Shown: one piece after another, positions 1 through 64,000 of the stretch
How positions within the stretch are numbered: the first letter of the stretch is position 1
Layout: every line of letters begins with the position of its first letter
Origin: Croceivirga thetidis
GTDB lineage: Bacteria; Bacteroidota; Bacteroidia; Flavobacteriales; Flavobacteriaceae
DNA length: 64,000 nt
Reading direction: 5' to 3'
Assembly (NCBI RefSeq): GCF_012272815.1
Contig: NZ_JAAWWL010000002.1
Span: 1 to 64,000, forward strand
The notes under the pieces: model-generated
Told to the model about the DNA's origin: nothing
Seen by the model: only the letters and a program-made list of their open reading frames with translations
The model's database searches: none
Translations under genes and position numbers: made by a program

Positions 1-2082
1 GAACCCTTCAGGTACGACCAATGAGTGGATTGTATATTTACCGGCCTCGCTTATTGAGAATACCGGATTTGCATCGAGTCCAGAGATGACCAAATCGTCA
101 CCTGCGGTCAATACGAACAACTGCACGTATCCGTCAGGAACGTTTCCATCACCGTTATAAGTAGCGGAAATCTGAACGCTATCAGCATCAAGACAGATAG
201 GTGTTGCATCGGCTGTCATTGTACCGGACCTTGGGTCGTTAACGGTCACCGTTGCCGTTGCCATGGCCTCACAGCCATCAGCAGTTGTTACGGTCACGGT
301 ATAATCACCGGCCTCTGTCACCTCGATTGAGGTTGTATCGTCACCGGTGTTCCATAGATAGGTTACACCATCGGTTCCTGTAGCGGTCAATGTACCGGTC
401 TCACCTTCACAGATGTCGATATCGTCAACAGTGACCTCAGGAATTTCATTTACTGTTACAGTCACATCTTTTTCTGCCTCGCAATCAGCGCAGTCTTTAA
501 CAGTAACTGTATAGGTAGTTGTTTCATCAGGGGAAACCGTAATTGATTGGGTGGTTTCACCATTTGACCACAAATATTGAATTTCACTTTGTTCTTCGGC
601 AACCTCACATACTAAGTCAAAATTTCCGAACATTTCAGAGCAATTTCCAATAGAACCTCTAGGCCAAGCACCAATTCCATATCCATTACCATCATTACTG
701 GTACCATATCCTATATTCGCATAGGCACTATCCCCACTATTGTAGATAGAGTAAGTATTACCCCCATTTACTTTTAAAGTTCCATTATAGTGGTAGTTAT
801 CAAATTCACCAAGGTTATTTTCGTAACATCTAGCAGTCCAATTGCTTGAAGCATTCTCTTTGAAATCATAGTAATCTATTTCAAGCTCCCCAGTATAATT
901 ACCTCTATAGACCGTTCCAATAATCTTTGCTGTTTGATTTGGAAACTCTAAATAGTACAAATCATTTCCAGCTTTCCATACATCATAATGATTGCTATTG
1001 TTACACTGAAATATAATTCCGGCGCCAGAACCATCAAATATTGAACAAGTTGGATCAGAATCACTTACCTTATATATTTTAGTACCAACGGGATAAGAAC
1101 CATAATCTTCACAGGTTTCACAAGTTGCTTCACCTGAGGCATTTGCGGTCAGGGTAACTTCTTCACCCTCACATATTTCTTCGTCATCAGCATCAACCGT
1201 AAGATTACATTCTACAACTATTTCGAAGTTCAGGGTAATGGTTCCACAAAGTTCACTATAGGTGTTATTGCCTTTATAAGCGGATACTGTAACATGGTGT
1301 TCACCAAGGCCGCCATTCCAATTATAACCATCTTGAGCCCCTCCAGGAAATGTGTAAGGAACAATTGTTTCAAGTTTGGATTCACCGTTAACGGTTAAGT
1401 TCACACTTCCTATATTACCAGAAGTCTCAGCAACGATATAATAATTAGTAGGCAGGTCGGTAATAGTGATATTCTCCCCATCAACAATTGGCCCATAGGC
1501 CCTAGTATCTGTTGTTTGATCATAAATGTATACTCCAGTAAGAGTTCCACATGGGGCGTCATAATGAATATCCGGAGTCTCGCGCATCGAACGTTCTGAA
1601 CATCCAACTTTTAATGCGCAAAGACGATAATTACCTGCAGAACTTGGATAAAAAGTTAATTCAGCAGGATCAGTAGTCCAACTCGTACGTGCTTCAATTC
1701 TTCCATTTACATTTTCGGCCCATAAGAATTGAACTTGATCGCCATAACCATATGGCATACCAGATGCAACAATACTGTTGCCCTCTATGCGTAAAGTTGG
1801 CATGACAATGTCAGAACAGCCGAAAAATGTATTGTTTGAGGTAGCTTGAATAAAGCTGCCATTCTCTAATCTTGGACCAAAATTTGCGGTCGTGTTGTTA
1901 AAATAGCTAAGGACCGAATTAGCACTAATACCTGATAAAAAGTTCAAGCTGTAGCTACTATTGTAGTCCATGTTCACGGAATTCAATGCATTAGCTTCTG
2001 CAGAAAACCCACTGAGGGGCAAAAAGCAAAAAAGCATGCATAAAAAACCTGAATAAAACTGTGAGATGTAGTTTTTCTTCAT
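1..2082 (-). CDS. Large secreted Ig-like/adhesin protein, 3' end outside the window
   Basis: An uninterrupted reading frame of 694 codons begins with ATG at 2082 and runs off the left edge, so only the N-terminal part is present. It opens with a signal peptide (MKKNYISQF, a hydrophobic stretch, cleavage near FSAEA). After a Cys-containing N-terminal region of about 300 residues come Ig-like domains of the type common in flavobacterial surface proteins: 'ICEGE..TLTA', then 'YLWSNGETT' or 'YLWNTGDDTT', then 'YTVTV...C'. The first Ig-like domain appears split by an insertion of about 170 residues (roughly 590-1125) rich in Cys, Tyr, Asn and Gly. The last 75 visible residues (SGTMTADATPICLD...) match a repeat usually found in long tandem arrays, so much more protein probably lies outside. 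Such proteins are normally T9SS cargo or gliding adhesins; the sorting domain is not visible. The 3'-most 470 bases are visibly more GC-rich than the rest. Confidence 0.85.
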   Translation of the reverse strand, partial: MKKNYISQFYSGFLCMLFCFLPLSGFSAEANALNSVNMDYNSSYSLNFLSGISANSVLSYFNNTTANFGPRLENGSFIQATSNNTFFGCSDIVMPTLRIEGNSIVASGMPYGYGDQVQFLWAENVNGRIEARTSWTTDPAELTFYPSSAGNYRLCALKVGCSERSMRETPDIHYDAPCGTLTGVYIYDQTTDTRAYGPIVDGENITITDLPTNYYIVAETSGNIGSVNLTVNGESKLETIVPYTFPGGAQDGYNWNGGLGEHHVTVSAYKGNNTYSELCGTITLNFEIVVECNLTVDADDEEICEGEEVTLTANASGEATCETCEDYGSYPVGTKIYKVSDSDPTCSIFDGSGAGIIFQCNNSNHYDVWKAGNDLYYLEFPNQTAKIIGTVYRGNYTGELEIDYYDFKENASSNWTARCYENNLGEFDNYHYNGTLKVNGGNTYSIYNSGDSAYANIGYGTSNDGNGYGIGAWPRGSIGNCSEMFGNFDLVCEVAEEQSEIQYLWSNGETTQSITVSPDETTTYTVTVKDCADCEAEKDVTVTVNEIPEVTVDDIDICEGETGTLTATGTDGVTYLWNTGDDTTSIEVTEAGDYTVTVTTADGCEAMATATVTVNDPRSGTMTADATPICLDADSVQISATYNGDGNVPDGYVQLFVLTAGDDLVISGLDANPVFSISEAGKYTIHSLVVPEGF

Positions 2083-2583
2083 ATAAAACTTGATGTTAAT
2101 AAACTTTAGTTGTTTTCAAAAAATGAAAATACCAATGGCAGAATGCAGAAAAGTGAAGAGTTGTGGGGCAAAACTTCTGTGTGGGGTGTTTATGTCATAG
2201 GCATTAAAGGGTTAGTGTACATTGCAAATTACTAGCCGAAGCCCCGTCATTAAGATTTATATCGATTAACTGCACAATAAAATCTATCAAAAGCCAATAA
2301 ATTCTTAAAAATGTTAAAAAATGGTAACGATTAGTGTTAATTATAGTTCGGTAAAAAACACATTAGTATCGATAAGTGTCTGATTTTAATGTATTTGTAC
2401 TTAGCAAAATCTTTTAAGAATTTCAGATTTTTAACTTAAAAAAGTAGGAAAAAGAGGTGTATTTAATATTAAAAACTGTCAAAATTTAGAAGGAAAAAAT
2501 TAAAAAAAAATATAAATCTTAATTGCATGATTGCTCCGAACTGAATAGCAGATTTGATACTTTTCAAATTGTTATTTTTGGCC
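2083..2583. other. AT-rich divergent spacer between the adhesin gene and guaA
   Basis: This spacer of about 500 bases separates two divergent genes and is strongly AT-rich with several poly-A/T runs. Apart from the guaA promoter at its right end I see no gene, RNA or clear hairpin. It probably also holds the promoter of the leftward adhesin gene, but no exact TAnnTTTG box is evident close to that start. Confidence 0.6.
2573..2580 (+). promoter_or_regulatory. Predicted -7 promoter box of guaA (TATTTTTG)
   Basis: An exact match to the Bacteroidota -7 consensus TAnnTTTG. A TTTG at 2553-2556 could serve as the -33 element. Only three bases separate the box from the ATG at 2584, so transcription should start at or next to the A of the start codon, giving a leaderless mRNA. 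Confidence 0.6.
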
Positions 2584-4116
2584 ATGCAAAATCAGGTTTT
2601 AATTTTAGATTTTGGGTCGCAATACACTCAATTAATTGCCAGAAGGGTACGAGAGCTTAATATCTATTCTGAGATTAAGCCATTTAGTTCGTTACCAAGT
2701 AATCTGGATGCTTATCAAGCAGTTATTTTGTCAGGATCTCCTTATTCAGTTAGAGCTGAAGACGCACCACACCCTGATTTAGAGAAGATTAAGGGGGTTA
2801 AACCTTTACTCGGAATTTGTTATGGCGCACAGTATTTGGCTCATTTTAATGGTGGTAATGTAGCACCGTCTGCAACACGTGAATATGGCAGGGCAAATCT
2901 TTCAACTGTCTTGAATGAAGACGTATTTCTTGACGGGATTTCAGCGGGGAGCCAAGTTTGGATGAGCCATAGTGATACGATAAAGCAATTGCCTGAGAAT
3001 GGGGTTTTATTGGCAAGTACACATGATGTTGAGAATGCTGCATACCGCATAAAGGGAGAAGAAACTTATGGAATACAATTTCACCCAGAAGTCTACCATA
3101 CGAAAGATGGTAGTAAGATTCTTGAGAATTTTCTAGTCAAAATTGCTGGTATAAAACAAGATTGGACTCCAAAGGCATTTATTGAAACAACAATAAACGA
3201 GCTTAAAGAAACAATTGGAAATGAGCAGGTCATTTTAGGATTGTCAGGAGGAGTGGATAGTAGTGTTGCAGCAATGCTTTTGCACAGAGCAATTGGCAGT
3301 CGGCTGCATTGCATTTTCGTCAATAACGGGTTGTTGCGCAAGAATGAATTCAATAGTGTTTTGGAGCAATATAAGGACTTGGGCCTTAATGTGAAGGGGG
3401 TTGATGCTTCGGCACGTTTTTTGGAAGCCCTTAAAGGTGAAAGTGACCCAGAGGGTAAGCGAAAAATCATAGGTCGCACTTTTATCGATGTTTTTGATGA
3501 TGAATCTCAGATGGTGGAAAACGCAAAATGGTTGGCGCAAGGAACCATTTATCCTGATAGGATTGAATCGGTTTCTGCTAGTGGAGGCCCATCGGCAACC
3601 ATTAAGAGTCATCATAATGTAGGTGGTTTGCCTGATTATATGAAGCTAAAAATAGTTGAGCCTTTACAATTGTTATTTAAGGATGAAGTACGTAGAGTTG
3701 GTCGCAGTTTGGGAATGCCAAGTGATATACTTGGTAGACACCCTTTTCCCGGTCCAGGATTAGGAATTCGTATTTTGGGAGATATTACGGAAGAAAAGGT
3801 AACGATGTTGCAAGAAGTGGATGCTATTTTTATAAGTAGTCTTAAGGAAAACGGTCTTTATGACCAGGTTTGGCAAGCTGGAGCCATATTATTACCTGTT
3901 AATAGCGTCGGAGTAATGGGTGATGAACGTACATATGAACAATGTGTGGCATTAAGAGCGGTAGAAAGTACTGACGGAATGACCGCGGATTGGGTCAATT
4001 TACCTTATGAGTTTTTACAAAAAGTCTCAAATACAATAATTAACAGGGTTAAAGGCGTTAATAGAGTGGTGTATGATATTAGTTCGAAACCGCCTGCCAC
4101 TATAGAATGGGAATGA
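2584..4116 (+). CDS. guaA: GMP synthase (glutamine-hydrolysing)
   Basis: Converts XMP to GMP using glutamine and ATP, the last step of guanine nucleotide synthesis, in the cytoplasm. The 510-residue protein has the usual length. The N-terminal class I glutamine amidotransferase domain shows the nucleophile elbow GICYGAQ (Cys79) and the FHPE motif of the catalytic His/Glu. The ATP-pyrophosphatase domain follows with the PP-loop SGGVDSS near residue 220, then the C-terminal dimerisation domain ending [10 protein letters not shown] chose ATG 2584 ([16 protein letters not shown]) because the family begins there; an upstream in-frame start at 2554 would place the promoter box inside the gene. The stop TGA overlaps the next gene's ATG at 4113 (ATGA), suggesting a two-gene operon. 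Confidence 0.97.
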
Positions 4117-6272
4117 AAAAAAAGAAAATACTTCAGAATTTAATTCTGGCTCTTTTCTCCTTTACGGCAATGAACGGCGTTGCTCAAGAGAAATATGTGA
4201 GCCATGAAGTTCTGCCTGGAGAAACGATTTACAGTATCTCCAAAAAATACAAGGTTACACCTTATTCTATTCTTCAACGAAACCCAGACATAAAAGACGT
4301 TGAAGAAATCAAGCCGCAGACTATCTTAATAATTCCAGTTGCCAATAGGTCCAATTCAATTTCTGCAAAAAAGAATGGTCAGACGCTACCGCAAATAGAG
4401 CCCTTAGGATTCAAAAAGCATAAGGTTAGAAAGCGGGAAACTTTTGAAAGCATACTTTTTAAGTATGGAATTTCAGAACAGCAGCTGAAAAGGTATAATG
4501 CTGAATTGTATGCCGAACCTCTCAAAAAAGGTATGGTTTTGCAAATTCCTGAGTACCCAAAAACGGATGCTACGGAAGAAAGAGAGTTAGAGTTTGACAA
4601 CTACATTGTAAAGCCCAAAGAAACTCGATGGAGCATTGCCCATAAATTTGGTATTTCGTTGGATAGCCTAGCTGCTTTAAATCCAGATCTCCCAATAAAT
4701 AGCAGTTATTTAGCTGATGGCCAATCCTTGAAGGTACCTCGCCCAAAAGGAGATAGTCTAGATGAACAAGAGGTTATTCTTTATGAATCTTACACAGTTC
4801 CAAAATCAATAGGTTTATATAGGGTCTCACAGAATTATGATATATCGGTTGATTCAATTATGCGTCTTAACCCGCAGATTGCAGAAGCTGGCGGTTTGAA
4901 AGAGGGCATGGTTTTAAGATTGCCCAAGCCGACTTCAAAAAATGAGTTGATAAACACTGACAACTATATTTTTCATGTTGTCAAACCAAAACAAAATATT
5001 TTCCGACTTACACAAGAATTAAAGATTTCTCGAGATTCATTGTACTTATTGAATCCCGAGTTGGAAAATGGCCTCAAGGCAGGAATGATTCTGAAATTAC
5101 CCAAAACCAAGGCTAAACAGCTCGAGGTCAAAAACTCTTTGGTTATGGAGCAAATAAATTTGGTGGATAGCATAGATGTGGCCAATCGACCTAATTTAGT
5201 TTTTATGTTACCTTTCAGATTGGATAGAATCAATTTTTCAGATAATGAGAAAACAGAAGCACAAGTAAAAACGAGAAAGGATATTCGCTATTCAATGGGC
5301 TTATATACCGGAGCATTGATTGCTTTAGATTCTATTAAAAAACTCGGGTTGTCTGTAAATGCAAGGTTCATTGATACCGAAAATGATAGTCTAAAGGTAA
5401 ATGCCGCTTTAGTTCCAGAATCATTGATTGGAGTGGATGCCATAGTTGGACCTGTTTTTCCTAGTTTATTGGGAGAGATTGCTGCAAAAAGTTCTAGTGC
5501 AGAAGTACCTTTGGTTGTTCCTTTTGCTTCAGAAAGCAGCTATCAATTCAACAACATATTTTTTAGTTCACCAAAGGATGCCGTGCTGCGTGATAAATTA
5601 CTTGATTATGTTGAAAGCCAGCGAACAACTGAAGAAATTATAGTTATTGCAGATGCCAAACATCAAGTTGCAAGAGATAGTATACTGAGTAAATTTCCAA
5701 GGGCAAGAAGCGCAAAAATGAGTGCGGATGGTTCACTACATCTTGTCGATTTTGAAGATATGTTACTCGATGATACCACCTATTGGATTTTTGTTGAAAC
5801 CAACGACCAAAATTTGGTTTCGAGTATATCATCCATTCTAAATGCAAAGAATTCTGAAGAATTGTACACTGTAAGAATGTTTACTACAAATTATAATAGT
5901 GCTTTTGAATCTGAATCAGTATCAAGGCCTCATTTGTCAAATCTGGAATTTACCTTCCCTTCAGCTTTTAGGGAAGTAGAGGATGATAGTTTTACAAAAG
6001 CATACCGAAAGAAGTTTGGTTATAGACCGGATAGATATGCAGTACGTGGTTTTGATATCACGTATGACTTACTCCTTAAGTTAGCGCACAAGAAAAATTT
6101 ATTTGCAACCTCTCAGATAATCGGACAGACCGAATATAGTGGAAATCGTTTCGATTATGTCAATCGCTGGATGTCAGGCTATTATAATACAGCTAGTTAT
6201 TTGATGAAATATCAGGATCTAAGATTAATGGAAATCAAGGAAAATGAGATTAAGGGTAACGCATCTAGATAA
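4113..6272 (+). CDS. LysM-repeat protein with PBP1-like ligand-binding domain
   Basis: A 719-residue exported protein. A signal peptide ([17 protein letters not shown]..., cleavage after GVAQ) is followed by about five LysM-type repeats, the first three clear (for example '[15 protein letters not shown]' and '[15 protein letters not shown]'), the last two diverged. From about residue 350 the protein resembles a type I periplasmic binding protein fold ('VFMLPFRLD', '[12 protein letters not shown]', '[12 protein letters not shown]'). LysM binds peptidoglycan; the second part probably binds a ligand or a cell-wall partner, but no specific function is established. The start at 4113 overlaps the guaA stop; ATG 4107, two codons upstream, is also possible. 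The pairing with guaA recurs in flavobacteria and probably reflects co-transcription rather than shared function. Confidence 0.9.
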
Positions 6273-6397
6273 ACAAACTATTTTAAATTTTATGGTCTGA
6301 AGTTGAATGTATTTTTGAACTACGTAGAGCGATACTTCAAAAATCAGCTTGTACTATAAACGCTCATTCTAATTATTTTAAATACCCCTGACACCCG

Positions 6398-6946
6398 ATG
6401 GTATCAAAGCTTATGTTTCTATATTTTCTTTTAGGTATTGTCTATATGACCAATGCCCAAAAGAATGGTGAAGAGGTGATACCTTGGTCTGAAGAAAGAC
6501 GCCTTTCATGGTCTGATTTTAAAGGTGAGGTGCCCCGAGATGCCATGGCAGCTGCAACCACGGCCAGTGGAATTAGTTATAAATATTCGGCCAATCTAAT
6601 GTTCAATGAGGTAAACTTGGATTTTGAAGTGAATACCTACTTTTATCCTGATGGGTCTTGGTACAAACCGGATATTTGCGATAGCACGGTGTTGGCTCAC
6701 GAACAACTACATTTCGACATTACCGAACTTTTTGCACGTAAGATGCGGAAAAGATTACGACAGTCTACTTTTTCAGACAATGTTAAAGCAGAAGTAAGGG
6801 ATATCTACAATACAATTTTAGCTGAATTGAATGCCTTTCAAGAACGTTATGATTGGGAAACTGATTTTTCTCGAAAACATGAAGCGCAAAAGCGCTGGAA
6901 GGAAAGGGTATGGGCGCAACTGGCTGTTTATGAGCCAGAAAAATAA
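6398..6946 (+). CDS. DUF922-like secreted putative Zn-protease
   Basis: A 182-residue exported protein with a short signal peptide ending near TNAQ. The motif 'VLAHEQLHFDITELFARK' is an HExxH-like zinc-site arrangement, here H-E-Q-L-H, and matches the DUF922 family of putative metal-dependent proteases; 'RRLSWSDFKGEVP' near the N-terminus is also typical. The region upstream (6273-6397) has no obvious terminator or exact promoter box. A slightly later start (MFLYFL, 6413) would also keep the signal peptide. No substrate is known. Confidence 0.8.
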   Translation: MVSKLMFLYFLLGIVYMTNAQKNGEEVIPWSEERRLSWSDFKGEVPRDAMAAATTASGISYKYSANLMFNEVNLDFEVNTYFYPDGSWYKPDICDSTVLAHEQLHFDITELFARKMRKRLRQSTFSDNVKAEVRDIYNTILAELNAFQERYDWETDFSRKHEAQKRWKERVWAQLAVYEPEK

Positions 6947-6986
6947 AACTATATTTTGTTTACGCTAGCCTCGAACAAAGACGATA

Positions 6987-7400
6987 TCAAACTCTATCTT
7001 TAACGGGAATTACAAATTTCAGTCCTGACCAAGTTGCATCTACTGCACAGACTTTTACATCTACTAAACCGATGTTTAACCCAAATGACCGAACAATATT
7101 GCCATCTAGGTTTGTGTCAATTTTTGCAGCTTTTTTTGGCCATGACACCCAAACCATCCCGTCTTGTTTGATTTCTTTGGCCAGATTAGGTAATAGCTCT
7201 TCCAGTTCTTTCCTTTCTTTGGTAAAAAAATGAATGAAGTTTTTTAAAACAGCTGAGTTTTCAGTGATTAGCAAACCAGAAGGTAGCTCATCAAAAAGTT
7301 CGAAATAATTTGTTGGAGGATTTACCAATTTGATTTTGTATCCCTCTTTTAGTCCTAACTTTTTGACTAAAGGTGTGGCAGAATACCCAGCTGATTTCAT
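6987..7400 (-). CDS. DUF3052 family protein
   Basis: A 137-residue cytoplasmic protein beginning MKSAGYSATPLVKKLGLKEG. The opening 'GYS.TPL.KKLG.K.G' and the later 'DGMVWVSWPKKAAK' are hallmarks of the DUF3052 family, small proteins of unknown biochemical role. It starts 9 bases after the end of the upstream isomerase-like gene and is probably co-transcribed with it. It converges on the DUF922 gene with a 40-base gap. Confidence 0.85.
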   Translation of the reverse strand: MKSAGYSATPLVKKLGLKEGYKIKLVNPPTNYFELFDELPSGLLITENSAVLKNFIHFFTKERKELEELLPNLAKEIKQDGMVWVSWPKKAAKIDTNLDGNIVRSFGLNIGLVDVKVCAVDATWSGLKFVIPVKDRV

Positions 7401-7409
7401 TTAACCACT

Positions 7410-8273
7410 TTAGACATCACAGCGTTTTAAGGCATCCTTTAATGCCTCGATTTTATCTTCCCAGGTTACTACAAATTCCTGGGCTACATGGCCAGTGAAT
7501 CCAGTATCCAAAATCGCTTGCATTATTGCTGGATAATATAACTCTTGGCTTTCATCAATTTCATTACGACCAGGTACGCCAGCAGTATGGTAGTGTCCAA
7601 AATATTGATGATAGTTTTTAATGGTATTGATAATATCACCTTCCTGTACTTGCATGTGATATATATCGTAAAGCAATTTGAAGTTTTCGCTACCCAGCCT
7701 TCTGCAGAGTTCAACTCCCCAAATTGAACTATCACACATATAATCAGGATGGTTTTGTTGATTGAAAAGCTCCATTTGAATGACCACTCCATGTCTCTCT
7801 GCAAGCGGAATTATTTGTGATAATCCTTCGAAACAATTCTGTAAGCCTACATAATCATCCATACCTCTCCTGTTGCCGCTAAAGCAAATGAGATTTGTAT
7901 AACCTGCTTCCGCAACTTTTGGAATGATATCGGTATAATTTTTAATTAGTTCATCATGATATTTGGGGTCATTCCAGCCTTCGGTCAAACTAATTTCAGC
8001 CCCATTGCACATAGAGCATTCGATGTTGTATTTTTTTAATAATGGCCAATCATCAGGCCCTATTAAATCGATGGCTTTAACCCCTAGGTCGTTTAGGATC
8101 GCAAGAAATTCTTCCAGTGGGTAGGTATCAAAACACCATTGGCAAACGCTATGGTTTATATTTCCTTTTAAAACAAAATCGCCCATTGGTTTATAAGGTT
8201 GGCTTTGCGCGTTGGTTGCCATTACCCCCGCTGAAGCCATTAATGATGTAGAAAGAAAATTTCTTCTTTTCAT
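7410..8273 (-). CDS. Hydroxypyruvate isomerase-like TIM-barrel protein with Tat signal
   Basis: A 287-residue protein of the sugar phosphate isomerase/epimerase (xylose isomerase-like TIM barrel) superfamily, closest to hydroxypyruvate isomerase (Hyi). Metal-binding acidic and His residues sit in 'VIQMELFNQ', 'LLYDIYHMQVQEGD' and 'HVAQEFVV'. The N-terminus has a twin-arginine motif (KRRNFLSTS) followed by a hydrophobic Ala-rich segment ending NAQS, so export in folded form by Tat is predicted, as for many Bacteroidota members of this superfamily. The real substrate may be another keto sugar. It is the first gene of a pair with the DUF3052 gene. Confidence 0.85.
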   Translation of the reverse strand: MKRRNFLSTSLMASAGVMATNAQSQPYKPMGDFVLKGNINHSVCQWCFDTYPLEEFLAILNDLGVKAIDLIGPDDWPLLKKYNIECSMCNGAEISLTEGWNDPKYHDELIKNYTDIIPKVAEAGYTNLICFSGNRRGMDDYVGLQNCFEGLSQIIPLAERHGVVIQMELFNQQNHPDYMCDSSIWGVELCRRLGSENFKLLYDIYHMQVQEGDIINTIKNYHQYFGHYHTAGVPGRNEIDESQELYYPAIMQAILDTGFTGHVAQEFVVTWEDKIEALKDALKRCDV

Positions 8274-8320
8274 AATAAGGTAGTTGGTTATTGATGTAAG
8301 GTACTATTTTAGGGACTGAA

Positions 8321-8557
8321 ATGGAAATCAAGCCAGATATAAAAAAACTACTGGAGTTAGCGCACTATAAAATGCCCTTCGGTAAATATAAAGACCGTTA
8401 TCTAGTCGATTTACCGATTGCCTACTTGGTCTGGTTTAAACAAAAAGGATTTCCTAAGGGCAATTTGGGTAATCATATGCAAACCATGTTGGATTTGAAA
8501 TCAGATGGGCTCGAACCAATGATTCGAAAAATTCGACAAGATTTTCCTCGGGAATAA
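8321..8557 (+). CDS. DUF3820 family small protein
   Basis: A 78-residue protein. 'MPFGKYKDRYLVDLPIAYLVWF' is the DUF3820 signature (M-P-F-G-K-x-K-x-x-x-L-x-D-L-P-x-x-Y-L-x-W). Some relatives are annotated as quorum-sensing-regulated factors, but no activity is established. It lies 47 bases from the divergent isomerase gene and 54 bases upstream of pyrG. Confidence 0.85.
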   Translation: MEIKPDIKKLLELAHYKMPFGKYKDRYLVDLPIAYLVWFKQKGFPKGNLGNHMQTMLDLKSDGLEPMIRKIRQDFPRE

Positions 8558-8569
8558 TTTTCATTCTGA

Positions 8570-10257
<1,688 letters not shown>

Positions 10258-10262
10258 GGACA

Positions 10263-10270
10263 TATATTTG
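10263..10270 (+). promoter_or_regulatory. Predicted -7 promoter box of yidC (TATATTTG)
   Basis: An exact TAnnTTTG match, with TTTG at 10237-10240 as a plausible -33 element 22 bases upstream. It predicts a 5' leader of about 32 bases for yidC. Confidence 0.55.
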
Positions 10271-10306
10271 CGAGCTGACTAAACCAACAGACGGAAACAC
10301 AATTTC

Positions 10307-12184
10307 ATGGAAGAGAAAAAACTCGATATAAACTCCATAATAGGTTTTGTTCTAATTTTTGCAATTCTTTTAGGATGGATGTACTTAAGACAACCAAGTG
10401 AAGAAGAATTGGCCGCGCAAAAAGCGCAACAAGAACAACTTGAAGCTCAACAAAAGGATAGTTTACAAAAACTCGATACCCAAACTGTTGCAAAAACACC
10501 GGTTAGGCTTGACGTTAATGACTCAACAGCGATATCTAAATATAAAAGTGAAGTAGGAGCATTTGGATTTACCCAAGTTGCTGAGGGCGAAACCGTACTT
10601 GAGAATGAACTTCTTTATTTAAGGATATCGAACAAAGGAGGTCAAATCGTTGAAGCTAGACCTAAAGAGTTTGTAACCTATGATTCGCTTGCAGTTCATT
10701 TGGTGAAGGATGGCAACGCTGATTTCGGACTTAATTTTTCCACCTCGGATAATAGAGTACTTAACACCAAAGACTTGTATTTTGAACCATCGGTTTCTTC
10801 AAGTGGTGAAAACCAGGTGTTGTCGCTTAAAGCGAAGGTGAACCAAGACCAATTTTTGGAATACCGGTATGAAATGAAACCAAACGATTACTTGGTTGAT
10901 TTTACGATTCGTTCCCAAGGCCTTGAAAGTGTTATTAACAACAGTAAACCTGTTGAGTTAGAGTGGAACTTAAAAGGCATTCGTCATAATAAGAGTGTTC
11001 AGTACGAGAACCGTTATACCCGTTTAACTTATAAGTACGAAGGTGACAAAATCAGCAAATTGTCTGAAAGCAGTGAGCTTGATGAAGAAACGGAAACTGA
11101 GGTCTCATGGCTTTCCTATCGGCAACATTTTTTCAGTTCAATTTTGGTTTCAGACAATCCATTTGAATCAGCTGAATTGAGTTCACGTAATTTGGTTGAA
11201 GAAGAAAGCAAGGAGACCAAATTTACAAAAGCTTATTCTTCAAAGGTACCATTGACTTTAACGGGTGGCGAACTAGCCCAAAATATGCATTGGTATTATG
11301 GTCCAACAGACTTAAAGGTTTTGAAACAATACAAAACCTATGGTCTTGAAGATTCGATTCCTTTTGGTTGGGGAATTTTCGGATGGATAAATAGAAACGT
11401 GTTTACACCTTTCTACGCATTTTTGAGCTCATTCTTACCTTATGGTATTGCGATTATTGTAATGACTATTGTAGTACGTTTGGCGCTTTCTCCAGTAACT
11501 TATAAGTCGTATTTGTCTCAGGCAAAAATGAAGGTTTTGAAACCAGAGATTACTGAGCTCAACGAAAAGTATAAGGACAATGCCATGAAAAAGCAACAGG
11601 AGACAATGAAGTTGTACAACAAGGCAGGAGTGAATCCTATGAGTGGTTGTATTCCAGCATTGTTACAACTTCCGATATTCTACTCGCTTTTCATGTTTTT
11701 CCCTACTTCATTTGATTTAAGGCAAAAATCATTCTTATGGGCTGAGGATTTAAGCTCGTATGATACAATTTTCAATTTACCCTTCAGTATTCCATTTTAT
11801 GGGGATCATGTCAGCTTATTTCCAATTTTGGCGTCTGTGGCGATTTTCTTTTATATGACTTTGACTACTGGTCAAACCATGCAGATGCAACAACAACCTG
11901 GTATGCCGAACATGAAATTCATCATGTATCTATCACCGTTGATGATGCTGTTTTTCTTTAATAACTACGCAAGTGGATTGAGTTTGTATTACTTTATTTC
12001 AAACCTGATTACCATCGGAATTATGCTTGTTATTAAGAATTACATACTTAATGAGAATAAAATTCACGCGCAGATTCAGGCAAATAAAGCGAAACCTAAG
12101 AAAGAAAATCGTTTTCAAAAGAAAATGCGTCAAATGATGGAAGAGGCTGAAAACCAAAATCGAGCAACTCGAAGAAAAAAATAA
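10307..12184 (+). CDS. yidC: Membrane protein insertase YidC
   Basis: Inserts and folds inner-membrane proteins, with or without SecYEG. The 625-residue protein has the Gram-negative layout: an N-terminal membrane anchor (IIGFVLIFAILLGWMYL), a linker rich in Gln, Ala and Glu, a large periplasmic beta domain to about residue 350, then the conserved five-helix insertase core with 'PYGIAIIVMTIVVRLALSP', 'GVNPMSGCIPALLQLPIF' and 'MYLSPLMMLFFFNNYASGLSLYY'. The highly basic C-terminal tail (ENRFQKKMRQ...RRKK) suits ribosome contact. It follows pyrG, an order often kept in flavobacteria. Confidence 0.97.
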   Translation: MEEKKLDINSIIGFVLIFAILLGWMYLRQPSEEELAAQKAQQEQLEAQQKDSLQKLDTQTVAKTPVRLDVNDSTAISKYKSEVGAFGFTQVAEGETVLENELLYLRISNKGGQIVEARPKEFVTYDSLAVHLVKDGNADFGLNFSTSDNRVLNTKDLYFEPSVSSSGENQVLSLKAKVNQDQFLEYRYEMKPNDYLVDFTIRSQGLESVINNSKPVELEWNLKGIRHNKSVQYENRYTRLTYKYEGDKISKLSESSELDEETETEVSWLSYRQHFFSSILVSDNPFESAELSSRNLVEEESKETKFTKAYSSKVPLTLTGGELAQNMHWYYGPTDLKVLKQYKTYGLEDSIPFGWGIFGWINRNVFTPFYAFLSSFLPYGIAIIVMTIVVRLALSPVTYKSYLSQAKMKVLKPEITELNEKYKDNAMKKQQETMKLYNKAGVNPMSGCIPALLQLPIFYSLFMFFPTSFDLRQKSFLWAEDLSSYDTIFNLPFSIPFYGDHVSLFPILASVAIFFYMTLTTGQTMQMQQQPGMPNMKFIMYLSPLMMLFFFNNYASGLSLYYFISNLITIGIMLVIKNYILNENKIHAQIQANKAKPKKENRFQKKMRQMMEEAENQNRATRRKK

Positions 12185-12248
12185 TACCAACAAGGTTAAA
12201 CCTTTTTACTTATTTCTGGTCTAAATCTCAAAACAAATACCCGTTGAG

Positions 12249-12842
12249 ATGAAAAACCTTAGAATTATTTATTTGTTTCTTTTTCTTGTTATGTTCTTGA
12301 CGCCAACGTCAACTACTGAGGCACAAGATTCAAATTCCACCACCACGGTAATTACAAAACGTAAAAACCGTAGGATTAAAAGAAGAAAGACCAGACGAAA
12401 AGTTCGGCGAACCGTTCGAAGGGTCAATAGAAGAAACACCAGATTCAATAATCTGAATACGTTGCCAGTTGGTACACGAGCGGTCTTATTTAGAAACGTA
12501 AATTATTACCCCGTGCGAGGTGCGTATTATATCAGCCGAAATGGTATCTACGTAAGAAGGGTACCTCCTGTCGGTTTTAGAGTAGCTGCCATTTCTGGAA
12601 GACCTTATAGGTTTTCATTTCGCAATAGAGCTTATATTTATTCTTCGGGTCTTTTTTATAAAGAGGTAGATGATTCTTATGAGTTGATTGAGGCCCCTGT
12701 TGGGGCAATAGTGCCAGAATTACCAGAAGAGACCGAGGAAGTTCTATTGCAAAATATTACTGCTTATGAGCTCTATGACATTTTATATGAGAAAACCGAT
12801 GAAGGTTATGAAGTACTTGGTAAACTTGAAGACTTTGAATAA
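12249..12842 (+). CDS. DUF6515-like secreted basic protein
   Basis: A 197-residue exported protein. After a signal peptide (cleavage near TTEAQ) comes an extremely Arg/Lys-rich stretch of about 35 residues (KRKNRRIKRRKTRRKVRR...), then a region resembling DUF6515: 'LPVGTRAVLFRNVNYYPVRGAYY', 'YYISRNGIYVRRVPPVGFRV' and 'LIEAPVGAIVPELPEE'. DUF6515 proteins are small cell-envelope proteins of unknown function. The basic stretch could bind polyanions such as LPS, nucleic acid or teichuronic-like polymers; this is inference. It is followed by a strong terminator. Confidence 0.75.
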   Translation: MKNLRIIYLFLFLVMFLTPTSTTEAQDSNSTTTVITKRKNRRIKRRKTRRKVRRTVRRVNRRNTRFNNLNTLPVGTRAVLFRNVNYYPVRGAYYISRNGIYVRRVPPVGFRVAAISGRPYRFSFRNRAYIYSSGLFYKEVDDSYELIEAPVGAIVPELPEETEEVLLQNITAYELYDILYEKTDEGYEVLGKLEDFE

Positions 12843-12847
12843 AAAAA

Positions 12848-12879
12848 CTTCCCCCAGAAAATTAAGGGGGAAGCTTTTG
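12848..12879 (+). terminator. Rho-independent terminator after the DUF6515-like gene
   Basis: Perfect 8-bp GC-rich stem CTTCCCCC/GGGGGAAG (12848-12855 and 12866-12873) with a 10-base loop, then CTTTT. It starts six bases after the stop codon. Confidence 0.8.
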
Positions 12880-13083
12880 CCATAACGAGGCTTAGTTTGG
12901 AAAGATTTGGGACTCCAAAGATGGCCCATAATAAAGCAAGAAAAAATTATTAGTTGTCAAAATGCCTTTTTCTGTATGGCAAAAGAAAAGCTTTTGTAGG
13001 CTTATCGACGAACTACTTTCAAAGGGTTGCAACGCAATAATAATAGTCAAAACATAATGTAGGATTATACTGTAATATGCTAT

Positions 13084-13112
13084 AAAAAAAAGGCCTCAAA
13101 ATAGAGACCTTT
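13084..13112 (-). terminator. Terminator of the 461-aa fasciclin gene
   Basis: Read on the minus strand: AAAGGTCTC, a short loop, GAGGCCTTT with one G-T pair, then a run of T. It lies about 20 bases beyond the leftward stop at 13135. Confidence 0.7.
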
Positions 13113-13134
13113 GGTTTATCATCAATACTAAATA

Positions 13135-14520
13135 TTAGTTCATTGTGTCAGGTAACATCACCTTATTAACTACATGAATTACGCCGTTGAATGCTTGCAC
13201 ATCGACAACTATAATTCCTATATCATCGTTTCCTGCACCATCTGTAACATCAGCTATATTATCTCCTGTTCCAGGTAGGTTAAGCGTAATATTATCACCT
13301 TCTAAGGTTTCAGGTGAAATGCCATCGGTTAAATCGCCTGATCTAACATTTCCTGAAACCACATGATGGTTCAAGACTGCTGTTAATAGTCCTTCTTCAA
13401 TGTCTGATGAACCATTAACCTCTAACGCAGTATACAGATTTGAGAAAGCATCATCGGTCGGTGCAAAGACTGTAAAGGCTCCTTCGCCGCTTAATACTGT
13501 TGCAAAATCTGTTTCTGGTGTAGATGTTGTCAAAGCACCCACTAATTCAGAAAATGTACCATCTGCTACTGCAAATGTTACTACAGTTGGCAGATCAATG
13601 ACATTATCCACGGCGTGTACAACACCGTTTGTTGCAACTACATCAGCAATCGCCACCGTACTACCTCCGTTGATTACAACACCATCATCAACATTGATAT
13701 ATTGACTCAAATTATCACCATCGCCATTGGTCGCGAAAGTTGAAGCGTAGCCGTTAGAAAGTTCATCTGAATAAACAGCATCACCTACAATAACGTGATA
13801 TGAAAGCACATCATTGATATCATAGGAATTTGGATTTGTATAACTACTGAAGCCACTATTTACAGGAGCAAATACCGTAAAAGTAGTTTGGTCATCTGAA
13901 AGGGTAGTAGTGAATGTTGTGTTGCCGTCTGCAGTCAGCGCACCTACAAGTGATGATAATTCGCCATTGGCAACAGCGTGATCAACAATAGTTGGTAACC
14001 CAATTACACCGTTAACGATATGTACTACACCATTATCTGCGGTAACATCTGGTGTAGATACCGTTGCAACGCCATTTATTACAACTCCGTTAGAAGTATC
14101 AACAAATAAACTTAGGTTTCTACCTTCCGCACCCGCGGTAGACAGACTTGAAATATATCCAGTGCTTAAGTTGGTTGAAAGATTTGTTCCACTTACAACG
14201 TGGTTCAATAAAACCTGAGTTAAGACATCAGTTGGAACATCATCAAGAGAAGCAAAATTGTTAGCGGTCAAAAAAGCTTCAAAAGCTGCATTTGTTGGAG
14301 CGAATACAGTAAAAGGTCCATCTCCCTGCAGGGTTGTTACCAAGTTTGCTCTGGTAAGTGCAGTAACCAAAATACTTAAATCTTCGGTATCCAACGCCAA
14401 GTCAACTACGGTAGTTGTTGGGTCAACGTTTGGCGTGGTGCCATTGTCATCATCAGAACATGAGTAGGCCATAAACAATACTAACGTTGCTGCGAAGACA
14501 TTTTTAAATAAATGTTTCAT
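13135..14520 (-). CDS. Surface lipoprotein with three fasciclin (FAS1) domains
   Basis: A 461-residue protein. The N-terminus is a lipoprotein signal (MKHLFKNVFAATLVLFMAYSC) with SDDD straight after the Cys, which fits the Bacteroidota lipoprotein export signal, so display on the outer face of the outer membrane is predicted. Three FAS1 domains follow, each with the H1 core ('FTVFAP') and the H2-like segment ('NGVVHxVxxVI'). FAS1 domains mediate adhesion. The second domain is divergent ('FTVFAPVNSGFSSYTN'). It lies directly downstream of a larger fasciclin gene on the same strand but has a terminator between, so it is probably transcribed separately. Confidence 0.92.
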   Translation of the reverse strand: MKHLFKNVFAATLVLFMAYSCSDDDNGTTPNVDPTTTVVDLALDTEDLSILVTALTRANLVTTLQGDGPFTVFAPTNAAFEAFLTANNFASLDDVPTDVLTQVLLNHVVSGTNLSTNLSTGYISSLSTAGAEGRNLSLFVDTSNGVVINGVATVSTPDVTADNGVVHIVNGVIGLPTIVDHAVANGELSSLVGALTADGNTTFTTTLSDDQTTFTVFAPVNSGFSSYTNPNSYDINDVLSYHVIVGDAVYSDELSNGYASTFATNGDGDNLSQYINVDDGVVINGGSTVAIADVVATNGVVHAVDNVIDLPTVVTFAVADGTFSELVGALTTSTPETDFATVLSGEGAFTVFAPTDDAFSNLYTALEVNGSSDIEEGLLTAVLNHHVVSGNVRSGDLTDGISPETLEGDNITLNLPGTGDNIADVTDGAGNDDIGIIVVDVQAFNGVIHVVNKVMLPDTMN

Positions 14521-14548
14521 TTAATTTTAGGGTTTTAAATTAGAATTG

Positions 14549-14585
14549 AAAAAAACCTCCTTTACCATTATTTGATAAAGGAGGT
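14549..14585 (-). terminator. Terminator of the large fasciclin gene
   Basis: A 10-bp stem ACCTCCTTTA/TAAAGGAGGT (14555-14564 and 14576-14585) flanked on its left by a run of A, which reads as a T-tract for leftward transcription. It sits 8 bases beyond the stop at 14594. Confidence 0.8.
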
Positions 14586-14593
14586 CGTTATTT

Positions 14594-17569
14594 TTAGTGA
14601 AGCGCGTCTATAACTTCTTGAGGTATTAAGACTTTGTTGATAATATGCACTATTCCGTTGCTAGCTTCATTATCAGCTCCTATAACTTCTGCATCAACAT
14701 GTGTTTTATCTCTAATAAACACACCATGGTTTAAAATTGCGAAAAGTGATTCTCCTTGAACGGTACCCAGTTCTTGGTGGTCATATAGGTCACCTGAAGC
14801 AACTGCAGCACCAGCCACTACGTGGTACGTCAATATACTGGCCAAAAGCTCTTTTTCAGCCGCAGTATCAAAATCGGCAAGACTGTTGTAATTGTCACCT
14901 AGAGCGTGTAAAAGGTCTGCAAAAGCCTGATTCGTTGGAGCAAAGACCGTAAAAGGACCATCGCCCTTAAGCACCTCTACAAGACCGGCATCTGCCTGTA
15001 CTAGAGCATCAACCAATAAACTCAAATTGTCAACCGATTGCGCTAGTTCGACGATGTCAGTTGATTGTAGATCGGTTACAAAATCGATAGCCTCTTGTGG
15101 CAACAATACCTTATTGATTACATGCACCACACCATTGCTTGCCTCTACATCCGGCATTACGACCTGAGCATCGGAATCGGAAGCGTCTTGGATAAACACA
15201 CCACCATCAAGGCTTACAGTCACATCGGCTCCGTTTACGGTTGGAATCATCATACCATCAGACAGGTCCGTTGAGAAAGCGGCAGTTCCTGCAACAACAT
15301 GGTAGGTCAATATTTTAACAAGAAGGTCCAATTCTTCCTGTGTATCGAAATCGGCAAGACTGTTGTAGTCATCACCAAGAACGCCCAATAGGTCAATGAA
15401 GGCCTGGTTGGTAGGGGCGAAGACTGTAAAAGGTCCTTCGCCGCTCAAAGTTTCGACCAAGCCAGCATTTGCGGCGGTCAAAGCATCAACCAAAAGGCTA
15501 AGGTCATCTGTCTCAACAGCGATTTCAACAATGTTCTTTAATTGTAGGGAAGCAACGAAATCGATAGCCTCTTGTGGCAACAATACCTTATTGATTACAT
15601 GCACCACACCATTGCTTGCCTCTACATCCGGCATTACCACCTGCGCATCTGAATCGGAAGCGTCTTGGATGAACACACCACCATCAAGGCTAACGGTCAC
15701 ATCGGCTCCGTTTACGGTTGGAATCATCATACCATCAGACAGGTCCGTTGAGAAAGCGGCAGTTCCTGCAACAACATGGTAGGTCAATATTTTAACAAGA
15801 AGGTCCAACTCTTCCTGTGTATCGAAATCGGCAAGACTGTTGTAGTCATCACCAAGAACGCCCAATAGGTCAATGAAGGCCTGGTTGGTAGGGGCGAAGA
15901 CGGTAAAAGGCCCTTCACCGCTCAAAGTTTCGACCAAGCCAGCATTCGCAGCGGTCAAAGCATCAACCAAAAGACTAAGATCATCTGTCTCAACAGCAAT
16001 TTCAACAATGTTCTTTAATTGTAGGGAAGCAACGAAATCGATAGCTTCCTGTGGCAACAATACCTTATTGATTACATGCACTACACCATTGCTGGCCTCT
16101 ACATCGGGCATTACGACCTGTGCATCTGAATCGGAAGCGTCTTGAATGAACACACCACCATCAAGGCTAACGGTCACATCGGCTCCGTTTACGGTTGGAA
16201 TCATCATACCATCAGACAGGTCCGTTGAGAAAGCGGCAGTTCCTGCAACAACATGGTAGGTCAATATTTTAACAAGAAGGTCCAACTCTTCCTGTGTATC
16301 GAAATCGGCAAGACTGTTGTAGTCATCACCAAGAACGCCCAATAGGTCAATGAAGGCCTGGTTGGTAGGGGCGAAGACGGTAAAAGGTCCTTCACCGCTC
16401 AAAGTTTCGACCAAGCCAGCATTCGCAGCGGTCAAAGCATCAACCAAAAGGCTAAGGTCATCTGTCTCAACAGCGATTTCAACAATGTTCTTTAATTGTA
16501 GGGAAGCAACGAAATCGATAGCTTCCTGTGGTAATAAAACTTTATCGATTGTGTGGGCAACCCCATTGGAAGCAATAAAATCAGTACCTGTTATATTGGC
16601 GTTTGTATCTGAAGCATCGCCGATAACAAAAGTTTCATTTGCGGCGATTACTTCAATAGAATTATCCATTAGGGCAGTTCCTACTTCACCTTCAGCCAAA
16701 TCGGCCTCAAGAACTTGTGCTGGAATAACGTGGTATAGTAAGATGTTGGTCAGTAAGGCGATTTCCTCGTCTGTATCGAAGTCATCCAAACTATTATAAT
16801 CATCTCCAAGGGCATCCAGTAATGCAACGAAAGCATCATCGGTCGGTGCAAATACTGTAAAAGGTCCTTCGCCAGATAAAGTTCCTGCCAAATCGGCTTT
16901 TAAAACAGCAGCTTCTAAAACAGAAAGAGCATCTGTTGCAACCACCAAATCAACTAAGGTATTTGAATCTTCAGCGTCACTACTTAACGCATCGATTACA
17001 GCTTGTGGTAGCAGTACTTTGTTGATTACATGTACAATTCCATTTGAGGTGTTAACATCTGGCAGGGCTACTTGGGCATCTGTATCTGTAGCATCGCCAA
17101 TAAAAACACCACCTTCAAGAGAAATGATTACATTTTCACCTTGTACGGTTTCTATTTCTTGACCTTCTGTCAAATCAGTTGAAGCGGCGGCAACACCTGC
17201 GACAACGTGGTATTTTAATATTGTAGCTAATAATGCTTTTTCTTCTTCACTATCAAAATCCTCTAATGAATTAAAGCCATCCAAACTTTCCAAAAGCGCA
17301 GTAAAGGCCTCGTCAGTAGGCGCGAAAACGGTAAAAGGTCCTTCTCCGCTTAAAGTACCTACCAAATCAGAATCATCATTTTCGTCGGCTTTCAACAGAG
17401 CTCCGACCAAGGAACTCAAAATTTCGGTTTGCTGGGCCGTTTCAACAATATTGGAAGAGGCAATCATTTCTTCCATTGCTTCGGCTTCTTTATCATCCTC
17501 ACAAGAGAGGGCAAAGAAGCTAAGAAAGGCAAAAAGGAGCATGCCTTTAAAATTCATCAAGTTTTTCAT
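14594..17569 (-). CDS. Surface lipoprotein with six fasciclin (FAS1) domains
   Basis: A 991-residue protein from ATG 17569 (an in-frame TTG two codons upstream is less likely). The lipoprotein signal ends FFALSC and is followed by EDDKE, a likely surface-export signal. Six FAS1 domains of about 150 residues follow, each with 'GPFTVFAPT..AF' and a C-terminal 'NG[IV][VA]H.I[ND]KVL[LI]P'. Domains 3, 4 and 5 are practically identical in protein and nearly identical in DNA, with a 159-residue period. FAS1 proteins act in adhesion and biofilm matrix. Length probably varies between strains by unequal recombination in the repeats. Confidence 0.93.
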   Translation of the reverse strand: MKNLMNFKGMLLFAFLSFFALSCEDDKEAEAMEEMIASSNIVETAQQTEILSSLVGALLKADENDDSDLVGTLSGEGPFTVFAPTDEAFTALLESLDGFNSLEDFDSEEEKALLATILKYHVVAGVAAASTDLTEGQEIETVQGENVIISLEGGVFIGDATDTDAQVALPDVNTSNGIVHVINKVLLPQAVIDALSSDAEDSNTLVDLVVATDALSVLEAAVLKADLAGTLSGEGPFTVFAPTDDAFVALLDALGDDYNSLDDFDTDEEIALLTNILLYHVIPAQVLEADLAEGEVGTALMDNSIEVIAANETFVIGDASDTNANITGTDFIASNGVAHTIDKVLLPQEAIDFVASLQLKNIVEIAVETDDLSLLVDALTAANAGLVETLSGEGPFTVFAPTNQAFIDLLGVLGDDYNSLADFDTQEELDLLVKILTYHVVAGTAAFSTDLSDGMMIPTVNGADVTVSLDGGVFIQDASDSDAQVVMPDVEASNGVVHVINKVLLPQEAIDFVASLQLKNIVEIAVETDDLSLLVDALTAANAGLVETLSGEGPFTVFAPTNQAFIDLLGVLGDDYNSLADFDTQEELDLLVKILTYHVVAGTAAFSTDLSDGMMIPTVNGADVTVSLDGGVFIQDASDSDAQVVMPDVEASNGVVHVINKVLLPQEAIDFVASLQLKNIVEIAVETDDLSLLVDALTAANAGLVETLSGEGPFTVFAPTNQAFIDLLGVLGDDYNSLADFDTQEELDLLVKILTYHVVAGTAAFSTDLSDGMMIPTVNGADVTVSLDGGVFIQDASDSDAQVVMPDVEASNGVVHVINKVLLPQEAIDFVTDLQSTDIVELAQSVDNLSLLVDALVQADAGLVEVLKGDGPFTVFAPTNQAFADLLHALGDNYNSLADFDTAAEKELLASILTYHVVAGAAVASGDLYDHQELGTVQGESLFAILNHGVFIRDKTHVDAEVIGADNEASNGIVHIINKVLIPQEVIDALH
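15065..16495 (-). repeat. Three tandem 477-bp repeats inside the fasciclin gene
   Basis: Units at 16019-16495, 15542-16018 and 15065-15541 on the minus strand each encode one FAS1 domain plus linker (starting LKNIVEIAVETDD). They differ by only scattered, mostly silent changes. The last unit diverges in its final residues (VTDLQ in place of VASLQ). Confidence 0.93.
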
Positions 17570-17947
17570 AGTCAATTGTTTAAATGTTTAACTTTTAGTG
17601 ATATAAATTAGTCAACTAAAAAATTGATGATTATTGGCTATTTGAGCTTAGACATTTATAATATGCTAATAAAATAGGATAATCAGCTGTATTTGTTTAG
17701 TATGTGACAAAGATTAAAGAAACTTCTCTTGGTTGCTTTTGTGTAACATTATTTATAAAAAGTTTAACAAAAAGTATATAAAGCCAAGTTCCAAACAACT
17801 TCTTTTATCTTCTTCGAAGAGAATTTTTTATACATGCAGTTTACCTGGTACCAATAATTGGCACTATTAAAAAATGTCAAGTTTAGCCAGTTGAAATGGT
17901 TCTTAACAGATTGTAAGTTTTGTAATTTTGTACTACCAATAACAGGT
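17570..17947. other. AT-rich divergent spacer upstream of mnmA
   Basis: About 380 bases between the divergent fasciclin and mnmA genes. It contains the mnmA promoter box at 17923-17930. I see no other gene or strong structure. Confidence 0.6.
17923..17930 (+). promoter_or_regulatory. Predicted -7 promoter box of mnmA (TAATTTTG)
   Basis: Exact TAnnTTTG match ending 17 bases before the ATG at 17948, giving a leader of about 13 bases. It argues against any start upstream of 17948. Confidence 0.6.
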
Positions 17948-19138
17948 ATGAAAAAAGTAGTCGTTGGATTGTCCGGTGGAGTAGATTCCAGTGTTGCAGC
18001 CTATTTGTTAAAAGCTCAAGGTTACGACGTGATTGGTCTATTTATGAAGAATTGGCATGACGATTCAGTAACAATTTCTGATGAATGCCCTTGGTTGGAG
18101 GATAGTAATGATGCTTTACTTGTAGCCGAGAAACTAGGAATTCCATTTCAAACTGTTGACCTAAGTAAAGAATACAAAGAACGCATTGTTGATTACATGT
18201 TCGACGAATATGAAAAAGGTCGTACGCCAAATCCCGATGTGCTTTGTAACCGTGAAATCAAGTTTGATGTATTTTTAAAAATTGCACTTGATTTAGGAGC
18301 GGATTTTGTTGCAACTGGTCATTATTGCCGAAAGGGTATTATTAATAATGCCGATGGAACCAAGACCTATCAACTATTAGCAGGTAAGGATGGTAACAAA
18401 GATCAATCTTACTTTCTTTGTCAAGTTTCACAAGAACAATTGGAGCAAGCTTTATTTCCGATTGGTGAGCTTACCAAGCCAGAGGTGCGTAAGATCGCTG
18501 CAGAGAACAACTTAATAACTGCTGAAAAACGTGACTCACAAGGTCTTTGCTTTATCGGTAAAGTCAGATTACCAGACTTTCTTCAACAAAAGCTAAAACC
18601 TAAAAAGGGACTAATAGTTGAGGTGCCCAATAGTTCTATTCATTATCATCAGGAGATAAATAAATTCGATGATAAATCAGAAGAACTGGCCCATTTTTCT
18701 TCGAAACCGAATTATGTCTTAGAAGATGGGAAAGTTGTCGGACAACATAATGGAGCCCACTTTTTTACTGTTGGACAACGTAAAGGATTAAATGTGGGAG
18801 GTACTAAAGAACCCCTTTTTGTTTTAGATACGGATGTCAATGAGAATGTTATTTATACTGGTCAGGGTAAGTCTCATCCTGGACTTTTCAGAAGGACGCT
18901 TTTTGTGAAGGACGATGAACTTCATTGGATTCGAACTGACCTATGTCTTGAAATTGATGGAACTATGCAGGTAATGGCGCGTATTCGATATCGGCAACCG
19001 CTACAAAAGGCAACCCTTTATAAAGTTGAAGGGGGAATGTATGTTGATTTTCAAGAAAAACAGTCAGCAATTACCGAAGGCCAATTTGTTGCTTGGTATC
19101 AAGAAGATGAATTAATTGGGTCTGGGGTTATTTCTTAA
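17948..19138 (+). CDS. mnmA: tRNA-specific 2-thiouridylase MnmA
   Basis: Adds sulfur to the wobble uridine (s2U34) of tRNAs for Lys, Glu and Gln. The 396-residue protein begins [21 protein letters not shown] with the PP-loop. The first catalytic Cys lies in '[17 protein letters not shown]' and the second in '[11 protein letters not shown]', as in active family members. The C-terminal beta-barrel includes '[13 protein letters not shown]' and '[13 protein letters not shown]'. I use ATG 17948 because it opens directly on the PP-loop and follows the promoter box; a frame extension to 17858 would add 30 unconserved residues. The next gene starts two bases after the stop. Confidence 0.97.
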
Positions 19139-19140
19139 TT

Positions 19141-20079
19141 GTGGAGAACAAGGTAAATCAATTGTTTGGTATCAAATATCCGCTTATACAAGCGGGTATG
19201 ATATGGGCTAGTGGGTGGCGATTGGCATCGGCCGTTTCCAATGCCGGAGGTCTTGGACTTTTAGGAGCTGGAAGTATGTATCCAGAAATACTCAGAGAAC
19301 ATATCCAAAAATGTAAAAAGGCCACTGAAAAACCTTTTGGGATCAATGTTCCAATGCTATATCCTGACTTGGAACAAATCATGCAGATAATAGTTGATGA
19401 GGGTGTGAAAATTGTATTCACTTCAGCTGGAAATCCAAAAACATGGACTCCTTTTTTTAAAGAACATGGTGTGACCGTAGTACATGTGGTAAGTAGTTTG
19501 AAATTTGCACTTAAAGCACAGGATGCAGGTGTTGACGCCGTAGTTGCAGAGGGTTTTGAAGCTGGAGGTCATAATGGTAGGGATGAAACCACAACATTTG
19601 TATTGATTCCTATGCTTAGAAATGAAATTGAAATTCCTTTAATCGCGGCTGGCGGTATTGCAACTGGCCAACAAATGCTTGCCGCAATGGTACTTGGTGC
19701 AGATGGCGTTCAAATTGGAAGCCGTTTCGTGGCTAGCACAGAGGCTTCTTCACACCAAGCTTTTAAAGATGCCGTTTTAAACGCAAAGGAGGGGGATACA
19801 CACTTGACCCTAAAAGAATTGGCCCCCGTAAGACTACTAAAAAACAAATTTTATAGCGAGTTGCAGACAGCTTATTCAAATTGCGCATCACCCCAAGAAC
19901 TAAAGGCCATTTTAGGTCGTGCTCGAGCAAAAAAAGGAATGTTCGAAGGGGATATGGAAGAGGGGGAACTGGAAATTGGTCAAGTATCTGCCATGATTAA
20001 CGAAATTAAACCTGCCTCTGAAATTGTTTCAGAAATTATGCAGCAATACTTGAAGGCCAAAACGAATCTGCCCCTTTAA
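19141..20079 (+). CDS. Nitronate monooxygenase-like flavin oxidoreductase
   Basis: A 312-residue FMN-dependent TIM-barrel protein of the nitronate monooxygenase (2-nitropropane dioxygenase)/FabK-like family. Typical motifs are 'GIKYPLIQAGMIWAS', 'SNAGGLGLLGAG', 'VAEGFEAGGHNG' (with the conserved His) and 'AAGGIATGQQMLAAMVLGADGVQIGSRF'. It oxidises alkyl nitronates in characterised members; the natural role here is uncertain. It starts with GTG two bases after mnmA and is probably co-transcribed with it. The pairing has no obvious functional logic. Confidence 0.85.
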   Translation: MENKVNQLFGIKYPLIQAGMIWASGWRLASAVSNAGGLGLLGAGSMYPEILREHIQKCKKATEKPFGINVPMLYPDLEQIMQIIVDEGVKIVFTSAGNPKTWTPFFKEHGVTVVHVVSSLKFALKAQDAGVDAVVAEGFEAGGHNGRDETTTFVLIPMLRNEIEIPLIAAGGIATGQQMLAAMVLGADGVQIGSRFVASTEASSHQAFKDAVLNAKEGDTHLTLKELAPVRLLKNKFYSELQTAYSNCASPQELKAILGRARAKKGMFEGDMEEGELEIGQVSAMINEIKPASEIVSEIMQQYLKAKTNLPL

Positions 20080-20084
20080 TACCA

Positions 20085-21815
20085 TCAAAAAACAGCAGCC
20101 GTTATTTCGAGGTCTGAATGCTCCATAGCTTTTTTCAATTCCTGTCTTATTTGATTGGCTTCTTCTAGTTTCCCTTGTTTCTCGAGGGATAGGTAAAGAC
20201 CGGTCAATGACCAACCATTTTGGCGTAATTCAGCTAAATCTTCTTTAAACGTACTTTCTGCTTCATCGTATCTTTCTGCTTTTAGTAATGCTGTACCAAG
20301 ATTTTGCCGTGGTGGTATATACCAAGCAGAAGGTTCATTGTAAACTAAACTATCTTCAATATGAACAGCATTTTTAAAGTGTGAAATAGCTTCGTCAAAG
20401 CGCGCCTCCATCAAAGCAATTTCCCCTGAAACTATTTCTGAAGCTAGAGTCGCTATTGTATGACTTGAATCAAAACCTACAGCCATCATATTTTTCAAGT
20501 CATCATCCAAAAGCATTGCTTCGATAGCTTCAAGTTCCTCTTTTGCCTCTTTTAGGTTTTCCTTTTTCGCAAAAGCCACCCCTCTAGCATAATGCCAAAT
20601 AAGACGTAAGTGTTTAATTTCTTGATTTGGAGGTGGCGTGGTCAGAATATCATTCCATTTGCCAAATCGCACGTAGGACAGTAAGGGTGTGGCGGCGAAA
20701 TTTTGGAGGAAGTGCAAATCTTTCATCTCACCAACCGGAACCTTTTCAGCTGTTTTTTTTGCGGCATCAATGGCAATTTCACTATGCCCCAATAAACTGG
20801 CCGCAGACCAAAGAAAATGGACATTGTGAGGGTAATAGGCCAATGGATACATTCCTTGTGCATAACATTGTGAAATGTAATCTTCATCTGCCAATATCGC
20901 TTTTTGATTGACCTTTACGGCATCAAGATATCTTCCTACTCGTATATAAATGTGTGAAGGCATATGCACGATATGTCCGGCAGAAGGCATTAGGTTACCT
21001 AAAGAATCTGCACTTTGAACGGCCAAATCAGGATTTGGAAGTTCAACCATATGAATATAATAGTGATGTGCACCGGGATTTTTCGGATTAATTTTAATTG
21101 CTTTTTCCAAGCCTTTTTTTGCTTCTGCAATACCATTCATGGGCTCATTGCTTTCATTCCAATAATTCCATCTTGTAGTATTCATAACTGATGCGGCAAA
21201 AAGGGTTAAAATGTCAGTATCATCCGGAAATTTTTTGACAACTTTTTGCATTGCCTCCATGTAACGTTCGTCAAGTATATTTAAATCAATGGTGGTATCG
21301 GCCGAATATCTCACTGATAATGCTTCAATTAAAGCTTTTTCCTTCGAATCTGCCTTTGAAACATGCTTTAATGCCTTGAGTGCCGCTTCATTTGCCTTGA
21401 TTCTTCTTTTGCTATCAGGAATCGGATCATTAATATTTGGACCTAAAGCGTAGGCTTGACCCCAATAAGTCATGGGTGAAGATGGGTCTAACCTTGAGGC
21501 CTCCAAAAATGAGCGGTGGGCTTCGGCATGGTTAAACGCATAAGTTAGCTTTAAACCTTGGTCAAAAAACATTTGACAATCTGGTTCATCGGTAGAAATC
21601 TTTAAATGATGATTTCCTAGACCTTCAAATATTGGTGCAATTTGTTGGGTGCTATCAACGGCTTCCAACATAAAGTTTGCAACGGTACATTTCATAAAAT
21701 TTAAAGAAGCCAATTGTCTTTCTGACGATTTTTTCTTTTCGTTCAATAAAATGGTTATGGAAACCAAAAGAAAAATTGCGAAAAGTAGATACGTGTTTTG
21801 TTTGAAGCTTTTCAT
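20085..21815 (-). CDS. TPR-repeat protein, membrane-anchored or exported
   Basis: A 576-residue protein from ATG 21815 (a TTG seven codons upstream would lengthen it). The N-terminal hydrophobic segment (YLLFAIFLLVSITILL) is a signal anchor or signal peptide. The body has tetratricopeptide-like repeats, for example 'FDQGLKLTYAFNHAEAHRSFLEASRLDP', and 'ARFDEAISHFKNAVHIED...NLGTALLKAERYDEAESTF' near the C-terminus. The pattern 'MPSHIYIRVGRYLDAVKVNQKAI' and the His-rich 'GAHHYYIHMVE' recur in a family of bacterial TPR proteins without known function. It converges on the nitronate monooxygenase-like gene with a 5-base gap. Confidence 0.82.
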   Translation of the reverse strand: MKSFKQNTYLLFAIFLLVSITILLNEKKKSSERQLASLNFMKCTVANFMLEAVDSTQQIAPIFEGLGNHHLKISTDEPDCQMFFDQGLKLTYAFNHAEAHRSFLEASRLDPSSPMTYWGQAYALGPNINDPIPDSKRRIKANEAALKALKHVSKADSKEKALIEALSVRYSADTTIDLNILDERYMEAMQKVVKKFPDDTDILTLFAASVMNTTRWNYWNESNEPMNGIAEAKKGLEKAIKINPKNPGAHHYYIHMVELPNPDLAVQSADSLGNLMPSAGHIVHMPSHIYIRVGRYLDAVKVNQKAILADEDYISQCYAQGMYPLAYYPHNVHFLWSAASLLGHSEIAIDAAKKTAEKVPVGEMKDLHFLQNFAATPLLSYVRFGKWNDILTTPPPNQEIKHLRLIWHYARGVAFAKKENLKEAKEELEAIEAMLLDDDLKNMMAVGFDSSHTIATLASEIVSGEIALMEARFDEAISHFKNAVHIEDSLVYNEPSAWYIPPRQNLGTALLKAERYDEAESTFKEDLAELRQNGWSLTGLYLSLEKQGKLEEANQIRQELKKAMEHSDLEITAAVF

Positions 21816-22038
21816 TTGATTGAAATTAATGTTCAAAATAAAATATCAACGCGGAGAAATCCGGTATAGGGGGGAAGGTCAGGTCTTGGTGGAGTTAATT
21901 CTGCTGTAAGTATTGTAAAGTACTAAAAAAAAGCAAATTAAGTCCAATTTTCAAGCGTTAATCTGAAATTGAAGTAGACAAGGTAGTAGCATACTATTCA
22001 ATTCAAACTTTAACTAGTTGCTTCCTTGTATCAAACCT

Positions 22039-22046
22039 TATATTTG
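22039..22046 (+). promoter_or_regulatory. Predicted -7 promoter box (TATATTTG)
   Basis: Exact TAnnTTTG match ending six bases before the ATG at 22053, so the 5' leader would be only one or two bases. It rules against an upstream TTG start at 22026. Confidence 0.55.
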
Positions 22047-22052
22047 TGTCCT

Positions 22053-22502
22053 ATGAAAAACCTATTATTTGGTCTGGTATTGCTATTCTTTATAAAGGGA
22101 AATGCTCAAATAGAGAATGACAAAATCCTTCATTTTGTGGGAGGTAATCTCTACGGTTTGGCTGGCGCTGGAATTGCAAAACAAGTTTCAAATGGGAATC
22201 GTTTTTGGACGTTCGCTGGTGCAATCGGCGGAAGTGCGCTGGTTGGTTTAGGTAAGGAGGCCATAGATTCAAACCCAAATGGCTCTGGTTGGGATAATGG
22301 CGATTTATTGGCTACAATTCTTGGGGGAGCTACCGTTGGAATTACTATTGATATTTTTACAGACCATAAAAAAAATAGAAAAACTAAGCCTCAGGGCGGT
22401 TTAACGGTCGGGTTCGTACCCGAATTACAAGAACTTCAGATGGTTGACAATAGGCTTCCAACACTTTCGGAATTAGCGTTGCCTACCCATATTTTAGATT
22501 AA
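22053..22502 (+). CDS. Small exported YfiM/DUF2279-like protein
   Basis: A 149-residue protein with a signal peptide (MKNLLFGLVLLFFIKGNAQ). The core 'NDKILHFVGGNLYGLAG' followed by Gly/Ala-rich helices and 'WDNGDLLATILGGATVG' resembles the arrangement 'DK.xHF..G ... D.xDl.An..G' of YfiM-like envelope proteins. Two or three hydrophobic helices are visible (AGAGIA..., FAGAIGGSALVGL, LLATILGGATVGITI). No function is known. Its last 9 bases overlap the 3' end of the convergent DUF58 gene. Confidence 0.65.
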   Translation: MKNLLFGLVLLFFIKGNAQIENDKILHFVGGNLYGLAGAGIAKQVSNGNRFWTFAGAIGGSALVGLGKEAIDSNPNGSGWDNGDLLATILGGATVGITIDIFTDHKKNRKTKPQGGLTVGFVPELQELQMVDNRLPTLSELALPTHILD

Positions 22503-23828
22503 TCCTCGAGCTTTGATTTCTAAATACTTATTTATGGTATTTATAGTCAAATCTTCTGGTTTTGTTAGGATTGTTTGAATACCGTATTTCCTCAATTCAT
22601 TTACGATGCGTTTTTTTTCGTAAATAAACTTTTCCGCTATTGTTTGCTCAAAAATTTGATGGGTGTTTTTTGGTGGTTTTGAGGCAAAGTCCTGTAATTC
22701 GGTATTTTCGAAAAAGATGACAACCAACAAATGGTTTTTTGAAATGGCCTGTAGATATGGTAATTGCCGATGCAATGCATCTAAGGTTTCAAAATTGGTG
22801 TAAAGTAAGAGAAGACTTCTTTGGTTTAGGTTTCTTTTAATATCGATATATAATCGACTGAAATCACTTTCTACGAAGTTGGTATCCAAATTATATAGGG
22901 TCTCAAGAATCAAATTCATTTGAGAACTTCTTCTGTCAGCAACAACTCGATTTTGAATGGCATTGCTAAAAGCAAACATACCGGCCTTGTCATTTTTTTT
23001 AATCGCTATGTTACTAATGACCAAGGTTGCATTAATTGCATAATCCAATAATTTAAGACCATTGAAAGGCATTTTCATAACCCGTCCCTTATCAATAACT
23101 GAATAAATTGGTTGTGATTTTTCATCCTGATACTGATTAACCATCAATTGGTTTCTTTTGGCAGTTGCTTTCCAATTAATGTTACGAATGTCATCGCCTA
23201 TTACATAGTCTTTAATCTGTTCAAATTCCATAGTGTGGCCGATGCGACGAATTTTCTTTAGGCCATATTCAAAAAGTCTATTTGAGAATGCGATTAAATC
23301 GTATTTCCTTAATTGTAAGAATGAGGGATACACTGGAATTTCTGCTGCTTGATCAAATTGAAACCTTCTGGCCAACAAACCTAAAGGGGAAGAGGCGAAA
23401 ATATTTAAACTGCCGAACGAATAGGAACCTCGCTCTGTTGGTCTAATATGGTAGTTGTAAAATTTGGCAGCTCCAGATTTTAAGTTGCTTTCAAGACCAA
23501 AATCACGCTTCTGAAATTGAAAGGGCAACTCGTCTATAATTTTTATCGTTGCTGTAAATAAATAGGTGTTTGAAATGTTTATTGGGATAGGGTTTTCATC
23601 ACCATTAGAAAGCTTATCTGGTAATTCACGCTTGCCTTCAATCCGTCCTTTTGAAACGAAAAGTAAAAGAATATCCGCTACAATCAACAACACAAAAACG
23701 TAAAATAAGATTTGAAAAACACCCAATAGATTTTGAAAAATGAATGCCACCAAAAAACCTATCAAAATGCATGTTAGCACAATGAAAAATCGTTTTTGTA
23801 GAAATACATTTTTAAAAACCTTCTTCAC
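22494..23828 (-). CDS. DUF58 domain protein of the MoxR cluster
   Basis: About 444 residues. Two membrane helices near the N-terminus (FFIVLTCILIGFLVAF and FYVFVLLIVADILLLF) precede the DUF58 core: 'EFEQIKDYVIGDDIRNINWKATAKRNQLMVNQY', then a VWA-like region ('YSVIDKGRVM'). DUF58 proteins accompany MoxR ATPases and are thought to act as their adaptors or clients. No ATG is available at the N-terminus. I prefer GTG at 23828, directly after the MoxR stop, because the frame then begins shortly before the 'LQKRFF' membrane segment typical of homologues. TTG 23867 would overlap MoxR by 38 bases. Confidence 0.88.
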   Translation of the reverse strand: MKKVFKNVFLQKRFFIVLTCILIGFLVAFIFQNLLGVFQILFYVFVLLIVADILLLFVSKGRIEGKRELPDKLSNGDENPIPINISNTYLFTATIKIIDELPFQFQKRDFGLESNLKSGAAKFYNYHIRPTERGSYSFGSLNIFASSPLGLLARRFQFDQAAEIPVYPSFLQLRKYDLIAFSNRLFEYGLKKIRRIGHTMEFEQIKDYVIGDDIRNINWKATAKRNQLMVNQYQDEKSQPIYSVIDKGRVMKMPFNGLKLLDYAINATLVISNIAIKKNDKAGMFAFSNAIQNRVVADRRSSQMNLILETLYNLDTNFVESDFSRLYIDIKRNLNQRSLLLLYTNFETLDALHRQLPYLQAISKNHLLVVIFFENTELQDFASKPPKNTHQIFEQTIAEKFIYEKKRIVNELRKYGIQTILTKPEDLTINTINKYLEIKARGLI

Positions 23829-23829
23829 C

Positions 23830-24825
23830 TTAACGGGGTATTTCAATTGATTCCACCAACTGATCAATCACCTTTTCAGGAGTAAGCCCTTCCATCTCGC
23901 GTTCTGGAGTCAAGATGATTCGGTGTCTTAAGATGGGTTTGGTAACTTTTTTAATGTCTTCTGGCGTAATGAAATCACGTCCGTTCATAACAGCCAATGC
24001 TTTAGATGCATCCATAATGGCAATAGAAGCCCTTGGTGAAGCCCCTAAATACAGACTAGCATTGGTTCTTGTGTTTTCAACAATAGAAGCGATGTACCTT
24101 AAAAGATTGCTTTCTACTATGACCTCTTTAATTATGTTTTGGTATTCTGCAATTTCTTTAGCGGTCAAAACAGTTTCTACAAACGCTTCTTCATCTTTAT
24201 TTTTAAGGTCGTGTTTACTCTCTAATATTTTAATCTCTTCTTCCAATGATGGATAATCTACGTTGATTTTAAAGAGAAAACGATCTAGTTGGGCTTCAGG
24301 TAGGCGATACGTACCTTCTTGTTCTACAGGGTTTTGGGTAGCAAATACCAAAAAAGGAGCTTGCATTTGATATTCTTTGCCATCAATGGTAATTTGGCGC
24401 TCTGCCATAGCTTCAAACAATGCCGATTGTGTCTTGGCCGGAGCCCGATTGATTTCATCAATTAATATCAAGTTTGAAAACAAAGGACCTTTTTTGAATT
24501 CGAATTCTGAGGTTTTAACATTAAAGACCGACGTACCTAAAATGTCGCTGGGCATTAAATCTGGGGTGAATTGAATTCGATTGAAATCAACATTCATTGT
24601 ACGGGCCAATAGTTTGGCTGTAACAGTTTTAGCAACACCTGGCACTCCTTCAATTAAAGAATGTCCATTTGCCAAAATTGATATGATAAGTAGTTCTATC
24701 ATATCGTGTTGCCCGATGATAACTTTGCCCAACTCCGCTTTAATTTTTTCAACGGCTTCTTGCAATTTTGCAAGGTCTATTCTTGAGCTAAATTCCAATG
24801 GATTATTTTCTTGGGTTGTTTCCAT
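23830..24825 (-). CDS. MoxR-family AAA+ ATPase
   Basis: A 331-residue cytoplasmic ATPase. Walker A is 'EGVPGVAKT', Walker B 'LILIDEINRAP', sensor 1 'FATQNP', followed by 'EGTYRLPEAQLDRFLF' and the C-terminal lid domain ('GASPRASIAIMDASKALA', 'RDFITPEDIKKV'). MoxR ATPases act as chaperones that assemble or activate membrane and periplasmic complexes, usually with VWA-domain partners. Here it lies between DUF4350 and DUF58 genes with one-base spacing on each side, so it is clearly part of an operon of six leftward genes (28640 to 22494). Confidence 0.95.
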   Translation of the reverse strand: METTQENNPLEFSSRIDLAKLQEAVEKIKAELGKVIIGQHDMIELLIISILANGHSLIEGVPGVAKTVTAKLLARTMNVDFNRIQFTPDLMPSDILGTSVFNVKTSEFEFKKGPLFSNLILIDEINRAPAKTQSALFEAMAERQITIDGKEYQMQAPFLVFATQNPVEQEGTYRLPEAQLDRFLFKINVDYPSLEEEIKILESKHDLKNKDEEAFVETVLTAKEIAEYQNIIKEVIVESNLLRYIASIVENTRTNASLYLGASPRASIAIMDASKALAVMNGRDFITPEDIKKVTKPILRHRIILTPEREMEGLTPEKVIDQLVESIEIPR

Positions 24826-24826
24826 G

Positions 24827-26035
24827 TTAAGATTTAAATGCGGTGATTTTTTTGTTCAACTGAATGAGGTCTTGCTCAGAGTTGATTGGTTTTCCCTTTA
24901 GGTAAATGATGAACTCCATGAGCTTTTTAACTTCTTCGTATGGTTTCGCTGACTTAGATGCGATAACCTTAAATGTGTTTTCGTTTATGGTAGTTGTATC
25001 TATATAATATCGTTCACGTAAAAAGGCTAAAAAGTAATTCAATTTTTTTTCGATAAGGTCATTATAATCTTTGCTCTGATAATATAGGGAACCAACAGTT
25101 CTAGCGAATTCAACCGAAGAGTTTTGAATTGGTTCTATAACAGGTATAATACGTTGCTCTCGTTTTGCCCTAAAAATTACAAAGAGCAGTAATCCGATAA
25201 TCATGAGGTAGTAGGCCCATTTCAATGCATCTTGATTAAGAACAAACCGCATTGGGGAATCAATTATTACGCGACCTGATTTTTTATAATTATCCCAGAA
25301 TATTTTGTCGGTATCTATATAGGAAAGGACATTTGCTGCGTAATCGGAATTACCACCAAGTAAATAATAATTTGCAAAAGCTTGGGGGGTAGAATGAATA
25401 AAAATATCGCCTCTACCGAATTTGGTTTTTATAAAGTTCGGCAACTTTATTTTTTCTGCAGGTTCTGGAACAAATTCATTTTTACGAAGAAATTCCAAAT
25501 AACCCAAGATTGTTGTGTTTGCCGTATCAACTTTGGTGATTTGGGTGTTGTTCAATCCTCTTGCAAATGAAAATTTTTGACCTTTAAATTTTTGATGGGT
25601 CAAATCGACCAATACAGTGTCTTCAGTTATAGTATAATCACTTCTGATGACCAAGTTCAATGTGTCCGCTAAATTATAACTGATTGAATTTGTAGATAAA
25701 AAGACCGAGTTTCCTTTTTCGACGAAACTCAATAATTGATTGAGTTCTTGTTGATCTAAATCCACAAAATCATTGATCAGCATGTAATTGGATTTTTCGG
25801 TAGAATCCAATGCGATCAAAACATCGTACAAGCTCTCTTCGATAGTCTCAATTTGACTGTTCGGAAAAATAGTGGGGAGTTCATTGTGAAGTACATAACA
25901 CCCAAATGGAATTTTGTCATTCAAAGTATACGAAGGGCGCCAATCTAGTGGTCTGGGTCTAATAATTTCCGATGCTATGATGCCCAATAATACCAAACCG
26001 AAAATCCATAATATGATTTTTGCACGCCTTTCCAT
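24827..26035 (-). CDS. DUF4350 domain membrane protein
   Basis: A 402-residue protein with an N-terminal membrane helix (ILWIFGLVLLGIIASEI), a periplasmic domain of about 250 residues, and a second helix (WAYYLMIIGLLLFVIF) followed by a cytoplasmic tail. The start 'RPRPLDWRPSYTLNDKIPFGCYVL' is characteristic of DUF4350. The periplasmic part resembles a GATase-like fold ('LLSFVEKGNSVFLSTN'). No function is known outside its link to MoxR clusters. It starts one base after the DUF4129 gene ends. Confidence 0.88.
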   Translation of the reverse strand: MERRAKIILWIFGLVLLGIIASEIIRPRPLDWRPSYTLNDKIPFGCYVLHNELPTIFPNSQIETIEESLYDVLIALDSTEKSNYMLINDFVDLDQQELNQLLSFVEKGNSVFLSTNSISYNLADTLNLVIRSDYTITEDTVLVDLTHQKFKGQKFSFARGLNNTQITKVDTANTTILGYLEFLRKNEFVPEPAEKIKLPNFIKTKFGRGDIFIHSTPQAFANYYLLGGNSDYAANVLSYIDTDKIFWDNYKKSGRVIIDSPMRFVLNQDALKWAYYLMIIGLLLFVIFRAKREQRIIPVIEPIQNSSVEFARTVGSLYYQSKDYNDLIEKKLNYFLAFLRERYYIDTTTINENTFKVIASKSAKPYEEVKKLMEFIIYLKGKPINSEQDLIQLNKKITAFKS

Positions 26036-26036
26036 A

Positions 26037-26753
26037 TTAACGTGGAATGATTTGGTTCATTTTTTCAAACTGATTTGCTGCCCTACTGAACAGACTTTCG
26101 GTGATGGGTTGTTCACCATACCAAACATAATCGTACAAATACGCTAGCTCTTTAAAACCAGATTGTAATTTGGGCTCCTGGATTTCTTGATGGTATTCAG
26201 AGTTTGTCTTTTCAAAATGCCATTCAATAAGTTCCTTTTGGGATAATCGTTTTAGCAGTTTTAGAAAGTGGTATCTCACAGCCAAACGATAATCTTTATT
26301 TTTCAATGCATCTTTAAGTAAGCTATCAAAATCAATGGCTTCAATATGTTGCTCGGCGAGTTCAATGTCGGCAAAGGACTTGGCTTTTTTTGAAAAAATG
26401 GCTTCAAAGCGTTCATTAACGAACATTCGAACAATTAGGAAGATAACCAAACCGCCCATAACAATGTAGATCAACCATTTAAGCACTTCAAGTGTTCCAG
26501 GCGGAATTTGAATTCCGAATGTATCATTTAGCCAATTGCCGAACCATCTCAAAAAACGGGAAATCAGGTTTGCAGATTCACCCGTTTTTATGGTGTAATC
26601 AAATTCCTCTCCTGAATATCTTTCATTTAAGCCATCCTCAAAATTCCTTTCTTGAAGAATGGAATTTTTATCCTCCGCAAGGGACAATGAATCTTTTTCG
26701 ACTTGTGTAAAGCCAAAAAAAGAACATAAGAAAAGAAGGATTGTAATTCTCAC
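26037..26753 (-). CDS. DUF4129 domain protein
   Basis: A 238-residue protein with a signal peptide (MRITILLFLCSFFGFTQ), one central helix (WLIYIVMGGLVIFLIVRMFV) and a cytoplasmic C-terminal DUF4129 domain ('YRLAVRYHFLKLLKRLSQKELIEW', 'KELAYLYDYVWYGE'). DUF4129 sits next to transglutaminase or MoxR systems in many bacteria. It begins with GTG, and the stop TAG of the preceding gene shares its last base with this start (TAGTG), indicating translational coupling. Confidence 0.87.
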   Translation of the reverse strand: MRITILLFLCSFFGFTQVEKDSLSLAEDKNSILQERNFEDGLNERYSGEEFDYTIKTGESANLISRFLRWFGNWLNDTFGIQIPPGTLEVLKWLIYIVMGGLVIFLIVRMFVNERFEAIFSKKAKSFADIELAEQHIEAIDFDSLLKDALKNKDYRLAVRYHFLKLLKRLSQKELIEWHFEKTNSEYHQEIQEPKLQSGFKELAYLYDYVWYGEQPITESLFSRAANQFEKMNQIIPR

Positions 26754-27691
26754 TATAGTGATTCGCCTATTTGCTCAATTTTTTTCCTTGTGTGGATATT
26801 GTATGTTTTTTCATGCAAAGTATAATACAATAATCCATTGCCAAATTGGGTGAGGCATTGACCGTAAACAGCAACTATTAAAACCACACAAGTACCCAAC
26901 GTATATACGATTGTAGCCACCACTGAATTCACAAAGTCCACATCATTTTGCACCACATGAAAGGTGTAAAATCCGATAATGACCCCAGGGACGATTAAGG
27001 CAACCAAAATTAGGATTCCCAACAATAGGCCTAAAACAAAATTAACCCCGACCGAACGCCAAAAGTTTTTCGTTACAAGATTCCACCCTTCACCAAGGGC
27101 AGCTGTAACACCTTTGTTATTTTGTAACATGTCAAAAAAGGAGACCCCAACCCATGCTATTAGAAAGTATTGGATGATGTATTGGGCAAATATTCCTAGA
27201 ATAGGGATTATGGCGCAAATAATGGCGATAATCATGAATATAATGTAAATGGGTATTAACAGTAAAACAAAAAGAACAATGTTCCCTAATTGGTTTCGCG
27301 CGTACCCCCAAACCTCTTTTTTGTCAAATTGATTACCCTCTTTTTCATCATATTTGACCATATAACTGGTTGAAAGGCTATAATTTAAAATGGCGACAGC
27401 GATAAAAACAAAGAAAAATAATATACCACCGGCACCAATAAGAATTAAATAGTCTTGCTCGGATGAATCAGGTCTATTCAAACCAAAGGTGCTACGTTCT
27501 GCGGCAATCATTCCCATAAAACCGGAAACCAAGAGGTAACTGACAATTAAGAGGGCCACTAAAAAAATACCGTTGTAACTTAAAAATACATTGGTGAATT
27601 TTTTAATGTTTTGCTTGAAAAAATCAAAGTAAGTGGTGATGATATCACCAAAATCTCGATTTACCCTAAGCGGGATGTAATTTTTTTGCAT
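26753..27691 (-). CDS. Multi-pass membrane protein of the MoxR/SpoIIM cluster
   Basis: A 312-residue protein with about six membrane helices, for example 'YNGIFLVALLIVSYLLV', 'LILIGAGGILFFFVFIAVAIL', 'IVLFVLLLIPIYIIFMIIAIICAI', 'NFVLGLLLGILILVALIVPGVII' and 'VVLIVAVYGQCL'. I do not recognise a named family with certainty; it resembles integral membrane proteins found between SpoIIM and DUF4129 genes in flavobacteria. It overlaps the SpoIIM gene by 26 bases at its start and the DUF4129 gene by one base at its end. Confidence 0.82.
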   Translation of the reverse strand: MQKNYIPLRVNRDFGDIITTYFDFFKQNIKKFTNVFLSYNGIFLVALLIVSYLLVSGFMGMIAAERSTFGLNRPDSSEQDYLILIGAGGILFFFVFIAVAILNYSLSTSYMVKYDEKEGNQFDKKEVWGYARNQLGNIVLFVLLLIPIYIIFMIIAIICAIIPILGIFAQYIIQYFLIAWVGVSFFDMLQNNKGVTAALGEGWNLVTKNFWRSVGVNFVLGLLLGILILVALIVPGVIIGFYTFHVVQNDVDFVNSVVATIVYTLGTCVVLIVAVYGQCLTQFGNGLLYYTLHEKTYNIHTRKKIEQIGESL

Positions 27692-28640
27692 CTAAACGAT
27701 TTAAAATTCTAGGATATATTCCGTAATAAAAAACGATTAATAGTAATGAAGCCCCTATAATCAAAAAAGCCAACCAATTGGGCATATCGGTATAACGAGT
27801 TATAAAGCCTTCAATAAAACCTGCAACTATAAAAAACGGAATAGTGCTTACCACTACCTTAAGCCCGTCTTTCGCACCTTTCATAAATGAGACTCGTCTT
27901 GAATAGGTCTTGGGGAATAAAATACTATTGCCCATTATCAATCCGGCACAACCAGCAACAACGATTACTGAAAGTTCTATAGTGCCATGTAACCAAATCT
28001 GTTTGTTTGCTTCAAAGAACACACCCTTAGTATAAAAAAACGTTATAAAAGCACCAACCATAACACCATTACTAAATAGAATATAGGCCGTGCCAATACT
28101 GGTAATTACCCCAAAGGCAAAGGCTAAAAAGGCTACTCGAATGTTATTAATGGTAATTCCTAAAAAGCTTCCTATTTCACTACCGCTTTTATATATAGCA
28201 GCAGGATCTCCATTGGCTATGTTGTTTAGAGTTTCATTGACATATGCATCTCCTAGAATTAAGCGTACGAAAGTTGAATCATTGAGCGCAGAAACACTTC
28301 CGATGGCCACAGCGACAACAAAAATCAAGACCGATACCAATAAGGTTTTTTGATAACCTTTAAAAAATAAGGGGAATTCATACGCCCAAAAATCCACAAT
28401 GCGATTGCCGCTTTCTTTTTTGTTCTTGTAAATTTTTTGGTGGGCTTGTGAAGCAAGGGAATTTAGATACAATAAAGTTTTACTTCCTTCGTAATAGGTT
28501 TGCGCGTATGCCAAGTCGTTTGTTAGTTGAATATAACCATCTGCAAGTTCGTCTGGGTTTGTCTTGGAGTTAAGGGTGATAGCCTTTTCGAATGCTATCC
28601 ATTTTTCCTTATTTTGTTTGACAAAGGCGGCTTCGCGCAT
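27666..28640 (-). CDS. SpoIIM-family (stage II sporulation protein M-like) membrane protein
   Basis: A 324-residue protein whose N-terminus ('MREAAFVKQNKEKWIAFEKAI...ELADGYIQLTNDLAYAQTYY') and following six or so helices match the SpoIIM/DUF95 family. In sporulating Firmicutes SpoIIM helps peptidoglycan hydrolysis during engulfment; this organism is not expected to sporulate, and in Bacteroidota the protein belongs to the MoxR membrane cluster with unknown role. The ATG at 28640 is 35 bases from the divergent RDD gene, so both promoters must lie in or near that small gap. Confidence 0.9.
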   Translation of the reverse strand: MREAAFVKQNKEKWIAFEKAITLNSKTNPDELADGYIQLTNDLAYAQTYYEGSKTLLYLNSLASQAHQKIYKNKKESGNRIVDFWAYEFPLFFKGYQKTLLVSVLIFVVAVAIGSVSALNDSTFVRLILGDAYVNETLNNIANGDPAAIYKSGSEIGSFLGITINNIRVAFLAFAFGVITSIGTAYILFSNGVMVGAFITFFYTKGVFFEANKQIWLHGTIELSVIVVAGCAGLIMGNSILFPKTYSRRVSFMKGAKDGLKVVVSTIPFFIVAGFIEGFITRYTDMPNWLAFLIIGASLLLIVFYYGIYPRILNRLDAKKLHPA

Positions 28641-28675
28641 AAAATCTAATTACAGCAAGATAAAAGTACCTGTTA

Positions 28676-29401
28676 ATGGGCAACCTTCAAATCAATACAA
28701 CGCAAAATGTTAACCTTAATTATAAAATTGTCAGTATTGGTGAACGAATCGTGGCATTTTTTATAGATGCTTTTATTTTATACCTCTATGCGATTTTAGT
28801 CAATTTAATCGGCGATGCCATTGGCTATATTTATGAGGACCGATGGACCCAACGTGGTCTGGTGGCATTGATTTTTCTTCCAGCGATGGGCTACAGTTTA
28901 TTCATGCATAGCATCTTTAATGGCAGAACGGTTGGCAAGATGTTATTAAAAATGAGAGTTGTTCGTTTTGACGGTACTCCTGTACATTGGAGTAATTATT
29001 TGGTTCGATGGATGCTGCGTTTGGTTGATATCTGGATATTTTTTGGGTCAATAGGTATTTTGACATTACTCTTTTCTGAACGAAGACAGCGACTCGGAGA
29101 TGCCGCTGCCGGAACCGTTGTAATCAGTACTAAGAATAAAGTAAAGGTTTCGCATACCATCTTAGAAAATGTTGAAGAGGAATATATTCCGAAGTTCACG
29201 AACGTTTCGATATTAACGGATAAGGATGTAAGACTTATTAAGGAGACCTATCTTATTGCAAGGAAGAGTAATGATTTCAAAACACTCAAAGAACTGCGTC
29301 TAAAGGTCGAAAGCATCCTTAACTCCAATTCGGAGCTTTACGATAGTCAATATTTGGATACTGTTTTAAAGGACTATAATTACTACACTCAGAAAATTTA
29401 A
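28676..29401 (+). CDS. RDD family membrane protein
   Basis: A 241-residue protein with the RDD signature near the N-terminus ('GERIVAFFIDAFILYLYAILV') and 'FNGRTVGKMLLKMRVVRFDGTPVHWSNYLVRWMLRLVD', followed by 'SERRQRLGDAAAGTVVI'. Three or four helices are followed by a soluble C-terminal part of about 90 residues. RDD proteins are putative transporters or membrane scaffolds. The gene is divergent from the SpoIIM operon and belongs to the same conserved flavobacterial neighbourhood. The TRIC gene starts three bases after its stop. Confidence 0.9.
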   Translation: MGNLQINTTQNVNLNYKIVSIGERIVAFFIDAFILYLYAILVNLIGDAIGYIYEDRWTQRGLVALIFLPAMGYSLFMHSIFNGRTVGKMLLKMRVVRFDGTPVHWSNYLVRWMLRLVDIWIFFGSIGILTLLFSERRQRLGDAAAGTVVISTKNKVKVSHTILENVEEEYIPKFTNVSILTDKDVRLIKETYLIARKSNDFKTLKELRLKVESILNSNSELYDSQYLDTVLKDYNYYTQKI

Positions 29402-29404
29402 GGG

Positions 29405-30010
29405 ATGTTCTTTCAGGTAATTGACATCTTAGGAACTATTGCTTTTGCCATCTCAGGAGTCTTAGTGGCAATGGAGAAAAAATTGGATTTGTTCGGAGTA
29501 GTAATCATTGCTTTTGTCACCGCTATAGGTGGTGGTACCCTTCGAGATTTGTTAATTGGAAATACTCCGGTCGGATGGATGCAAAACCTGACCTACGTTA
29601 TTGTAATTCTAGCCTCAGTCGTATTCGCCATAATATTTGTAAAACAGTTGAAATACCTAAGAAAATCTCTGTTTTTATTTGATACAATTGGTATTGGGCT
29701 TTACACTATGGTTGGTATTGAAAAGGGCCTTCAAGCCGAACTGGTACCCGTAATTTGTGTGGCTTTAGGAACAATGACAGCAAGTTTTGGAGGTGTAATT
29801 CGTGATATCTTGTGCAATGAAATCCCCGTGATATTTAGAAAAGAAATTTACGCTACTGCTTGTATCGCTGGTGGCTTTAGTTATTTTCTCTTTGCTCAGC
29901 TTCCGATAGTGGATGCCTACGCAAATATTGCAGCTATTATCGTTGTAATCTTGACCAGACTATTAGCCGTTAAATTTAAAATTACCCTTCCGAATATTTA
30001 CAGGACTTAA
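29405..30010 (+). CDS. TRIC-type trimeric intracellular cation channel homologue (YicG/UPF0126)
   Basis: A 201-residue protein with about seven membrane helices in two inverted halves. Both halves show the family pattern: 'GTIAFAISGVLVA...AIGGGTLRDLLIGNTPVGW' and 'DTIGIGLYTMVGIEKG...SFGGVIRDILCNEIPVIF'. The GGG/GG kinks are the pore-bending glycines of bacterial TRIC channels, which pass K+ and other monovalent cations. Its stop codon overlaps that of the convergent cyclophilin gene (TTAA at 30007-30010). Confidence 0.9.
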   Translation: MFFQVIDILGTIAFAISGVLVAMEKKLDLFGVVIIAFVTAIGGGTLRDLLIGNTPVGWMQNLTYVIVILASVVFAIIFVKQLKYLRKSLFLFDTIGIGLYTMVGIEKGLQAELVPVICVALGTMTASFGGVIRDILCNEIPVIFRKEIYATACIAGGFSYFLFAQLPIVDAYANIAAIIVVILTRLLAVKFKITLPNIYRT

Positions 30011-30714
30011 AAAGCCTCCGCTTTTAGAATGTATACATTTTGCATGGGCCAATCACCTGAATCTACCTCAACCTTATTGATTTTATCCACAACATCCATT
30101 CCTTCAACTACCCGACCGAAGGGGGTATAACTTCCATCTAGGTGATAACTTCCAGGTTTTGTGACCACAATGAAAAATTCATAGGGTGATGCTAACTTAT
30201 GTGGGTTGTCGCGTTCGCTGCTCGGCATTGAAATGGTGCCACGATGGTGTTTGTGCCCTTTTCGAGTATCCGGTGGTAAAAGATAACGACCGATTTCTTT
30301 TCGTTTTTGCGAAGTTGCTTTATTATCCGCATTTCCACCTTGAATGATAAAATTCTTGACGACTCTATGGAACATGGTGTTGTCAAAATAACCTTGTTTG
30401 GCCAAATAAATAAAATTACCCTTGTGATAAGGCACATTATCATACAACTCAATGGTGATAGCACCCATTGAAGTCGTTAACCGAACTTTGGTTTCCGTAA
30501 CTTCTTTAGCATAATTGAAGAAAAAATCAATGGCGTTCTCTTCATTTAAAAGAAAAGGCTCTTCCTCCTGAATTACCTCAGATTCCTCAATATTTAGGCT
30601 GTCCTTATTTGTAGATACCACATCAACTTCGGTTTTTTCTTTTGGTTTGTTTTGGCAGGAGAGGAAAAAAATAAGCGTTATACTTGCAGCTATTGTCAAC
30701 CGAAGGTTTTGCAT
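30007..30714 (-). CDS. Cyclophilin-type peptidyl-prolyl isomerase lipoprotein
   Basis: A 235-residue protein. The signal 'LTIAASITLIFFLSC' is a lipobox, so the enzyme is probably anchored in the periplasm or outer membrane. A linker rich in Glu and Lys precedes the cyclophilin domain (from about residue 80): 'TSMGAITIELYDNVPYHKGNF', 'FHRVVKNFIIQGGN' with the catalytic Arg, Phe and Gln, 'HHRGTISMPSS' and 'FGRVVEGMDVVDKINKVEVD'. It catalyses proline cis-trans isomerisation during envelope protein folding. The gene is compressed: its start codon shares a CATG with the divergent Nudix gene and its stop shares a TTAA with the TRIC gene. Confidence 0.93.
   Translation of the reverse strand: MQNLRLTIAASITLIFFLSCQNKPKEKTEVDVVSTNKDSLNIEESEVIQEEEPFLLNEENAIDFFFNYAKEVTETKVRLTTSMGAITIELYDNVPYHKGNFIYLAKQGYFDNTMFHRVVKNFIIQGGNADNKATSQKRKEIGRYLLPPDTRKGHKHHRGTISMPSSERDNPHKLASPYEFFIVVTKPGSYHLDGSYTPFGRVVEGMDVVDKINKVEVDSGDWPMQNVYILKAEAF
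30679..30686 (+). promoter_or_regulatory. Weak -7 box candidate for the Nudix gene (TATACTTG)
   Basis: One mismatch from TAnnTTTG. It lies inside the 5' coding region of the cyclophilin gene, 26 bases before the Nudix ATG, where the promoter must be because the two start codons overlap. Confidence 0.35.
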
Positions 30715-31351
30715 GAAATTTGAAGATTTATATCAACTGTCGTCAAAAATAAAAAATCTACCCTTGCCCGGCGAAGAAGCACATTTTTTGATGGAACCAG
30801 CAATGCGCCGAGAATGGCGCAATTTGGAAAAGATTGAAAAACGAAATCCAAAGCATTCTGCGGTAATGGCCTTGTTCTATCCTAAAAATGAGATTGCGCA
30901 TATCTTACTAATTCTTCGCAAGTCATATAAAGGTGTCCATTCAAATCAAATAGGTTTTCCTGGAGGAAAAGTTGAAGCAGCGGACAAGAATTTATTGGAT
31001 ACAGCCTTGCGGGAAACTTCTGAAGAGGTAGGGGTGAAAGGTTCAGATATTGAAGTACTAAAAGAGCTGACCAGATTGTATATTCCCCCAAGTAATTTTT
31101 GGGTACAACCATTTTTGGGTATGTTTCCAAATCCTTATCCTTTTGAAGTTCAGGTATCTGAAGTAGAAAATCTGGTTGAGGTTTCTGTTCAAGACTTTTT
31201 GGATGATTCAAAATTGATTAAGCAGAATTTGAATACTTCCTACGCACAAAATATTGAAGTACCTGCTTTTATGCTCAATGGTCATACCGTTTGGGGAGCA
31301 ACCGGTATGATGCTCAATGAAATCAAATCACTATTAAGGCAGCTACTTTAG
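30713..31351 (+). CDS. Nudix hydrolase, coenzyme A pyrophosphatase-like
   Basis: A 212-residue protein. The CoAse-type Nudix hydrolase pattern is clear: 'SNQIGFPGGKVEAAD' followed by 'LRETSEEVGV' with the REx2EE metal-binding core, then 'PFLGMFPNPYPFEVQVSEV'. Family members cleave CoA and its oxidised or acylated derivatives into phosphopantetheine and 3',5'-ADP. The start MKFEDLYQLSSKIKNLPLPGEEAHF agrees with flavobacterial relatives, supporting ATG 30713 although it overlaps the divergent cyclophilin start by two bases. The acyltransferase gene follows after 33 bases. Confidence 0.9.
   Translation: MKFEDLYQLSSKIKNLPLPGEEAHFLMEPAMRREWRNLEKIEKRNPKHSAVMALFYPKNEIAHILLILRKSYKGVHSNQIGFPGGKVEAADKNLLDTALRETSEEVGVKGSDIEVLKELTRLYIPPSNFWVQPFLGMFPNPYPFEVQVSEVENLVEVSVQDFLDDSKLIKQNLNTSYAQNIEVPAFMLNGHTVWGATGMMLNEIKSLLRQLL
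30744..30751 (-). promoter_or_regulatory. Predicted -7 promoter box of the cyclophilin gene (TATTTTTG)
   Basis: Exact TAnnTTTG match on the minus strand, 29 bases upstream of the cyclophilin ATG and entirely inside the Nudix coding sequence. The predicted leader is about 25 bases. Confidence 0.55.
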
Positions 31352-31384
31352 CTGTTTTTGTAAATTAGCCTTTCAATAGAATTC

Positions 31385-32200
31385 ATGGGTTTATTTAAGA
31401 AAAATCCTTTCGGACATTATCTTTTTTTAAAAAAATGGCTTATTCGCATTATGGGGTTAATTACCCATAATCGATACAAGCAGTTCAATACCCTTCATAT
31501 CGAAGGTTCTGATGTTATTCGTGAACTACCTGAAGCGAACGTTCTTTTTGTAAGCAATCATCAAACCTATTTTGCAGATGTGGTGGCAATGTTCCATGTG
31601 TTCAATGCAGCACTTAGCGGACGTGACGATAGTATAAAAAATGTAACCTACCTATGGAAACCAAAGCTCAATTTCTATTATGTTGCGGCTAAGGAAACCA
31701 TGGGCAAAAGTCTGTTGACCAAAATTTTGGCCTACGCGGGTTCCATTAGCATTGAGCGCACTTGGCGTGCCGATGGCCAAGATGTAAACAGGCAGGTGAA
31801 AATGAGCGATATTTCCAATATAGGTATTGCCCTTGAAGATGGTTGGGTAGTTACTTTTCCGCAGGGTACGACCAAACCTTGGAAACCCTTACGAAAAGGC
31901 ACTGCCCATATTATAAAACGTTACAAGCCTATTGTAGTACCCGTTGTTATTGATGGTTTTAGGCGTTCTTTTGATAAGAAGGGATTGTATATTAAGAAAA
32001 AGGGAATTCTTCAATCCATGCAGATAAAAGAGCCTTTGAACATAGACTACGATAATGAATCCATTGAGCAAATCATAGAGAAGCTAGAGTATGCTATTGA
32101 ACAACATCCTTCTTTTTTAAAAGTGATTCCCGAAGACCAGATTGCTGCCTACGAAGAAGACCACCAAAAAAGGCGCTACAGCTATAAGGGAGAATATTGA
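31385..32200 (+). CDS. Lysophospholipid acyltransferase (PlsC-like)
   Basis: A 271-residue protein of the 1-acyl-sn-glycerol-3-phosphate acyltransferase family, acting in phospholipid or lipid A-type acylation at the inner membrane. Motif I reads 'VSNHQTYFADVVAMF': the His and Asp are separated by five residues rather than the usual four. Motif III is 'FPQGTTKPWKPLRKGTAHI' in place of FPEGT. Motif IV is 'VVPVVIDGFRRSF'. The charged C-terminal tail (DHQKRRYSYKGEY) is unremarkable. The substrate cannot be told from the sequence. Confidence 0.86.
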   Translation: MGLFKKNPFGHYLFLKKWLIRIMGLITHNRYKQFNTLHIEGSDVIRELPEANVLFVSNHQTYFADVVAMFHVFNAALSGRDDSIKNVTYLWKPKLNFYYVAAKETMGKSLLTKILAYAGSISIERTWRADGQDVNRQVKMSDISNIGIALEDGWVVTFPQGTTKPWKPLRKGTAHIIKRYKPIVVPVVIDGFRRSFDKKGLYIKKKGILQSMQIKEPLNIDYDNESIEQIIEKLEYAIEQHPSFLKVIPEDQIAAYEEDHQKRRYSYKGEY

Positions 32201-32206
32201 TTAGGT

Positions 32207-32848
32207 CTAAACTTCAAGCTTTTTAAGCTCCCTGTAATTTTCATTTAAGCGTTTGAGTAAAATACCGTAAAGAACACGGTAAAGTAACCAAAGAATTAGG
32301 GCGAAAAATACAATTGCACCAAGAAGTATCAATGCAAATAATGCCCATAAGGCAAGACTATTATCTGCAGTTGCTATTTTTTCGGTCAAGGCGCCATTTG
32401 GATTTGAAATAACGTACTCCACTGAAATGACAACCATCATCAAGGCAAAAAAGCACAAGTTGAACCAAACGTATTTCATTACTGTGCTTCTGGTCTTTAT
32501 GATTTTCTTCATCAGGTTACGCGCATTATCTGCAGCACTTATTTTGCGATAATTCTGATAAAATCTATAAATAAAGAAAGCAACTACACTGTAAAAAACA
32601 ATGTCTAGAATAGTGTTCAACGTATTGAACATTTGAATCTTTTCTACATTAAGTTCTTCGGTATCAATAGGTAAAAAAGAAAGTAATAACCAAAAACCAA
32701 ATTCGATTAAACTGATATAAAAAATCCATTTCACAATGGAAGAGGATTTTTTCTTTATCATCTTATAAATCTGGTCAAAAGAAAGTTTGGGAAGGTCTTT
32801 TTCCTTCTTCTGCCAATCTTTCTTTAAAAGTTCTAATTCGTCCATCAT
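32207..32848 (-). CDS. Four-helix membrane protein paired with an ECF sigma factor
   Basis: A 213-residue protein with a cytoplasmic N-terminal region of about 45 residues (DELELLKKDWQKKEKDLPKLSFDQIYKMI) followed by four helices, for example 'IVKWIFYISLIEFGFWLLLSFL' and 'LWALFALILLGAIVFFALILWLLY'. It starts four bases after the sigma factor gene. Relatives in flavobacteria are often mislabelled beta-carotene monooxygenase. The position and the charged cytoplasmic N-terminus suggest an anti-sigma or sigma-regulating role, but it has no recognisable zinc-binding or FecR-like anti-sigma domain, so this is inference. Confidence 0.82.
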   Translation of the reverse strand: MMDELELLKKDWQKKEKDLPKLSFDQIYKMIKKKSSSIVKWIFYISLIEFGFWLLLSFLPIDTEELNVEKIQMFNTLNTILDIVFYSVVAFFIYRFYQNYRKISAADNARNLMKKIIKTRSTVMKYVWFNLCFFALMMVVISVEYVISNPNGALTEKIATADNSLALWALFALILLGAIVFFALILWLLYRVLYGILLKRLNENYRELKKLEV

Positions 32849-32852
32849 ATCA

Positions 32853-33347
32853 CTACGGATTAATAATGGTTTTAAGTTTGTTCTTAATTCGGTTCATCTT
32901 GACCCTTGCATTAACCTCGGTAATACCCAAAGTTTCTGATATTTCTGCATAATCTTTATCCTCTAAGTATAAGAATACCAATGCTTTATCAATGTCACCC
33001 AATTGTTTAATTGCATCATACATCAATTTCAGCTGGCGCTCTTCAGTATCGTCATATTCATTCGCCTTAATCTTAAAAATCACGGAATCATAGTCTTGTG
33101 TTTTGACCCGTCTTTTCGATTTTCGGTATAAGGTTATGGCAGTGTTCAAGGCCACACGGTACATCCAAGTGCTGAATTTAGCGTCTCCCCTAAATTTTGG
33201 ATACGCTTTCCAGAGCTGAATTGTAATTTCTTGAAACAGGTCATTGTGGGAATCGCGGTCATTGGTATAAAGACTACAAACCTTGTGAACAATGTTTTGA
33301 TTGTTCTCGAGTTCGGTCACAAATTGATGCTCAAGTTCTTTTTTCAC
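32853..33347 (-). CDS. ECF-type RNA polymerase sigma factor
   Basis: A 164-residue sigma-70 family protein with regions 2 and 4 only. Region 2 is 'DLFQEITIQLWKAYPKFRGDAKFSTWMYRVALNTAI', which binds core polymerase and the -10 element; region 4 is 'IDKALVFLYLEDKDYAEISETLGITEVNARVKMNRIKNKL', a helix-turn-helix for the -35 element. The following membrane gene is co-transcribed and may regulate it. The target genes are not evident. A terminator separates it from the upstream amidohydrolase gene. Confidence 0.93.
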   Translation of the reverse strand: MKKELEHQFVTELENNQNIVHKVCSLYTNDRDSHNDLFQEITIQLWKAYPKFRGDAKFSTWMYRVALNTAITLYRKSKRRVKTQDYDSVIFKIKANEYDDTEERQLKLMYDAIKQLGDIDKALVFLYLEDKDYAEISETLGITEVNARVKMNRIKNKLKTIINP

Positions 33348-33376
33348 TAAAGGCTGGATGGTTAACTATTGGACAA

Positions 33377-33414
33377 CAAAAAACCGTGATTGTTACAACT
33401 TTCACGGTTTTATT
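33377..33414 (-). terminator. Terminator between the amidohydrolase and sigma factor genes
   Basis: A 10-bp stem AAAACCGTGA/TCACGGTTTT (33380-33389 and 33402-33411) with A and T runs on both sides. It can end leftward transcription from the amidohydrolase gene, whose stop is about 10 bases away. Confidence 0.75.
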
Positions 33415-33421
33415 TAAAATT

Positions 33422-34849
33422 TTATTTTCGATAGTCTAGTGCCGGTGGGCGATCACCCAACAGTGGGGCATAGACAAAATCAACGCCTCTTCGTTCCTCA
33501 AATTCCTTTTTTGCTTGTTCGATTAGGTCTGTATTGGTAAATAAATCAATCGCCGTTGCGGTTAAAGTTTTAGCGGCAACAACCATTCCTTTATGGCCAA
33601 TAGAAGTTCCTCCTGCAGCCACCGCTTGCCAGCTATGGGCAGGTGTTCCAGGCACCCAAGTTGCTGTGCCAAAACCAACTGTTGGAACAACAAAACTTAC
33701 ATCCCCCACATCAGTTGAGCCGTAAGCTCTGGCGGTTTCTTTAAATGGTTGAACTTCAAGGGCCCTTTTTTCGACGAGTTCTTTCTGCCCGAGACTTTGT
33801 GATATTTTTTCTGCAAATTCACGCTCCTCAGCAGTATAGGTGAAGCCCCCTATTTCAGAAAGATTGTCGTGAACAACTTTTTGAAGAACCAAATTTGGTA
33901 ATAGTTCGTGGACCCCATTCACGATTTCATATTCCATGGTAGTTCCTGTGCCCATGGCGGCACCCTCTGCAGCCTTTATAATACGGTCAAAAACATCGCG
34001 TACAACATCTCGGCTGTTATGTCTGGCGTAATAATAGACTTCGGCAAAATCTGGAACAACATTCGGTGCTTTTCCACCATCGGTGATAACATAATGAATT
34101 CGGGTTTCTTGAAGAACATGTTCACGCATCATATTGACCATGTGGTTCATTGCTTCAACACCATCCAGGGCCGAACGGCCCATATGGGGAGCACCGGCAG
34201 CATGTGCTGAAACTCCATTAAACCGAAACTTTCCGGAAATATTTGCTAATGCAGCTGCTGCACTAGCCGCATTCTGAGAACTTGGATGCCAGTGGAGTAC
34301 AATATCAACATCATCGAACAACCCCTCTCGAGCCATATAAACCTTTGCCCCACCACCTTCTTCTGCGGGACAGCCATAGAAACGTATCGTTCCCATTTGA
34401 TTGGTCTCTTTTAGCCATTCTTTAACTGTAATTGCAGCAGCGGTCGAAGCGGTTCCGAATAAATGATGACCACAGGCGTGACCACCTATTCCTCCGGCAG
34501 ATTCTTTTTGCGGAATTGCTTTTTGAGATAATCCGGGTAAGGCATCAAATTCTCCTAAGATACCTATCACTGGACCGCCAGAACCGTATTCAGCTACGAA
34601 TGCAGTCGGAATATTTGCCACACCAGAGGTAATTGTAAAGCCTTCATTTTCAAGAGTTTCTTGTAATAGGGCAGTACTTTGTACTTCTTGGTAGCCCATT
34701 TCGGCAAAACCCCAAATTTTATCTGCAATTGCGGTATAAGTTTCTTTTTTAGCATCGATTTTTGACAAAGCACTTGACTTGTCTTTTTGACCCTGGGCAA
34801 CGATACTTACGAGCCCTATAATGGCGAATGTTAAGAATGATTTTTTCAT
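33422..34849 (-). CDS. M20-family amidohydrolase (AbgB-like), exported
   Basis: A 475-residue protein with a signal peptide (MKKSFLTFAIIGLVSIVAQG). The metal-dependent M20 core shows 'GILGEFDALPGLSQ', 'GGHACGHHLFGTA' and 'GCPAEEGGGAKVYMA'; the dimerisation domain shows 'FNGVSAHAAGAPHMGRSALDGVEAM'; the last metal ligand region is 'GTPAHSWQAVAAG'. Closest characterised relatives are p-aminobenzoyl-glutamate hydrolase subunit B and related N-acyl amino acid hydrolases; the substrate here is unknown. It is divergent from the NADH dehydrogenase gene, about 100 bases away. Confidence 0.9.
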   Translation of the reverse strand: MKKSFLTFAIIGLVSIVAQGQKDKSSALSKIDAKKETYTAIADKIWGFAEMGYQEVQSTALLQETLENEGFTITSGVANIPTAFVAEYGSGGPVIGILGEFDALPGLSQKAIPQKESAGGIGGHACGHHLFGTASTAAAITVKEWLKETNQMGTIRFYGCPAEEGGGAKVYMAREGLFDDVDIVLHWHPSSQNAASAAAALANISGKFRFNGVSAHAAGAPHMGRSALDGVEAMNHMVNMMREHVLQETRIHYVITDGGKAPNVVPDFAEVYYYARHNSRDVVRDVFDRIIKAAEGAAMGTGTTMEYEIVNGVHELLPNLVLQKVVHDNLSEIGGFTYTAEEREFAEKISQSLGQKELVEKRALEVQPFKETARAYGSTDVGDVSFVVPTVGFGTATWVPGTPAHSWQAVAAGGTSIGHKGMVVAAKTLTATAIDLFTNTDLIEQAKKEFEERRGVDFVYAPLLGDRPPALDYRK

Positions 34850-34926
34850 GCGATGTGTTGGTTTTCGAATGTTTTAAAAATAGCAAAAACAAAACTCTTT
34901 TAGGCAGCAAAAGGGGCAAGTTTGGT

Positions 34927-34934
34927 TAAATTTG
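34927..34934 (+). promoter_or_regulatory. Predicted -7 promoter box of ndh (TAAATTTG)
   Basis: Exact TAnnTTTG match ending 14 bases before the ATG at 34949. It lies downstream of the alternative start at 34922 and so supports the shorter protein. Confidence 0.58.
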
Positions 34935-34948
34935 TGCTTTCTTTTTTT

Positions 34949-36235
34949 ATGAACATACCTCAGTCGAGTTACCCTAGGGTTATCATTATTGGAGGCGGTT
35001 TCGCGGGCATAGCCTTGGCGAAGAAACTCGCGAACCAAGAATTTCAGGTGGTTTTGATGGATAAGCACAATTATCACACATTCCAACCCTTACTTTATCA
35101 AGTATCAACGGGAGGTCTTGAACCTGATTCAATTGCCTATCCTATCCGTAAAGTTTTGCAAGGATATCCTAATTTTTATTTCCGATTGGCCGAGGTATCA
35201 CAGATAAATAAGGATAAAGAAGAAGTTGAGACCAATATTGGGTCTTTAAAATATGATTACTTGGTTGTTGCGGTAGGTTCAGAAACAAACTTCTTTGGTA
35301 ATGAAAGCTTGCAGAAAAACAGTATGGAGATGAAGTCCATTCCTCAGTCACTCAATCTGCGAAGTCTAATTTTGGAAAATTTTGAGCAAGCTTTGCTTAC
35401 TGATGATTTGCATGAGCGTGAGGCATTGATGAACTTTGTTATTGTTGGAGGTGGACCTACCGGCGTGGAGCTTGCAGGTGCCCTTGCAGAGATAAAAAAA
35501 GGGATTCTTCCTAAAGATTATCCAGATTTGGATACACGTAGGGCCCAAATAAACCTTGTTCAAGGTGGTGACAGGTTATTACCCGCCATGAGTGAAATAG
35601 CTTCAAAAAAAGCAGAGGACTTCTTAGAAAAGCTTGGTGTAAATGTTTGGAAGAACTTAAGGGTGCAGGAATATGATGGAAAAGTTGCCAAAACAAACGA
35701 CGACACCATTTTTGAAACCCAAACACTTATTTGGGCGGCCGGGGTAAAGGCAGTTTGTTTGAATGGCTTAAATTCAAAAGAATTTCTTTGTCGTGGAGAA
35801 CGATTAAGGGTTAATGAATTTCATCAAGTACATGGCTTTGAAAATATATTCGCCATTGGTGATGTGGCCCAAATGGAATCTGAGACCTGGCCAAAAGGGC
35901 ATCCAATGATGGCTCAACCTGCTATGCAGCAAGGTAGAAATTTAGGTGATAATCTGGTGTTGCTTTCGAAGGGTAAGGCTATGAAGCCCTTTAACTATAA
36001 TGACAAAGGAAGTATGGCTACGGTTGGACGTAACAAGGCAGTGGCAGACTTGCCAAAATTCAAATTCCAAGGAGTATTTGCCTGGTTTGTCTGGATGTTT
36101 GTCCACCTCTATTTTTTGATAGGATTTCGAAATAGGATTGTGGTATTCATAAATTGGGTGTACAATTACATAAAATTTGATCGAGAGGCCAGATTGATAA
36201 TTCGTCCCTTCAAAAAGAAGTATCAACTAGATTGA
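34949..36235 (+). CDS. ndh: Type II NADH dehydrogenase (NDH-2)
   Basis: A 428-residue FAD-dependent oxidoreductase that passes electrons from NADH to the quinone pool without pumping protons. The FAD-binding Rossmann motif is 'VIIIGGGFAGIALAKKL' at the N-terminus and the NADH-binding one is 'FVIVGGGPTGVELAGAL' near residue 160. 'HNYHTFQPLLYQVSTGGLEPDSIA' and 'NIFAIGDVAQM' are typical. The C-terminus has the hydrophobic membrane-binding segment 'FAWFVWMFVHLYFLIGFRNRIVVFI'. Start chosen at ATG 34949 (MNIPQSSYP) because the promoter box lies just upstream. It converges on xerD with a five-base gap. Confidence 0.93.
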   Translation: MNIPQSSYPRVIIIGGGFAGIALAKKLANQEFQVVLMDKHNYHTFQPLLYQVSTGGLEPDSIAYPIRKVLQGYPNFYFRLAEVSQINKDKEEVETNIGSLKYDYLVVAVGSETNFFGNESLQKNSMEMKSIPQSLNLRSLILENFEQALLTDDLHEREALMNFVIVGGGPTGVELAGALAEIKKGILPKDYPDLDTRRAQINLVQGGDRLLPAMSEIASKKAEDFLEKLGVNVWKNLRVQEYDGKVAKTNDDTIFETQTLIWAAGVKAVCLNGLNSKEFLCRGERLRVNEFHQVHGFENIFAIGDVAQMESETWPKGHPMMAQPAMQQGRNLGDNLVLLSKGKAMKPFNYNDKGSMATVGRNKAVADLPKFKFQGVFAWFVWMFVHLYFLIGFRNRIVVFINWVYNYIKFDREARLIIRPFKKKYQLD

Positions 36236-36240
36236 TGAAT

Positions 36241-37143
36241 TTATGATGCAGTTCTTGGGTGAAACTTTTTCAAAACTTCGGTTAAATGACTTCTATCTAC
36301 ATGAACGTAGACTTCGGTTGTTGTAATACTCTCATGCCCCAGCATCTGCTGAATCGCCCTTAAATCTGCTCCACCTTCAAGTAAATGTGTAGCAAACGAA
36401 TGTCTAAATGTATGCGGGCTAATATTTTTTTTGAGCCCAATTTTTTCAGCTAATCGTTTGATAATTTCGAATATCATGGCTCTGGTTAATTGCCTCCCAT
36501 TTCGGTTTAAATAAAGAAAATCTTCATAGCCTGGTTGTATTTTTTGATGGTTGCGAACATGTTTTCGATACAAGTCAATATATTTTTTGGTGTGTTCTGC
36601 AATGGGAACCAATCGTTGTTTATCTCCTTTTCCAGAAACCTTTATAAAGTCCTCGTCCAAAAACAAATCTGAAAGTCGCAAGCTTACCAATTCAGAAACC
36701 CTAAGACCACAACCGTAAAGTGTTTCGAGTATGGCCCTATTTCTTTCACCCTGAGGATGGGACAAATCAATGGCACCTATTAGTTCATCGATTTCTAGTT
36801 GAGACAAAGTATCGGGTAATTTTCTACCAATTTTTGGAGATTCTATCAATTCCATTGGATTATCGGGTCTGTAATTTTCGAAGATCAAATAGTTGAAAAA
36901 CCCACGTAGGCCCGATAATATTCGCGCTTGAGACCTTGGGTTTACTTCTTTGGAAATGTCATATATGAATCGCTGAATAATTTCCTTACCAATAGTTTGA
37001 GGAGGACTTTTGATTGCACTTGCTTTCAAATAATCGACTAATTTTTTTAAATCGAACTGGTAATTTTTAATTGAATTTTCAGAGAGGCCACGCTCGATTT
37101 TTAGGTAATTCGAATAATCAACTATTGCCTCTTCCCACTTCAT
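36241..37143 (-). CDS. xerD: Tyrosine recombinase XerD
   Basis: A 300-residue site-specific recombinase that resolves chromosome dimers at dif with a partner recombinase. The N-terminal SAM-like domain is 'YSNYLKIERGLSENSIKNYQFDLKKL'. The catalytic domain is complete: Arg in 'YGCGLRVSELVSL', Lys in 'VSGKGDKQRLVPI', 'HTFRHSFATHLL' (His and Arg), His in 'MLGHESITTTEVYVH' and the nucleophilic Tyr in the same segment. Length and motifs fit the chromosomal housekeeping recombinase rather than an integrase. In many flavobacteria it faces aroQ directly; here three outer-membrane genes lie between. Confidence 0.94.
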   Translation of the reverse strand: MKWEEAIVDYSNYLKIERGLSENSIKNYQFDLKKLVDYLKASAIKSPPQTIGKEIIQRFIYDISKEVNPRSQARILSGLRGFFNYLIFENYRPDNPMELIESPKIGRKLPDTLSQLEIDELIGAIDLSHPQGERNRAILETLYGCGLRVSELVSLRLSDLFLDEDFIKVSGKGDKQRLVPIAEHTKKYIDLYRKHVRNHQKIQPGYEDFLYLNRNGRQLTRAMIFEIIKRLAEKIGLKKNISPHTFRHSFATHLLEGGADLRAIQQMLGHESITTTEVYVHVDRSHLTEVLKKFHPRTAS

Positions 37144-37248
37144 AATTTAAAATTAGGGTATTCGATTTGTATGGTGTCCACTAAAAATGAAATTTTTACG
37201 TTTGGTACTATGACCCAAATCTAAAAACCAAATTTAACCGAATTAGCT

Positions 37249-37767
37249 ATGAAGCAACTTTCGCTTTTAATCGTTTTATTTTTCGTCTGCGCTTTTGTTC
37301 AATCCCAATATATTGAACGAGGTTTTATGAAGGCCGGTTTTCATGCCGGAATGCCAACCAGTCAATCCGCCGATTTTTCCTCATTTACTTTCGGCTTCGA
37401 CTTTTTCCAGCATTATGGCATATCCGAAGAATTTGATATTGGTTTCGCCACTGGTTTTACAAACGCTTTTGGCAAGACAGAACAAGTTCAAGTTGGTGAT
37501 TTTTCAATCAATGGAGATTTCAATAATCTACAATTCATCCCAGCTGCCGCTTTACTGCGATATTACCCACAACGTTATCTAAATATAGGTGCTGATGTGG
37601 GTTATGCTTTAGCCCTTAATCAAGGACTTGGAGGCGGATTATATTATAGACCAACAATAAATTTTGATGTTACCGAAAACACAGGATTTTATGTTTCCTA
37701 TACCAATATCGAATTGGAGGAACTAAAATGGTCTACCATTACGGGAGGACTCATATTTACTTTCTAG
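37249..37767 (+). CDS. Small outer-membrane beta-barrel protein
   Basis: A 172-residue protein with a signal peptide (MKQLSLLIVLFFVCAFVQSQ) and alternating hydrophobic and polar residues typical of an 8-strand barrel: 'FMKAGFHAG', 'FTFGFDFFQHYG', 'LNIGADVGYALAL', 'NTGFYVSYTNIELEEL', ending in Phe ('GGLIFTF'), the C-terminal signature recognised by the BAM complex. I cannot assign a function. It is the first of three such genes in a row. Confidence 0.8.
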   Translation: MKQLSLLIVLFFVCAFVQSQYIERGFMKAGFHAGMPTSQSADFSSFTFGFDFFQHYGISEEFDIGFATGFTNAFGKTEQVQVGDFSINGDFNNLQFIPAAALLRYYPQRYLNIGADVGYALALNQGLGGGLYYRPTINFDVTENTGFYVSYTNIELEELKWSTITGGLIFTF

Positions 37768-37848
37768 AAAGGAAGAATTGCATTGTTTTTTAGATTAAGT
37801 GTTTTAAAAAGATTTCTAATTTTAGCATTAGAACTATAAAACACTTAA

Positions 37849-38313
37849 ATGATGAAAAAACTAATTTTGACAAGTGCTCTTGTCTTATTTTTTGCAATCT
37901 CAATGCAAAGCCAAGTTTATTCAACAGCTCTTGGTTTAGGAATTGATTCAGGTAACGGAGCTACTTTTGTTGGCCCGTCTGTTAAACACTTTTTCTCTGA
38001 GAATCATGCAGGACAGGCAGAGGTCACTTTTGAAACAGGGGTGACGGCCATAACAGCTTTGTACCAATTTCATGATGAATTTGATGGCGCTAATGGATTA
38101 CAGTGGTTTGCTGGAGGTGGTGCTACTTTGTTCTCAGGTAGTGGTGATTCCTTATTTGCACTTCGAGGTTCCTTGGGTCTTGATTTCAAAATACCTGGTG
38201 CTCCAATAGCACTTGCCTTCGATTGGAGGCCGGCGCTTGCATTGGATGGAGATGCTGGTAACACCTTTGAAGCCGGCGCTTTTGGATTCGGCGGTAGGTA
38301 TGTCTTTAATTAG
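37849..38313 (+). CDS. Small outer-membrane beta-barrel protein
   Basis: A 154-residue protein with a signal peptide (LILTSALVLFFAISMQSQ) and barrel-like strands: 'ALGLGIDSGNGATFVGPSVKHFF', 'GQAEVTFETGVTAITALYQF', 'LFALRGSLGLDFKI', 'IALAFDWRPAL' and the last strand 'AFGFGGRYVFN'. It starts 81 bases after the preceding gene and ends at a strong terminator. An alternative ATG one codon later (37852) is equally plausible. Confidence 0.8.
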   Translation: MMKKLILTSALVLFFAISMQSQVYSTALGLGIDSGNGATFVGPSVKHFFSENHAGQAEVTFETGVTAITALYQFHDEFDGANGLQWFAGGGATLFSGSGDSLFALRGSLGLDFKIPGAPIALAFDWRPALALDGDAGNTFEAGAFGFGGRYVFN

Positions 38314-38339
38314 ATTATGATCACTAAGATTTATTAATG

Positions 38340-38369
38340 ACGGCAACATTAAGTTGCCGTTTTTTTTTG
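38340..38369 (+). terminator. Rho-independent terminator
   Basis: Perfect 8-bp stem ACGGCAAC/GTTGCCGT with a five-base loop (38340-38360) followed by a run of T to 38368. It ends the small beta-barrel transcript 27 bases after its stop. Confidence 0.85.
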
Positions 38370-38476
38370 AGTTGTTGCCGAACATAAGGAAACTACGGCA
38401 TGCTTCTTGTAACCCGCTTATAGATTGATTTTCAAAAAATTAAATATTTTTAAAATCCTATTGAAACACTATTCTT

Positions 38477-39076
38477 ATGAAAAAACTATTTTTTTTAATT
38501 GGCTTTTGTCTGATTGCTAACGGTCTTACAGCTCAAAGTCCTATCAAATTTGGAGTTACCGGCGGATTATTAAATTCAGACGCTAATATTGACCTTTCAC
38601 TAGGGTCGATAGTAGAATTGGCCTCAATCGACGCTGTTAATGAAACAGGTTTTTATATTGGATTGATTTCTGATATAGAGGTTGCTGAATCCTTTCATGT
38701 TCAACCAGAACTAACTTATGGTAGCGCCGGAGATTTATCTTTTGTTTACTTCCCTATAATGGCGAAGTACTACCTTATAGCTAACAAACTAAATGTTCAA
38801 CTTGGTCCACAATTAACATTTTCATCAAACCTTGATGATATTAAAAATGCCATTCAAGATATTGAAGGGGTCTTGGGAACAAATGGTAATATTGACGATG
38901 TGCTGAACACTTTCGGTGTCGATATCGGATTTGGAGCTGGTTTAGATATTACGGATAAGTTATCCGTGCAGGCAAGATATGCCCTTGAGCTTTCAGACAG
39001 GTATTCAGGTCCATTAGGTAATTCATTGGATATTAGAGGCGCCACCCTGAATGTCGGAATAGCCTATTTCTTTTAA
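38477..39076 (+). CDS. Outer-membrane beta-barrel (porin-like) protein
   Basis: A 199-residue protein with a signal peptide (MKKLFFLIGFCLIANGLTAQ). 'IKFGVTGGLLNSDANIDLS', 'ETGFYIGLISDIEVAESFHVQPELTYG', 'YFPIMAKYYLIANKLNVQLGPQLTF' and the end 'GATLNVGIAYFF' match PF13568-type outer-membrane proteins with a barrel of eight strands or so. The aromatic C-terminal residue is the BAM signal. No specific function. A terminator follows, so it is transcribed separately from aroQ. Confidence 0.85.
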   Translation: MKKLFFLIGFCLIANGLTAQSPIKFGVTGGLLNSDANIDLSLGSIVELASIDAVNETGFYIGLISDIEVAESFHVQPELTYGSAGDLSFVYFPIMAKYYLIANKLNVQLGPQLTFSSNLDDIKNAIQDIEGVLGTNGNIDDVLNTFGVDIGFGAGLDITDKLSVQARYALELSDRYSGPLGNSLDIRGATLNVGIAYFF

Positions 39077-39091
39077 CCAAATGATGAGATT

Positions 39092-39119
39092 GAAAAAGGG
39101 AGTTTTACTCTCTTTTTTT
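39092..39119 (+). terminator. Rho-independent terminator
   Basis: Stem AAAAAGGGAGT/ACTCTCTTTTT with one G-T pair and a three-base loop (39093-39117), ending in a T run. It lies 16 bases after the porin-like gene. Confidence 0.75.
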
Positions 39120-39136
39120 ATGCATTTAAATATCTA

Positions 39137-39144
39137 TACTTTTG
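39137..39144 (+). promoter_or_regulatory. Predicted -7 promoter box of aroQ (TACTTTTG)
   Basis: Exact TAnnTTTG match ending four bases before the ATG at 39149. Transcription should start at the start codon, making aroQ mRNA leaderless. Confidence 0.6.
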
Positions 39145-39148
39145 ATAA

Positions 39149-39562
39149 ATGAAGTTAATTATCATTAACGGTCCGAATTTGAACCTTTTAGGAAAACGTG
39201 AGCCTGAGGTTTATGGTAGCAAAACATTTGAAGACTACTTTGATGAAATTCAAAATAGATTTGATTCCCTACAAATAGATTATTTTCAATCGAACATTGA
39301 AGGTGAGTTGATTGATAAAATTCAACAAGTAGGTTTTGATTATGATGGTATTATTTTAAATGCTGCAGCGTACACCCATACTTCGGTGGGCATTGGTGAT
39401 GCAATTAAGGCTATAACAACCCCAGTTATAGAAGTTCATATTTCAAATACCTTCTCTAGGGAAGAATTCAGGCACCAATCATACATATCGCCAGTTGCAA
39501 AAGGGGTCATTTTAGGTTTTGGTCTGCAGAGTTACGACTTGGCGATTCAAAGCTTTTTGTGA
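39149..39562 (+). CDS. aroQ: Type II 3-dehydroquinate dehydratase
   Basis: Dehydrates 3-dehydroquinate to 3-dehydroshikimate in the shikimate pathway. The 137-residue length is normal for the dodecameric type II enzyme. It shows 'IINGPNLNLLGKREPEVYG' with the lid Arg and the catalytic Tyr ('REPEVYG'), 'FQSNIEGELIDKIQ', 'GIILNAAAYTHTSVGI' and 'PVIEVHISNTFSREEFRHQSYISPVAKGVILGFG' with the catalytic His. Confidence 0.96.
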   Translation: MKLIIINGPNLNLLGKREPEVYGSKTFEDYFDEIQNRFDSLQIDYFQSNIEGELIDKIQQVGFDYDGIILNAAAYTHTSVGIGDAIKAITTPVIEVHISNTFSREEFRHQSYISPVAKGVILGFGLQSYDLAIQSFL

Positions 39563-39637
39563 TTTAGTTAAGAAAACTATACATCCAATAGACTGTTTTC
39601 ATCCGTATTTTATTGAAATATATAATCCCCAATTACG

Positions 39638-40867
39638 ATGAAACTATACAGATTAACTTTTATAGCCTTACTGGCTCTATTTTTTGCATGTAATTCAGAT
39701 ACCATTGAGCCAATAGGAGATGATGGGCAAGACAGTCAACAAGACGACTCAAATGACGATGGTGATGATGGTGTGGATGATGGTATTCTTAATGAAACAG
39801 TAACGGTATCGGTTGTAAATGCATTTGAGAATTTAGCTTTTACCCAGCCTTTAGATTTACAGTCACCGAATGATGGTACTGACCGAATTTTTGTTGCAGA
39901 GAAAACGGGTCGAATTCGAGTTTTTGAAAATGATCCTAATGTTACTTCAGCAGACACCTATTTAGATTTAAGTGGCAACCTTTCTACTACAAGTGAACAA
40001 GGTTTGATTGGCTTTGCGTTCCACCCAGATTACGCTTCAAATGGTTATGTATATGTTTGTTACAACCCCTCAACCGGTGTTTCCAATATTTCAAGGTTTA
40101 CCGTTTCACAATCCAATGCCAACGCGGTTGACCCAGGTAGTGAAGTTTTGATTATTCAGATTTCGCAACCGGATACAAACCACAACGGAGGGCAATTGGC
40201 GTTTGGACCTGATGGATATTTATATATTTCCTCAGGTGATGGTGGCGGTGCAGGTGATACTGACAATAATTCTCAAACAAGAAGTAATTTATTAGGTAAT
40301 ATCTTGCGTATTGATGTGGATAATACAGAAAATGGATTGAACTATGCTATCCCTCTAAGCAATCCTTTTGTTGGTGAAAATGGAGTTCGTGGTGAAATCT
40401 ACGCTTATGGTTTACGAAACCCTTGGCGAATGAGTTTTGATTCTGAATCAGGTAGTCTTTGGGCTGCCGATGTAGGTCAGGGAGCAAGAGAGGAAATAGA
40501 TGTTATTGTTTCTGGGGGAAATTATGGTTGGAAGCTTTTTGAGGGTACATCATGTTTTTCAGGAGATTGCAATGACTCAGGTCTCACACCTCCAATTTAT
40601 GAATATGGACATGATAATGGCGATCGCTCGGTCACGGGAGGAACGGTGTACCGAGGTGATGAAATAAGTTCTTTAAAGGGAAAATATATTTACGGCGATT
40701 ACGTAAGTGGGCGAATTTGGGCCTTGGAAACAGATGGTAGTACCAACCAACTTGTTACAGGATCACGTTTGAGTGTTTCAGCTTTCGGCGTCGATTCGAA
40801 TAAAGAACTTTACGTATGTGATTTGGTGGGTGGAATCTACAAGTTTGTAGAAACCCCAATTCAATAA
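39638..40867 (+). CDS. PQQ-type sugar dehydrogenase lipoprotein (sGDH/Hhip-like propeller)
   Basis: A 409-residue protein. The signal 'FIALLALFFAC' is a lipobox; the next 35 residues are very rich in Asp and Gln, a spacer consistent with surface-exposed lipoproteins. The body is a six-bladed glucose/sorbosone dehydrogenase propeller: 'LGFAFHP-like' strand 'QGLIGFAFHPDYASNGYVYV', 'HNGGQLAFGPDGYLYISSGDGGG' with the probable catalytic His, 'YGLRNPWRMSFD' with the Arg-Asn pair seen at the PQQ site, and 'GGNYGWKLFEG'. It probably oxidises a sugar outside the inner membrane. Its domain resembles the N-terminal module of the 2018-residue protein at 51713. Confidence 0.88.
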   Translation: MKLYRLTFIALLALFFACNSDTIEPIGDDGQDSQQDDSNDDGDDGVDDGILNETVTVSVVNAFENLAFTQPLDLQSPNDGTDRIFVAEKTGRIRVFENDPNVTSADTYLDLSGNLSTTSEQGLIGFAFHPDYASNGYVYVCYNPSTGVSNISRFTVSQSNANAVDPGSEVLIIQISQPDTNHNGGQLAFGPDGYLYISSGDGGGAGDTDNNSQTRSNLLGNILRIDVDNTENGLNYAIPLSNPFVGENGVRGEIYAYGLRNPWRMSFDSESGSLWAADVGQGAREEIDVIVSGGNYGWKLFEGTSCFSGDCNDSGLTPPIYEYGHDNGDRSVTGGTVYRGDEISSLKGKYIYGDYVSGRIWALETDGSTNQLVTGSRLSVSAFGVDSNKELYVCDLVGGIYKFVETPIQ

Positions 40868-40871
40868 AAAA

Positions 40872-41147
40872 TTATTTGCTGAAATTTTTTTTATCGGCAT
40901 AAAAGGTTCCAAAGGGGAGTAAAGAAGCCAATGCAAAAATCAGAAAGCGCTTTATTCCCCATTTTTTTTCGAACACCAAAACAGTCAATAACAAAAAGTA
41001 CACAATAAACAAGCTGCCGTGGGCGTAGCCTACCCATTTATTGGGTTGTCCGATGTCTGCCCAATATTTCAATGGCATGGTTAGCCCAAAAAGCAATAGG
41101 TAAGAGATTCCTTCTAATATTGCTGTTATTCTAAAAGCCTTCAGCAT
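40872..41147 (-). CDS. DUF3817 family membrane protein
   Basis: A 91-residue protein with three helices. The start 'LKAFRITAILEGISYLLLFGLTMPLKY' and 'GYAHGSLFIVYFLLLTVL' are the DUF3817 signature, found also as a domain in YdzA-like proteins. Function unknown. It lies five bases downstream of lpdA on the same strand and may be co-transcribed. Confidence 0.9.
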   Translation of the reverse strand: MLKAFRITAILEGISYLLLFGLTMPLKYWADIGQPNKWVGYAHGSLFIVYFLLLTVLVFEKKWGIKRFLIFALASLLPFGTFYADKKNFSK

Positions 41148-41152
41148 ATTCC

Positions 41153-42544
41153 TTACAAATGAATTACCTCATCATAAGCATCTGCGACAGCTTCCATTAC
41201 CGCTTCGCTCATTGTTGGATGCGGATGAACTGCTTTTAAAACTTCATGCCCGGTAGTTTCAAGTTTTCGTGCTACAACAGCTTCGGCTATCATATCAGTC
41301 ACTCCAACACCAATCATATGGCAACCCAACCATTCTCCATACTTTGCATCAAAGATTACTTTAACAAAGCCGTCGGCATTACCCCCGGCTTTGGCTTTTC
41401 CGCTTGCTGAAAAAGGAAATTTGCCTACTTTGATTTCGTATCCTTTTTCCAAGGCCTGTTTTTCAGTAAGACCGACCGAAGCAACTTCTGGCATACAATA
41501 GGTACAGCCTGGAATATTACCATAGTCCAATGGTTCAACATGCATTCCCTTTATTTTTTCTACACACAATATGCCCTCTGCAGAAGCAACGTGCGCTAAA
41601 GCTGGCCCGGCGGTTACGTCACCAATGGCATAATAACCAGGTATATTCGTTTGATAGTAATCGTTTACCAGAATTTTATCCCTATCTGTTGCTATTCCTA
41701 CATCTTCAAGGCCTATATTTTCGATATTGGTTTTAATACCCACAGCAGATAAAACCACATCGGCCTCTAGAACTTCTTCGCCTTTTGAGGTTTTTACCGT
41801 TGCCCTGACCCCTTCACTAGATGTGTCAACATGTGTTACCTCAGCTGAAGTTTTGATTTTTATCCCTGATTTTTTAAAACTTCGTTCCAGTTGTTTTGAA
41901 ACATCTTCATCTTCTACGGGAACAATTCTTGGTAAATATTCGACCACGGTTACTTCAGTGCCCATAGCATTATAGAAATAAGCAAATTCTATTCCGATAG
42001 CACCACTCCCAACTACAATTAACTTCTTTGGTTGCTCACTCAAGGTCATCGCTTCACGGTAACCAATTACTTTTTTGCCATCTTGCGGTAAACTTGGCAA
42101 TTCTCGACTTCTAGCCCCAGTCGCTACTATTATATGGTCAGCAGTATATTCAGCTGGGTCACCATGTTCCCCTTTGACAATTACTTTTTTGCCAGGTTGA
42201 ACTTTACCGTAGCCTGATAAAACTTCAATTTTGTTTTTTTTCATCAAGAACTGAACACCTTTGCTCATGCCATCGGCTACGCCTCGACTACGTTTAACGA
42301 CAGCGTCAAAATCATGTTCTACATCGTTTGCCTTAAGGCCATAGTCTTCTGCGTGTTTAAGGTATTCAAAAACCTGTGCTGATTTCAACAGTGCTTTGGT
42401 TGGAATACACCCCCAATTCAAACAAACTCCACCTAGGCTTTCTTTTTCAACTATTGCAGTTTTAAATCCTAATTGTGAAGCTCTAATGGCGGTTACGTAG
42501 CCTCCTGGTCCGCTTCCTAGTACAATGACATCAAAATGACTCAT
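41153..42544 (-). CDS. lpdA: Dihydrolipoyl dehydrogenase (E3)
   Basis: A 463-residue FAD-dependent enzyme that reoxidises dihydrolipoamide in 2-oxoacid dehydrogenase complexes and glycine cleavage. The FAD motif is 'VIVLGSGPGGYVTAIRASQLG', the redox disulfide 'GGVCLNWGCIPTKALL', the NAD motif 'LIVVGSGAIGIEFAYFYNAMG' and the C-terminal catalytic His-Glu 'HPHPTMSEAVMEA'. The length is standard. No E1 or E2 gene is adjacent. Confidence 0.96.
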   Translation of the reverse strand: MSHFDVIVLGSGPGGYVTAIRASQLGFKTAIVEKESLGGVCLNWGCIPTKALLKSAQVFEYLKHAEDYGLKANDVEHDFDAVVKRSRGVADGMSKGVQFLMKKNKIEVLSGYGKVQPGKKVIVKGEHGDPAEYTADHIIVATGARSRELPSLPQDGKKVIGYREAMTLSEQPKKLIVVGSGAIGIEFAYFYNAMGTEVTVVEYLPRIVPVEDEDVSKQLERSFKKSGIKIKTSAEVTHVDTSSEGVRATVKTSKGEEVLEADVVLSAVGIKTNIENIGLEDVGIATDRDKILVNDYYQTNIPGYYAIGDVTAGPALAHVASAEGILCVEKIKGMHVEPLDYGNIPGCTYCMPEVASVGLTEKQALEKGYEIKVGKFPFSASGKAKAGGNADGFVKVIFDAKYGEWLGCHMIGVGVTDMIAEAVVARKLETTGHEVLKAVHPHPTMSEAVMEAVADAYDEVIHL

Positions 42545-42613
42545 GCAAATTTGTTTTTAGTTTTAGATGATGATTGTTTCTAATAAAGAAACAGCTGCAA
42601 ATTTAAGGAAGAG

Positions 42614-43147
42614 CTAGGAGTTTTTACCAAACATTTCGCTATTGAATTGTTTGGATTCTCCTTTGTTAATTGTTAGCGAATTCCAATGCTCTCCTTTTTG
42701 TAGTTTACCCAATAAAACGATTTGTCCGACGTGACTGGAATAATGTGCTAATTGACGGTTTATTGCTTCAATTACAGTATGTTTTTGTCCTCGAATTTTG
42801 ATAATGGAGTCGAAATTGTTTTGATTTAGTTGGTCCAATGCCTTGAACAGGCAATTCCAGCCTTCTTCCCATAAGTTTAAAATTTCTGCCTTTGTTTTTG
42901 GAGCAGCATCGAATTCTGCATCGCGATTGCGCCATTGCTTTTCGCCATCCTCGGTTAAAAAATTGGTCCATCGGCTGAGCATATTTCCAACCATATGCTT
43001 GACAATGAGTGCAATACTATTATCGTTATGCGAAGATTGCCAATGAAGTTGTTTTTGATTTAATTGAATAAAGGTTTTGTCTCCGTATTCCTTATATCGC
43101 TCAAACTCGAATCTTACGTTTAACAAATAGTTTTCGACAAAATTCAT
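42614..43147 (-). CDS. DUF1572 (DinB-like) family protein
   Basis: A 177-residue protein of the DUF1572/DinB-like four-helix family: 'SNDNSIALIVKHMVGNMLSRWTNFLTEDGEK'-type segment with a conserved His, 'WEEGWNCLFKALDQL' and 'AINRQLAHYSSHVGQIVLLGK' with further His residues in positions that bind a metal in DinB proteins. Catalytic activity is unknown; some DinB relatives are thiol S-transferases. Its start overlaps the stop of msrB by four bases, so the pair is translationally coupled. Confidence 0.88.
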   Translation of the reverse strand: MNFVENYLLNVRFEFERYKEYGDKTFIQLNQKQLHWQSSHNDNSIALIVKHMVGNMLSRWTNFLTEDGEKQWRNRDAEFDAAPKTKAEILNLWEEGWNCLFKALDQLNQNNFDSIIKIRGQKHTVIEAINRQLAHYSSHVGQIVLLGKLQKGEHWNSLTINKGESKQFNSEMFGKNS

Positions 43148-43551
43148 TGTTCTTTTTCCGGATCAAACCCAATACTCAATGAGTTTATACAATAACGTTG
43201 ACCTGTTGTTTCTTTTGGGCCATCATTGAAAACGTGACCTAGGTGACTGCCACAATTGGCACATAAGGTTTCTGTTCGGATCATACCATGCGAGGTGTCT
43301 CTAACATATTCAATTGCTCCTTCAACTGCTTGGTCAAATGAGGGCCAACCACAGCCACTTTCGAATTTGTTTCCACTTTCGAATAGTATGGCATTACAAG
43401 CTTTACAATGATAATTTCCTTTTTCAAAGTGAAGATTATATTCCCCTGTGAAGGGCCTTTCAGTTGCTTTTTTGCGAAGGATTAGAAACTCATCTGTTGT
43501 TAGCTGATCTTTCCACTCCTTTTCAGATTTTTCGATAGAATACTTTTTCAA
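43144..43551 (-). CDS. msrB: Peptide-methionine (R)-S-oxide reductase, cytoplasmic
   Basis: Reduces methionine R-sulfoxide in proteins. The 135-residue protein has no signal peptide. It shows the zinc-binding pairs 'CKAC' and 'CANC', the 'GCGWPSF' motif with a Cys that can act as the resolving residue, and the catalytic Cys in 'QRYCINSLSIGF'. The downstream DUF1572 gene overlaps it by four bases. A second MsrB gene lies 37 bases upstream on the same strand. Confidence 0.95.
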   Translation of the reverse strand: MKKYSIEKSEKEWKDQLTTDEFLILRKKATERPFTGEYNLHFEKGNYHCKACNAILFESGNKFESGCGWPSFDQAVEGAIEYVRDTSHGMIRTETLCANCGSHLGHVFNDGPKETTGQRYCINSLSIGFDPEKEQ

Positions 43552-43588
43552 TGCGTTTAATTTTTACTTAAAACTAACTGTAAAAATA

Positions 43589-44080
43589 TTAATAGCTGCT
43601 ATCCGGTATAAAATCCAAGGCAGCTCCGTTAATACAATGTCTTTTTCCGGTAGGTTTAGGACCATCTTCAAATACATGTCCTAGGTGACCACCACAGTTT
43701 GCACAATGTTCTTCGGTTCTAGGGTATCCAATTTTGTAGTCCACATCGAATTCAACATTACCTTCAATTTCTTGATAAAAACTTGGCCAACCTGTTCCAG
43801 ATTTGAACTTGGTCTCACTTCTGAACAGTTTAGTACCACAACCAGCACACACATAGGTTCCTTTTTCATTGTTTTCCAGTAAATCACTGGTAAAAGAATA
43901 TTCTGTTCCGGCCTTTCGTAATATGTAATATTCCATATCGTTTAATTCAGACCTCCATTCTGCATCGGTCTTACTAACCGGAAAGGTTTTTGTTTCCGCT
44001 TTTGAAACAGTCTTATTTTGCACAGTATTCATGCAACCTACAAAAACCAAAACTATAACTAACAGAAAATATCTTGGCAT
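43589..44080 (-). CDS. msrB: Peptide-methionine (R)-S-oxide reductase, lipoprotein form
   Basis: A 163-residue paralogue with a lipobox signal ('FLLVIVLVFVGC'), so it acts in the envelope. It keeps the zinc pairs 'CAGC' and 'CANC' and the catalytic Cys in 'KRHCINGAALDF', but has 'GTGWPSF' where the cytoplasmic paralogue has GCGWPSF, so it lacks that resolving Cys and must be recycled differently. The two genes appear to be a tandem pair specialised for cytoplasm and periplasm. Confidence 0.93.
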   Translation of the reverse strand: MPRYFLLVIVLVFVGCMNTVQNKTVSKAETKTFPVSKTDAEWRSELNDMEYYILRKAGTEYSFTSDLLENNEKGTYVCAGCGTKLFRSETKFKSGTGWPSFYQEIEGNVEFDVDYKIGYPRTEEHCANCGGHLGHVFEDGPKPTGKRHCINGAALDFIPDSSY

Positions 44081-44125
44081 AATTCTTTTTTTAATTCGAC
44101 GTAAAATCGTGATAATCCTTTCAAT

Positions 44126-44154
44126 AAAAAAACCCGTTTCAATTTTGAAACGGG
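44126..44154 (-). terminator. Terminator of the collagen-like lipoprotein gene
   Basis: A perfect 10-bp stem CCCGTTTCAA/TTGAAACGGG (44133-44154) with a two-base central spacer, and A7 on its left that reads as a T-tract for leftward transcription. Confidence 0.8.
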
Positions 44155-44179
44155 CCTCTTAATTATATTTTAATAATGA

Positions 44180-44755
44180 CTAAAATCCAATTCTTTGAAT
44201 ATCGTCTTCACCCATATTTATTTCATCCATTACAGCATTCAAATTGGTAGGGTCAAAGTTAGGGTCTTCAGAGAATTCGGTTGGGACTATTACAATTCTA
44301 AATACTTGATCATCCGTATCAGCAGGTAACAAAGTGGCTAAATCAAAATCCGATTCTAGAAATATGCTAACGTCTAAAAATGTGTGGTCAAAATTGTACT
44401 GCAAGAGACCTTGGTCTAGTATCCTAGTCTGTGGTAAAAGACGCCATACATCAATCGGATCTCCACCATTTGGGTCATCTACTTGTTCCCATAACAGGTA
44501 AACAAAGACTGCGTCTGATTCAAATACCTCCACAGTACTCGGAAATTCATAAAAAATCGAATAGTTATTATTCGCGTCGAAAGTTCCTTGAATCTCCAAT
44601 ACTTGTCCCAAAATATTAATGCCATCTGCTCCATCTATACCATTGAGACCGTCAAGTCCATCAAAGCCAGGAGGACCTGGAGGGCCCGCAGGACCTTCAC
44701 ATGAAATAACGGCCAAGGCGACCAAACTTCCTAAAAGTAATTTTAATTTTTGCAT
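44180..44755 (-). CDS. Lipoprotein with short collagen-like Gly-X-Y segment
   Basis: A 191-residue protein. The lipobox ends 'AVISC', and from two residues later nine consecutive Gly-X-Y triplets follow (GPA, GPP, GPP, GFD, GLD, GLN, GID, GAD, GIN). The remaining 140 residues form an Asp-rich beta-type domain ('EIQGTFDANNNYSIFYEFP', 'VFVYLLWEQVDD') of no family I recognise; similar proteins occur in Bacteroidota. The triplets could form a short trimeric stalk at the membrane. Terminated by a strong hairpin. Confidence 0.82.
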   Translation of the reverse strand: MQKLKLLLGSLVALAVISCEGPAGPPGPPGFDGLDGLNGIDGADGINILGQVLEIQGTFDANNNYSIFYEFPSTVEVFESDAVFVYLLWEQVDDPNGGDPIDVWRLLPQTRILDQGLLQYNFDHTFLDVSIFLESDFDLATLLPADTDDQVFRIVIVPTEFSEDPNFDPTNLNAVMDEINMGEDDIQRIGF

Positions 44756-44888
44756 GATTTTCTATTTGTATGAATTGATTGCATTATAGTAAACAAAAAG
44801 CGTTCCAAAAAAAATGAATTCAAAAAACTGAACTGTTGCTTTTGGTTGTTTTAAAGATGGTTATCTTGCGAATAACTAAATCATCACC

Positions 44889-46784
44889 ATGGCAAAAGTT
44901 ATTCCTCACAGCTTGTTCACAGAATTTGATATTGACTTGTTCAAAGGAGGAAAACACTACCGTTTATATCAGAAACTGGGTTCGCATGTTATTGAAGTCG
45001 ATGGCCAAAAAGGCGTATATTTTGCGGTATGGGCACCTTCAGCCAAAGCCGTTTCTGTAATAGGTGATTTTAACTTTTGGAAGGAAGGTGAACATCAATT
45101 GAACGTCCGCTGGGATTCTAGTGGTATTTGGGAAGGATTTATTGCCGGTATAGGAAAAGGAGAGCACTACAAGTATAAAATAACCTCACATAATAATGAT
45201 ATAAAAACCGAAAAGGCAGATCCATTTGCCCGCTATTCAGAACAGCCACCAAAAACGGCCTCAATTGTTTGGGATGCCCCATATGAATGGAAGGACGACG
45301 AATGGATGAACACTCGTGAAGCCCATAATAACTTAGATAAGCCGTACTCAGTTTATGAGGTTCATTTGGGTTCTTGGAAGCGTAAAAACGGTTGGGAAGG
45401 GCTTTCATATGTCGAGGCTTCTAAAGAATTGGTGAAGTATGTTAAGAAAATGGGTTTTACACATGTAGAATTCATGCCAATTATGGAATACCCATATGAT
45501 CCTTCTTGGGGTTATCAACTTACAGGATATTTTGCCCCGACTTCGCGTTTTGGAACCCCCGAGGATTTTAAATTACTCGTAGATAAATTTCACGAGGCAG
45601 GAGTAGGGGTAATTTTAGATTGGGTACCTTCACACTTCCCCGAAGACGCCCATGGCCTTGGTTTTTTTGATGGTTCCCATCTATACGAACATCCAGATAG
45701 AAGAAGGGGTTATCACCCAGATTGGAAAAGTTTGATTTTCAACTATGGAAGAAATGAGGTTCGAGCTTTCTTAATAAGTAACGCCCTTTTTTGGTTGGAA
45801 CAGTATCATGTCGATGGCCTAAGGGTTGACGCTGTGGCTTCAATGTTATATTTGGATTACTCTCGTGAAGATGGCGAGTGGGAACCCAATATGTATGGGA
45901 ATAATGAGAATCTTGAAGCCCTGTCCTTCATACGTGAATTGAATACAGAAGTGTACGCCAGTTTTAAAGGGGTGCAAACGATTGCAGAAGAATCAACTGC
46001 TTTTAAAGGAGTTTCAAAACCTGTGAATCTGGGTGGATTAGGATTTGGCATGAAGTGGATGATGGGATGGATGCACGATACATTGGAATACTTTAAAAAA
46101 GAACCCGTGTACCGCAGTCATCATCAAGGCGATATCACCTTTAGCTTGACCTATGCCTTTACTGAAAATTTTATGTTGCCATTTTCACACGATGAAGTGG
46201 TTTACGGAAAAAATTCTTTGATTTATAGAATGCCTGGTGATGAATGGCAACGCTTTGCTAATCTCCGCTTGTTATTCGGGTATATGTTTACCCATCCTGG
46301 TGCAAATCTAATTTTTATGGGAGGGGAATTTGGGCAGACCTCTGAATGGAATTTTCAGGAAAGTTTGGACTGGCATTTACTCGACTACGACTTTCATAAA
46401 GGAATACAGAAAACCGTTCAACATTTAAATAAATTATATAAAGAACAACCAGCTTTATTTGAAAAACAGTTTAGTCCAGAGGGGTTTGAGTGGATTGAGT
46501 GGAATGACCATACAAATTCAGTTCTTACGTACGTAAGAAAAGGACATAAATCGAAAAATGATTTAATAGTTGCCTGTAATTTTACTCCGGTTACTCGAGA
46601 AAACTATAGGGTCGGGGTTCATAAAAAATCAGATTTGAAACTTGTCTTTAATAGTGATGATTCAAAATTTGGAGGTAGTGGAGTAGGTAAATCAAAGGTA
46701 ACTGTTGAAAAAGTAAGTTCACATGGTCGGGAACATTCTGCGGTTTTTGACCTACCACCTCTTGGGGTTGTTGTTTACAAGTAA
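44889..46784 (+). CDS. glgB: 1,4-alpha-glucan branching enzyme
   Basis: Creates alpha-1,6 branches in glycogen. The 631-residue GH13 protein has a CBM48 N-terminal domain ('YFAVWAPSAKAVSVIGDFNFWKEGEH'), then the TIM barrel with 'EVHLGSWKR', 'FMPIMEYPYDPSWGYQ', the nucleophile Asp in 'VDGLRVDAVASMLYLDYSR', the acid/base Glu in 'QTIAEESTAF' and 'LPFSHDEVVYGK'. It is followed after 91 bases by a GH31 gene, consistent with alpha-glucan metabolism. No other glg gene is in the window. Confidence 0.96.
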   Translation: MAKVIPHSLFTEFDIDLFKGGKHYRLYQKLGSHVIEVDGQKGVYFAVWAPSAKAVSVIGDFNFWKEGEHQLNVRWDSSGIWEGFIAGIGKGEHYKYKITSHNNDIKTEKADPFARYSEQPPKTASIVWDAPYEWKDDEWMNTREAHNNLDKPYSVYEVHLGSWKRKNGWEGLSYVEASKELVKYVKKMGFTHVEFMPIMEYPYDPSWGYQLTGYFAPTSRFGTPEDFKLLVDKFHEAGVGVILDWVPSHFPEDAHGLGFFDGSHLYEHPDRRRGYHPDWKSLIFNYGRNEVRAFLISNALFWLEQYHVDGLRVDAVASMLYLDYSREDGEWEPNMYGNNENLEALSFIRELNTEVYASFKGVQTIAEESTAFKGVSKPVNLGGLGFGMKWMMGWMHDTLEYFKKEPVYRSHHQGDITFSLTYAFTENFMLPFSHDEVVYGKNSLIYRMPGDEWQRFANLRLLFGYMFTHPGANLIFMGGEFGQTSEWNFQESLDWHLLDYDFHKGIQKTVQHLNKLYKEQPALFEKQFSPEGFEWIEWNDHTNSVLTYVRKGHKSKNDLIVACNFTPVTRENYRVGVHKKSDLKLVFNSDDSKFGGSGVGKSKVTVEKVSSHGREHSAVFDLPPLGVVVYK

Positions 46785-46875
46785 AAAAAGACGACTACAA
46801 TAATCTTTTACAAACAGGGTTTAGATGGTTTGGCCATAGATTCCAAAATTTAATCTAAAAGAAATATCATACTAG

Positions 46876-49275
46876 ATGATTACCAACACAGATATAAAAA
46901 AAACTGGAAATCAGTTTCCCAATAGAATTGTAGAGTTTAAGGAAGAGGGTGACAAATTTTATTTTACAACGAATAACGGGGTAATATTAGAAGTCACTAT
47001 TCTGAGAGATAGCGCAATGCGCTTTAGATATGCTACCGAATTCGTTTTTGAAGACGATTTCTCCTATGCCATCGATGATGATGTTAGTTTGGGCTACAAT
47101 CTTTTGGAATTTAAAGAAGAAATACCCTATTTCACCATAACGACTTCTAAAATCAAGGTATTTATTGATAAGGAAAGCCTGAAGGTCACCATTGAAGATC
47201 TTAAAGGTTTGATAATAAATGAAGACGAGGTAGGTTTTCATTGGGAAGAAAATTATGATTTCGGCGGAAATACCGTAAAAATGAGTAAAATCACTCAAAC
47301 AGGGGAGAATTTTTACGGAATGGGTGATAAAGCATCCCACATCAACCTGAAAGGTAAAAAAGTTAGTAATTGGGTTACCGATTCCTATGCTTACGGTAAG
47401 GATCAAGAACCGTTGTATAAAACAATCCCCTTCTATGTGGGCCTTCATAATGAAGTTGCCTACGGAATCTTTTTTGATAACTCTTTCGGAAGTTATTTTG
47501 ATTTTGCCCATGAACGTAGAAATACAACCAGTTTTTGGGCCGATGGTGGGGAAATGAACTATTACTTTTTCTATGGGCCCAAGATTGAACAAGTTGTTGA
47601 AGCTTACACCGATTTAACAGGAGTTCCTGAATTACCACCCTTGTGGGCTTTAGGTTTTCATCAGTCGAAGTGGAGTTATTACCCCGAGAAACAGGTAAAA
47701 AAAATTGCCTCAACTTTTAGAAAACTCCAAATACCCTGTGATGCTATTTATTTGGACATTGATTATATGCAGGGATTCCGTTGTTTTACTTGGGATAATC
47801 GAAGATTTCCCAATCCTAAGAAAATGGTTGATGAACTTTACAAGGAAGGATTTAAAACCGTAACAATGATTGATCCTGGTATAAAAATTGACCGGGATTA
47901 TTGGGTCTATCAACAGGCGATGGATAATGATTTTTTCTGTAAACGTGCTGATGGGCCACATTTTAAGGGTAAGGTTTGGCCTGGTGATTGTAAATTCCCG
48001 GATTTTACCAATCCAGAAGTACGCGAATGGTGGTCTGGCCTCTACAAGGAAATGATAGCAGATATCGGGGTACATGGTGTTTGGAACGATATGAACGAAC
48101 CTGCCGTGATGGAAGTTCCGACGAAAACGGCAAATCTTGATGTAAGGCATGACTACGATGGCCATCCGTGTAGCCATAGAAAGGCACATAATATTTATGG
48201 AATGCAAATGGTTCGTGCAACATTCGACGGATTAAAAAAATTCACCTTCCCAAAACGGCCATTCGTATTAACTCGTGCGGCATATTCAGGTACGCAACGG
48301 TACTGCGCAACTTGGACCGGTGATAACGTGGCTACATGGGAGCACCTTTGGATTTCAAATGTTCAAATGCAGCGTATGAGTATGAGTGGCTATTCATTTG
48401 TGGGCTGTGACATCGGTGGTTTTGCTGAGCAACCTAATGGAGAACTTTTTGCGCGATGGGTGCAGTTAGGTGTATTTCATCCTTTTTGTCGTGTTCATTC
48501 TAGTGGTGACCACGGTGATCAAGAACCATGGTCTTTCGGCGAGGAAATTACCGATATCGTAAGAAAATATATTGAACTCAGATACGAGTTGTTGCCCTAT
48601 CTATACACTGCTTTTTATCGGTATGTTAAAGAAGGGGTTCCCATGATAAAGTCTTTGGTCTATTATGATCAAGAAGACACTCAAACGCATTTTAGAACAG
48701 ACGAATTTTTGTTCGGAGATCAAATTTTGGTTTGTCCTGTACAAGAACCAAATGCGAAAGGTAGAAGAATGTATCTGCCTAAAGGTAAATGGTACAATTT
48801 CTTCACAGAGGAACTTGTTGAGGGTGGTGTAGAAAAGTTTGTTGAGGCAGATTTAGATAAAATCCCACTATTCATCAAAGAGGGCGCAATTATCCCAAAA
48901 TATCCGGTTCAACAATATGTTGGGGAAAAAGAAATAGAGACCTTGGTTGTTGACGTTTATTTTAAAGAAGGCACTGAAGTCTCGATGGTTTATGAAGATC
49001 AGATGGATGGTTATGACTACAAAAAAGGTCGTTTTAGTCTTAGAAAATTTAGATTGAAAGGCAAAAGCAATGAGTTGATTATTCAACAGTACAAAGACGG
49101 TTCTTTTATTACTTCATACAAAACGATTAAAATGCGTTTTCACGGATTACCTTTCAAGATTGGAATCATTGAATTGGACAATGAAAAAGTAAATTATGAA
49201 ACTGTTAACTACTACGGGGATAACTCAATTGAGATTAGCAAGGATTTTACCGAAATTCACCTCGTGGGTATTTAA
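46876..49275 (+). CDS. Glycoside hydrolase family 31 (alpha-glucosidase-like)
   Basis: A 799-residue protein without a signal peptide, hence probably cytoplasmic. GH31 features: an N-terminal beta-sandwich, 'LPPLWALGFHQSKWSYYPEKQVKKIAS', 'DAIYLDIDYMQGFRCFTWD', the nucleophile Asp in 'GVWNDMNEPAVME', the acid/base Asp in 'TWTGDNVATWEHLW' and 'FVGCDIGGFAEQPNGELFARWVQLG'. Most likely an alpha-glucosidase acting on maltooligosaccharides or glycogen fragments, given the glgB neighbour; alpha-xylosidase or other GH31 specificities cannot be excluded. Confidence 0.92.
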   Translation: MITNTDIKKTGNQFPNRIVEFKEEGDKFYFTTNNGVILEVTILRDSAMRFRYATEFVFEDDFSYAIDDDVSLGYNLLEFKEEIPYFTITTSKIKVFIDKESLKVTIEDLKGLIINEDEVGFHWEENYDFGGNTVKMSKITQTGENFYGMGDKASHINLKGKKVSNWVTDSYAYGKDQEPLYKTIPFYVGLHNEVAYGIFFDNSFGSYFDFAHERRNTTSFWADGGEMNYYFFYGPKIEQVVEAYTDLTGVPELPPLWALGFHQSKWSYYPEKQVKKIASTFRKLQIPCDAIYLDIDYMQGFRCFTWDNRRFPNPKKMVDELYKEGFKTVTMIDPGIKIDRDYWVYQQAMDNDFFCKRADGPHFKGKVWPGDCKFPDFTNPEVREWWSGLYKEMIADIGVHGVWNDMNEPAVMEVPTKTANLDVRHDYDGHPCSHRKAHNIYGMQMVRATFDGLKKFTFPKRPFVLTRAAYSGTQRYCATWTGDNVATWEHLWISNVQMQRMSMSGYSFVGCDIGGFAEQPNGELFARWVQLGVFHPFCRVHSSGDHGDQEPWSFGEEITDIVRKYIELRYELLPYLYTAFYRYVKEGVPMIKSLVYYDQEDTQTHFRTDEFLFGDQILVCPVQEPNAKGRRMYLPKGKWYNFFTEELVEGGVEKFVEADLDKIPLFIKEGAIIPKYPVQQYVGEKEIETLVVDVYFKEGTEVSMVYEDQMDGYDYKKGRFSLRKFRLKGKSNELIIQQYKDGSFITSYKTIKMRFHGLPFKIGIIELDNEKVNYETVNYYGDNSIEISKDFTEIHLVGI

Positions 49276-49366
49276 ATTGTGACTATTTCTTATTTGCTGT
49301 GTCGAATTAGCATAGCTAAAGTCTATGTCCAATTTTGTAAATTACACTTAACTAACACTTTATAAA

Positions 49367-50176
49367 ATGAAAAGGATACTATTAACACTGACCATATTCC
49401 TTTCGGTCGTGGCCTGTAAAACCAACCCATTTACTGGAAAAAGTACATTTAACATGTTTCCCAATAGCCAACTTTTTCCGATGGCATTTGCTGAATATGA
49501 CCAATTTTTGAACGAAAATAAAGTTGTCAACGGAACCTCGGAGGCACAAATGATCACGAATGTTGGGCAACGTATTGCCTCAGCTGCGGAACGTTGGTTG
49601 GATGCGAACGGATACCCAGGTTATTTAAAAGACTATGCTTGGGAATACAAATTGGTGCAAGACGAAACAGTAAATGCATGGTGTATGCCGGGAGGTAAGA
49701 TTGTCTTTTATACTGGAATTTTGCCTATTTGCCAGACAGAAACCGGTGTTGCTGTTGTTATGGGACACGAAGTTGCGCACGCACTTGCTGATCATGGAGC
49801 ACAGCGCATGAGTGCAGGTATGGCACAACAAATAGGAGCAATAGCGGGAAATGTCGCAATTAAAGATCCACAAAAATTGAATGCCTTTAACCAAGCCTAT
49901 GGAGTTGTTTCTACAGTTGGGGTAATGTTGCCCTTTAGTAGAAGTCATGAGACTGAAGCCGACAGAATTGGTTTGCAAATTATGGCCATTGCCGGTTACA
50001 ATCCTGATGAAGCTGCAGAGCTATGGAGACGAATGAAGGCCAAAAGTGGTTCACAGGCTCCACCAGAGTTTTTAAGTACCCATCCTTCAAATGATACTCG
50101 TATCAATAACTTGACCACATGGGCACCTTTGGCAAAACAGGAAGCTGCTAAATTCGGAGTTACGACATTTCGATAA
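49367..50176 (+). CDS. M48 family metalloprotease lipoprotein
   Basis: A 269-residue protein with a lipobox (LTIFLSVVAC). The zinc motif HExxH is 'VVMGHEVAHALADHG' and the third ligand Glu is in 'SRSHETEADRIGLQIMAIAGYNPDEA'. 'VNAWCMPGGKIVFYTGILP' and 'FLSTHPSNDTRINNL' are also typical of the Oma1/LoiP/BepA-like periplasmic M48 subgroup, which degrades or refolds outer-membrane proteins. Followed by a terminator 23 bases downstream. Confidence 0.94.
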   Translation: MKRILLTLTIFLSVVACKTNPFTGKSTFNMFPNSQLFPMAFAEYDQFLNENKVVNGTSEAQMITNVGQRIASAAERWLDANGYPGYLKDYAWEYKLVQDETVNAWCMPGGKIVFYTGILPICQTETGVAVVMGHEVAHALADHGAQRMSAGMAQQIGAIAGNVAIKDPQKLNAFNQAYGVVSTVGVMLPFSRSHETEADRIGLQIMAIAGYNPDEAAELWRRMKAKSGSQAPPEFLSTHPSNDTRINNLTTWAPLAKQEAAKFGVTTFR

Positions 50177-50199
50177 CTATTTGAGCAATTTTATAAAGT

Positions 50200-50225
50200 A
50201 AAAGCTGCGTATTAACGCAGCTTTT
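50200..50225 (+). terminator. Rho-independent terminator after the M48 gene
   Basis: Perfect 11-bp stem AAAAGCTGCGT/ACGCAGCTTTT with a four-base loop (50200-50225). The promoter box of the next gene starts two bases later. Confidence 0.85.
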
Positions 50226-50226
50226 C

Positions 50227-50234
50227 TACTTTTG
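50227..50234 (+). promoter_or_regulatory. Predicted -7 promoter box of the MFS gene (TACTTTTG)
   Basis: Exact TAnnTTTG match ending four bases before ATG 50239 and abutting the M48 terminator. A leaderless transcript is predicted, and terminator and promoter are fused into about 35 bases. Confidence 0.6.
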
Positions 50235-50238
50235 GAAC

Positions 50239-51585
50239 ATGACCAATGTCTTTTTTCTGAAAGGAAACAAAAAATTGCTGAATGCTTGGGCCTTTTATGA
50301 CTGGGCAACTTCAGTTTATAACCTAACAATTTCAAGTGCTGTATTTCCCATTTATTATGGGGCATTGTTCAGAATGGCTGAGGTTGAAACCGTTGAGGTT
50401 TTTGGTCATCATATTGAAAGGGCACCTTTGATTGGGTATGTGTCGTCTGTATCTTTCGTGATAATTGCCCTAATTACTCCTTTAATTTCCGGTATTGCCG
50501 ATTACATTGGGAATAAAAGGATATTCTTGAAGTTTTTCACCTATCTCGGAGCTTTTGGCTGTATTGGTCTCTACTGGTTTTCGTTGGACCAAATTTATTT
50601 AAGCCTTATTTGCTATATGTTTGGTCTAATAGGTTCTTGGGTCAGTTTTGCCCTGTACAATTCATACCTTCCGGACATTGCCTATCCCGAACAGCAAGAT
50701 AAATTAAGTGCTAAAGGCTTTTCACTTGGTTATGTGGGTAGTGTACTCCTATTGATTTTCAATTTAATCATGGTCATGAAGCCCGAACTTTTCGGATTGG
50801 TTGATACGGAAACCGTTCCGGCAGCAGTTCAGGCCATGAAAATTTCATTTGTAACCGTTGGTGTTTGGTGGATAGTTTTTAGTCAATATACATTTTATCA
50901 TTTGCCTAAAGGATACAAGAAAGAAGGTGAAAGGCGAAATATAATTCTAAATGGCTTTTTGGAAATAAAATCGGTTTGGCACCAACTTCAGAATCACCCG
51001 AAATTGAAAAAATACCTTAGGGCATTTTTTGTTTATAGCATGGCTGTTCAAACCATTATGCTTATTGCTGCTTATTTTGGTGAAGAAGAGATTCAATGGG
51101 GCTCTGCAGAGAATAGACAAATTGGCCTTATTACCAGTATATTGTTAATTCAACTTGTAGCCATCATTGGTGCTTATGCGATGGCTTTTATGGCAAAAAG
51201 AATCGGTAACATAAAAACATTGATAATTGTAAATATTATTTGGTTTGCACTTTGCATTTACGCTTACACTATGGTAACTCCTACCGATTTTTATATTGGA
51301 GCAGGATTGGTTGGCCTTGTTATGGGCGGCATACAAGCAATTTCAAGATCGACCTATTCTAAATTCATTCCTGAAACAACCGATACAACTTCATTTTTTA
51401 GTTTCTATGATGTATCTGAAAAAATTGGGATTATAATTGGGTTATTGGCTTTTGCTTATATCAGCGAAGAAACTGATGGAATGAGAAATTCCGCACTCGC
51501 TTTTGCACTGTTTTTTATAGTTGGTGCCATTTTATTGATACGGGTATTCAAGGAAGAAAAGCTTAATAGCGATTCGCCCAACTAA
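50239..51585 (+). CDS. MFS transporter, UMF1/Atg22-like
   Basis: A 448-residue protein with about 12 helices. The start 'KKLLNAWAFYDWATSVYNLTISSAVFPIYY' is the UMF1-family (Atg22-like) signature 'aWalYDwAnsay...i...vfp.yf', and 'GLVMGGIQAISRSTYSKFIPE' and 'FFSFYDVSEKIGIIIGLLAF' are also conserved. Yeast Atg22 exports amino acids from the vacuole; the bacterial substrate is unknown. It is not obviously linked to the glucan genes. Confidence 0.9.
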   Translation: MTNVFFLKGNKKLLNAWAFYDWATSVYNLTISSAVFPIYYGALFRMAEVETVEVFGHHIERAPLIGYVSSVSFVIIALITPLISGIADYIGNKRIFLKFFTYLGAFGCIGLYWFSLDQIYLSLICYMFGLIGSWVSFALYNSYLPDIAYPEQQDKLSAKGFSLGYVGSVLLLIFNLIMVMKPELFGLVDTETVPAAVQAMKISFVTVGVWWIVFSQYTFYHLPKGYKKEGERRNIILNGFLEIKSVWHQLQNHPKLKKYLRAFFVYSMAVQTIMLIAAYFGEEEIQWGSAENRQIGLITSILLIQLVAIIGAYAMAFMAKRIGNIKTLIIVNIIWFALCIYAYTMVTPTDFYIGAGLVGLVMGGIQAISRSTYSKFIPETTDTTSFFSFYDVSEKIGIIIGLLAFAYISEETDGMRNSALAFALFFIVGAILLIRVFKEEKLNSDSPN

Positions 51586-51712
51586 AACCCTGAAAACGAA
51601 GGGTTTCGGTCCTTTAATCTTCTTGTCGAATTTCTAGGCTAGTTTAACGAATTGTGAGGTCTTCTAGCTTAAGAATTAGTTCTTTTGCACTTAGCTTAAG
51701 CCGACCGATAAT

Positions 51713-54700
51713 ATGAAAAAACACTACACCTCAATTGGGATTGCCATTTTGTTAATCTCAATCATTTACTCATTTACTAATTTAAATCTTTTTTCACCAC
51801 CAGGTTTAACTTCTCCTGAACCGATTGGGAATTTTTTAAATGGGAATTTCCCGGATATTTCACCTGAAGGTGATCCGTATGTCGAGGCCTTTCCAAATTT
51901 GACATTTGATTCACCACTAACTTTTACTCCAGTACCCGATTCTAACGTTTTGGTCGTGGGACAGAGAGACGGTAAAATTTACTGGTTTGACAATAGGGAT
52001 GATGTGCCAACCAAGAATTTGGTCGCTGATTTGTCCAATGAAGTTGGGGTGGTTTGGGATGGTGGTTTTCTCGGTTTGGCGATTCATCCTGAATTTGGAA
52101 ATACTGGAAAAAACTATTTCTATTTATACTACACTACTAAAGACGGCCAAGGTAGGGATTACCCCAATGCTTTTGTTAGCGGTTTTGGATGTGATAGGGA
52201 AGATTATTGGGGAGGCTTTTTGATTCTCAAGCGAATAGAAGTGAATCCAAACACCTTTACTAGAATAGCCAGTAATGATTTGGTTATGATGAAAAAAAGG
52301 ATGTTTAGTTCAACTCACCGTGGTGGGGGAATTGCATTTGGTCAAGATGGTTTTTTGTACATACCAACAGGGGACCAATCCGCTTATAGCAAACCTCAAA
52401 ATTCAACCACAAATCTTGACGGAGGGGTACTTCGAATAGATGTGAACAGCGATTCTTCAAAAAGTCATCCGCCAATTCGTAAAATGCCACAAGGAGGTCG
52501 ATTTGCCGATGAAATTTCAGGAGTTGGTTATTACATTCCAGATGATAATCCATTTTTGAGTCCTGACGGTTCCAGATTTGAAGAATATTATACCGTAGGT
52601 CATAGAAATCCGCATAGAATGACCATGGACAGGGTTACCGGTACTTTTTATATTGGAGAAATTGGAGAAGGTACACACGAAGAAATAAATGTGATTAGTC
52701 CAGGTAAAAATTATGGATGGCCATTGTACGAAGGATATCGATTTAGTGGTAGGTGTACAACTATGCTTGATAATATGCCGCATGAAGGACCGTTGGTTGC
52801 TTTTCCGCGAAGTCAGGCTAATGCAATTATAGGAGGTTATGTGTATAGAGGTTCAGCAATGCCCGACTTTTATGGTAAATATATTTGTGCCGACTATGGA
52901 ACAGGGGAGGAAATATGGGCAGTGGATACGGCAACCGGAGAATATGAATTAATCACACAGTTTTCCCCCACAAATATCATTTCTTTTGGCGAAGACAATA
53001 GTGGTGAACTCTATTTATTAAGTCAAGGAAATAATGTTACACTTTACAAGCTAAGACAAACAGGAGGGCTTAATGGTAGCTTTCCTAATTTGCTTTCCGA
53101 GACGGGTGCGTTTAAAAATTTACAAACTTTAGAACCTAGCGAAGGTGTATTGCCTTATGAATTGATTGAACCATTCTGGTCAGATGGGGCCGAAAAGAAA
53201 AGATGGATGGTTATACCAAATGATGGAACACACAATACACCCGCAGAGCAGATTTCCTTTTCTGAAGACGGAGATTGGGAGTTTCCGGTTGGCTCCGTTT
53301 TAATCAAACATTTTGAACTACCAATTGATGAACGTAATCCTACTTTAACCAGAAGGCTGGAAACGCGTTTTTCGGTCAAAGCGAGTAATGGTTCCTTTTA
53401 TTATCTTACTTATAAATGGAACAATCAACAAACGGATGCAACCCTACTTAATAGTGGTCTTAGCGAAAATGTTCAAATAACCAAGGCAGATGGTAGCAAT
53501 GAATTTCAAGTTTGGGATTATCCTTCGACACAAGACTGTATTGCTTGCCATAATCCTGCAACCGGTGGCACATTAGGTACACGAACGAGATATCTAAATT
53601 CTGATTATACCTATTCAAAGTCAGGATTAACGGGTAATCAACTTGTTACCTTAAGTCATTTGGGAATTCTGAATGCTCCTATAACTGATGCAACCACCCA
53701 AAATTTTCAGACCTATAAGGCCTTGAATGATTTTAACGCAAGTTTGGATGAACGAGCAAGATCATACCTTGATTTAAACTGCGCCTACTGTCATAGGCCT
53801 GGTGCAACTGGAGAACGTGCGCAATTTGATTTGAGACTTTCCAATTCATTTGATCAAACGGGTCTTCTCGTTGCAGGAACGAATACTCCTTTAGGAATAC
53901 CAGGTGAAAAGATTTTGGTGCCTGGCAACGCTGCAGCTTCAATATTATACCATAGGACTGATTCTGCAGACCCAACGGTTATGATGCCACCTTTGGCAAA
54001 GAACAAAATTGATGAAACAGCAGTTGCATTGCTCGAAGATTGGATAAACCAAATGGATCCAAATTTGGTGCCTCAAGAGTGTACCGCAAGTGGCACGATA
54101 CTCTTGGAACGATATAATAATATCGGCGGAATTGCCCTAAATGATTTGTTTAATGCTCCGAATTACCCTGATAACCCAAGTAGTACCCAGCAAATCAACA
54201 GTTTTGAGATTGCTGTTAATTCAGGTGATAACTATGGGGTAAAAGTCAGCGGTTTTCTATGTCCACCGGAATCGGGGGTTTACTATTTCTGGGTTTCAGG
54301 CGATGATGAGTCAAGGCTAGACATCAGTACAGACCAAAATCCTGCCAACATAAGTACCATTGCAAATGTTCCAGGTTGGACTTCATCTAGGCAATGGAAT
54401 AAGTTTCAAGAGCAAAAGTCAAATGCAGTTCAGTTGATCAAAGGGCAGCGCTATTACATTCAGGCTTTTATGAAAGAATCTGGAGGTGGTGATAATTTGG
54501 CTGTAGGTTGGAGAAGACCATCCGACGGTAATGGACAAACACCGGCAGAGATAATTCCAGGAAACGTACTTTCACCTTGGGCAAATAATGTTTTTGTTAC
54601 AGATGTGAGTGTAAATCCAGAAAATCTGGTATTGACCGAAGGGGAGAACACAAGCCTTACGGCAACGGTCAGTCCGTCGGATGCAAGTGATAAGTCAGTA

Positions 54701-57700
54701 ATCTGGTCAAGCAGTGACGATTCCGTTGCCACGGTGGATGACTCAGGAAACGTAACGGCCATCGCCCCAGGAGTAGCGACCATAACGGTCACGACCAATG
54801 ATGGAGGTTACCAGGCGAATACTACGGTTGAGGTCAACGAATTGATCATCCCAGTAAGTGGGGTCACCTTGAACACGGACAGCTTGGTATTGACCGAAGG
54901 GGAGATCGCAAGCCTTACGGCAACGGTCGGTCCGTCGGATGCAAGCGATAAATCAGTAATCTGGTCGAGCAGTGACGATTCCATTGCCACGGTTGATGAC
55001 TCAGGAAACGTAACGGCCATCGCCCCAGGAGTAGCGACCATAACGGTCACGACCAACGACGGAGGTTACCAGGCGAACGCCACGGTTGAGGTCAATGAAT
55101 TGATCATCCCAGTAAGTGGGGTCACCTTGAACACGGATAGCTTGGTATTGACCGAAGGGGAGAACGCAAGCCTTACGGCAACGATCGGTCCGTCGGATGC
55201 CAGCGATAAATCAATAATCTGGTCGAGCAGTGACGATTCCGTTGCCACGGTTGATGACTCAGGAAACGTAACGGCCATTGCCCCAGGAGTAGCGACCATA
55301 ACGGTCACCACCAACGACGGAGGTTACCAGGCGAATGCCACGGTTGAGGTCAATGAATTGATCATCCCAGTAAGTGGGGTCACCTTGAATACGGACAGTT
55401 TGGTATTGACCGAAGGGGAGAGCGCAAGCCTTACCGCAACGGTCGGTCCGTCGGATGCCAGCGATAAATCAGTAATCTGGTCGAGCAGTGACGATTCCAT
55501 TGCCACGGTTGATGACTCAGGAAACGTAACGGCCATTGCCCCAGGAGTAGCGACCATAACGGTCACCACCAACGACAGAGGTTACCAGGCGAATGCCACG
55601 GTTGAGGTCAATGAATTGATCATCCCAGTAAGTGGGGTCACCTTGAACACGGATAGCTTGGTATTGACCGAAGGGGAGAACGCAAGCCTTACGGCAACGA
55701 TCGGTCCATCGGATGCAAGTGATAAATCAGTAATCTGGTCGAGCAGTGACGATTCCGTTGCCACGGTGGATGACTCAGGAAACGTAACGGCCATCGCCCC
55801 AGGAGTAGCGACCATAACGGTCACGACCAACGATGGAGGTTACCAGGCGAACGCCACGGTTGAGGTCAATGAATTGATCATCCCAGTAAGCGGGGTCACC
55901 TTGAACACGGATAGCTTGGTATTGACCGAAGGGGAGAACACAAGCCTTACGGCAACGGTAGGTCCATCGGATGCAAGTGATAAATCAGTAATCTGGTCGA
56001 GCAGTGACGATTCCGTTGCCACCGTGGATGACTCAGGAAACGTAACGGCCATCGCCCCAGGAGTAGCGACCATAACGGTCACGACCAACGATGGAGGTTA
56101 CCAGGCCAATGCCACTGTTGAGGTTAATACTATTATAATCAGCGTTAGCGGTGTTTTACTGAATCCGGAGATTTTCAGTTTGGTCGTTGGAGAATCACAG
56201 GTATTGAATGCAGAGGTATTGCCTGCCAATGCTGATAATAAGGATATTATTTGGTATACGAGCGATGACAGTGTTGCATCAATCAGTGATATAGGTGAGG
56301 TGACCGCACTATCAGAAGGTACTTCGGTTCTAACTGCAAGAACGGTAGATGGTGGCTTCGAGGCCTATAGTACCCTAACTGTATTACCCGGTGGTGGCAA
56401 TGGGATAGCCGTTACTGGTGTTACTTTAGAACCTGAGATATTCAGTATGTCGGTTGGAGATTTGCAAACACTAACTGCAGTCGTATTACCGTCAGATGCG
56501 GACATTAAAGACATTATTTGGTATACCAGTGATGATAGCGTTGCCTTGATTAATGGAAATGGGGAAGTAACAGCAGTAGCCGAAGGAACCTCAGTTCTTA
56601 CGGCCAGAACTGTTGATGGTGGCTTTGAGGCCTATAGTACCCTAACCGTATTACCCGGAGGCGGCAATGGGGTTGCTGTTACTGGTGTTACTTTAGAACC
56701 TGAAATATTCAGTTTGCAAGTTGGTGAGTCGAGAACATTGGATGCCAATGTGCTTCCTTCAGATGCCGATAACAAATCGTTGATTTGGTATACCAGTGAT
56801 GACAGCGTTGCCTTGATTAATGGAAATGGAGAAGTAACAGCAGTAGGTGAAGGAACCTCAGTTCTTACGGCCAGAACGGTAGATGGTGGCTTCGAAGCCT
56901 ACAGTACAGTCACTGTGTTACCTAGTGGTGGCAATGGGGTTGCTGTTACAGGTGTGACATTACAGCCTGAATCCTTTAGTTTGTCTGTTGGAGAATCACG
57001 GACATTAGAGGCTACAGTTTTTCCTGCAAATGCTGATAACCAAGAAATTATATGGTACACAAGCAATGATACTGTTGTTTCAATTAATGGCAACGGAGAG
57101 ATAACCGCATTGAGTGCCGGAACTTCAGTACTTACTGCTCGCACTTTAGACGGTGGTTACGAAGCCTATAGTTCCGTTAATGTAATTTCAGGTGGGCAAG
57201 GTATTGCAGTAACCGGAGTAATTCTTGAACCGGAATTATTAAGTATTTCAATTGGGGAAACAATAGGGCTAACAGCATCCGTGATACCTTCTAATGCCGA
57301 TAATAAAGACTTGATTTGGTATACAACCGACCCGGGTATTGCAACAATAAGTTCCGATGGACTGCTGACAGCTTTGAACGAGGGTGTGGTGGTAATCACT
57401 GCGCGGACTGTTGATGGTGGCTTTGAAGCCTACAGCACGGTTACAAGTGTTGATGCACAACCTGGAACGCTTAGTATAGTACTAGGGGAACTTGCACCAC
57501 AAGACCAATCAATTGTGAATTTAAGGGTAGCGCCAAATCCAATTAATCCAAATTCCACTTTTTCATTGAGCTTTGTGGCCTTTAAAAGTGAACCACTTAC
57601 AGTGGAGTTATGGGATTATAGTGGTAAACGCATTAAGCAAGTATTGGGTAAATCAAATAATGGTTTTAATATCATAGATGTGGATACTTATAATATTTCA

Positions 57701-57769
57701 TCAGGAAGCTATATTATAACAGTTAAAGTAGCCGATGATATGTTCTCAAAACAACTGATAATTAAATAA
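51713..57769 (+). CDS. Giant T9SS cargo: sugar dehydrogenase + dihaem cytochrome c + PA14 + 11 Big_2
   Basis: A 2018-residue protein. After a signal peptide comes a PQQ-type sugar dehydrogenase propeller (about 45-455; 'STHRGGGIAFGQDGFLYIPTGD' with the likely catalytic His, 'GHRNPHRMTMD' with the Arg-Asn pair, 'GKNYGWPLYEG'). Residues 460-785 form a cytochrome c module like the SO2930/HNE_0200-type dihaem proteins, with CIACH (near 609) and CAYCH (near 690) and a possible distal Met in 'VMMPPLAKNK'. A PA14 domain (790-956) follows, which often binds carbohydrate, then eleven Big_2 Ig-like domains (962-1915), the first six almost identical. The C-terminus ('LRVAPNPINPNSTFSL' ... 'ISSGSYIITVKVADDMFSKQLIIK'-like ending) is a type A T9SS sorting domain, so export across the outer membrane and attachment or release there are predicted. 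No exact promoter box; TTCTTTTG near 51680 is one mismatch off. Confidence 0.92.
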   Translation: MKKHYTSIGIAILLISIIYSFTNLNLFSPPGLTSPEPIGNFLNGNFPDISPEGDPYVEAFPNLTFDSPLTFTPVPDSNVLVVGQRDGKIYWFDNRDDVPTKNLVADLSNEVGVVWDGGFLGLAIHPEFGNTGKNYFYLYYTTKDGQGRDYPNAFVSGFGCDREDYWGGFLILKRIEVNPNTFTRIASNDLVMMKKRMFSSTHRGGGIAFGQDGFLYIPTGDQSAYSKPQNSTTNLDGGVLRIDVNSDSSKSHPPIRKMPQGGRFADEISGVGYYIPDDNPFLSPDGSRFEEYYTVGHRNPHRMTMDRVTGTFYIGEIGEGTHEEINVISPGKNYGWPLYEGYRFSGRCTTMLDNMPHEGPLVAFPRSQANAIIGGYVYRGSAMPDFYGKYICADYGTGEEIWAVDTATGEYELITQFSPTNIISFGEDNSGELYLLSQGNNVTLYKLRQTGGLNGSFPNLLSETGAFKNLQTLEPSEGVLPYELIEPFWSDGAEKKRWMVIPNDGTHNTPAEQISFSEDGDWEFPVGSVLIKHFELPIDERNPTLTRRLETRFSVKASNGSFYYLTYKWNNQQTDATLLNSGLSENVQITKADGSNEFQVWDYPSTQDCIACHNPATGGTLGTRTRYLNSDYTYSKSGLTGNQLVTLSHLGILNAPITDATTQNFQTYKALNDFNASLDERARSYLDLNCAYCHRPGATGERAQFDLRLSNSFDQTGLLVAGTNTPLGIPGEKILVPGNAAASILYHRTDSADPTVMMPPLAKNKIDETAVALLEDWINQMDPNLVPQECTASGTILLERYNNIGGIALNDLFNAPNYPDNPSSTQQINSFEIAVNSGDNYGVKVSGFLCPPESGVYYFWVSGDDESRLDISTDQNPANISTIANVPGWTSSRQWNKFQEQKSNAVQLIKGQRYYIQAFMKESGGGDNLAVGWRRPSDGNGQTPAEIIPGNVLSPWANNVFVTDVSVNPENLVLTEGENTSLTATVSPSDASDKSVIWSSSDDSVATVDDSGNVTAIAPGVATITVTTNDGGYQANTTVEVNELIIPVSGVTLNTDSLVLTEGEIASLTATVGPSDASDKSVIWSSSDDSIATVDDSGNVTAIAPGVATITVTTNDGGYQANATVEVNELIIPVSGVTLNTDSLVLTEGENASLTATIGPSDASDKSIIWSSSDDSVATVDDSGNVTAIAPGVATITVTTNDGGYQANATVEVNELIIPVSGVTLNTDSLVLTEGESASLTATVGPSDASDKSVIWSSSDDSIATVDDSGNVTAIAPGVATITVTTNDRGYQANATVEVNELIIPVSGVTLNTDSLVLTEGENASLTATIGPSDASDKSVIWSSSDDSVATVDDSGNVTAIAPGVATITVTTNDGGYQANATVEVNELIIPVSGVTLNTDSLVLTEGENTSLTATVGPSDASDKSVIWSSSDDSVATVDDSGNVTAIAPGVATITVTTNDGGYQANATVEVNTIIISVSGVLLNPEIFSLVVGESQVLNAEVLPANADNKDIIWYTSDDSVASISDIGEVTALSEGTSVLTARTVDGGFEAYSTLTVLPGGGNGIAVTGVTLEPEIFSMSVGDLQTLTAVVLPSDADIKDIIWYTSDDSVALINGNGEVTAVAEGTSVLTARTVDGGFEAYSTLTVLPGGGNGVAVTGVTLEPEIFSLQVGESRTLDANVLPSDADNKSLIWYTSDDSVALINGNGEVTAVGEGTSVLTARTVDGGFEAYSTVTVLPSGGNGVAVTGVTLQPESFSLSVGESRTLEATVFPANADNQEIIWYTSNDTVVSINGNGEITALSAGTSVLTARTLDGGYEAYSSVNVISGGQGIAVTGVILEPELLSISIGETIGLTASVIPSNADNKDLIWYTTDPGIATISSDGLLTALNEGVVVITARTVDGGFEAYSTVTSVDAQPGTLSIVLGELAPQDQSIVNLRVAPNPINPNSTFSLSFVAFKSEPLTVELWDYSGKRIKQVLGKSNNGFNIIDVDTYNISSGSYIITVKVADDMFSKQLIIK
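54596..56143 (+). repeat. Six near-identical 258-bp Big_2 repeats
   Basis: Units start at 54596, 54854, 55112, 55370, 55628 and 55886, each coding 86 residues (V-[ST]-[DG]-V-[ST] ... VEVNELIIP). Differences are mostly single bases (for example GEN/GEI/GES before the Ala or Thr-Ser; TVG/TIG; one DGGY to DRGY). The units are GC-richer than the flanking coding sequence. Such identity implies recent amplification or gene conversion. Confidence 0.93.
56144..57466 (+). repeat. Five diverged Big_2 repeats (264-267 bp units)
   Basis: Units start at 56144, 56411, 56678, 56945 and 57209. They share the pattern VTGVTLEPE.FSL.VGE...L.A.VLP..AD.K..IWYTSDDSV but differ at many positions, unlike the six upstream units. 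They end in a Gly-rich linker (LPGGGNG). Confidence 0.88.
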
Positions 57770-57785
57770 AATACACAAAGATAAA

Positions 57786-57821
57786 AGTCCAGAAATTCAA
57801 TATTTTTTGATTTTCTGGACT
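57786..57821 (+). terminator. Hairpin after the 2018-residue gene
   Basis: Stem AGTCCAGAAA/TTTCTGGACT (57786-57795 and 57812-57821), 17 bases after the stop. The loop itself contains TCAA/TTGA. No T-run follows, so it may be a weak terminator or an mRNA 3'-end stabiliser. The rest of the 270-base gap to the next gene holds nothing else I recognise. Confidence 0.5.
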
Positions 57822-58039
57822 ATCATATCTACTCGAAACGGAGTAAGGTTTTATTACCAAAATAAAAATCGTTACTTTAAAATGAGATATAAGCTAATAC
57901 TGTTTACACCCCTAATTAGAGGGAATAACCCTTAATGGAAAATTGGTGAATTAATGATACAGATAGATCTTAATAAAAATAGTTACCGACGAATCTGACA
58001 ATTCATTAATTTTAGATGATAACCAAACTAAATTGACAA

Positions 58040-61000
58040 TTGAAAAATACCCTTGGTAAAATAAGCAAAAGGGTCTTTCAAAAGCTCTCCTTAGTACTCA
58101 GTGTTCTGCTGTTGTCCAGCTTTGTGCTCATTGTTGGCAATCTGGACTCAAGAAAAGGAGTTATTCCCAAAATCACGTTTTCAGAGCAAGAGGTAGGTAC
58201 TATTATTAGTCCTCAAATGGGAGTTCGCCATATGAACCAACCCAGTGTGTTTAACGGTTATGTAATTCTTGCCGGAAATGCAGAACACGAGGTATGGGAT
58301 ATATCAAACCCTTACGCTCCTGTTAAGCTTGCCGAGATGATAAGTTCTCACAAAAACGGAGAAGCAGAGTCACATCAGGTAACTTATGGCAAGGATATTA
58401 ATGGTAAGTATTATTTAGCTACGATTTCTGGTAGGGGTTTTGATATTTGGGATGTATCTCAAACAACAAATCCTTTATATGTAAAAGCGGTAGAGATAGA
58501 AGGCGTTAATTATGGTGACGTAGATAACGCTATCTGGGGGCTGAGCTGGCAAGGCAACTATTTGTATATAGGTGCCACCAACCAAGGATTGTTGATTTTT
58601 GACGTTAGCAATGTGACCAACCCAGTCCTTGTAAGCAGTTTATCACGTTCTGAACTTGGAGGGGTATATGCAGGTCCTTTATTTGCTGTTGGAAATCTTT
58701 TGACAATCACAACACCAAAAGAGTACGCTGGTATAGCCACAGTGGATATCAGCAATCCTGAAAATCCAATTTTATTGGATTCAAAAACCTTTAATGAGAA
58801 AAGCTATATAGGGGGCTTTTACGGAAAACATGCGTATTTAATAAATCCATTCCGAAAAATAGATGTAACCAGTAATCCCAATGAAATTCAATTGGTTTCT
58901 TCTTTATCGAATCCCATTGCGGAATACATGAGTTTTGCTGAAAATCATTTATTTCTTGGAGGATTACGTGGTGGTACCCAAGGTCTTTACAAGTATGATA
59001 TTTCAAACGAAAATCAACTGCAACTAAAAACAAGAATTCAAGGTCGGAATTCTGGTTTTGACGACCAATTTTCAGTACCAATTGGAAATATGGTCGTAAT
59101 GGCTGACGATCAATTCTATAATAACTCTTACGTGAGTGCAGTAATGGCGGTACATGATACTCAGCCAGATAATAATGGACCTTCAGTGTTGTATTTTAAC
59201 CCTGGGAGTGATTTACAGAATGCCTCGGTCTCAACGAATATTGGGATATCTTTTGATGATTGGATAGAATTGACCTCAGTTGATGCTAATAGTTTTCAAG
59301 TTATAGATGATTCTGGGAATCAAGTTCAAGGCCGTTGGGGGCTTACCTACACAACTTTGAATTTTTCTCCGGCTCAGCCACTAAAAGAGGCCACTGAATA
59401 TCGGGTATTTTTGCCACAAGGAGGAGTAAAAGACTTATCTGGGAATGGTTTAAAAAATGCTTTTGAATTCAGTTTTACTACAGAAGGTGAACAGACGTTA
59501 CCAGATGAGAATATCGAGCTTTATGAAACCCCTCCAACCGAATTAGGAAATCCAACAGTTTTTAGGATTTTAAATCCTAAACCGGAACTAAGATATCAAT
59601 GGGATTTGGGAGATGGGGCGCAAAATGTTGGTGCTGAAATAAGTCACACATATCAAGATCCAGGTAGATACCCAGTATTGGTAACCGCTTATCGGAACCC
59701 AGACGAAGATGGTGTTTTTGATGTTGTAAACGCCGACTTATCTGGTGGGGTTATTTTGTCCTCAATCCATTCTGGGGCAAATAGAAATACATATGCCGAT
59801 TTTCCCTCCGAACAAGGTGATAATGTCTCTATTACTTGGTCGTTGAACCAAGCTACTTCTAGAAATGTGAAAATTGATTTTCGTTATGCTTCACTCGGTA
59901 ATTCTAGGGCCTTAAATCTATATATGAATGGCTTATTCATTCAAAGATTGGATTTTCCTAATACAAATAGTTGGGAAATATGGAATGCAGTAAGCACCAC
60001 AACCTTGAATTTGCCCGCTGGAACAAATACAATTGAATTAAGGGCAAATGCAGGAACTTCTGGCCCAAACATAGATTATTTGTTCATATCCGATGGCTCA
60101 GAAAATACTGGTGACGAATATTCAGTTGTGGACACTTTTGCGTTTACACAAATAGTGTTTGAACCAGTTCCTGTGCTTAAACCACAACAAAGCAGCGCGC
60201 TTCATTTGTTGGAAAATAAACTATGGGTTGCCAACGCTGACGCAAATAGTGTAACAGTAATTGACTTAGAAAGTTTGGAAAGAATGGCTGAAGTCTCAGT
60301 TGGAATGAGACCGATAGCAATAGCCTCTGACAATCAGAATAGGTTATGGGTTTTAAATAAGGATTCTTGGAACATTACCCTCTTAGATGAGACTTCGGGA
60401 GAACTTATGAACGAAGTTACACTGCCATACGCCTCTCGCCCAACTGCTATTTTACTTTCCCCTGAAAAGGATTATGCTTATGTTGTTCTTTCATCCCTAG
60501 CACAAGTTTTAAAAATTAACACCCAGACCTTATCAACAGAAAAAACTCTTTCAATTCCGAAAGACGATAACGGAATTTTGCCAGAGTTAGGTAGTATGGC
60601 CATGACTGCGGAAGGCGATAAAATATATGTGCTAAGGTTTATTTCATCTGATATCTATGGGCAAGTTTTTGCAATAAACACGGCTGATTTGAGTATGGTG
60701 AAGCAAATTCCCTTAGAATATTCCGAAGGTTTGGATAGCTCTGGTTTTTCTAGAGGTTTGCCTAACTATTTAGCAAGTATAGCAATTAGTCCAGATGGGA
60801 AATTGGCTTGCATTCCATCCAAGAAAGACAATGTTTTAAGAGGCACTTCGCGAGACGGGAATCCTTTGACCCATGATTTAACGGTTCGGGCAATAAATTC
60901 ATTCATTAATCTTGAAAATGACGAGGAATTAGGCAATAAAAGAATCGATATGGATAATATTGATAGGGGCCACACAGCAGTATTCAATGAATTGGGAGAT

Positions 61001-63628
61001 TTGGTCTATGTAAGTCAACCTGGCAATAATCAGATCTGGGTAATTGAAACTTCAACGGGAAATAAAATAAACGAAATTGATACGAATAAAACACCACAGG
61101 CAATGCTTATAGATGACGAAAATGAGTATTTGCTTGTTCACAATTTCTTATCAAGAAGTATTTCTGTTTTTCAATTAGATACAAATGGTGTGAACTGGAA
61201 TTTTTTAATTGAAATACCATTGTTGAATTCTGAACCATTGGCCCCAGAAGTTTTAAAAGGAAAACAGCTTTTTTACGATGCCACTTCCACGAAATTGAAT
61301 ATGGAAGGCTATATGAGTTGTGTTTCCTGTCATATGGATGGTGGCCATGATGGCAGAGTTTGGGATTTCACAAATCTGGGTGAAGGTCTAAGAAATACAA
61401 TTGACCTGAGAGGTAAGGCTGGTACTCGAGAAGGTGCATTGCATTGGTCTGCTAATTTTGATGAAGTACACGATTTTGAAAATCAAATAAGAATTCTTGG
61501 AAGCGGCACTGGTTTAATGGATGATTCGGATTTTTCTTCAGGCACTATAGAGGAGCCCTTGGGAGATTCAAAAGCAGGTTATTCTGAAGAATTGGATGCC
61601 TTGAACGCCTACGTTAGTTCGCTAGGTATTCATCTTCCAAGCCCTTATAGAAATCAAGATGGTTCCATGACATCCGATGGTCAGTTGGGTAAGCAACTAT
61701 TTAATGATTTGAGATGTTTTCAGTGTCACGGTGACAATCACTTTACCGATAGTCCAGTAGGAATCACCCATGACATCGGAACAATAGGTGGATCAAGCGG
61801 AAATAGTGATGGAAAAGAATTGTTAGGAATCGATACACCAGGTTTGCGGGGAATTTGGAATACAGCGCCTTATTTACATGATGGTTCAGCTCCAACCTTG
61901 AAAAGCATATTCACCGAAAAAAATCAATTGGAAGCTCATGCATCAACTTCTAATTTATCGACCGATGAGCTAAACCAATTAATTTCATATCTGAACCAAT
62001 TAGATGATAGTTCCGATGTTGCCCAAAATAATACCATTGAGGTTTCATTGAATACTACAGAAACCAACAATGAAATCTATGTTGGCAATGCTGTAGAATT
62101 ATCCGTAACCTCAAATATTGAGAACATAAACGCTGTCCATTACTATTTGAATGGTGACCTAATAAATACTAGTTCTGATTACCCCTTTACCATTACGTGG
62201 ATTCCAGAGAACTCTGGCAATATCCCTTTAAAGGCAAAAGTCTTTTATGGTGATACTGGTCGAGCAGTCGTAACTAATGTGAAGCGATTAATGGTGCAAG
62301 AGTCAACAAGGGTCACTTCTGTTTTGACAAACCCAGAAAGTGTTGACCTGAATTTAGGTGAAACTGTAAAACTGAATGTCACGGTTAACCCAGAAAACGC
62401 CACAAATAGACAAGTAATTTGGTCGAGTTCAGATGAAAGTATAGCTCAGGTAGACCAAAGCGGTACGGTCATAGCTGTGAAAGAGGGGAATGCAAACATA
62501 ACCGCTACATCAGTAGATGGAGGTCATACAGCGCTTACCGAAGTAACCGTGATTAATTCCTTTATTTCTGTAACTGGAATAAATCTGGAATCATCCGAAG
62601 TAGAATTATTTGAAGGTGAGACATTTCTATTATCGGCAGTTGTTAGTCCATCCAATGCAACAGATGCCAGCCTTACTTGGAATTCAGAAAATAACGAAGT
62701 TGTAACTGTTGATTCCAGCGGACAGCTAAATGCCATTTCTGAAGGTACAACAGTCGTTACAGTAACAACTAATGACGGAGGTTATTCTGCGAGCGCAAAT
62801 ATTTCGGTAAGAAAAATAGAAGTATCAGTATCAGGTATTGAGGTTCAACCTGAGACCATAGAATTGATTGTTGGGGAATCATTTGATATTACAGTTGAAG
62901 TAATACCAAGTGATGCTTCAAACAAATCTGTTTTGTGGTTTTCCGAAGATAATTCAATAGCATCGGTAGACCAGAATGGTAGTGTTATGGCCAAGTCTGA
63001 AGGTGAAACACAAATTACCATTGAATCGGTCGATGGAGGATATACTGCTTTCGTTGTCGTAAACGTAACTGAGAATACCACCCAGTCGATTGCTTTGGAA
63101 GGAATTGAGTTAAACCCCAAAAGAGTTGCTCTAGAAGTAGGTCAAAAAGCAAAGTTATTTCCATTATTTTTTCCTTCAAATGCCACGAACCAAAAACTGT
63201 TTTGGGAAACAAGTAATCCTCTAATTGCAATGATAAGTGCCGACGGTGAAATAACTGGTGTATCAAATGGTAACACAAAGATTAGGGCAACGTCGGAAGA
63301 TGGAGGTTTTACTTCGGAGGCTAATATTGTGGTAATTACACCTGCTGGTACAAAGGAAGATTTAACTAGTCTTACAATTGTGCCAAATCCGGCTAGTGAA
63401 GTTCTTGAAATAAGTCTTAAGGATTTTGACAACGGAACAATCGCAATTAGAAGAATATCTTTTTTTCAAATTAACGGTAAAGAAGTCTTACGCCTTGATG
63501 GAAGATTTTTAGATATGAACAACACAAAATTAGAATTGGATATTTCAAGTTTAGCCCAGGGAAATTATGTAATATCAATTTTTACGCAACGACATGGTGT
63601 TATTTCTAAACGCCTAATTGTTAATTGA
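58040..63628 (+). CDS. Giant T9SS cargo: propellers + PKD/CBM6-like + dihaem module + 4 Big_2
   Basis: A 1862-residue protein. The start is TTG at 58040: a TGA stands two codons upstream in frame and the next ATG is after the signal peptide (FQKLSLVLSVLLLSSFVLIVG). Order of modules: LVIVD-type propeller repeats (about 50-380; 'EHEVWDISNPYAPVKLAEM'), an Ig-like Big_5-type domain (385-480), a PKD domain ('YQWDLGDG' near 515), a CBM6-like domain (565-690; 'DFPSEQGDNVSITWSLNQA'), a YVTN propeller (713-1053; 'NKLWVANADANSVTVIDLE'), then a dihaem module with CVSCH (near 1094), CFQCH (near 1226) and 'TPGLRGIWNTAPYLHDGS', the hallmark of MauG/CcpA-like dihaem proteins. An Ig-like domain, four diverged Big_2 domains and a T9SS type A sorting domain ('IVPNPASEVLEIS'...'GNYVISIFTQRHGVISKRLIVN'-type end) follow. 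Confidence 0.9.
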   Translation: MKNTLGKISKRVFQKLSLVLSVLLLSSFVLIVGNLDSRKGVIPKITFSEQEVGTIISPQMGVRHMNQPSVFNGYVILAGNAEHEVWDISNPYAPVKLAEMISSHKNGEAESHQVTYGKDINGKYYLATISGRGFDIWDVSQTTNPLYVKAVEIEGVNYGDVDNAIWGLSWQGNYLYIGATNQGLLIFDVSNVTNPVLVSSLSRSELGGVYAGPLFAVGNLLTITTPKEYAGIATVDISNPENPILLDSKTFNEKSYIGGFYGKHAYLINPFRKIDVTSNPNEIQLVSSLSNPIAEYMSFAENHLFLGGLRGGTQGLYKYDISNENQLQLKTRIQGRNSGFDDQFSVPIGNMVVMADDQFYNNSYVSAVMAVHDTQPDNNGPSVLYFNPGSDLQNASVSTNIGISFDDWIELTSVDANSFQVIDDSGNQVQGRWGLTYTTLNFSPAQPLKEATEYRVFLPQGGVKDLSGNGLKNAFEFSFTTEGEQTLPDENIELYETPPTELGNPTVFRILNPKPELRYQWDLGDGAQNVGAEISHTYQDPGRYPVLVTAYRNPDEDGVFDVVNADLSGGVILSSIHSGANRNTYADFPSEQGDNVSITWSLNQATSRNVKIDFRYASLGNSRALNLYMNGLFIQRLDFPNTNSWEIWNAVSTTTLNLPAGTNTIELRANAGTSGPNIDYLFISDGSENTGDEYSVVDTFAFTQIVFEPVPVLKPQQSSALHLLENKLWVANADANSVTVIDLESLERMAEVSVGMRPIAIASDNQNRLWVLNKDSWNITLLDETSGELMNEVTLPYASRPTAILLSPEKDYAYVVLSSLAQVLKINTQTLSTEKTLSIPKDDNGILPELGSMAMTAEGDKIYVLRFISSDIYGQVFAINTADLSMVKQIPLEYSEGLDSSGFSRGLPNYLASIAISPDGKLACIPSKKDNVLRGTSRDGNPLTHDLTVRAINSFINLENDEELGNKRIDMDNIDRGHTAVFNELGDLVYVSQPGNNQIWVIETSTGNKINEIDTNKTPQAMLIDDENEYLLVHNFLSRSISVFQLDTNGVNWNFLIEIPLLNSEPLAPEVLKGKQLFYDATSTKLNMEGYMSCVSCHMDGGHDGRVWDFTNLGEGLRNTIDLRGKAGTREGALHWSANFDEVHDFENQIRILGSGTGLMDDSDFSSGTIEEPLGDSKAGYSEELDALNAYVSSLGIHLPSPYRNQDGSMTSDGQLGKQLFNDLRCFQCHGDNHFTDSPVGITHDIGTIGGSSGNSDGKELLGIDTPGLRGIWNTAPYLHDGSAPTLKSIFTEKNQLEAHASTSNLSTDELNQLISYLNQLDDSSDVAQNNTIEVSLNTTETNNEIYVGNAVELSVTSNIENINAVHYYLNGDLINTSSDYPFTITWIPENSGNIPLKAKVFYGDTGRAVVTNVKRLMVQESTRVTSVLTNPESVDLNLGETVKLNVTVNPENATNRQVIWSSSDESIAQVDQSGTVIAVKEGNANITATSVDGGHTALTEVTVINSFISVTGINLESSEVELFEGETFLLSAVVSPSNATDASLTWNSENNEVVTVDSSGQLNAISEGTTVVTVTTNDGGYSASANISVRKIEVSVSGIEVQPETIELIVGESFDITVEVIPSDASNKSVLWFSEDNSIASVDQNGSVMAKSEGETQITIESVDGGYTAFVVVNVTENTTQSIALEGIELNPKRVALEVGQKAKLFPLFFPSNATNQKLFWETSNPLIAMISADGEITGVSNGNTKIRATSEDGGFTSEANIVVITPAGTKEDLTSLTIVPNPASEVLEISLKDFDNGTIAIRRISFFQINGKEVLRLDGRFLDMNNTKLELDISSLAQGNYVISIFTQRHGVISKRLIVN

Positions 63629-63761
63629 AAAATTTTAAAGTCCTTTAAAGGTTGTTGTTTGACAAATAGCCGAAATCACGTATTATAAGAATTATTAAAA
63701 GGTTTAAAATCTAATATACTAGAAGTACACATCGCATCGATATTTTAAAACATCTGCATAA

Positions 63762-63790
63762 AAAAATCCCGGGTATAACCCGGGATTTTT
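63762..63790. terminator. Bidirectional terminator
   Basis: Perfect 13-bp stem AAAAATCCCGGGT/ACCCGGGATTTTT with a three-base loop. A and T runs on both sides let it stop rightward transcription from the giant gene and leftward transcription from the right-edge gene. Confidence 0.85.
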
Positions 63791-63851
63791 CCGTTAAATG
63801 ATTGATGTGTTCCGATAAAATCGGAGTCGTTTTTTGATTGGTTAATAGGTT

Positions 63852-64000
63852 TTAATAGCTCGATATGTCTCCAGAACCTGAACTTTTAGTATCTATTTTT
63901 GTTGGATTACCCTTGTAGGTAATATCACCAGACCCAGAAACTCTTGCAACCAATTCCTTATTTGCAGTCACTTTAATATCTGCTGAACCTGAAACCTTGG
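63852..64000 (-). CDS. DUF2807 (head GIN domain) protein, C-terminal end only
   Basis: The last 49 codons of a leftward gene whose start lies beyond the right edge; the stop is TAA at 63852-63854. The protein shows the DUF2807 beta-helix pattern: 'KVSGSADIKVTANKELVARVSGSGDITYKGNP' and 'SSGSGDISSY', where SGS[AG]D repeats form successive turns. DUF2807 proteins are small secreted auto-transporter-like adhesins of unknown function. Confidence 0.85.
   Translation of the reverse strand, partial: KVSGSADIKVTANKELVARVSGSGDITYKGNPTKIDTKSSGSGDISSY

Follow-up and report, generated by a model that had tools for sequence, protein, structure and literature searches.

Two giant genes that lie side by side in Croceivirga thetidis appear to encode two independent, carbohydrate-binding dihaem oxidoreductases that would be exported by the T9SS and are neighbours by chance; judged from their sequences, this reading as a whole has in our view about an even chance of being right. 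Both products would be best understood as surface oxidoreductases for attack on polysaccharides. The family behind gene 2 is the more interesting result than the gene pair, and the reading of each protein on its own is plausible. The locus lies on contig C2, in a genome of 3.7 Mb, and by the window we mean the whole stretch of 64,000 nucleotides that was analysed. Both reading frames are open, adjoining and on the + strand (gene 1, 51713-57769; gene 2, 58040-63628), just where the original prediction had placed two giant genes. It had also credited each protein with a pair of CxxCH motifs, a carbohydrate-type module, a Big_2 stalk and a T9SS tail, and all of these were recovered by profile matches and a motif scan. 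The main domain matches in both genes are far above chance.

Gene 1 (P0001, 51713..57769; all features below are on the + strand) starts with ATG and encodes 2018 residues, which profile searches divide into GSDH, SO2930-like dihaem cytochrome, PA14, Big_2 stalk and T9SS tail. A Sec-type signal peptide, recognized by eye, takes up residues 1 to about 25 (51713..51787). The GSDH quinoprotein-type propeller (residues 66-444, 51908..53044) scores 129.6 bits against a Pfam cut-off of 25. It is followed by the c-type cytochrome (residues 458-781, 53084..54055), whose haem motifs CIACH (residues 609-613, 53537..53551) and CAYCH (residues 690-694, 53780..53794) were located by motif scan. This domain matches the entire TIGR03806 model (2-314 of 314) at 250.2 bits, which is below the curated cut-off of 313.3, and we therefore name it only 'SO2930-like'. 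The Pfam PA14 domain (residues 837-937, 54221..54523; 27.8 bits, cut-off 24) precedes a stalk of 11 Big_2 stretches (54596..57172, end approximate; Pfam and repeat search) with tandem DNA arrays of 258 bp x 5.8 and 267 bp x 3.6. The T9SS type A sorting domain at the C-terminus (residues 1940-2018, 57530..57766) reaches 32.3 bits with TIGR04183 (cut-off 23) and 25.8 bits with the Pfam model, below its cut-off of 27. Directly 3' of the gene lies a strong, terminator-like hairpin (57786..57821; folding energy -21.2 kcal/mol, z -7.2).

The conserved residues of the propeller favour the PQQ-type sugar dehydrogenase that had been predicted for gene 1. H202, R298 and N299 align with 3a9g, 2ism and 7cdy, and the His and Arg-Asn positions are invariant in all seven family members; we take them to be the PQQ-site residues, that is, the catalytic His and the PQQ-contacting Arg-Asn. 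A GSDH profile built from the seven members finds 3a9g/3a9h (1.1e-22) as its best match, 3a9g presumably being a PQQ aldose dehydrogenase. The same profile also matches hedgehog-interacting protein (2.4e-13), which is not known to bind PQQ; that alignment lacks the Arg-Asn of GHRNP. Profile searches of the genome found no PqqC, using a model that matches one of four other genomes, and nothing over the cut-off for PqqE, a weaker test in which none of 14 control genomes scored over the cut-off either. PQQ would therefore have to be taken up, and if gene 1 uses PQQ, its source is likely to be outside the cell. For the same reason, the GSDH domain may be empty.

All 12 aligned sequences of the cytochrome share a Met-Pro motif behind the second CxxCH, and this motif is likely to provide a ligand of the second haem. 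A search of the SO2930 region against the PDB found no solved relative; the two matches, both phosphatases, were taken as chance (best E 0.3). Three GSDH-SO2930 proteins are encoded in the genome, gene 1 and two others at 205-216 kb of contig C2, which are 60% identical to gene 1 across the module and have different ends (by eye, ricin-type with PKD repeats, and malectin-like). Each of the three thus has a different carbohydrate-recognition end. The full-length fusion occurs in three of 60 relatives, all of the genus (the own genome, G009 and G006), and a further 18 of the 60 show matches at E 1e-20 to just one half of it. Among 346 genomes of the order, a set that overlaps with the first, the fusion was found at E 1e-60 in three (own, G006 and G202, the last as two pieces in one frame); this search scored the best two to three candidates per genome, and its fusion listing shows two of the own three copies. 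Five SO2930-like genes that stand alone, read in four genomes, have lipoprotein-like N-termini, and behind each comes a gene whose product seems by eye to end in a T9SS-like tail.

We propose that gene 1 would act as a PQQ-type aldose dehydrogenase that obtains its PQQ from outside and oxidizes a sugar or oligosaccharide, the electrons passing from PQQ through the two haems of the fused SO2930-like cytochrome to an acceptor outside the cell. CcPDH, a fungal PQQ pyranose dehydrogenase of the kind with which the protein had been compared, reportedly carries a CBM as well. CcPDH (PMC4332668, PMC5960967) resembles gene 1 in being exported and in joining a PQQ-type dehydrogenase to a cytochrome; its cytochrome is b-type, however, whereas gene 1 has a two-haem c-type SO2930-like domain, a Big_2 stalk and a T9SS tail.

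Gene 2 (P0002, 58040..63628) starts with TTG, two codons after an in-frame stop, and encodes 1862 residues. By profile searches the order is LVIVD propeller, Big_5, PKD, CBM6/35-like module, YVTN propeller-dihaem core, Big domains and T9SS tail. Behind a Sec-type signal peptide seen by eye (residues 1 to about 33, 58040..58138) come the N-terminal LVIVD-type propeller and Big_5 (residues 45-490, 58172..59509; profiles, and a model of residues 40-490 with pLDDT 92), a Pfam PKD domain (residues 500-550, 59537..59689) and the CBM6/35-like module (residues 570-684, 59747..60091). The last matches PDB 2w47 and 2w1w at E 2e-11, and Pfam CBM_35_2 at 18.7 bits, below the cut-off of 23. The core consists of a hydrazine-synthase-beta-like YVTN propeller (residues about 719-1062, 60194..61225; profile and model) and a hydrazine-synthase-gamma-like dihaem module (residues about 1066-1322, 61235..62005; profile searches), in which the motif scan gave CVSCH (residues 1094-1098, 61319..61333) and CFQCH (residues 1226-1230, 61715..61729). 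The protein ends in a Big_7-like domain (residues 1335-1393, 62042..62218; Pfam, 19.4 bits, below the cut-off of 24.1), four Pfam Big_2 domains (62312..63349, end approximate) and a T9SS type A sorting domain (residues 1781-1862, 63380..63625; TIGR04183 24.5 bits, cut-off 23; Pfam 34.5 bits, cut-off 27). Its complete list of cysteines is 924, 1094, 1097, 1226 and 1229, with none before 924. The N-terminal LVIVD propeller and the second (YVTN) propeller had been absent from the original prediction.

The best redox-protein profile matches of the core are hydrazine synthase gamma and beta. As in the beta and gamma subunits of that enzyme (5c2v), a propeller precedes a dihaem domain, and H1300 (61937..61939) aligns with a His of gamma. 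Gene 2 belongs to a broad, little-studied family that is related in fold to hydrazine synthase; fused beta-gamma homologues are described as highly prevalent in environmental bacteria, including Bacteroidota, in a portion of PMC12758564. Unlike hydrazine synthase, gene 2 carries this core inside a giant T9SS-tailed protein with a CBM-like module. Hydrazine synthase itself is ruled out by residues: gamma-Cys165 (the third haem cysteine) and Asp168 are missing, their positions being taken by Leu1153 and Gly1156 in a single local alignment of accuracy 0.66, and there is no spare cysteine near the haems of gene 2. The NCBIfam hydrazine synthase model gives 68.8 of 1250 bits, far below its cut-off, and the alpha-subunit model (HZS_alpha, PF18582) found no match in the genome and none in any control either. 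The NCBIfam model of the rubber oxygenase RoxA reaches 13.8 of 1000 bits, below its cut-off; the short Pfam RoxA-like_Cyt-c motif scores 37.6 bits, over its cut-off of 26.7. A structure search with the core model returned a list filled by the propeller and barely probed the dihaem part.

The dihaem module had been described as MauG/CcpA-like. Its dihaem nature is upheld, but it is not simply MauG/CcpA-like: hydrazine synthase gamma fits better and CCP_MauG (PF03150) scores 22.8 bits, below its cut-off of 25.6. These two results also argue against gene 2 being a conventional surface cytochrome c peroxidase directed at external H2O2, as does the His that gene 2 has where dihaem peroxidases use Met. 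We consider such a peroxidase rather improbable, even though the core also matches profiles of dihaem peroxidases (3o5c, 9.6e-21; 1iqc, 3.2e-17) and the AA5 enzymes of the sister branch would produce H2O2. With bCCP, MauG, BthA and MbnH, gene 2 shares two CxxCH motifs and matching profiles; at the position of the second haem, MauG has Tyr (Tyr-His) and gene 2 His, as far as the relevant part of PMC6405878 describes these enzymes. The reduction of peroxide by gene 2 is possible on its sequence.

For the exported family of gene 2 we found 322 relatives and read 80. The N-terminal module was classified in 82 proteins, namely that of the window, those of G029 and G012, and those of 79 loci, all of the 80 but L048, whose frame is broken (L045 and L062 are one record). 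It is AA5-like in 43, of LVIVD type in 34, both in none and neither in five; four of the five are cut at a contig end and the fifth is L120. Copper radical oxidases of the AA5 type (galactose/glyoxal oxidase) are thus fused before the same core in 43 of 82 proteins, but not in gene 2. Pfam confirmed the AA5-type E-set and kelch repeats in both AA5-type members scanned (L075 and L083). Aligned positions that we take to be the AA5 copper site are kept as follows: Cys in 41 of 43, Tyr in 41 of 43, Tyr-His in 43 of 43 and His in 43 of 43, with two short rows (L081 and L114) cut at contig ends. The LVIVD module was considered as a hidden galactose oxidase, since Foldseek ranked galactose oxidase 2wq8 first by E-value for its model (1.5e-8, TM 0.46 on the query). 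This was rejected: a second structure look gave generic WD40-type propellers, with no AA5 chain among the best 50 matches listed, hhalign of the LVIVD and AA5 module profiles gave a probability of 0.4 of 100, and the module has no cysteine, so gene 2 has no AA5-type copper-radical site (Cys-Tyr cofactor).

The giant size of these proteins, their many PKD/Big/CBM modules and the resemblance of the LVIVD model to generic WD40-type propellers would also suit a family whose members serve mainly in adhesion or as structural propellers, their dihaem domain being a relic or a simple relay and no catalyst. We regard this as unlikely. Both CxxCH motifs, W1108, H1135, H1280 and H1300 are invariant in 35 cores from several phyla, and a HWxxNFDE..DF block is largely invariant across the same cores, unlike what would be expected of a relic; the retention of the presumed copper site in 41 of the 43 AA5-type relatives, the other two being the truncated ones, argues in the same direction.

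In the core tree the AA5 and LVIVD types are kept apart, with L100 as the sole exception. Front-type changes number two each against a shuffled mean of 24.9, and none of 500 shuffles was as low; the tree is a quick one of 80 cores with a midpoint root, long branches and uneven composition. In it, gene 2 pairs with a Verrucomicrobiota MAG labelled Akkermansia (SH-aLRT 99) and stands outside a 21-row clade (99) to which 19 of the other 20 Bacteroidota rows belong; the remaining one, L046, is set apart on a long branch. This position outside the main Bacteroidota clade suggests that gene 2 was gained separately by transfer, with the caution that long branches and uneven composition demand.

Such a history bears on the central claim of the original prediction, a surface redox pair in which gene 1 oxidizes sugar and gene 2 accepts its electrons or reduces peroxide. 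The genes do adjoin on the same strand, and each encodes a T9SS tail, a Big_2 stalk and two CxxCH motifs. A gene with a GSDH domain was also found near a gene 2 relative in two of 80 loci (L082 and L097), though neither has CxxCH. However, the hairpin separates gene 1 from gene 2, the core tree groups gene 2 with the Verrucomicrobiota MAG as if it had been gained separately, albeit on long branches, and the sister species G009 keeps a gene 1 orthologue (76% identity), flanked as here by transporter and GIN-type genes (by eye), without gene 2. A full-length gene 2 core is present in three of the 60 relatives (own, G029 and G012) and three of the 346 order genomes (own, G112 and G245), again with the best two to three candidates per genome scored; 30 of the 60 have some core match, mostly short and in frames of dihaem-peroxidase size. 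Both genes occur at full length in the own genome only, among the 60 relatives and the 346 order genomes alike, and the fetched flanks of the 80 gene 2 relatives (short in some of these loci) and of G029, G012 and G035 showed no SO2930 domain. Synteny and co-occurrence in this sample speak against a conserved two-gene system, which we reject. The original prediction had called for a search for the same two-gene architecture elsewhere and had held that a pair conserved nowhere would count against it; since the pair is conserved nowhere in what was searched, the claim fails on those terms, and we think a functional pair quite improbable. That the two genes are independent enzymes which happen to adjoin belongs to the reading to which, taken as a whole, we gave an even chance. 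The single-protein parts of that prediction find support at the sequence level in the export tags, SprA, Cytochrom_C_asm, the GSDH residues, the carbohydrate-type modules and the fungal analogy.

The genome contains SprA (2866.9 bits) and one Cytochrom_C_asm gene (CcsA-family, open frame of 1080 aa), which fits a CcsBA-type haem attachment system. On the tails of CxxCH proteins, TIGR04183 matches 17 of 24, not named individually; 18 of the 24 come from the own genome, the genus or other Bacteroidota, and six are outsiders (five from other phyla plus L046). L046 has no T9SS-like tail by eye. By these profile matches, T9SS tails recur on CxxCH proteins. The loading with haem and PQQ, the surface location, the haem ligands, the substrates and the direction of electron flow are predicted from sequence. 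Hbp35 is a haem-binding T9SS cargo, as both proteins would be, but one that serves haem capture; the T9SS cargo review PMC10202324 names Hbp35, and the word 'cytochrome' occurs in it 0 times.

A role in polysaccharide breakdown is supported for some relatives of gene 2. For gene 2 itself we only infer one, because its neighbours in the window, GH31-like (by eye) and of branching-enzyme type, are ordinary glycan genes common to the sister species G009; around gene 2, the window holds no cellulase and no PUL. In 12 of 13 Aquimarina loci (the exception is L050), the genes around the relative include cellulase genes whose products have T9SS-like tails. Pfam assigned GH5 to three, GH48 to two and GH9 to two of 28 scanned neighbours there, six of them from L058 and L053, and the other loci were assigned by phmmer likeness. 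Elsewhere, genes resembling GH9 and GH48 lie near the relative in a MAG (L084), and by eye L069 has a GH5-like neighbour. Of the 42 neighbours scanned in other loci, two contain GH48 and are the two pieces in L084 (phmmer), the commonest 25 of 83 families being listed. The relatives in G029 and G012 have, by eye, GH16-like and sulfatase-type genes nearby, respectively. The cellulase context is mostly that of one genus plus two other loci (L084, and L069 by eye).

An LPMO was also considered as electron acceptor and set aside: a profile search found no LPMO_10 in the genome, with a model that matches one of 14 controls, and gene 2 therefore has no known oxidative partner. In this the genome differs from Cellvibrio, whose Cbp2D is described as having the modules X158 and X183 next to an LPMO, with no propeller-dihaem core described in the sections of PMC12542752 at hand. 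Points of likeness are that Cbp2D and Cbp2E are exported and bind carbohydrate and that Cbp2D includes a c-type cytochrome; the two proteins matter for growth on insoluble cellulose (same sections of PMC12542752). Among the titles of the matches listed from the open-licence literature there was no T9SS-tailed GSDH-cytochrome, no AA5-dihaem fusion and no gene 2 family in Aquimarina cellulase clusters.

In our model of gene 2, one haem, with an open site near W1108, would react with O2, peroxide or substrate, and the other, held in bis-His fashion by H1230/H1300, would relay electrons, the redox activity serving an oxidative attack on polysaccharide. Added peroxidase raises galactose oxidase to its radical form, and in the AA5-fused relatives the dihaem part might likewise raise the copper enzyme to the radical form, or else consume its H2O2. 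Taken further, and as a tentative proposal that we would put at somewhat less than even, gene 2 may represent an unrecognized class of redox enzymes, spread over several phyla, that are exported, bind to carbohydrate and combine a hydrazine-synthase-like core with an N-terminal propeller, either a complete AA5 oxidase or of LVIVD type; they would oxidatively break crystalline polysaccharides or power an oxidase acting on them. In Bacteroidota the T9SS would carry these cytochromes in loaded form, in Aquimarina they would stand beside GH48/GH9/GH5 cellulases, and the dihaem part of the AA5 form would serve the copper-radical enzyme as an internal peroxidase or activator.

If the proteins are indeed loaded and displayed, the T9SS exports folded c-type cytochromes, a class of cargo that PMC10202324 does not name. 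With the AA5-dihaem fusions one could test directly whether a built-in haem domain switches on the copper-radical oxidase or uses up its peroxide. The hydrazine synthase beta-gamma scaffold would, through its relatives, gain a place in polysaccharide breakdown, and the family of gene 2 may provide an oxidative route for polysaccharide-degrading Bacteroidota without LPMO_10, as the genome of C. thetidis seems to be.

An AA5-type copper-radical oxidase module lies N-terminal to the propeller-dihaem core, the hydrazine synthase (HZS) beta-gamma-like part of gene 2, in 43 exported giant proteins. These relatives are encoded at loci L067, L072, L075, L077-L083, L085-L087, L089, L091-L094, L096, L097, L100-L104, L106, L108, L110-L118 and L121-L127, and their hosts are Pseudomonadota, Verrucomicrobiota, Chloroflexota, Myxococcota and Planctomycetota, together with one Flavobacteriaceae MAG. 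A transporter gene (L100, 2-1309) is found a few genes upstream of the AA5-type relative in the Flavobacteriaceae MAG and, as judged by eye, resembles the transporter gene directly before gene 1 in the window (50239-51585).

The dihaem protein of Aquimarina is surrounded by genes for giant proteins of the GH48, GH9 and GH5 types, which end in T9SS-like tails, in clusters at L051, L053, L055, L056, L058, L059, L061, L065, L066, L068, L071 and L088. A further relative of the core, a 677-residue protein with three haems (L047, 7018-9048; related genome G035), is clustered with additional secreted genes and is reminiscent of the HZS homologues described in PMC12758564 that form a clade and carry one additional haem motif. 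The gene 2 family also occurs in L048, L049, L095 and L109, four records titled Akkermansia muciniphila, a species label that looks doubtful to us.

The Big_2 array of gene 1 (54627-56128) consists of 5.8 copies of a 258 bp unit with 95% matches, and its GC content is near 0.50 compared with about 0.38-0.40 in the surroundings. The array is a recent amplification.

The window also encodes a 409-residue GSDH protein that lacks the cytochrome part (39638-40867). Another GSDH-cytochrome fusion of the same genome is the 1126-residue protein at the further locus L012 (4836-8216), where PKD-like stretches and one CxxCH towards the end, the cytochrome part included, were assigned by eye. Five stand-alone SO2930-like genes (L161-L164) are lipoprotein-like in appearance, and the gene after each of them encodes a protein with a T9SS-like tail. 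The link of SO2930 cytochromes to the cell surface may therefore be wider.
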